From a virus, in IMG/VR virus record IMGVR_UViG_3300046616_000202, positions 1 to 22,517 of that record: DNA of 22,517 bases; one strand, written 5' to 3'. Under the pieces are notes generated by a model. It saw only the letters and a program-made list of their open reading frames with translations. It had not been told where the DNA came from and ran no database searches. Numbering within the stretch: the first letter of the stretch is position 1; each line of letters opens with the position of its first letter. Of this stretch, positions 1 through 22,517 are shown piece after piece. The translations under genes and the position numbers were made by a program.

Positions 1-233
1 ACCTTGAGCGTCAGCTCGCCGGTCTTCTTGTCCTTGTACCAGGGCAGCTTGGCCTCGGGGTGTCCCAGCTCCTTGGCGCCCTTGCGCAACCACGCGTCCA
101 CCTTGCGGTGCGCCTCGTCGTCGAACTTGATGCGGGTCTTGAACGTGCGCTTGCCCTTGAAGTCATCCGGCTTGTTGAGCTTCGGGAAGACAAGGGTGCC
201 TTTCGGCAGAGTAGCGTTAATCTTCTTGGTCAT
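1..233 (-). CDS. Probable phage ssDNA-binding protein (T7 gp2.5-type), C-terminus cut by window edge
   Basis: The reading frame starts at ATG 233 and is still open at position 1, so about 77 N-terminal residues are visible. It begins MTKKINATLPKGTLVFPKLN and continues with a very Lys/Asp-rich stretch (PDDFKGKRTFKTRIKFDDEA), then an aromatic segment LPWYKDKKTGEL. An N-terminal 'KGTLVFPKLNKPD' strand followed by alternating Lys/aromatic strands resembles OB-fold ssDNA-binding proteins of podoviruses. In T7 the equivalent gene lies downstream of the RNA polymerase gene, as here. No strong Shine-Dalgarno sequence is visible. Coding is well supported. The function is a resemblance judged by eye, and another small DNA-binding phage protein remains possible. 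Confidence 0.6.
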   Translation of the reverse strand, partial: MTKKINATLPKGTLVFPKLNKPDDFKGKRTFKTRIKFDDEAHRKVDAWLRKGAKELGHPEAKLPWYKDKKTGELTLK

Positions 234-249
234 TGAAAAGCGTGTGGTC

Positions 250-321
250 TCAAATGCTAGAGAGAATGACGACGAGCACCGTTAGGATGCCGCCGATCAG
301 GAGAATGGTGTCGGCCGACAC
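250..321 (-). CDS. 23-residue single-pass membrane peptide
   Basis: A GTG start directly follows the TAA of the upstream gene (TAAGTG), and TGA ends at 250. The product MSADTILLIGGILTVLVVIL plus SSI is almost entirely one hydrophobic helix. Its position in a chain of abutting genes argues for real translation by coupling. No family is recognised. A holin-like or host-membrane-targeting role is possible but not shown. It is short enough that an automatic caller would miss it. Confidence 0.45.
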   Translation of the reverse strand: MSADTILLIGGILTVLVVILSSI

Positions 322-474
322 TTAGATGCCAGAGGCGGCGCGGAATGACTTGACTATGGTGCCGAGCCACGCGCCGTAGCCCTCCGGCCAGAAGAACGCG
401 TAGACGACGAACAGCAGGCCGCCTGTGAACGGGATGACGTTCAGGCGTGCCGGTACGTTCACTCTCTTGGCCAT
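322..474 (-). CDS. 50-residue small membrane protein
   Basis: The ATG overlaps the TGA of the preceding gene as TGATG, and the stop is TAA at 322-324. The sequence has a basic N-terminus (MAKRVNVPARLNVIPF), a hydrophobic segment GGLLFVVYAFFWP at residues 18-30, and a short tail. This predicts a one-helix membrane protein with the N-terminus in the cytoplasm. It lies between an 81-residue amphipathic protein and a 23-residue membrane peptide with no intergenic space. The family is not recognised. A lysis accessory role is one option, given that small phage membrane proteins often cluster, but nothing here proves it. Confidence 0.6.
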   Translation of the reverse strand: MAKRVNVPARLNVIPFTGGLLFVVYAFFWPEGYGAWLGTIVKSFRAASGI

Positions 475-719
475 CAGGAGACCAGCGCCTTGATCTGGCC
501 GGCGACCTTGGTGGCCTTCTCGGACGCAGCGAACGCAACGTCAGCCTGCTGCTCGACCGCGATAGAGATTTGGGTCAAGGCGTGGGCTTCCTTGGCCTTG
601 GCTTCTGCCGCGGCTTCGAGCTTGGTTATGGTGCTCGTGAAGTTGGCGATGAGGGCCTCGACGTCGTGGACAACAGTCTGCTCGACGTTGACGAGGTAGT
701 TCCAGATTTTGGAGAACAT
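474..719 (-). CDS. 81-residue helical protein of unknown function
   Basis: The start is ATG at 719 (MFSKIWNYLVNVEQTVVHDV). The longer upstream extension was rejected because it reads as an unlikely Pro/Arg-rich leader and overlaps the end of the preceding gene. Residues 20-75 are rich in Ala, Glu, Lys and Gln with a coiled-coil look (KLEAAAEAKAKEAHALTQ). No transmembrane segment or catalytic motif is visible. The stop codon overlaps the ATG of the next gene. Ala/Lys-rich helical small proteins of this type occur in many podovirus genomes without a known role. Confidence 0.7.
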   Translation of the reverse strand: MFSKIWNYLVNVEQTVVHDVEALIANFTSTITKLEAAAEAKAKEAHALTQISIAVEQQADVAFAASEKATKVAGQIKALVS

Positions 720-732
720 CAGTCGTTGGCTC

Positions 733-936
733 CTAGGCCGTAAATCGGGACACGCAGGTGCCCCAGGTTGATTGCAGGTCACCGCCAGTGCAGATCTTCA
801 GCGGCTTCTTCTTGGTCCCGTGGGGCACGTGGAAACCTCGGGGATAGTAGATGGTGCAGGACGGGCCTGCGTTGGCCACAGCAGGGCCAAATGAAACGAG
901 GGCCACCAGGGCCCCCGTCAGCAGCAGTCGCTTCAT
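733..936 (-). CDS. 67-residue secreted Cys-containing protein
   Basis: ATG at 936 gives MKRLLLTGALVALVSFGPAV, a textbook signal peptide: a basic start, a hydrophobic core, and an ANA|G cleavage site near residue 23. The predicted mature part is about 44 residues with three cysteines (C27, C49, C61), which suggests an oxidised extracytoplasmic mini-protein. It follows the 116-residue gene by 5 bp. Periplasmic phage proteins of this size can act in superinfection exclusion or lysis. That is only a possibility. I do not recognise the family. Confidence 0.7.
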   Translation of the reverse strand: MKRLLLTGALVALVSFGPAVANAGPSCTIYYPRGFHVPHGTKKKPLKICTGGDLQSTWGTCVSRFTA

Positions 937-941
937 TGGTC

Positions 942-1292
942 TCAGTCGAGGATCGAGGCGTCGAGCTGGTAGTCGCCGGCGATGTACCGCATCTTCGTCT
1001 TCCACGCGTCGATGCCGTGAAGTCGCAGATCGTCATCGTGAGCACTCTGCATCTCACGCACGAGCCACTTGTCGAAGGGGTCGATGCCCATAGCCTGCAC
1101 GACGCTTTCGCTGCTGGCAGGCTTGTGCTCCAGCGCATCGCTGTACTTCTCGTCCGGGATCAGATGGCCGGCAGCGCACTTGGTGCCACTCGGACCACGG
1201 TAGAGGCATCTGCCATCCGGCGAAGCGGAGGCGACGCCCTGCGCGAGAAGCTTGGTGGCGACGGTGTTGAAGATTTCTTGACGGCTCAGCAT
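942..1292 (-). CDS. Conserved phage hypothetical protein, 116 residues (CAAGHLIPD motif)
   Basis: ATG 1292 opens MLSRQEIFNTVATKLLAQGV. A central segment, CLYRGPSGTKCAAGHLIPDE at about residues 29-48, contains paired cysteines, followed by a helical part that ends in a REMQSAHDD-type stretch. This arrangement ('CxYRGPxGxKCAAGxLIPDxxY ... LQxAHD') is one I associate with a small protein widespread in phages, of unknown function. The gene abuts its neighbours in the leftward chain. The two cysteines and a nearby histidine could bind a metal, which is inference. Confidence 0.8.
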   Translation of the reverse strand: MLSRQEIFNTVATKLLAQGVASASPDGRCLYRGPSGTKCAAGHLIPDEKYSDALEHKPASSESVVQAMGIDPFDKWLVREMQSAHDDDLRLHGIDAWKTKMRYIAGDYQLDASILD

Positions 1293-1301
1293 TGGTCGAT
1301 C

Positions 1302-1376
1302 CTATTCTGCAAGGCACCCCAGGGCGCCGATAAGGAGGATCGCCGCCATGTAGGCGACGAAGATGTGCTCGAACAT
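1302..1376 (-). CDS. 24-residue membrane peptide
   Basis: The ATG at 1376 overlaps the TGA of the 52-residue gene (TGATG), and TAG lies at 1302-1304. The product MFEHIFVAYMAAILLIGALG plus CLAE is a single hydrophobic helix. It is one of several tiny membrane peptides in this arm. Evidence is limited to the overlap, the hydrophobicity and the tight fit between two better supported genes. The function is unknown. Confidence 0.45.
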   Translation of the reverse strand: MFEHIFVAYMAAILLIGALGCLAE

Positions 1377-1534
1377 CAGCTCTCGCGATACGCCTTCACG
1401 AACTGCTTGGTGAAGTCGCGACGCTGGTCCTTGTTCATGGCGTACAGGTCGAACTCCACGGGGTTACCCTGGCCGTCATTGACGTTCACGGTGAACTTGC
1501 TGGCACCCATGTGGATGGTGGCTCGGTTTTTCAT
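1376..1534 (-). CDS. 52-residue hypothetical protein
   Basis: ATG at 1534 follows the TGA of the 71-residue gene by two bases. The product starts MKNRATIHMGASKFTVNVND and ends RRDFTKQFVKAYRES. A predicted beta-rich N-terminus is followed by a basic amphipathic helix with no cysteine or transmembrane segment. The stop overlaps the next ATG. The family is not recognised. Confidence 0.6.
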   Translation of the reverse strand: MKNRATIHMGASKFTVNVNDGQGNPVEFDLYAMNKDQRRDFTKQFVKAYRES

Positions 1535-1536
1535 CT

Positions 1537-1752
1537 TCACTTGGACAGCTCCTTGAGGATTGCGATGGCGAGCTTGCGCCCGTTCTTGTGCGAGAGGCCG
1601 AAGACCTTTCCGTCGAGCATGACCACGAAGCGGTAGTCGCTGTGGGCATCCTTCGGGGTGCTGCGGTAGCTGTCGATGATCAGCTGCGCATCCTCGTTGT
1701 CCGTGGCATTGAGCTGGCCCATGGCCCCGGCTGCAATTTTCCTGAACTTCAC
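1537..1752 (-). CDS. 71-residue hypothetical protein
   Basis: The chosen GTG start at 1752 overlaps the TGA of the preceding gene (GTGA), with an AAGGGAAG purine run upstream. An internal ATG eleven codons in is the alternative. The product MKFRKIAAGAMGQLNATDNE is followed by a strand-rich core (RFVVMLDGKVFGLSHKNGRK) and a C-terminal helix. Basic residues near the end might contact nucleic acid, but no known domain is evident. Confidence 0.65.
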   Translation of the reverse strand: MKFRKIAAGAMGQLNATDNEDAQLIIDSYRSTPKDAHSDYRFVVMLDGKVFGLSHKNGRKLAIAILKELSK

Positions 1753-1919
1753 TTCAGCTTCCCTTCGATGTAACGGATCTGCGTGTTGAGAGCGAAGGCG
1801 AGAGCATCTGCTTCGCCAAGCCTCAGTTCGGTGGCGACCACGGTGGGGACCGTGCGGACCACGTCGTAGCCTCGGCCCCCGCCCTTGTTGTTGGGGACGA
1901 CGGTGTACGGACCTTCCAT
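1749..1919 (-). CDS. 56-residue hypothetical protein
   Basis: ATG 1919 overlaps the preceding stop codon (TGATGG), and TGA lies at 1749-1751. The product starts MEGPYTVVPNNKGGGRGYDV and continues with a strand pattern and a helix (ELRLGEADALAFALNTQIRY). The 'YTVVPNNKGG...GYDVVRT' opening resembles small phage proteins with a beta-hairpin and a helix that have no assigned role. It is coupled on both sides. Confidence 0.6.
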   Translation of the reverse strand: MEGPYTVVPNNKGGGRGYDVVRTVPTVVATELRLGEADALAFALNTQIRYIEGKLK

Positions 1920-2041
1920 CAGAGCCCCCGCAGGAAGTCAGCGATGCGGATGTGCCGCACGTAGGTCTCGTAGTCCCGCTTCCGGTAGGCTTTGAGCGCC
2001 ATCGTTGCGTGCCAGTCAGCGGTGTTCAGTGCGGTGGTCAT
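1919..2041 (-). CDS. 40-residue hypothetical protein
   Basis: ATG 2041 overlaps the preceding gene's stop as ATGA, and its own TGA overlaps the next ATG. The product is MTTALNTADWHATMALKAYR followed by a basic helical tail ending IRIADFLRGL. It is small, soluble and probably two-helix. The evidence is the double overlap and plausible amino-acid composition. The function is unknown. Confidence 0.5.
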   Translation of the reverse strand: MTTALNTADWHATMALKAYRKRDYETYVRHIRIADFLRGL

Positions 2042-2241
2042 GCGGACTTCCTGCTATGATTGAGCCAATCAGCGGTCTGCTGGGCGATTGCGGTGGGCAT
2101 CTCGTGCTCGGAGATGATGCGGTCCCCTAAAACGACAACAGACCCGCGAGGGGTCTGCTTGGTCGAGTAGAGGTGGTCGGTGTGCCACTGGTGCTGTGGC
2201 TCGGGCAGAGGGTCACCCACGTAGTAGAGGTAGGAGGGCAT
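2038..2241 (-). CDS. 67-residue hypothetical protein
   Basis: ATG 2241 (MPSYLYYVGDPLPEPQHQWH) overlaps the preceding stop as TGATG. The longer in-frame extension to 2508 lies over two better genes and was not used. The product is rich in Tyr, Trp and His in its first 25 residues and ends with a helix. No domain is recognised. It sits in the middle of the coupled chain below the polymerase gene. Confidence 0.6.
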   Translation of the reverse strand: MPSYLYYVGDPLPEPQHQWHTDHLYSTKQTPRGSVVVLGDRIISEHEMPTAIAQQTADWLNHSRKSA

Positions 2242-2387
2242 CAGTCCTCCAGCTCGGTACCTGGGATCAGCCACTGTGACTTGACGTACCAGACCGGGTA
2301 CACATCGTCGGTGCCGTAGTGGGTGTACTGCTGCGCGTAGGTCACGTAGTCGCCATCGGGCTCGTTGAGGATGAACGTCCTGAACAT
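2241..2387 (-). CDS. 48-residue acidic/aromatic hypothetical protein
   Basis: ATG 2387 overlaps the preceding TGA (TGATG), and its own TGA overlaps the next ATG. The product MFRTFILNEPDGDYVTYAQQ continues with many Tyr and Trp residues and an acidic end (GTELED). A small beta-rich domain is likely. No homologue is recognised. Confidence 0.55.
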   Translation of the reverse strand: MFRTFILNEPDGDYVTYAQQYTHYGTDDVYPVWYVKSQWLIPGTELED

Positions 2388-2551
2388 CAGTGCCTCCACT
2401 CGATCTGCTGGCGGATACGCTGCTCCAGCTCGGCCGTGTCGACACCACGGGCCTCAAGGACCGCGCGGGCCTGCTCGGGGATCGGCACGCCATTGAGGAC
2501 AGCCGCACGGAAGACGCGGTCGGGAGACGAATGCTTCGCTTGGTATTCCAT
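2387..2551 (-). CDS. 54-residue hypothetical protein
   Basis: ATG 2551 gives MEYQAKHSSPDRVFRAAVLN, followed by a charged helical half (QARAVLEARGVDTAELEQRI). The composition suggests a soluble helical protein. Its TGA overlaps the next gene's ATG. No motif identifies a function. Confidence 0.55.
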   Translation of the reverse strand: MEYQAKHSSPDRVFRAAVLNGVPIPEQARAVLEARGVDTAELEQRIRQQIEWRH

Positions 2552-2562
2552 GGGATGTCCCT

Positions 2563-2730
2563 TCAGGGTTGATAGGCTTGGATGGCTTGCACGTAGCCGC
2601 GGCGCTTCTCTTTAAGGTCGCGGTACTGGCTGATGAGTGTGCTGTTGATGCGGAGCACGGGGCCCTTCACTAGCTCCCGTAGCTCCTTGTCGATGCGCGT
2701 GGCCTCCAGCATGAAGTCGTTGACCGTCAT
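2563..2730 (-). CDS. 55-residue basic helical hypothetical protein
   Basis: ATG 2730 gives MTVNDFMLEATRIDKELREL, then a Lys/Arg-rich helical part (SQYRDLKEKRRGYVQAIQAY). A GTG twelve bases upstream (2742) lies one base after the preceding gene's TGA and is an equally possible coupled start. No SD decides between them. A coiled-coil-like pattern is visible. The function is unknown. Confidence 0.55.
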   Translation of the reverse strand: MTVNDFMLEATRIDKELRELVKGPVLRINSTLISQYRDLKEKRRGYVQAIQAYQP

Positions 2731-2743
2731 GCGGATGGCCACT

Positions 2744-2929
2744 TCACAGCACCCCGCGGATCGCGAAGCGCTTCTTGCCGACCCACTTCCAGCCCTTGGT
2801 AGCGTGCAGGTACCGCACGCCAACATCGGGGACCACCTTGAACTCGACGGCGGCTTGGGGGATCAGAGCATTCCACACGCGCTCGTTATGCGAGAGCGAG
2901 CGGACAGTGTCGTAATCAGGCAAACGCAT
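2744..2929 (-). CDS. 61-residue basic hypothetical protein overlapping the RNA polymerase 3' end
   Basis: ATG 2929 lies inside the last codons of the polymerase gene (14 bp overlap). The product begins MRLPDYDTVRSLSHNERVWN and ends in a basic aromatic tail (KGWKWVGKKRFAIRGVL). Overlap with the polymerase stop suggests the two are co-translated. The basic C-terminus could bind nucleic acid. In T7 relatives, small proteins downstream of gene 1 often modulate host functions, but nothing identifies this one. Confidence 0.6.
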   Translation of the reverse strand: MRLPDYDTVRSLSHNERVWNALIPQAAVEFKVVPDVGVRYLHATKGWKWVGKKRFAIRGVL

Positions 2930-5561
2930 ATTTCGCACGTAGGATCTCCGTGATGTCCAGTTCGCCCTTCTTGGGCGGCCCGTCGTTGAAACCATGCTTC
3001 TGCAGCTCATTCTGCAGACGCTCTTGACCTGCGGGCGTGAGGTCGGCCTTCGCGCTCTCGTAGAGTTCGGTGAGCACGTCGTGGTCTTCGTACATCCGCT
3101 TGAGTGTCTCGCGGATGATCTCGATGAACCGAGGCGCGTCACATGCCAGACAACCAAAGCTGTCGTGCACGGTGGCGATGTCGGTGATGCCTTCGTCGAT
3201 GGCGTTGCCCACGCTCAAGAGGAGGTGGGACGCGTCCATGGAGTGCGTCAGGTTTGCGGCAACGCCGGCCGCCGCCTTATCCTTCGCAATCGGCTTCTCG
3301 TAGCCAGTCGCAACGGTGATACGCGTGCGCACCTTGACGCCCCTGTCGTAGCAGAACAGCGCTACCTGCTCGGTGGTGCTCTCGTGGTAGCGGTTGATGC
3401 ACGTCACACCAGCAGGCGTGACCCACTGCAGCGGCTTGCCCTCGTGAGCCAGGGTCTTCGCAAGGATCTGCATGAACTCCATCGCCTGGGCGGGGAGCTT
3501 CACGACAGTCTTGATCGCCTGGAGTACACGCTTGGCCAGATAGCGAGAGGCAAGGCGCCACTCGTCATCGTCGTCGCCGAACGGATGCGCTTCGATCTCC
3601 TTCTTGAGCAGCTTCAGCTCAAGCGGGGCCATCGTGTCCTCGAAATGCTGCTCGGACATGCCGAACTCTTTCGAGGCGTAGCTGAAGGTCATCACGTTGC
3701 GCTTCACGAGCTTGCGGTCGACACCGAACGCCAGCGCCAGTTCAGCGAGCTTGCTGAGGGTGGCGTAGGTCTTGCGCTCGGGCTTGTCGTCGTCCGCTTT
3801 GCCGAACAACTCCATGTTGCCCTTGTCCGCCTCGATCAGCTCCTTGGCCAGATCGGCCACCACTTGGTAGACGTCGAGCGGCTCCTCGTTGTTCGTGAGG
3901 TTGACGAGGCGTCCCTGGGTGTCCCTGGTCATCAGGCAGAGATGCTGAAGCCCGTTGCAACTACCGTCCCAGCCTGTCGGCAAGTGCGAGACGTAGCTCG
4001 GACCCACAGTTAGGGCAGACACAAGCTCCCGGCACGCTGCGAGGAACAGGAACGGGTTGTCGGCCTCGGTCCAGCTGATAGTATCGGCAGAAATTGCACT
4101 GGTCCCCAGGGGGTCTTCCACAAGCGCCACAAGCCGGCTCAGATTGTCGTCCGTCCATTTCACTCTCTCCTCGAATGACTTCTTGTCGATGCCGACCTTG
4201 TTCTCGTCCTTGAACGCGCCGCAGTTGGCCACATGGATCTTGAGCCACTTGATGCCCTCCTCACCGATGGGTTTGCCATTGGCGAACAGGAACAGCGACC
4301 GCACACGGTCCTCACGCTGGAAGTTGAACCGGGTGAGAGCATAGGTGCGCGTCCGCCAGTCCCAGTTCATCGGGGTGAACCAACGCTCTACGGGGGCCAG
4401 ACGCTGCGCCGTCTCGATGTCCTCGACGAACTGCACAGTGTCCGCGGTGTTGGCCCTGTTGGCCTTGTGGAGCCCACGGATCGTCTTGCTGAGCAGCCGG
4501 CGCTGCGGGATGCTGAGAGCATTGAACTCCGCATCGGTCTTCCGCTCGGGGATCTCCAGCTGCTCGCGCCTCGGGATCCCATCGACCTTGATGCCACGAT
4601 TGTAGCAGTCGACCATCAGGTCCAAGATCCACGTGTTGATCGTGAACGGAACCGACTGGAGAGCGTTGAGGCCCTTCAGTGCCGGCGCCATCGCTCCGGT
4701 GCGGATGGCGTGCTTGGCCGCGCTCATGACGTCCTTGTGGAACGTGCGGATCAGCTGGGCCCTGTCGAGCGTGCGGTCGTCCTCGGCCACGCGCATCACC
4801 AGGGTGTCCCAGGCCTTGGGGGCCTCAGTCCGCGGCTGGTAGACCGGCGACTTGAGCACGGCCTCTTGGACTGCGGACATCGCCATCGACATGCCGTGGT
4901 CAGTGATGCGCCACACGCGCTCCTGGGCCTTGCCCCGTATAACCACGGGCTCGTCGAGGATGAACACCTCAGGCATGGTCTCCTGAAGCAGCGTCAGGCC
5001 CCACTCGCCAGCATGCACCAGCTCGGTAGCCGACCACTCCTGCATGACGAACTGGTTGCCAGCGGCGTCGCCCTTGGCAGCGAGCTTCTTGGCGGCGTTC
5101 ATGCGGGCATCCGTCGAGCCGTAGCGCTCCTTCACGGTCTTCTCGACCCTGGCGTGGAGGCTCCGGTTCGTCTTGAGCAGCTGGTTGGCCCACAGCTCGT
5201 TGTTGAGCGCGCGGCCGATGCGCTGCGTGACGTCCCTGAGGGTCGCCGTATTGCCAAGGCCCGAAGAGAACAGCCCTGCCTGGAGCACAGCCAAGGCAAT
5301 CACCTGGGGCTCAAGCTTCAACATCAGTCGCTGGAAGCGGAAGGCAATGGTCTTCGCGTGGGGCTTAGGGCCCTGCAGTCGTGCCTCAACACCCGCAGTG
5401 ACGATGGCGAGGAAATTGGAGGTGATGGTCATTCCACCGAGGGTCGACCCAAAGCCAGCGTTGGCCTCAGCTCGGTCCTCGCGCTTCTGAAGCTTGTCCA
5501 TGGAGGACTGAAGCTCAGTGTGGAAACCTTGGGTATCGTTAGGGAGAACACTGGTGTCCAT
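2916..5561 (-). CDS. T7-type single-subunit DNA-directed RNA polymerase
   Basis: This is an 881-residue protein, against 883 in T7. The start at ATG 5561 is set by an AAGGAG (5577-5572) ten bases upstream. A longer frame reaches 5648 but has no such signal. All hallmark palm residues are visible: motif A DGSCNGLQHL with the metal-binding Asp at 532, motif B FGVDRKLVKRNVMTFSY with Lys620 and Tyr628 (T7 Lys631 and Tyr639), and motif C TVHDSFG with Asp800 (T7 Asp812). The C-terminus ends YAFA, like the FAFA foot of T7 polymerase. It therefore looks fully active. It should transcribe phage-specific promoters for middle and late genes without host sigma factors. A terminator and an 18 bp repeated motif lie in its leader. 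The gene is downstream of an integrase, which is unusual for strictly lytic T7 relatives but known in temperate ones. Confidence 0.98.
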   Translation of the reverse strand: MDTSVLPNDTQGFHTELQSSMDKLQKREDRAEANAGFGSTLGGMTITSNFLAIVTAGVEARLQGPKPHAKTIAFRFQRLMLKLEPQVIALAVLQAGLFSSGLGNTATLRDVTQRIGRALNNELWANQLLKTNRSLHARVEKTVKERYGSTDARMNAAKKLAAKGDAAGNQFVMQEWSATELVHAGEWGLTLLQETMPEVFILDEPVVIRGKAQERVWRITDHGMSMAMSAVQEAVLKSPVYQPRTEAPKAWDTLVMRVAEDDRTLDRAQLIRTFHKDVMSAAKHAIRTGAMAPALKGLNALQSVPFTINTWILDLMVDCYNRGIKVDGIPRREQLEIPERKTDAEFNALSIPQRRLLSKTIRGLHKANRANTADTVQFVEDIETAQRLAPVERWFTPMNWDWRTRTYALTRFNFQREDRVRSLFLFANGKPIGEEGIKWLKIHVANCGAFKDENKVGIDKKSFEERVKWTDDNLSRLVALVEDPLGTSAISADTISWTEADNPFLFLAACRELVSALTVGPSYVSHLPTGWDGSCNGLQHLCLMTRDTQGRLVNLTNNEEPLDVYQVVADLAKELIEADKGNMELFGKADDDKPERKTYATLSKLAELALAFGVDRKLVKRNVMTFSYASKEFGMSEQHFEDTMAPLELKLLKKEIEAHPFGDDDDEWRLASRYLAKRVLQAIKTVVKLPAQAMEFMQILAKTLAHEGKPLQWVTPAGVTCINRYHESTTEQVALFCYDRGVKVRTRITVATGYEKPIAKDKAAAGVAANLTHSMDASHLLLSVGNAIDEGITDIATVHDSFGCLACDAPRFIEIIRETLKRMYEDHDVLTELYESAKADLTPAGQERLQNELQKHGFNDGPPKKGELDITEILRAKYAFA

Positions 5562-5571
5562 CGTTGGGACG

Positions 5572-5577
5572 CTCCTT
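5572..5577 (-). promoter_or_regulatory. Ribosome binding site of the RNA polymerase gene
   Basis: The minus-strand AAGGAG ends ten bases before ATG 5561. It decides the start over the upstream in-frame ATG at 5648, which would add 29 Cys/Arg-rich residues not typical of the family. Confidence 0.7.
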
Positions 5578-5665
5578 CGCTGTGACTGCGCCTTTGGGCA
5601 GAACGTGGTTGGATAAGTTGCTAAGTCCCTGATCACACAACAAAACAACGTCGCCTGGAGGTGTT

Positions 5666-5683
5666 TTGAGAGGTGGCAGGTAT
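5666..5683 (-). promoter_or_regulatory. Repeated 18 bp motif, copy 1 (candidate phage promoter or operator)
   Basis: Minus strand ATACCTGCCACCTCTCAA. The identical 18-mer occurs at 9298-9315, and a 12/13 variant lies at 10114-10126. Each copy is in the leader of a minus-strand gene. This one lies about 104 bp before the polymerase ATG and just after a terminator. The spacing TAC-4-CAC is shared with the T7 promoter, but the TATA/GGG part is absent. The role is inferred. Confidence 0.5.
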
Positions 5684-5684
5684 T

Positions 5685-5713
5685 TGGTCAAAACGAAGGC
5701 CGCCGAAGCGGCC
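5685..5713 (-). terminator. Rho-independent terminator between integrase and RNA polymerase
   Basis: On the minus strand, a 6 bp GC stem GGCCGC-TTCG-GCGGCC (5713-5698) with a stable UUCG-type loop is followed by TTCGTTTTG. It would end integrase transcripts before the polymerase gene, insulating polymerase expression. The T-run is short and interrupted, so efficiency may be modest. Confidence 0.6.
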
Positions 5714-5770
5714 CCGTGCAGTCTGTATAGGGAGGTGAATTACATTTACAAGAGGCAGCTAGTTGACAGT

Positions 5771-5813
5771 CGGTTTTGCAGACCGCTGAATAACCACTCT
5801 CCCACGTGGCCCC
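5771..5813 (-). other. tRNA-Cys 5'-half-like sequence, candidate attP core
   Basis: On the minus strand, GGGGCCA (5813-5807) is followed by a D-arm-like GGGAGAGTGGTTATTCA and then CGGT-CTGCAAA-ACCG (5785-5771), a perfect anticodon stem-loop with the GCA (Cys) anticodon and purines after it. No T-arm (GGTTCGA) or matching 3' acceptor (TGGCCCC) follows, so this is not a complete tRNA gene. It sits 17 bp beyond the 3' end of the integrase gene, the usual location of attP. Phage integrases commonly use tRNA genes, and a crossover near the anticodon stem would rebuild a tRNA-Cys. The attachment role is inference. Confidence 0.5.
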
Positions 5814-5829
5814 GCTGCAAGTTGCTGTA

Positions 5830-6963
5830 TCAGCTCACTTTTCCGAATGCAACAACTTCGCCGATGGGTCCCTTTTTGCGCCGGTCCCCCGCATACTCCT
5901 CGACTTTTTTCGCAACCATGAGGTGATCCTCAAGATCCGTGTGGTCGTAGATGGCGTTGGCCTCATCGCTCATATGTCCCAGTAATTGCTTGCGCATTTC
6001 CTTGGTGATGCCAGCCTTGCGGAGACGCGTATTGCGTGTATGGCGCAGCGAGTGGAGCACGAGGTTTCCAGAGTACCCCGCAGCCTCGCAGGCAGATTTG
6101 AAGTGCCTTAACAGCTGCACGCCATCTGGCAGGCTTTTGGTCGCGACTAGAGCCCTGATGTTCTTCGCCAAGTCTGCCGAAAGGATTGCCACACGGCCCC
6201 TATTGTTCTTCGTCTGTCCCTTATGCAGCCGCACCACTCCGACAGGAACAACCGTTCCCTCTTCGTCTGGTACCTGTTCGACCGTGATCTGATCGGGCGC
6301 CAGCTTGAACAGCAGCTCCCCACGTCGGAACCCGGTCTCCAGCAGGAACTCCACGCACATCGCGTCGACCTCGTGGCCGGCATCGCGCATCAGCCGCAGG
6401 ATCACCTCGTCCTGGCCGATGTGTAGGATGTCCCGCTCCTTGCGGGTGGACGCCTCGTCGAGGTAGGGCGCCTCAGGGGGCCGCTCGGACATGAGGCCCT
6501 CACGGTGCGCGAAGGTCAGCACGGAGTGTGCCGCGGCCAGATAGCGGTTGATGGTGGCCGGCGTCAGCGGCTGCTTCCGGGTCGGCGCGGCCGGGCGCTT
6601 CTCCAGGCGGTCCACAATCTTCCCAAGGACCGCCCTGGTGACCTGGGTGACCTCGTGGGTGCCGATCACCGTCACACAGAAGTCCAGGCGCTGCATCAGG
6701 CTCCCGTCGCGCCCAGCCTTCCACTTGCCCTTGGGGCCGCCCTTGGCCTTGGCCTTCTCGACCACCTCGGCGAACGTGGGCGCCCCGGTGCTCTGGGTGT
6801 TCTCCAGGGTCGGCGGCTCCTCGCCGGTCAGCTTCACGTACAGCTCGTAGCCCTCGGCATCCTTCTTGGTCTTGAAGCGCCTGCGGAAGGTCTTGGGCTT
6901 GCGGTAGACCTCGCCAATCCACACGCCAGTCAGCTTGCCGTCTCGCTTCTCAGCGTATGCCAT
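5830..6963 (-). CDS. int: Tyrosine recombinase / phage integrase
   Basis: This 377-residue protein has the expected layout: an N-terminal beta-rich arm-binding part (about 1-50), a core-binding helical domain (about 60-165, with an ATINRYLAAAHSVLTFAHRE stretch) and a catalytic domain. Catalytic residues are visible: Arg214 in TGFRRGEL, Lys252 in the TKNNRGR hairpin, His304 and Arg307 in LHSLRHT, His330 in LLGH, and nucleophile Tyr339 in AIYDHTD. It should carry out site-specific integration and probably excision. ATG 6963 follows the preceding small gene's TGA by three bases. The gene ends directly before a tRNA-Cys-like sequence and a terminator, the normal int-attP order. It appears intact. 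Confidence 0.97.
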   Translation of the reverse strand: MAYAEKRDGKLTGVWIGEVYRKPKTFRRRFKTKKDAEGYELYVKLTGEEPPTLENTQSTGAPTFAEVVEKAKAKGGPKGKWKAGRDGSLMQRLDFCVTVIGTHEVTQVTRAVLGKIVDRLEKRPAAPTRKQPLTPATINRYLAAAHSVLTFAHREGLMSERPPEAPYLDEASTRKERDILHIGQDEVILRLMRDAGHEVDAMCVEFLLETGFRRGELLFKLAPDQITVEQVPDEEGTVVPVGVVRLHKGQTKNNRGRVAILSADLAKNIRALVATKSLPDGVQLLRHFKSACEAAGYSGNLVLHSLRHTRNTRLRKAGITKEMRKQLLGHMSDEANAIYDHTDLEDHLMVAKKVEEYAGDRRKKGPIGEVVAFGKVS

Positions 6964-6966
6964 CGT

Positions 6967-7137
6967 TCAGCCTCCCACCTTGCCGTAGTCGCGCACGTGC
7001 TCCCGGTTGCCGTTCCAGTGGAACAGTGTCAGCCCCGTACACCAACGGTACAGGTCGAAGCCTACTGTGTGGTCGCCCACATGCACCCGGGCAAGGAGCG
7101 CGCGCAGGATGGGGCAGTAATGCAGTTGCAGGCGCAT
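6967..7137 (-). CDS. 56-residue hypothetical protein upstream of integrase
   Basis: ATG 7137 comes three bases after the TGA of the 30-residue gene, and its TGA ends three bases before the integrase ATG. The product MRLQLHYCPILRALLARVHV is followed by HTVGFDLYRWCTGLTLFHWN and a charged tail. Two cysteines and several aromatics suggest a small folded domain. By position it could be an excisionase-type or accessory protein, but I see no helix-turn-helix and do not assign that role. Confidence 0.55.
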   Translation of the reverse strand: MRLQLHYCPILRALLARVHVGDHTVGFDLYRWCTGLTLFHWNGNREHVRDYGKVGG

Positions 7138-7140
7138 GGG

Positions 7141-7233
7141 TCAGTGCTCCAATCGTTTGCGGATGTAGGCGCCCAGCTCCCAGAGAGCCCACAGTGCCCC
7201 CAGGGCCAGCGCAGCGGCGTGGTAGTAGTCCAT
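7141..7233 (-). CDS. 30-residue single-pass membrane peptide
   Basis: ATG 7233 overlaps the regulator's TGA (TGATG). The product MDYYHAAALALGALWALWEL ends GAYIRKRLEH: one hydrophobic Ala/Leu/Trp helix with a basic end, predicting an inner-membrane peptide with a cytoplasmic C-terminus. It is coupled between a regulator and another small gene. The function is unknown. Confidence 0.5.
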   Translation of the reverse strand: MDYYHAAALALGALWALWELGAYIRKRLEH

Positions 7234-7631
7234 CAGCCCTTAGGCCTCCGCAGGCGGCGCGCCGCGAGGTTCATGTCGTGCGCCAGCTTGCGGCCCTTGG
7301 GTGTCAGGTAGGCCCGCTGCTTGCGCAGGTCGAGCGGGTCCTGCTCCTTCACGATCAGCTCCAAGCCCGGCTCGCGGTGCCTGTTGATCGGGCCGATGTC
7401 GAGCAGGTTGCGCGTCATGACGGAGCCAGCGATGCCGGCCTGCGCGGCATACTCCTCGACCGTGAGGCCTTGCTTTTTGGCCACCAGCGCAAAGGCGCGC
7501 ATGTAGGATATGGGTGGCACGCCGTGGCCCAGGTTGAACCAGAGCTGGTAGATTTGAAGCATCGCCTCCTGGGTATCGCTCTCCTCGTCGGGGATCGGGG
7601 GCTTAGCGGGTGCCATTAACAACGTCTCCAT
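7233..7631 (-). CDS. Winged-helix (MarR-like) phage transcriptional regulator
   Basis: This is a 132-residue protein starting at ATG 7631, chosen because AAGGAG (7645-7640) lies eight bases upstream. An in-frame upstream ATG at 7679 lacks a comparable signal. Residues 57-77 (LTVEEYAAQAGIAGSVMTRN) form a helix-turn-helix, followed by a recognition-helix/wing part (ELIVKEQDP... RAYLTPKGRKLAHDM) typical of MarR-like or phage winged-helix proteins, where 'YLTPKG' closes the wing. The C-terminus is very basic (AARRLRRPKG). Position next to the integrase suggests a role in the lysis-lysogeny choice or in integrase control. Dyads at 7794-7823 and 8385-8404 are possible targets. Confidence 0.75.
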   Translation of the reverse strand: METLLMAPAKPPIPDEESDTQEAMLQIYQLWFNLGHGVPPISYMRAFALVAKKQGLTVEEYAAQAGIAGSVMTRNLLDIGPINRHREPGLELIVKEQDPLDLRKQRAYLTPKGRKLAHDMNLAARRLRRPKG

Positions 7632-7650
7632 CTGCAACACTCCTTCGGTA

Positions 7651-7770
7651 TTAGCCGCGATAGATGAAAAAGAGTCCAAGAATGAATAGGCCGGCGTTGA
7701 GATATCCCCGACACGGTAGGCCAGCCAGCACAGTGGCCAGGAACACCAAGATGAAACCGAGTGTCGACAT
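7651..7770 (-). CDS. 39-residue hydrophobic membrane protein
   Basis: ATG 7770 is preceded by GAGAGGTAGGGAC, a purine-rich binding site. The product is MSTLGFILVFLATVLAGLPC followed by RGYLNAGLFILGLFFIYRG, two hydrophobic segments joined by a short polar turn, so a hairpin membrane protein. It ends 19 bp before the regulator's start. Holin-like topology is possible but untested. Confidence 0.6.
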   Translation of the reverse strand: MSTLGFILVFLATVLAGLPCRGYLNAGLFILGLFFIYRG

Positions 7771-7793
7771 GTAGTCCCTACCTCTCCCTTCGC

Positions 7794-7823
7794 TGCACGG
7801 AACCATACTCATTGCACCGTGCA
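7794..7823. promoter_or_regulatory. Inverted repeat upstream of the regulator group (candidate operator)
   Basis: Perfect 7 bp arms TGCACGG (7794-7800) and CCGTGCA (7817-7823) are separated by 16 bp, in the 77 bp gap before the minus-strand 39-residue gene and regulator. A TTGACT hexamer lies nearby on the minus strand, but no well-spaced -10 is seen. Control by the neighbouring winged-helix protein is a guess. Confidence 0.35.
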
Positions 7824-7847
7824 CGTCTTTAGTCAAATGGCAGCAAT

Positions 7848-8231
7848 TCAGAACTGAAACAAGGCGACCAGATGCCCTGCCGCAATCCCCGTGTAAGTCC
7901 ACAGGCGACGCTCTCCTGCCCCCTGCTTCCGTTCGAACGATAGCACCGCCAGCAAGTCCTCGGTGTGGAAGGGCTCCAGCACCAGCATGTTGCCCCAGTG
8001 GATCAGTGCCGGCTCCAGGCCTTCCATTAGTATCCCCACCTCGCCCGTGGTTTCGTCAATGTACTTCACGAAACCTTTAGCACCCACGGGCAACGTTCCC
8101 AGCTCGGTCTCGTATGGAGACGTTGTGGTCACAGGGGTCCCCACGGTGATCGTGTGTGGCAACTGCTTAGACAGGATGTCGGATTGCGCATGGTTGTTAT
8201 TGTCGAATGTGAACGTAGTCCGCATGATCAT
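7848..8231 (-). CDS. 127-residue hypothetical protein with SH3-like core
   Basis: The frame starts at ATG 8231 (MIMRTTFTFDNNNHAQSDIL), and a second ATG two codons later is equally possible. The central part (LPVGAKGFVKYIDETTGEVG ... HWGNMLVLEPF) alternates strands and glycines like a small SH3-type barrel. The C-terminus is aromatic and hydrophobic. No catalytic motif is seen. It is followed by a 77 bp spacer with a dyad and preceded by a 190 bp non-coding spacer, so it may have its own promoter. No function is assigned. Confidence 0.65.
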   Translation of the reverse strand: MIMRTTFTFDNNNHAQSDILSKQLPHTITVGTPVTTTSPYETELGTLPVGAKGFVKYIDETTGEVGILMEGLEPALIHWGNMLVLEPFHTEDLLAVLSFERKQGAGERRLWTYTGIAAGHLVALFQF

Positions 8232-8384
8232 TGCTACCGCTATTTTCCCAGGCGAGTTACCTGCCGCCCCTCCAGTATTCCCACCACTAACTTCGCCAGC
8301 ACAGCCCCATGTTGCATTTGGGTCAACAGGAACCGTTAATGAAGCTTACGCAAGTCTTACATTCGCCACTAACTGTGCCCCGCC

Positions 8385-8404
8385 TGACACAATGTCCAGT
8401 GTCA
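8385..8404. promoter_or_regulatory. 20 bp dyad TGACAC-N8-GTGTCA (candidate operator)
   Basis: Arms TGACAC (8385-8390) and GTGTCA (8399-8404) lie in the 190 bp non-coding spacer before the 127-residue gene. On the minus strand the right arm forms a TTGACA hexamer, so a repressor here could block a -35 element. No convincing -10 follows at 16-18 bp, so the promoter reading is weak. Confidence 0.35.
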
Positions 8405-8421
8405 AATGCCCCCCACCGTGA

Positions 8422-8634
8422 TCACCCGGATACATCCATACAATGGTGCAGTCGCGAGAGATTAGCAGCGCCACGCCATGCGGAACGTTCGTCGCTGTAG
8501 TGCCCTAGGGTGACGCTGGGGCGCCGCAGGGCCGCTGGGGTGATAATGCACCAACCATCGTTCGCATCGTCCCAGCAGACGCGCCAGCCGGCCTGGAAGG
8601 CCTTATCGATCCAGTGTTGCCATTGGTCGTGCAT
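8422..8634 (-). CDS. 70-residue Trp/Cys-containing hypothetical protein
   Basis: ATG 8634 overlaps the TGA of the 31-residue membrane peptide (TGATG). The product starts MHDQWQHWIDKAFQAGWRVC and continues WDDANDGWCIITPAALRRPS. It is rich in Trp with a short helix-strand pattern that looks like a compact domain. The long upstream in-frame extension to 8970 lies over two better supported genes and was rejected. No family is recognised. Confidence 0.65.
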   Translation of the reverse strand: MHDQWQHWIDKAFQAGWRVCWDDANDGWCIITPAALRRPSVTLGHYSDERSAWRGAANLSRLHHCMDVSG

Positions 8635-8729
8635 CAGATGTACCTCACGATGAACCCGATGCCCCAGGCGATGCTGCCAAGTGTCAGCGCGATAGCGAAA
8701 GCAGCCGGCCACGTTTCCAGGGTGATCAT
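8634..8729 (-). CDS. 31-residue single-pass membrane peptide
   Basis: ATG 8729 overlaps the TGA of the 88-residue gene (ATGA), and the stop overlaps the next ATG. The product MITLETWPAAFAIALTLGSI ends AWGIGFIVRYI, one long hydrophobic helix. Coupling on both sides supports expression. The function is unknown. Confidence 0.5.
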   Translation of the reverse strand: MITLETWPAAFAIALTLGSIAWGIGFIVRYI

Positions 8730-8992
8730 TGGCGCGCCTGCTCTTGCTCCGCGAGGGCCTGCTGTGCCTCGCGGTCTGCCCTCGCCTCGCGCGCGAGCCT
8801 GATGCGCATGCGGTCGAACCAAAACTGTTCCGCCATGTTGTGGCGCAGCCTCGCGACGGAGTCTTTGGGATCAGCGAAGAACATCGCGACACGCTTGTGT
8901 CCCTGCAGGTTTGTGTAGACCAGATCATGTGACAGCCTGCCGAGACTGTCGGTTGTCCCGCGGGGCACAACGTCTATGCGCACACGCTTCAT
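8726..8992 (-). CDS. 88-residue hypothetical protein with charged helical tail
   Basis: ATG 8992 has a GGAG about eight bases upstream (TAGGAGCAAATGCC). The N-terminal half (MKRVRIDVVPRGTTDSLGRL ... HKRVAMFFADPKDS) looks strand-rich. The C-terminal half is a long Arg/Ala/Glu/Gln helix (LAREARADREAQQALAEQEQ) with coiled-coil character. It follows hairpin A in the leftward cassette. No function is recognised. Confidence 0.7.
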   Translation of the reverse strand: MKRVRIDVVPRGTTDSLGRLSHDLVYTNLQGHKRVAMFFADPKDSVARLRHNMAEQFWFDRMRIRLAREARADREAQQALAEQEQARQ

Positions 8993-9028
8993 GGCATTTG
9001 CTCCTATGAAACAAGGGGTTTCCGCACG

Positions 9029-9069
9029 GCCCTAAGGCCCGTAAGCTTGTGCAGCTGCGGGCCGTAAGG
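9029..9069 (-). repeat. Intergenic GCCCTAAGGC hairpin, copy A
   Basis: The plus strand shows GCCCTAAGGCCCG (9029-9041) and, after a 16-base loop, CGGGCCGTAAGG (9058-9069). The inner stem is GGCCCG/CGGGCC. A further CCT/AGG pairing follows a bulged G. Two other intergenic spaces (copies B and C) carry the same 10-mer with changed but still pairing stems. It is not followed by a T-run on either strand, so it is not a classic terminator. Confidence 0.6.
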
Positions 9070-9086
9070 TCGCTTGTGTGTGTTGC

Positions 9087-9281
9087 TCAGTAGCGCCGAT
9101 GTCTGTCCGCTAGACGCGTCCAAGTGTCGTCAATGAGATCGGCGCGCCGCGCTATGACGCCGAGCGTTCCCCCTAGCCCGTGCTTGGCCGCGTAGACCTT
9201 GCGCGCATCCCACGCACATTCGGCCGCTATGGTTTCGACGGGCAAGCGGTGACCAGGGGCGAAACATTCGTAATTCTGCAT
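9087..9281 (-). CDS. 64-residue hypothetical protein
   Basis: ATG 9281 has a strong TAAGGAG eight to nine bases upstream. The product MQNYECFAPGHRLPVETIAA is followed by ECAWDARKVYAAKHGLGGTL and a basic end. It is predicted to be mostly helical with a His/Cys-containing N-terminus. The repeated 18 bp motif lies 16 bp before the ATG, and hairpin A follows the gene. The function is unknown. Confidence 0.7.
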   Translation of the reverse strand: MQNYECFAPGHRLPVETIAAECAWDARKVYAAKHGLGGTLGVIARRADLIDDTWTRLADRHRRY

Positions 9282-9297
9282 TTCAGATGCTCCTTAG

Positions 9298-9315
9298 TTG
9301 AGAGGTGGCAGGTAT
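9298..9315 (-). promoter_or_regulatory. Repeated 18 bp motif, copy 2
   Basis: This copy is identical over 18 bp to the one at 5666-5683 (minus strand ATACCTGCCACCTCTCAA). It fills the gap between the stop codon of the 260-residue gene and the SD of the 64-residue gene, ending 16 bp before that ATG. A promoter here would give a very short leader, as T7-type promoters often do. Confidence 0.5.
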
Positions 9316-10097
9316 CAACGCACAACGAAACCGGATGTATCCCGCTTGGCGTTGCCCTTGGCGTATAGGGCAATGACGTGATTGCGCGGATCCAGAAAGC
9401 GCAGGTCCGTATCGTCCCCATTGGCCACGGGCGCGCCCATGAAACCCTCAGTGATCGCACGGGACACGCGGGCCTTATCGGAGAACACAGCCGCGACGTT
9501 CAAGCCATTGGCTAGCGCGGCCCTTGCGTGCTCAGTGTTGCCGTCAGCAAGCGAGAAGGTGAGCGCATAGTTGGCAGGGATGCCGCGGCGATTTGCGAGC
9601 TTGGTATAATCGTAAAACTGCACCGTCGGGAAATGTTCGAACACGTTGCGGCCGTTCGCGTCCCGCACCGCTTCCCACCGAATATCGCTTGTGCCGTTGA
9701 GGCGGAACACGGGCTTAAAGCCATTGCGCCGCGCAAGCTTGATTGCCTTGCTGATATCCGCGACCAAATGGGCCATGAACTCATGACGGGCCGCAAAGAA
9801 GGCCTTGGTTTTACGTATGCGCGCGGCTTGGATTGTGTTGCGCAACCCATTGGCCACGTCCTGGGCCGTTAGGATACCGTGGCCGGCCATGATGCCACCG
9901 CGGCCCGCAGTATTGAGGCACGCGGCCTTGCATCCCGCCGTGGCCATTGCGCACACGTTGTGCCCAGAGAGGCTTGCGGGCGCGAGGTGGAGGATGAACG
10001 TCCAATAGCCTGCACCGCGGCCCTTCTCGGTCTTTGGGTTGCCGGGGGTGAGAAGGCGGAAACCACGGGAGCCTTTGGGGAAAGCGGTAGGCGTCAT
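9315..10097 (-). CDS. Conserved phage protein of the Gp88-like type with Cys cluster, 260 residues
   Basis: ATG 10097 has AGGA nine bases upstream. The N-terminal third contains the compact motif FILHLAPASLSGHNVCAMAT followed by AGCKAACLNTAGRGG, with cysteines at 49, 56 and 60 (CX6CX3C). Later signatures are PVFRLNGTSDIRWE and VQFYDYTKLANRRG. I associate this set (Cys cluster with CLNTAGR, RLNGTSDIRWE, YDYTK) with a conserved phage protein family related to mycobacteriophage Gp88-type proteins, whose biochemical role is not established. The cysteines could bind a metal or Fe-S cluster (inference). The gene stands alone between two copies of the repeated motif, unlike the overlapping genes elsewhere, which suggests a separately controlled cassette gene. 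Confidence 0.85.
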   Translation of the reverse strand: MTPTAFPKGSRGFRLLTPGNPKTEKGRGAGYWTFILHLAPASLSGHNVCAMATAGCKAACLNTAGRGGIMAGHGILTAQDVANGLRNTIQAARIRKTKAFFAARHEFMAHLVADISKAIKLARRNGFKPVFRLNGTSDIRWEAVRDANGRNVFEHFPTVQFYDYTKLANRRGIPANYALTFSLADGNTEHARAALANGLNVAAVFSDKARVSRAITEGFMGAPVANGDDTDLRFLDPRNHVIALYAKGNAKRDTSGFVVR

Positions 10098-10113
10098 ATG
10101 TCGATATCCTGTT

Positions 10114-10126
10114 AGGTGGCAGCTAT
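10114..10126 (-). promoter_or_regulatory. Repeated motif, copy 3 (12/13 match)
   Basis: Minus strand ATAGCTGCCACCT differs by one base from the other two copies. It lies 16 bp before the ATG of the 260-residue gene, the same distance as copy 2 from its gene. On the plus strand the surrounding TTAGGTGGCAGCTATTGGGA superficially resembles an SP6 promoter with a one-base insertion, but that would direct antisense transcription. Confidence 0.45.
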
Positions 10127-10148
10127 TGGGACGTGGGTGTCCCCTAAT

Positions 10149-10188
10149 GCCCTAAGGCGGGAAGCCGTTAGGCGCCCGCCGTAAAGCC
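10149..10188 (-). repeat. Intergenic GCCCTAAGGC hairpin, copy B
   Basis: The plus strand shows GCCCTAAGGCGGG (10149-10161), a 13-base loop and CCCGCCGTAAAGCC (10175-10188). The inner stem GGCGGG/CCCGCC differs from copies A and C (GGCCCG/CGGGCC) by compensating changes. CCTAATGCCC precedes it, matching CCTAACGCCC before copy C. It lies between the 65- and 260-residue genes. Confidence 0.6.
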
Positions 10189-10201
10189 TATGTGCCCCGC
10201 G

Positions 10202-10399
10202 CTACTCGCCGCGATAGGGGCGCCAAGTCTTGCCGATATGCTGGCATTGTGGGCACGTCACAAGCGCCCAATTGCGTGTGCCGTCCGCGTGCGCATCGCC
10301 CGTGCGGCAAAGCATTTCCGGCCGGTCAAAGCTGGCACCACGGCGCTTCGCTTCGCTCACTGCGGCATGCTCTTGGTCGTTTAGCTGGTAGTGCATCAT
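10202..10399 (-). CDS. 65-residue protein with possible zinc-binding cysteines
   Basis: ATG 10399 (or the next codon, also ATG) has AAGGAA about eight bases upstream. The product MMHYQLNDQEHAAVSEAKRR ends in a segment with LCRTGDAHADGTRNWALVTC followed by PQCQHIGK. Three cysteines and two histidines, including CPQC, suggest a small zinc ribbon. Hairpins B and C flank the gene. No family is assigned. Confidence 0.7.
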   Translation of the reverse strand: MMHYQLNDQEHAAVSEAKRRGASFDRPEMLCRTGDAHADGTRNWALVTCPQCQHIGKTWRPYRGE

Positions 10400-10453
10400 T
10401 GGGCGTTCCTTAGGGTTGCGTTCGGGCCTAGCGTATCACAAGGCCCTCCTAAC

Positions 10454-10489
10454 GCCCTAAGGCCCGTAGGCACTAATGCGCCGCGGGCC
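10454..10489 (-). repeat. Intergenic GCCCTAAGGC hairpin, copy C
   Basis: The plus strand shows GCCCTAAGGCCCG (10454-10466) and CGGGCC (10484-10489) around a 17-base loop. It lies between the 67- and 65-residue genes. The left arm is identical to copy A over 13 bases, the loops differ, and the upstream CCTAACG matches copy B. Confidence 0.6.
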
Positions 10490-10516
10490 ATTCGGGTATC
10501 GTGTGGAGACCTTGCG

Positions 10517-10720
10517 CTAGGCTGGCTTTGCGACAGACACGACGGCCGCTTGACACTGGTCTAGCGTGAATAGCTTGCGGAAGCGCTTTCCGCTTGTGCC
10601 AAAGGCGTAGTCAACGGGATACTTTCCGTCACGCCTTGGGCGATGAATGGTGATCACCGTCCCGCTAAGGCGCCCATCGCTTTCGCGAGTGAATGCGCCA
10701 TGTGTACCGATTACGTTCAT
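10517..10720 (-). CDS. 67-residue basic hypothetical protein
   Basis: ATG 10720 has AGGGGC upstream. The product MNVIGTHGAFTRESDGRLSG continues TVITIHRPRRDGKYPVDYAF and ends with a helix. It is strand-rich, basic and likely a small beta barrel. It is followed by hairpin C. No known motif is seen. Confidence 0.65.
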   Translation of the reverse strand: MNVIGTHGAFTRESDGRLSGTVITIHRPRRDGKYPVDYAFGTSGKRFRKLFTLDQCQAAVVSVAKPA

Positions 10721-10733
10721 TGTGTGCCCCTGC

Positions 10734-10835
10734 TCACTTGCCGTTGTGGGCGGCGCTAGACGCGCCTGTGCGGTATGCGGCCAATTCGGCCTTGCGGATT
10801 GCCGCGATGATTACTTGCTGTTGCGTGCGTGACAT
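10734..10835 (-). CDS. 33-residue hypothetical peptide
   Basis: ATG 10835 gives MSRTQQQVIIAAIRKAELAA followed by YRTGASSAAHNGK, a single amphipathic helix with a flexible tail. A weak AAAGG lies upstream. It ends 13 bp before the next gene's start. The evidence is composition and spacing only. The upstream in-frame extension overlaps the 42-residue gene and was not used. Confidence 0.4.
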   Translation of the reverse strand: MSRTQQQVIIAAIRKAELAAYRTGASSAAHNGK

Positions 10836-10848
10836 TGGCTTAGGCCTT

Positions 10849-10977
10849 TCACATGTCATGGATTGAGTAGTCGTTTTTGCCGCAACGTTGGCACGTGTGG
10901 CCGTAACCTCCCCACGTATCATCGCCGCGATTGTTGTGGCCGATCAGGGCGCAAAGCAGCTTGCGAATGAAGGCCAT
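10849..10977 (-). CDS. 42-residue small zinc-knuckle-like protein
   Basis: ATG 10977 follows the preceding stop by four bases. The product MAFIRKLLCALIGHNNRGDD is followed by TWGGYGHTCQRCGKNDYSIH. The pattern 'LLCxLxGH ... HxCxRCG' is common in very small phage proteins and probably forms a zinc-binding fold from C9, H14, C30 and C33. Its role in those phages is unknown. Confidence 0.65.
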   Translation of the reverse strand: MAFIRKLLCALIGHNNRGDDTWGGYGHTCQRCGKNDYSIHDM

Positions 10978-10981
10978 GGGA

Positions 10982-11260
10982 TCAGGCCCTAATCTCAAAG
11001 CCGTGTTGCTCGGCGATAACCTTGGCATGATGGATGCCCGCAGCGGCCTCGCGGCCCTCCAGGGCTGCACCCACCGTGTAACCTTCGCCCGGAGCGTGGA
11101 GCTTGCCGAACGCGAACGTAACCGCGACCGGCCACGTGTCGGCGATACCCACAACGCCCTCGGACGGGATCAGGAGCGTGTCCCCATTGGCGATATCGTC
11201 CGAACATTGGCACGCGTCGTAAGCCTCGCCCGTGGTCTCGAATGTGTGAACTTTGGTCAT
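10982..11260 (-). CDS. 92-residue hypothetical protein, first gene of the leftward arm
   Basis: ATG 11260 has AGGG about eight bases upstream and AAGGAG further away. The product MTKVHTFETTGEAYDACQCS continues DDIANGDTLLIPSEGVVGIA, a strand pattern resembling small phage beta-domain proteins, and ends in a helix (HHAKVIAEQHGFEIRA). It is the promoter-proximal gene of the cassette, as nothing convincing is encoded between it and the plus-strand tail gene. The function is unknown. Confidence 0.7.
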   Translation of the reverse strand: MTKVHTFETTGEAYDACQCSDDIANGDTLLIPSEGVVGIADTWPVAVTFAFGKLHAPGEGYTVGAALEGREAAAGIHHAKVIAEQHGFEIRA

Positions 11261-11307
11261 TTGGTCGCCCTGTGCTCCTTAGTGCCTAGTGTTGAATTGC
11301 CGTCTTG

Positions 11308-11345
11308 TGTCAACGCATTTGGCTACGCTAGGCCCGCCGTGTCAA
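11308..11345 (-). promoter_or_regulatory. Two TTGACA hexamers upstream of the leftward arm
   Basis: Minus-strand TTGACA occurs at 11345-11340 and at 11313-11308, 32 bp apart, about 50-85 bp before the first leftward gene. These match the sigma70 -35 consensus exactly. The -10 partners are poor (ACTAGG at 17 bp for the proximal one), so the promoter call is tentative. Confidence 0.4.
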
Positions 11346-11522
11346 TCCGACGAAATGACATGGCTGCTATGCGTCTAGCGCATCCATAGGGAGGCGCTGG
11401 GAGGCGTGGGGATCGTTGGCTAGGCTGGTAGCCGGATTGGAAACTAACGCATCCACGGGGCTCGCTGGGGCTCCTAGGGCCTATTGAGCTGTGGTCGCCC
11501 ATATAAGGCCGGACACCCCACC

Positions 11523-11541
11523 CGCTACGTTACACTATAAC
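11523..11541 (+). promoter_or_regulatory. T7-promoter-like sequence facing the virion genes
   Basis: CGCTACGTTACACTATAAC contains TACGNNNCACTATA, which matches the T7 promoter core at 11 of 14 positions without gaps. It points toward the rightward arm. The initiating GGG is replaced by ACA, and one such match is expected by chance in a window of this size. The location is the main support. Confidence 0.3.
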
Positions 11542-11665
11542 ACCCGATCCGGCCCTATCATCAGGTAGATTATACCCGGATGATATTCCCCGCCGCCCTA
11601 ACCCGGCCGCAAGGCGTCGCGCCGCCGGGATCGGCAGGCCCATAGGCCCGTGGTCGACCGCATGT

Positions 11666-11680
11666 CGGTTATGATAACCG
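11666..11680. promoter_or_regulatory. 15 bp perfect dyad CGGTTAT-G-ATAACCG
   Basis: A perfect odd palindrome with 7 bp arms lies in the non-coding control region. It has the size and symmetry of a repressor or host-regulator operator. The binding protein is unknown. Confidence 0.4.
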
Positions 11681-11747
11681 GGCGATCACCAATGAAGCCA
11701 AGGGGATAGAAGGGTTGCGGGGTAATGCAGCGGGGGACTAGGGCAAT

Positions 11748-11955
11748 CAACGGGTCCCCTTTCGGCCACCGGACCCTATTTTCAGGCCAAACCCCGGCCC
11801 GACTTCAAGCCTTCTCGGCTTAAAGGGCGGCGGCGGCGGAGCTTGCGGCTGCGGTGTCTTCCTGGGGCCCCCAACGGGTCCCATAGGGTCCCATCGATCA
11901 CCGCAGACCTCGGGTCCCATCCGCGGGCCCCATCAGGGCAACATTGGGGCCCAAT
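11748..11955. repeat. GGGTCCCAT / GGGNCCC repeat array
   Basis: CAACGGGTCCC occurs at 11748-11758 and 11872-11882. GGGTCCCAT occurs at 11876-11884, 11886-11894 and 11912-11920. Variants are GGGCCCCAT at 11925-11933 and TTGGGGCCCAATT near 11944-11955, plus GGGGCCCCC near 11864. Five to seven near-palindromic units in about 200 bp, all outside genes, suggest an iteron or multi-site protein-binding region. Confidence 0.5.
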
Positions 11956-12064
11956 TGTGTCTGTTGTGTGCATATGTAGCAATATCAATGGTTTATGGCA
12001 TTTATCAACCACGTTATACACCAGAGGCGCCGATTGATGTGCCTCATCTTGACCACCCTACCCA

Positions 12065-12958
12065 TTGGAACCCCAGGTGCCCTTAGAGACTGCCACCTAC
12101 GTTTCGGACCTCGTCACGTCCAACCCAGCGGCATCTGATCCACTGAGCAATGCTGACGACCACATGCGCCTGATCAAGGCGGCCCTGAAGGCCTCCTTCG
12201 CCCACACAGGCCAGCTCACGAACACCGACAACCAGCTGATCCCTGCGGCCGGCACCTCGACCAAGCCGGCGTATGCCTTCGCTGCCGAGCCCACCCTGGG
12301 CTTCTACAGGTCCGCTGCGGGCGTGATGTCGGTGGCCGGGGGCAAGCTCAAGGGAGCCCTCCCGGTCGGCGCGGTCTTCATGTTCCCCAAGGAGCCCGCG
12401 GGCCTCGGCAAGGTCACGGCTGACACAGGCAAGGATTACCTTGAGCTGAACGGCGCGACCTACAACCGCGTTGACTACCCGGACCTCGCTGACTTCTTCA
12501 ACGGTGTCGGTGTTGGCAGCACGTTCACGCTAGACGACATGTACACCGCGGGCCGCTTCCCGCGCTCGCGTACAGCCGCGGTTGCCGCGCGCACTGCGCA
12601 GGCGAACACCGTGGGTCCGCATACGCATCCCGACGCGACCTCGGCGGCTGAACCGCAGGAGCACACGCACACGTTCTCCGGCACGACTGGCGCGATGAAC
12701 CAGAACGCCGTCCACTCGCACAGCTACACGCGGCGTGGAGGCCTCATCCATCAGGATGGTACGGCCTCAGCGACGGTCGCCACGCAAGACGTCAGCGACA
12801 CCACGAGCGCCGTCAACCTCGACCACGCGCACAGTTTCAGCGGCACCACGTCAGGCCGATCTGCTACGCACAATCACGTGGTCAGCACTCCAGCGAACAC
12901 TGGCACGACCGAGACGCGCCCAGAGGCCCTCGCGTTCGTCTTCTGCATCAAAACCTAA
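12065..12958 (+). CDS. Tail fibre/collar-domain protein with five HxH motifs
   Basis: This protein has up to 297 residues. The start is uncertain: TTG 12065 or GTG 12077, since a stop at 12035 excludes earlier starts and neither has a clear SD. The N-terminus (ATYVSDLVTSNPAASDPLSN followed by ADDHMRLIKAALK) is a virion-attachment segment common in phage tail fibres. Residues 100-168 match the tail collar domain (LPVGAVFMF, YLELNGATY, YPDLADFF, FTLDDMYTAGRFPRS). Five HxH motifs follow at 186-188, 200-202, 217-219, 254-256 and 269-271, which in T4 gp12-like tips bind a metal within a trimer. The end ETRPEALAFVFCIKT is typical of fibre tips. It probably forms the receptor-contacting distal part of the tail. 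Confidence 0.88.
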   Translation: MEPQVPLETATYVSDLVTSNPAASDPLSNADDHMRLIKAALKASFAHTGQLTNTDNQLIPAAGTSTKPAYAFAAEPTLGFYRSAAGVMSVAGGKLKGALPVGAVFMFPKEPAGLGKVTADTGKDYLELNGATYNRVDYPDLADFFNGVGVGSTFTLDDMYTAGRFPRSRTAAVAARTAQANTVGPHTHPDATSAAEPQEHTHTFSGTTGAMNQNAVHSHSYTRRGGLIHQDGTASATVATQDVSDTTSAVNLDHAHSFSGTTSGRSATHNHVVSTPANTGTTETRPEALAFVFCIKT

Positions 12959-13098
12959 TGATCGTTCTACCGCACATCGCATCCTACAAGCGCCGCTGGG
13001 TCCGAAGGCTGATGATCGTACTCACCTTCCCGCAAGGTGTCGTGCAGGTCATCGCGAACCTGCTGTCCGACGCTGCCTACTGGTGGCGTCAGCCCTAG
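12958..13098 (+). CDS. 46-residue basic amphipathic protein
   Basis: ATG 12958 overlaps the tail gene's TAA (TAATG). The product MIVLPHIASYKRRWVRRLMI is followed by VLTFPQGVVQVIANLLSDAA and YWWRQP. It has a basic cluster at residues 11-17 and two hydrophobic or amphipathic stretches. Coupling to the tail gene supports translation. By position after the fibre gene it could act in lysis or virion assembly, but no family is recognised. Confidence 0.6.
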   Translation: MIVLPHIASYKRRWVRRLMIVLTFPQGVVQVIANLLSDAAYWWRQP

Positions 13099-13140
13099 AG
13101 GCTTTCGCATCGGTCGCCGCGGACCATGGGGGTAAGGGGG

Positions 13141-13254
13141 CCTTAGGTACTTAAGTTTCCTAAGGTCTCCTTCCGTACTCCCAAGGGCAATTCATCAATT
13201 ATCATAATTCAGATATTCCTAAGTTACCTTAGGATCTCCTAAGGATTTCTTAAG
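13141..13254. repeat. Cluster of CCTWAGG/CTTAAG palindromes before the nozzle gene
   Basis: CCTTAGG at 13141 and 13227, CCTAAGG at 13159 and 13238, CCTAAG at 13218, and CTTAAG at 13150 and 13249. They form two hairpins: CCTTAGG-N11-CCTAAGG (13141-13165) and CCTTAGG-ATCT-CCTAAGG (13227-13244). Between them lies a perfect AATTAT-C-ATAATT palindrome (13197-13209). The second hairpin contains the AAGGA that serves as ribosome binding site for TTG 13255, so it could mask that site. Confidence 0.6.
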
Positions 13255-14904
13255 TTGCCTATCGTTCGTCTAAGAGACCTTGCCTCTAAAGGCATTGTTA
13301 CAGACCAGGATCCCTACAGCCTTCCGATTGGTGCCTTCTCTGCTGGTGTTAACGTAAGGTTCCGCAACGGCAAGATTACGCCTGCTCCGGTGTTCAGAGC
13401 TGTGAAGCAGCCGTTGGCGGAAGCCAACCCCCGCTACGCCTTCACGGCCGGCATCGGCAGCAGCAACAACGACCTCTTCCTCGGCTACCAGTCTGGCCGT
13501 GTCTACTACTATGCCAACGGGGTCGAGACCGACTACTCCCCCACAGGCTACGTGCCCAGCGTCGTTGAGGCGAACTGGACCTCGTACACCATTGGCAACT
13601 TGGTCTACGTGAACCGAGAGGGCCGCCCGCCGTGGTTCCTGCTCCCGACCGACACCAAGTTCAAGGACATCAGCGCGGTCACCTACTCCACGACGGCCGA
13701 CAAGTGGGACCCGACGTGGACCGCTAAGATCATCGCTCAGTGCGGCGGCGCCGTCGTCGCGCTCAACGTGACCAAAGGCGCCACCAGCATCCCGACGATG
13801 GTCAAGACCTCGTCCATCGTGCAGAACGGCCAGTACCCCGCCTCTTGGGACATCACGAACCCCGCCACGCTCGCGACCGAGAACATCCTCCAGGCAATGG
13901 ACGGTGAGATCACCGACGCGTGCCAATTGGGGAACGACCTGATCATCTACGGTCAGCGCGAAGCATGGCGCATGCACGCCGATGGATCCATCCAAGTCTA
14001 CCAGTACACGAAGCTCTCGTCCGCTAAGGGCGTCTTGAACACGAACTGCTCGCTTGAGCTGGACGGCAAGAACTACTGCTTCGGCATCGACGACATCTGG
14101 ATGCACGACGGCATCTCCGAGGAGAGCCTGTGCGACGAGCAGACCCGCGATTACATATTTGGCTCTCTGAACATTGCGCAGTCTGACAAGTGCTGGGTTC
14201 AGTTCAACCCGCGGCTCAACGAGATCTCCTTCGGCTACGTCTCTGGCGACCAGCTGGTCAAGTACAAGAACGTCAGCGGCTGCAATCGCGCCGCGGTCTA
14301 CAATCTGACCAACAAGACTTGGACGTTCGACGACATGCCGTCGATCTTCTCGTTCGACGACGGCCCGGTGTCCAACCTGCTCACCTACACGACCGTCACT
14401 GCACCCTACGAAGCAGTGGGTGGCTCGTATCAGGACCAAGAGGACGGCGGCAAGCGTGTCACCGTGTGTCTTGGCGATGGTGCAGCCGCGTACGGCCTCC
14501 AGCCGTCGCTCTACGCCTTCGACGTGTTCGGCCAGGGCTCTGTCGCCCCCTACCCTGTCGACGTGAACGCCACCGCCCCGGTGTATCTGGAGCGCACAGG
14601 CATCGACCTCGACGAGGCCGGCGCTGAGCTGCGCCAGTACAAGCTCCTCCGGTCCATCTATCCGCAGGCGCGTGTCGACACCACTGGCGGCAATGTCCTG
14701 CAGATCGCCGCGGGCTCCTCGGATGACCCGAATGGAGACACGCCGGCCTACAGCGCCTACCAGCCCTACGACGGCGTCGACAACCAAAAGGTCGACGTGA
14801 ACACCGAGGGCCGATGGCTCGCACTGAAGCTGCTGTGGCCTGACTACCGCACCTTCACGCTCACCGGCTTCGACTTAGACATCAGGACCACAGGCGGACG
14901 CTAA
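13255..14904 (+). CDS. Probable tail nozzle / stabilisation protein (beta-propeller type), 549 residues
   Basis: The start is TTG 13255, nine bases after AAGGA (13241-13245), giving MPIVRLRDLASKGIVTDQDP. The first residues (GIVTDQDPYSLPIGAFSAGV followed by NVRFRNGKITPAP) are typical of podovirus tail proteins of the P22 gp10 / T7 gp12 type: a statement that the first site 'is defined by' a normal list of inputs, then repeated strand-rich blades (WTSYTIGNLVYVNREGRPPW, YNLTNKTWTFDDMPSIFSFD). No enzyme motif is present. It would form or stabilise the tail tube end. The call rests on sequence style, length and position between the fibre gene and the ejection proteins. Confidence 0.8.
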   Translation: MPIVRLRDLASKGIVTDQDPYSLPIGAFSAGVNVRFRNGKITPAPVFRAVKQPLAEANPRYAFTAGIGSSNNDLFLGYQSGRVYYYANGVETDYSPTGYVPSVVEANWTSYTIGNLVYVNREGRPPWFLLPTDTKFKDISAVTYSTTADKWDPTWTAKIIAQCGGAVVALNVTKGATSIPTMVKTSSIVQNGQYPASWDITNPATLATENILQAMDGEITDACQLGNDLIIYGQREAWRMHADGSIQVYQYTKLSSAKGVLNTNCSLELDGKNYCFGIDDIWMHDGISEESLCDEQTRDYIFGSLNIAQSDKCWVQFNPRLNEISFGYVSGDQLVKYKNVSGCNRAAVYNLTNKTWTFDDMPSIFSFDDGPVSNLLTYTTVTAPYEAVGGSYQDQEDGGKRVTVCLGDGAAAYGLQPSLYAFDVFGQGSVAPYPVDVNATAPVYLERTGIDLDEAGAELRQYKLLRSIYPQARVDTTGGNVLQIAAGSSDDPNGDTPAYSAYQPYDGVDNQKVDVNTEGRWLALKLLWPDYRTFTLTGFDLDIRTTGGR

Positions 14905-15068
14905 TGGCCACCAAGGCAGTCACGTACATCCCGCGGCCGATGCCAACGCTCGGCGGGGATCAGCAGTATCTCCAACTTGAGTTGGCGTCCATCTCGCAGA
15001 GCATCAAGACCATCGTCGCCGAGATCTCGGCGATACGCGCGATCCTCACAGCACACGGGCTCACATGA
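14904..15068 (+). CDS. 54-residue hypothetical protein
   Basis: ATG 14904 overlaps the nozzle gene's TAA (TAATG). The product MATKAVTYIPRPMPTLGGDQ is followed by QYLQLELASISQSIKTIVAE and a final helix. The pattern 'GGDQQYLQxEL ... SI' resembles small phage proteins found beside tail genes, with an N-terminal arm and a coiled-coil helix. It is probably a minor structural or chaperone protein. This is inferred from position. Confidence 0.65.
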   Translation: MATKAVTYIPRPMPTLGGDQQYLQLELASISQSIKTIVAEISAIRAILTAHGLT

Positions 15069-15223
15069 TCATCGAACATAGACGCGGCGGCTTTACGTGG
15101 TTCAGGCGTTGGGCCTTTCATCTCAATGAGGGCCAGTTTCCGAACATCGGCGCGGACTTCCGCACGGGCTTCTTCTACGTGGCCCTGGCGCCGCGCCTGA
15201 AGTGGCACAATGGAGTTCGTTGA
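15065..15223 (+). CDS. 52-residue hypothetical protein
   Basis: ATG 15065 overlaps the preceding TGA (ATGA). The product MIIEHRRGGFTWFRRWAFHL is followed by NEGQFPNIGADFRTGFFYVA and a basic end. It is aromatic and basic with strand-rich character. Its 3' end overlaps the next gene by 14 bases. The function is unknown. Confidence 0.6.
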   Translation: MIIEHRRGGFTWFRRWAFHLNEGQFPNIGADFRTGFFYVALAPRLKWHNGVR

Positions 15224-15524
15224 GCGCCACGTCGCGCACGACACCGACTACTGCACGTTAGAACTCGACGAATACCGGGATGAGGCAGGGGCGCAAATGC
15301 TCCTCGCCCACCTCGACGTCCATAAGTGGTCGCTATCAGCACTCCGGCGCATCCAACATGACTGGGCGGTCTTCCGCAGTATCGTCACCGCGCCGCTATT
15401 CGCCCATCCGCTCCACGACGATCCGCGCTGGGTCAAGTTCGTCACCCTGATGGGCTGGCGCCCATTCTCGACGGTGCTCTGCCACGACGGCATTGAGCGC
15501 CCTCTCTACATTCACACAACTTAG
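15210..15524 (+). CDS. 104-residue protein, possibly GNAT-like
   Basis: ATG 15210 lies within the end of the preceding gene. The product MEFVERHVAHDTDYCTLELD ends DDPRWVKFVTLMGWRPFSTV and LCHDGIERPLYIHTT. The 'W.k....lGw.pf.....dg....lY' ending resembles the last strands of small GNAT-like proteins found among podovirus virion genes. The acetyl-CoA loop (RxxGxG/A) is not visible, so catalytic activity is doubtful. It may be an assembly protein placed before the ejection proteins, as gp13 is in T7. Confidence 0.65.
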   Translation: MEFVERHVAHDTDYCTLELDEYRDEAGAQMLLAHLDVHKWSLSALRRIQHDWAVFRSIVTAPLFAHPLHDDPRWVKFVTLMGWRPFSTVLCHDGIERPLYIHTT

Positions 15525-15531
15525 GAACCCA

Positions 15532-16692
15532 ATGCCCGGTTCGTCTCAAGAAACCTCCAAGAACGAGAGCACGACCCCGTGGGCTCCGCAGGCCGCCGCG
15601 CTCACTGATGCATTCGGCAAGGCCCAGACCGCTTACGGTCAGGCCTCGCAGGCGCAGGCGCCCACAGATTTCGTCGCGCAGTTCACACCCGACCAGCTCA
15701 ACGTCTTCAAGTCGATGATGGGCTACGGCAACGGCACCTCGACCGCTGGCACCGCCGCGACTGGCGCCAACCTGCAGAACGCCGGAACCACGGCGACGCA
15801 AGGTGCCCTTACCGGCCTCTCGAATTACGATCCGACCAAGCTGAACAACACGCAGTCAATCTCGGACGCGGCGCACCAGTACGCTGACAACCAGAACATC
15901 GGTGCTCAGACCAAGGCCGCCATGCAGCAGGCCACTGAGCAGGCGCGCGACGTCACGATGCCCGGCATCGAGCAGAACGCCGCGATCACTGGCAACAGCA
16001 ACAGCTCCCGCACGGGCATCGCCCAGGGCTTGGTGCAGCGCTCGCTCGCCGAGAACACCGCGAACACCTACAACAGCCTCTACGGACAGGCGTACGGCAA
16101 CGGCCTCAACCTCGCCTCGTCGAACGCCAACGCGAACAACGCCAACTCTCTCGGTGCTCTCACGGGCGCCGCGGGTGCAGGAACGACCGCCGCGAACTCC
16201 GGTGTCAACGCATCGAGCAGCGCCATCAACGACCAGGGCAACCTGTTCAATATGGCCGGCGCAGGCGCCACTGGCGGCCAGCAGGCTCAGCAGGCGAACC
16301 TCGACAACCAGCAGGCTCAATTCCAGAGCGGCACCCAGTCGCCCTATGCTGCCCTTCAGGGTCTCATGGGCATCATCGGCTCCAACAACTGGGGCTCGAA
16401 CAGCACAGGCACCTCCACGACCACGAAGACGCCGGGTGCTTGGGATGTCATCAGCGGCCTTATGGGCACTGCTGCCAGCGCAGCGAAGTTCTCAGACCGC
16501 CGCCTCAAGACTGACATCAAACGCGTGGGCACGCTCGACAACGGGCTCCCCGTGTACACCTTCCGCTACCACGGCATGCCGCAGGTCCACATGGGCCTCA
16601 TGGCGCAGGACGTTGAAGAGGTCCACCCCGACGCCGTCGTGGAGCACGAGAGTGGCTTCAAGATGGTCAATTACGCACAGGCATCCGCATAA
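15532..16692 (+). CDS. Gly/Ala/Asn-rich virion protein ending in an S74-like segment
   Basis: This 386-residue protein starts at ATG 15532, six bases after AGGA. The earlier in-frame ATG at 15493 lies in the previous gene and was not used. Residues 1-310 are low-complexity and rich in Ala, Gly, Asn, Gln and Thr, without cysteines, as in podovirus ejection or tail-associated proteins. The last 69 residues begin AKFSDRRLKTDIKRVG and contain LPVYTFRYHGMPQVHMGLMA followed by QDVEEVHPDAV, the signature of the peptidase S74 / intramolecular chaperone domain. The Ser-Asp of SDRRLK with Lys326 five residues later matches the self-cleavage dyad of that family, so cleavage before Ser321 is possible. 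The segment is shorter than in tail spikes. Confidence 0.82.
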   Translation: MPGSSQETSKNESTTPWAPQAAALTDAFGKAQTAYGQASQAQAPTDFVAQFTPDQLNVFKSMMGYGNGTSTAGTAATGANLQNAGTTATQGALTGLSNYDPTKLNNTQSISDAAHQYADNQNIGAQTKAAMQQATEQARDVTMPGIEQNAAITGNSNSSRTGIAQGLVQRSLAENTANTYNSLYGQAYGNGLNLASSNANANNANSLGALTGAAGAGTTAANSGVNASSSAINDQGNLFNMAGAGATGGQQAQQANLDNQQAQFQSGTQSPYAALQGLMGIIGSNNWGSNSTGTSTTTKTPGAWDVISGLMGTAASAAKFSDRRLKTDIKRVGTLDNGLPVYTFRYHGMPQVHMGLMAQDVEEVHPDAVVEHESGFKMVNYAQASA

Positions 16693-18114
16693 ATGAACGG
16701 TTCAAGCTCACGCGCCAGCTCATGGCTTAACTGGGCACAACAGCCCCGTGAAGCGGGCGGCCTTGGGCTTGCCCCGCACCAAGCGGCAGGCATCGTCGGC
16801 AACCTCGTCCACGAGAGTGGCCAGGACCTCAACCCTTGGGGTCCGACCGGCGACAACGGCACAGCCTGGGGCACCGCGCAGTGGCGTGGTGATCGCCTCG
16901 CGAGGCTCAAGCAGCTCCCCAACTACCAGACCGTCGAGGGCCAGCAGGCCTTCATGCGGCAGGAGCTGGATGGGCCCGAGAACAAAGCGTACGCCGCGCT
17001 CCAATCAGCGAAGACGCCTGAAGAGGCCGCACACGCCTGGGACGCCCTCTACGAACGCTCTGACGGCTCAACCCGCGGGCAGCGTATGGCCTCCGCGCGA
17101 TCCCTCATGGATCAGTTCGGCGGCGCAGCTCCTGCGTCTGATGCCGCCCCAGGCGCCCTCACGACCGCATTCGCTCCCACAGAGAAGACCCCCATGCCCG
17201 CACTCAGTGCTGACAGCACGCTCGGCCCCGGTGCGCTCGCAGCGGATCCGCAGAAGACCGGCCTATTTGGCCTGCCGACGATTTCCGACAACAGCTATGA
17301 CGCCCTGATGGGCATGGCCTCGTCCCTCGCAGGCATCAGCGACCCTGACCACGCAAAGGCGCTCATCGCGCAGCAGGCGGCCAACAAGAAGGTCGCTGGC
17401 GACACCGGCTCGTGGTCGATCCACACCTTCCCGAACGGCCAGTCGGTCCTCTTGAACTCCAAGGGACAGATGAAGCCCCTCCAGGGCAACTACGCTGCGC
17501 CCGAGAAGAACGTCTACCAAGACGAGGCCGATAAGCTCGCCGCTAAGGCAGACGCTGAGCGCTACGGTGACGTCACCACGGCGATGGCAACGGCCGACCA
17601 GAACCTCTCCAAGATCCAGAGGATGCGCAAGGCCACGCTGGACCCGAATGTCACGTTCGGCGGTGCCGGTGACATCTCCGCGGCAGCGAAGAACTGGCTG
17701 TACTCAATGGGCGGAAATCCCGATGGCCTCACGTCGACCCAGTTGGTCGAACAGGCCGCGAAGGAGAACCAGCTCGGACATGCTAAGGCGCTCGGCGCCA
17801 ACCCGACCAACTACGAAGACAAGATCATCTCTGCTTCGCAAGGCCTCGGCTTGGACCGCACCCGAGAGGTCAACTTGGCCAATCAGGACGCGCTTGAGGC
17901 CGTGTACAATCACCAGAAGGCTCTGGCGCAAGAGGCCGTCAAGTACAAGAAGGCCAACGGTAAGCTGGATGACGGCTGGCTGGAGCATCAGGCGCAGTGG
18001 GAGAAAGAGCACCCGCTCGACACCTCGCCGCGCACCCGCTTCGAAGCCGCAGGCGGCACGGCGGCCCCAGCGCTCCCCAAGGGCGTCACGTCCATCAAAG
18101 TTCTACCCAAATAA
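16693..18114 (+). CDS. Virion protein with N-terminal phage tail lysozyme domain, 473 residues
   Basis: ATG 16693 directly follows the preceding TAA. Residues about 8-145 form a lysozyme-type domain: AAGIVGNLVHESGQDLNPWG with probable catalytic Glu41, then TAWGTAQWRGDRLARLKQL and repeated helices typical of phage tail lysozymes. It should cut peptidoglycan to let the DNA-ejection machinery pass the cell wall. The remaining 330 residues are helical and Ala/Asp/Lys-rich (about 265-300, 375-440), likely the structural ejection part. It sits between two other probable internal virion proteins, matching the gp14-gp16 ejectosome block of T7, where gp16 carries a transglycosylase. Confidence 0.87.
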   Translation: MNGSSSRASSWLNWAQQPREAGGLGLAPHQAAGIVGNLVHESGQDLNPWGPTGDNGTAWGTAQWRGDRLARLKQLPNYQTVEGQQAFMRQELDGPENKAYAALQSAKTPEEAAHAWDALYERSDGSTRGQRMASARSLMDQFGGAAPASDAAPGALTTAFAPTEKTPMPALSADSTLGPGALAADPQKTGLFGLPTISDNSYDALMGMASSLAGISDPDHAKALIAQQAANKKVAGDTGSWSIHTFPNGQSVLLNSKGQMKPLQGNYAAPEKNVYQDEADKLAAKADAERYGDVTTAMATADQNLSKIQRMRKATLDPNVTFGGAGDISAAAKNWLYSMGGNPDGLTSTQLVEQAAKENQLGHAKALGANPTNYEDKIISASQGLGLDRTREVNLANQDALEAVYNHQKALAQEAVKYKKANGKLDDGWLEHQAQWEKEHPLDTSPRTRFEAAGGTAAPALPKGVTSIKVLPK

Positions 18115-18123
18115 GGAACGGCA

Positions 18124-20712
18124 ATGCCCGTGTTTGAAATCGGCCTTGAAGATGGCCGCACGCTTCACATCGAAGCGGACGACCAACAGGCCGCTCTCGC
18201 GGGCGTCAGCCACTTCCAGGCACAAGAGGCGGCACAGCAGCCCTCGGGCATGCTCGCCGGCGCCAAGCACGGCGTAGCGCAGGCCGCCCACGGCATCGCC
18301 GAGACCGCCAAGCAGAACTTCGGTATCGGCGGCGGCTACGACACCCGCGACCCGAACTACGTCCCCGCGGATCCGTACAAGCCGAGCCAGTGGGGCCAGC
18401 TCATCGCCGAGAACGTCCCCAGCATGGGCTCCGCCATCCTCGGCGGCAAGGTGGCCTCCTCTATGGCCCCTGGCGCCTGGAAGGTCCCCGCGGCCCTCCT
18501 GGGTGCCGCTGGCGCCGGATGGCTCATGTCCTCCGGTGACACCATCAAGGAGCGTGCGGCCAACAACGGGCACGAGACGCCGACAACCGCAGATAAGGTC
18601 ATCGGCAACCTCACGTCCGGTGCAGCCTCTGCGGCCGGCGCGATCCCCGCGGCGCGCCTCGTCCCTGGCCTCAACCGAGTGGCCGGCGCCGGCGCATCCG
18701 CAGCGGCTAACGCTCTCGCCAAGGCCGGCATCACCGCAGCCTCTGGCGTTGCTGGTGGCGCGGCCTCCGACCTCGCTAATCAGGTTGGCACCACGGCCGG
18801 CACCGACCAGGGCCTCACCGTGGACCCCACGCGCCTCGGTGGCGCTGCCATCACTGGCGGCGTTGTGTCCGGTGCCCACGCGATGGCTCCCCTGGCCGGA
18901 GACCTAGCTCGAGCCGGGACCCTCAACAAGTTTACCGGAGAGAACGCGGACGCGTCCAAGAATTACGCCACGCGCCTGGAAGCTGCCGGCAACGGAGACC
19001 TCGGTAACGCCAAGGTCGACGAAGCCGCGCACCAACGTGTCGTGGCCGACCTCAAGAATGAACTGGGTGCTTCCGCGGCCAGTGTCGACAAGCAGGTCAG
19101 CCTGTCGCAAGAGGCCAAGAACACGCTCAGCGCTCTCCAGCGTGGAGAGAAGGTCAACCCCGAAGAAGTCGCACGTATCGAAAGCGAGACAGCCGGCGCC
19201 CCAGATGGCGCAAATACGGCTCTGCTGGCGCGTACGTTGCACGTCTCCAACATGGCGGCCGAACGCGGCTCCCACAGCAATCGTGGTTGGGCTGGCGGCG
19301 TCTCCGGCGTCATGGACAAGAACCTCGGCTTCCTGCTGAACCCCGCCCGCCTCGCGGGTGGTGCGGCAGCGACGGCGCTGGGCATGCATTTGCTCGGCAC
19401 CAGCAACCCGCTGTTCGGTGGGGCCCTTGCGGGCACCTACGGCGCCTCACGCATGGTCGACAACCTCACCGGTATGCGCTCGCCCGCGAAGACGTTCGCT
19501 GAACACTTCGCCGACCGCAACTCTCAGGTCCGCCTGCCTCCCAACACGCCCGCTGCTCCTGCTGCTCCCCCGCCTCCCGGTGGTGGTGCCCAAGGGCCGT
19601 GGGGGCCGAAGCCGCTCGCGCAGCAGTCGGTGCCCCAAGCCGGCGTGCAGCAGCCGCAGCCGCAGGCGCCGATCACCCCCGGCACTCAGCCGTGGAAGGC
19701 CCCTCAGGTCGCGCAGCTGCCGAACATCAGCCCGATGGCGCTGAACAATCTGCAGCAGCAGCTCAAGGCCGGGTTGCCGCCCGCGCCCCAGGCGCCCGCG
19801 GCTCCGAAGCCCGAGCCGCAGATCGACCCGCTCAACCTGCCGTCCTCCATCACGAAGTCCGCGAAGAACCTTATGGGTGGCGCTGCTGTGGTGCAGGAAA
19901 TGCGGCAGAAGGAGCAGGCTCGGGCCGCTGTCGCTCAGCTGCCGTCTCCCGCAGTGGAAGGCGCTCCGCTCGACGTCACGCAGAACCCGCAGATCGGCAA
20001 GCGCGCTTCGCAGCTCGTGAGTGCATCAAAGGCCCTCGCCGCGTTGACGCGCGATCCCGAGGCAGAGGCGGCAGCAGCCGCTGAAGTCAAAGCCCAGAAG
20101 GATCAGGCCGCCGCCGACAAGGCCCAGGCCCGTGACGCTGCTAAGGCGCAGTCCGCCACCGAACGTGCGACGGCCTTGGCCGAACGCGCCAAGGTGAAGG
20201 CTGATGCTGCCGCTGTCAAAGCCGAACAGGTGAAGCAGCGCGAAGTGGCTAAGGCCGAGCTGGCGCATGCCAAGGAAGCGGCCAAGCTCGCCGCCGCCAA
20301 GCTGAAAGCCACCGCGCAGCCCAAGGCCGACCCTGAGGCGCCGAAGGCCGCACCGCAAGCCGAGAAGGCCTACGCGCCGATCCCCGACGAGCTACTGACC
20401 CGCAAGGGCCTCAGTGACGAGCAGGTGTCAGCACGTGAGGTGGCTGATTACGCCCCAGGTCTGCAGAAGAAGTACGCTCAGAACATCCAGTTCCGACGTT
20501 CGACGCTGCGCAACCGGCTTGAGGACATCGCCAACGAAGCCAACGACGTCGACAGCTCTGCGCTGGGCAAGCTCTATCACCAGATGGACCACAGCCACAG
20601 CCAGTCGGAAGTCCAGCGCCACCTCGCGCATTGGACATCCAAGATGGACCCTTCGACCAAGAAGGCCGTCCACGCCGCCGTGGCTCCACTGCTGAAGCTT
20701 TGGAAAGAATGA
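18124..20712 (+). CDS. Large probable internal virion / DNA ejection protein, 862 residues
   Basis: ATG 18124 has AAGGA seven bases upstream. Residues 1-32 (MPVFEIGLEDGRTLHIEADD...) are a small beta-type N-terminal module common in long phage virion proteins. Residues 100-135, 150-260 and 400-450 are Gly/Ala-rich with hydrophobic segments that could cross membranes. About 471-570 is rich in Pro and Gln. About 643-735 is a long Ala/Lys/Glu helix with coiled-coil character (EVKAQKDQAAADKAQARDAA). The last 100 residues are charged and helical. No enzyme motif is visible. Size, composition and place after the lysozyme-domain gene point to an ejectosome protein. It could equally be a long tape-like scaffold of the internal core. 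Confidence 0.82.
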   Translation: MPVFEIGLEDGRTLHIEADDQQAALAGVSHFQAQEAAQQPSGMLAGAKHGVAQAAHGIAETAKQNFGIGGGYDTRDPNYVPADPYKPSQWGQLIAENVPSMGSAILGGKVASSMAPGAWKVPAALLGAAGAGWLMSSGDTIKERAANNGHETPTTADKVIGNLTSGAASAAGAIPAARLVPGLNRVAGAGASAAANALAKAGITAASGVAGGAASDLANQVGTTAGTDQGLTVDPTRLGGAAITGGVVSGAHAMAPLAGDLARAGTLNKFTGENADASKNYATRLEAAGNGDLGNAKVDEAAHQRVVADLKNELGASAASVDKQVSLSQEAKNTLSALQRGEKVNPEEVARIESETAGAPDGANTALLARTLHVSNMAAERGSHSNRGWAGGVSGVMDKNLGFLLNPARLAGGAAATALGMHLLGTSNPLFGGALAGTYGASRMVDNLTGMRSPAKTFAEHFADRNSQVRLPPNTPAAPAAPPPPGGGAQGPWGPKPLAQQSVPQAGVQQPQPQAPITPGTQPWKAPQVAQLPNISPMALNNLQQQLKAGLPPAPQAPAAPKPEPQIDPLNLPSSITKSAKNLMGGAAVVQEMRQKEQARAAVAQLPSPAVEGAPLDVTQNPQIGKRASQLVSASKALAALTRDPEAEAAAAAEVKAQKDQAAADKAQARDAAKAQSATERATALAERAKVKADAAAVKAEQVKQREVAKAELAHAKEAAKLAAAKLKATAQPKADPEAPKAAPQAEKAYAPIPDELLTRKGLSDEQVSAREVADYAPGLQKKYAQNIQFRRSTLRNRLEDIANEANDVDSSALGKLYHQMDHSHSQSEVQRHLAHWTSKMDPSTKKAVHAAVAPLLKLWKE

Positions 20713-21278
20713 CGAACAAAATCGTGAGGGGGGTCAAGATCAAGAAGATCCCCCTCTTCGGCCGAGTAGACAAGCGTTGCCGCCCGCGTCCCGACATCAG
20801 TGCTCTCCAGAAGGAGAAGTGGCAGGACCCGGAGTTTCGTGAGCGCATGAAGAAGCGCGACGAAGACCGCATCGCAGACCTCAAGGCCAATCCCGAGAAA
20901 TACTCCAACGCGGGGATCCCCTGGGGTCACACCCGCGCATCTGTGCAGCCCCTATGGGACCGCGCCAACGAACTAGCCGATAGGTTTATCAAAATCATGG
21001 AAGACAAAGGCGAACTGCCGCGCGACGAAGTCGTGCTGCTTGCCACCGAAGACGGCAAGGTTGAAACCGTGACGGTCCCGTCGACCGAAGACGGTATGGC
21101 CAAGGCCGCCCTGCGGGAAGCCTTCCTGTATGCGGTCGGCCCCGGCGATAAGAAGACCAAGATCCAATACATCAACACCGTTCTGGCGTTCACGAAGTCG
21201 AAGCCCGAGAGCAAGTCCAAGCTGACGCTCAACAAGGCCGAGGACTTCCTCGACGAGATCATCCGCGGCGATGACTGA
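20709..21278 (+). CDS. Candidate small terminase subunit, 189 residues
   Basis: ATG 20709 overlaps the preceding TGA (ATGA). The long upstream in-frame extension to 20631 lies inside the previous gene. The product starts MTNKIVRGVKIKKIPLFGRV, has a very charged helical part (FRERMKKRDEDRIADLKANP), a central helical region (DRANELADRFIKIMEDKGEL), and ends with a conserved-looking block (ALREAFLYAVGPGDKKTKIQ, KPESKSKLTLNKAEDFLDEI). It overlaps the large terminase gene by eight bases. Small terminase genes typically precede the large one and recognise the packaging start. The call relies on position, basic N-terminus and size, not on a recognised helix-turn-helix. Confidence 0.65.
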   Translation: MTNKIVRGVKIKKIPLFGRVDKRCRPRPDISALQKEKWQDPEFRERMKKRDEDRIADLKANPEKYSNAGIPWGHTRASVQPLWDRANELADRFIKIMEDKGELPRDEVVLLATEDGKVETVTVPSTEDGMAKAALREAFLYAVGPGDKKTKIQYINTVLAFTKSKPESKSKLTLNKAEDFLDEIIRGDD

Positions 21279-22517
21279 CGAGCTGACTGAGAGCCAGAAG
21301 AAGGCTCGCAAGCGGCTCTACGAAGACTTCGCGTTCTACGCCAAGCACTGCATCAAGATCAGGACGAAGCAGGGTAAGATTGCCCCGCTCGTTCTCAATC
21401 GCGTGCAGCAGCGCTTCTCAGAACGCGTCATTGCCCAGCTGCAGCGCACCGGCCGCGTGCGCATGGTCGTGCTCAAAGCGCGCCAGCAGGGCCTCTCCAC
21501 CGTCATCTCAGCCCTCCAGTATTGGTGGCTGTCGCAGCGCAAGGCCCAGAAGGGTCTCGTCATGGCCCACGAGGCCGAGAGCACGACGACGCTCTTCGAC
21601 ATGTACCGGCGCATCCATGACAACGTCCCCGACATCGTACGCCCTTCGACGAAGTATTCCTCACGCTCAGAGCTGGTCTTTGACAAGCTTGATAGCGGAC
21701 TTCGTGTTGCGACTGCTGGTGGCCGCGGTGTTGCTCGCGGTGAAACGCTCACCTTCGCGCACCTCTCCGAGGTCGCGTTCTGGCCTGTGGCGTTCGCGAA
21801 CACCAACTTCAACGGTCTAGTCCAGGCAATCCCCGACGAGCCCGGCACGTTCATCTTTCTGGAGAGCACCGCGCAAGGTGTGACCGGCAAGTTCTACGAC
21901 ATGGCCCAGGGTGCCGATAAGACCCCCGGAGACACGGACTGGAACGGCTACGAACTGTTCTTCTCTGCGTGGTTCGAGAGCGACGAGTACCGAGACCAAG
22001 CAACTGCTGACTTCCAGCGGACGCCCGAAGAAGAGGACCTGATCAAGGCGTTCTCCGATAAAGGGCTCACCTCCAACGACCAACTTTACTGGCGTCGTAA
22101 GAAGGTGGCAACGAACGGGCTCGACCTGTTCAAGCAAGAATACCCGGCGACCGCCGAAGAGGCGTTCCTCTCGACCGGCCGCCCAATCTTCAACAACGAG
22201 TACGTCACCGAGCGCCTCCGAACACCGAAGGCCCCGCTGACAATGATGGCCGTCGAAGAGACATTCGACGAGAAGAACGGCCGGCCTCTGCCGCTGCGAG
22301 TGTTGCGTGAGCACGCCCGCGGTGAACTGAAGGTCTACCGGCAGCTCGATCCATCAGAGACATACGTTATCGGCGCCGACGTGGGCATGGGCCTGCGCCA
22401 GGGCATCAAGGGCAGGAAAGATGGGGACCCGAGTGTCGCCCAGATCCTCGACAGCCAGATGCGCCAAGTCGCCGTATGGCGTGGCCTCTGCCACCCCGAC
22501 GTATTCGCGAAGATCCT
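21271..22517 (+). CDS. terL: Terminase large subunit (DNA packaging ATPase-nuclease), truncated at window edge
   Basis: ATG 21271 overlaps the end of the previous gene. 415 residues are visible and the frame is open at 22517. The ATPase motor is clear: the Walker A-like VVLKARQQGLST at residues 66-77, Walker B LTFAHLSEVAF with Glu167, and coupling motif FLESTAQG at 196-203. The nuclease domain begins near YVIGADVGMGLRQG with Asp370 as the first metal ligand. The protein drives DNA into the prohead and cuts it. The KARQQGLST form of Walker A is seen in many siphovirus and podovirus terminases and differs from that of T7 gp19, so the packaging module is not a close T7 relative. Portal and capsid genes are expected to the right. 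Confidence 0.95.
   Translation, partial: MTDELTESQKKARKRLYEDFAFYAKHCIKIRTKQGKIAPLVLNRVQQRFSERVIAQLQRTGRVRMVVLKARQQGLSTVISALQYWWLSQRKAQKGLVMAHEAESTTTLFDMYRRIHDNVPDIVRPSTKYSSRSELVFDKLDSGLRVATAGGRGVARGETLTFAHLSEVAFWPVAFANTNFNGLVQAIPDEPGTFIFLESTAQGVTGKFYDMAQGADKTPGDTDWNGYELFFSAWFESDEYRDQATADFQRTPEEEDLIKAFSDKGLTSNDQLYWRRKKVATNGLDLFKQEYPATAEEAFLSTGRPIFNNEYVTERLRTPKAPLTMMAVEETFDEKNGRPLPLRVLREHARGELKVYRQLDPSETYVIGADVGMGLRQGIKGRKDGDPSVAQILDSQMRQVAVWRGLCHPDVFAKI

Follow-up and report, generated by a model that had tools for sequence, protein, structure and literature searches.

The HK022 put RNA is encoded in a phage early operon, folds into two hairpins, and antiterminates without any phage protein; a put site is found once per operon, close to the promoter. 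In T4-type phages, mobile cassettes are said to pair an early promoter with a stem-loop, reportedly an observation of Arbiol et al. from 2010. The intergenic CUUCGG/GTTCGG hairpins of T4 and phiEco32-like phages are very stable and have been linked to mRNA stability or processing (PMC8948821). The RNase III hairpins of the T7 early region (R0.3 to R1.1) are irregular structures that separate early genes and contain an asymmetric internal loop; R1.1 has 60 nt and a 4/5 internal loop and lies between genes 1.0 and 1.1 (PMC6121014). The STAXI motif consists of pseudoknot repeats with UUCG loops and occurs near anti-restriction genes and also near the Ssb and integrase genes of mobile DNA, while the cellular L17 downstream element is a 3′-UTR structure of one gene, for which G-U pairs and GNRA loops served to infer the strand (PMC2864571).

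Here, we describe an element of ∼60 nt that early phage genes carry on the coding strand in their 3′ UTR and that matches no RNA family found described in the open-access literature or in Rfam 15. Three copies lie in the leftward early cassette of the window, i.e., the whole stretch of 22,517 nucleotides analyzed (IMG/VR record IMGVR_UViG_3300046616_000202). By description, the element is, like the put RNA, an early-operon phage RNA, with two hairpins in part of the family and probably no need for a phage protein; however, the put RNA is present once per operon near the promoter, whereas the element occurs in several copies at gene ends. Similar to the T4-type stem-loops, it borders shuffled early genes, and gene shuffling at the element was observed; those stem-loops are coupled to an early promoter, and some copies of the element are accompanied by a leader that is at most a candidate promoter. 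It shares with the T7 hairpins the irregular shape, the asymmetric internal loop, and the location between early genes. By contrast, it has 14 to 16 bp, a 1×2 loop, and a GNRA cap instead of the long duplex and 4/5 loop of R1.1, keeps a fixed spacing from stop codons, and is also found in phages without a T7-like RNA polymerase (RNAP). The CUUCGG/GTTCGG hairpins are likewise stable hairpins in phage gene gaps, but they have another loop class, and PMC8948821 describes neither a conserved internal loop nor a fixed stop distance for them. The element resembles STAXI in being structured and near anti-restriction genes but differs from its pseudoknot repeats with UUCG loops and has no Rfam match, and it resembles the L17 downstream element in its 3′-UTR location and in how its strand can be recognized, except that it follows many unrelated phage genes. 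Among these nearest published elements, none was shown in the open-access literature to share its architecture, and a prior description may exist elsewhere. The features of the locus are as follows.

8726..8992, minus strand: 88-aa gene, downstream of copy 1
9016..9077, minus strand: RNA element copy 1; stem 9036-9063, foot 9029-9038; 23 nt past the stop of the 64-aa gene
9087..9281, minus strand: 64-aa gene, stop ahead of copy 1
9315..10097, minus strand: GP88-family gene (PF17338), downstream of copy 2
10128..10143, minus strand: second hairpin (HP2) behind copy 2, GGGAC-ACCCAC-GUCCC, from folding
10136..10194, minus strand: RNA element copy 2; stem 10156-10180, foot 10149-10158, UAAC loop; 21 nt past the stop of the 65-aa gene
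10202..10399, minus strand: 65-aa gene, between copies 3 and 2
10424..10446, minus strand: second hairpin (HP2) behind copy 3, GGGCCU...AGGCCC, from folding
10441..10502, minus strand: RNA element copy 3; stem 10461-10489, foot 10454-10463; 27 nt past the stop of the 67-aa gene
10517..10720, minus strand: 67-aa gene, stop ahead of copy 3

A preliminary description of this DNA had drawn attention to a 10-mer, GCCCTAAGGC, that is followed by a 6-bp stem in three gene gaps. The 10-mer matches exactly at 9029, 10149, and 10454, with no fourth occurrence in the window, and, read on the minus strand (GCCUUAGGGC), it is the 3′ foot of the hairpin; the minus strand is the coding strand for all three hairpins, and UUAGGGC lies 3′ of each. 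The inner stems, GGCCCG/CGGGCC in two copies and GGCGGG/CCCGCC in one, were as described, and so were the CCTAAYGCCC that precedes two of the three copies, the missing T-run, and the confinement to gaps where genes do not overlap, i.e., behind the stops of the 64-, 65-, and 67-aa genes. The 64-aa gene family stands ahead of the element in many relatives. The variation in loop length, given as 13 to 17 nt, also holds (16, 13, and 17 nt); however, the “loop” is not unstructured but contains a C/U(A/U) internal loop, an inner helix of 3 to 5 bp, and a loop of 4 to 5 nt. On the minus strand, copies 1 to 3 fold as GGCCCG-C-AGCU-GCACA-AGCU-UA-CGGGCC, GGCGGG-C-GCC-UAAC-GGC-UU-CCCGCC, and GGCCCG-C-GGCGC-AUUA-GUGCC-UA-CGGGCC, respectively, with folding z-scores of −2.4, −2.6, and −5.4, and two of the three have a basal 5-bp helix under a C·U mismatch. 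The structural pattern (6 bp, 1×2 internal loop, inner stem, TTAGG-like foot) has exactly three matches in the window and three in total in 20 mononucleotide shuffles with two sequences each. Covariance model R1, which contains these copies, scores them at 56.8 bits (E 4e-13), 68.8 bits, and 65.6 bits, respectively. A look-alike hairpin at 11601 (minus strand) was excluded from the family by the covariance model.

Across the family, a 5-bp basal helix begins ∼14 to 19 nt past the stop codon and is followed by the C·U mismatch, a 6-bp helix G-NNNN-G in which the central pairs vary freely, an invariant C/U(A) 1×2 internal loop, a helix of 3 to 5 bp capped by a GNRA-type loop, and the conserved 3′ foot UURRGGC. 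After a short spacer such as AUUAG, a second hairpin often follows; many copies have it, including copies 2 and 3 of the window, but it is not universal. Folding of six natural contexts gave the basal, outer, and inner helices in each minimum-energy structure, with the inner helix displaced by one pair in copy 1 of relative L002.

In a pooled alignment of 50 sequences, representing 42 distinct copies, pairing is kept in 96.9% of cells, and two-sided, compensatory changes occur at 9 of 14 pairs. The claim made from the three window copies, that pairing is retained while the sequence changes, is correct. The covariation score of 0.49 exceeds the 0.21 of shuffles and the maximum of 0.14 on sliding, and RNAalifold, run without a supplied structure on the model-fitted alignment A5, predicted the same 14 pairs. 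One retrieval pattern fixed the outer stem. The open-stem pattern used for the IMG/VR scan that gave eight further contigs held the internal loop, some closing pairs, and the class of loop constant; it left the central outer stem and the inner stem open, and most of the covariation of the new contigs lies there. Loops among the 42 copies include 21 GAAA, 12 GCAA, and 2 UAAC, counts that are partly fixed by the retrieval pattern, and the same loops are present in copies that this pattern did not retrieve. On the coding strand, G·U pairs outnumber A·C pairs 47 to 1 (30 to 0 in the first, polymerase-bearing group alone). Because G·U on one strand is A·C on the opposite strand, it is the coding-strand molecule that has been selected, most likely as RNA. 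A boxA/boxB-like reading was rejected: pairing with UAGGG accounts for the CUCUA strand, which the CCCGAAC subtype lacks.

The stem starts a median of 23 nt past the stop codon (mean 23.2, SD 3.1 nt, n = 43) behind ∼29 groups of upstream proteins, as defined by simple k-mer clustering, while the spacing to the next start codon is more variable. The stop-to-element distance is therefore near-constant and independent of the upstream gene. In L176, each of four consecutive genes is followed by the element, the second being an ArdC gene (PF08401, PF18818). ArdC anti-restriction genes adjoin the element in two unrelated contigs (L176:306-1175 and L217:10565-11434), the one in L217 being recognized by sequence likeness only. 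Some genes of the same cassettes lack the element, which counts against the function proposed below: in L102, two of these genes abut without gap or element, and L084 has gene gaps with leaders but without the element. Absence of the repeats from relatives that keep the genes, an outcome raised in the preliminary description, is thus seen in some relatives and not in others, and the element is an optional, removable module.

The window is a genome fragment of a phage with a T7-like RNAP (PF00940) and a tyrosine integrase, and one of its tail-region proteins is 26% identical to a protein of vB_PaeP_p2-10_Or1, which we take to be a LUZ24-type podophage. IMG/VR relatives were collected via the polymerase and via the GP88 protein. 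The window’s own group comprises temperate phages with a T7-like polymerase, one of which is a prophage (G010) that ends at tRNA-Ser(tga) (L155:4064-5382) with the integrase adjacent. The adjoining DNA carries an IS element that matches ISBj4 of Bradyrhizobium japonicum at 99.6% identity; the host is, therefore, most likely Bradyrhizobium, as judged from this sequence match. In the G010 lysogen, the T7-like polymerase gene would sit at the far end, distant from the early operon. L002 has syntenic copies 1 and 2. In its copy 2, GGCGGG/CCCGCC is replaced by GGTGGG/CCCACC, a compensatory change from C-G to U-A, and in its copy 1, the outer stem is retained while the inner helix is swapped for GGG-GAAA-CCC. 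In L083, copy 3 lies in a 73-nt block of 96% identity with different flanking genes.

Model R1, built from 13 copies, gave 33 matches in the polymerase-bearing group, down to 44% polymerase identity; 1.06 Mb of sequence from other GP88-bearing phages contained no match. The IMG/VR scan with most stem positions open added eight contigs, all of which are members by the covariance model, with one to five copies each at E values up to 2e-5 plus a few weaker extra matches; several of these deviate from the pattern by which their contig was found. The final model, R3, had no match in 1.31 Mb of other phage DNA. With no match in this other phage DNA, the element does not lie widely at random positions, an outcome that the preliminary description had named as refuting. 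Searches in other collections were negative: one exact GGCCCG-type variant was not found in 84,980 GTDB genomes; an RNAP alignment in GTDB genomes gave 46 pattern matches with no relative among them; blastn with eight element variants had no match in 50,697 named phages; and the element was not found in the Bradyrhizobium phages Pasto and ppBjS10J-1. In Rfam 15, no family reached the gathering cutoff in the window, permissive scans giving sub-threshold chance matches only, and the radC motif RF01754 had nothing over the cutoff in 10 element-bearing records, with weak matches elsewhere in these records.

No T7-like RNAP (PF00940) was found in the eight further contigs. Because these contigs carry the element, a pause signal for the phage polymerase, as had been considered in the preliminary description, is unsupported. 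For the same reason, a T7-promoter reading of CATTAGGAGA was dropped. An all-against-all blastp of the ORFs of 12 genomes, several of them partial (E 1e-4), revealed no family spanning both phage sets among the matches listed; in these, queries matched only the window’s group of five, with at most five genomes each. Therefore, a trans factor is unlikely to be encoded by the phages, except as a very divergent or host-acquired protein, and any such factor is probably encoded by the host. Altogether, strong covariation and fixed stop spacing in phages without a detectable common protein family among the genomes compared point to a host-read signal in early operons, for which we found no earlier description in the open-access literature.

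We suggest that the element is probably a gene-boundary signal read by host cell machinery and, with a probability of about one in two, a 3′ processing or stabilizing hairpin that marks the end of early gene units. RNA processing and mRNA stabilization were among the functions listed in the preliminary description, and fixed stop spacing, covariation, and the sense-strand G·U bias make them the best-supported class of putative function. A ribosome at a stop codon ends just short of the position of the basal helix. This fixed distance, with the basal helix just past the ribosome, fits a hairpin that survives translation and guards or defines the 3′ end of the message. We suggest that a ribosome terminating at the stop codon would leave the element folded, that the folded element would stop exonuclease decay coming from the 3′ side, and that cleavage just 3′ of it, where the RNA is single-stranded for a short distance, would release the message from the gene that follows. 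In that way, newly acquired genes, including ArdC anti-restriction genes in some contigs, could be expressed as independent units of a shared operon, a possible mechanism by which new phage genes are made plug-and-play in polycistronic operons. More tentatively, the element may be a widespread, portable RNA punctuation mark that different phage lineages use directly behind early, partly anti-defense genes and that a conserved host machine, RNA polymerase or a ribonuclease, reads without a phage protein so that new genes become units of their own. A covariance search with the element also provides a handle for finding early and anti-defense gene cassettes.

As for the nuclease, G-C-A-U-U lies right behind the foot at the same place in 23 of the 42 copies and fits RN|WUU, the RNase E-type consensus; being present in about half of the copies, which are related, this match is only a hint of RNase E-like cleavage. 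A classical RNase III substrate would have a longer duplex than this core, and the S. meliloti RNase III has been reported to require longer double-stranded RNA than the Escherichia coli enzyme (PMC6121014).

Two serious rivals to a processing or stabilizing hairpin are recognition by a host RNA-binding protein and put-like action. The element could be bound by an RNA-binding regulator, a host protein or a phage protein of very divergent sequence, through which several early genes are controlled as a regulon at the level of translation or decay, as with the T4 gp43 operator hairpin. That internal-loop bases are invariant points to specific recognition, more than a passive stabilizer would need: C, U, the G-C closing pairs, and the GNRA-like loop stay fixed among freely covarying pairs, and the UAAC loop is that of the T4 gene 43 operator (PMC3014915). 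We nevertheless consider such a regulator unlikely, because no protein is common to both phage sets among the matches listed (several genomes being partial) and because spacing is tighter to the upstream stop than to the downstream start.

Put-like antitermination, in which the nascent core and second hairpins act in cis to let host RNA polymerase read through the early operon, would agree with the location in early operons, the tandem hairpins in part of the family, the invariant internal loop, and the independence from the phage RNAP, and it requires no shared phage protein, in line with none spanning both sets among the matches listed. However, copies are repeated from one gene end to the next with a fixed stop spacing, and the second hairpin is not universal; we regard this explanation as somewhat less probable still than a regulator site.

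The preliminary description had also considered mobile repeat units, and part of this idea stands. Identical elements occur with different upstream genes, and L096:5243-5301 can be derived exactly from two L103-type elements by recombination: it has its 5′ flank from one and its 3′ flank from the other, the switch falls in their shared 5′ half, and the gene that lies between the two is deleted. The elements thus act as recombination joints, whether or not they are selected for this, and short RNA elements in early operons can double as joints between genes. They also travel with genes: in L170 and L096, a gene with its own hairpin stands between the operon leader and a 76-aa gene, which lies directly behind the leader in L172-L175 and behind another gene in L171, in both cases without the hairpin. 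As a primary function, however, a DNA repeat for cassette exchange of the T4 promoter/stem-loop kind, or mobility of the REP or IS200/IS605 type, is disfavored and improbable: the G·U excess indicates selection on coding-strand RNA, the one exact-pattern scan of GTDB gave no host-genome repeats, and comparison of L096, L097, and L170-L175 yielded no clean empty site. A clean hairpin insertion into CATAG|GAG (L096/L097) was rejected, the hairpin-free relatives differing across the whole gap.

The least probable explanation is an intrinsic terminator or a phage-polymerase pause or promoter: a stable hairpin does lie shortly past the stop codons, but just two U residues follow in the foot UUAGGGC, a terminator scan called none of the three window copies, the downstream genes share the orientation, the element occurs in phages without T7-like RNAP, and a k-mer scan of five genomes returned no recurrent promoter-like word, so that polymerase pausing, intrinsic termination, and N4-type promoters are disfavored.

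Other short words recur in these gaps. A leader, AATAsCTGCCAC, at most a candidate promoter, lies 3′ of some element copies. In the window, the word AATA[CG]CTGCCA[CT] is intergenic at 10126, 9315, 5683, and 7847 (minus strand), 20 to 50 nt ahead of four genes (GP88, the 64-aa gene, RNA polymerase, and a small gene); the early gaps of G001, G010, and G018 have it as well, and it is loosely like a T7-type promoter or leader, as a candidate only. A second leader word, CCCTTGTTTCATAG(GAGCAAA), is present at 9000-9020 of the window (minus strand), at L084:1190-1212, and ahead of the element in L096 and L097. Its side of the hairpin differs among phages, being downstream in some and upstream in others, which further suggests shuffling of UTR modules. 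Finally, a tiny conserved peptide of ∼24 to 33 aa (MSRTQQQVIIAAIRKAELAAYR...NGK) is encoded at ∼10734-10835 of the window (minus strand), L083:2850-2947, and L002:9573-9648, and its neighbors otherwise differ among relatives.
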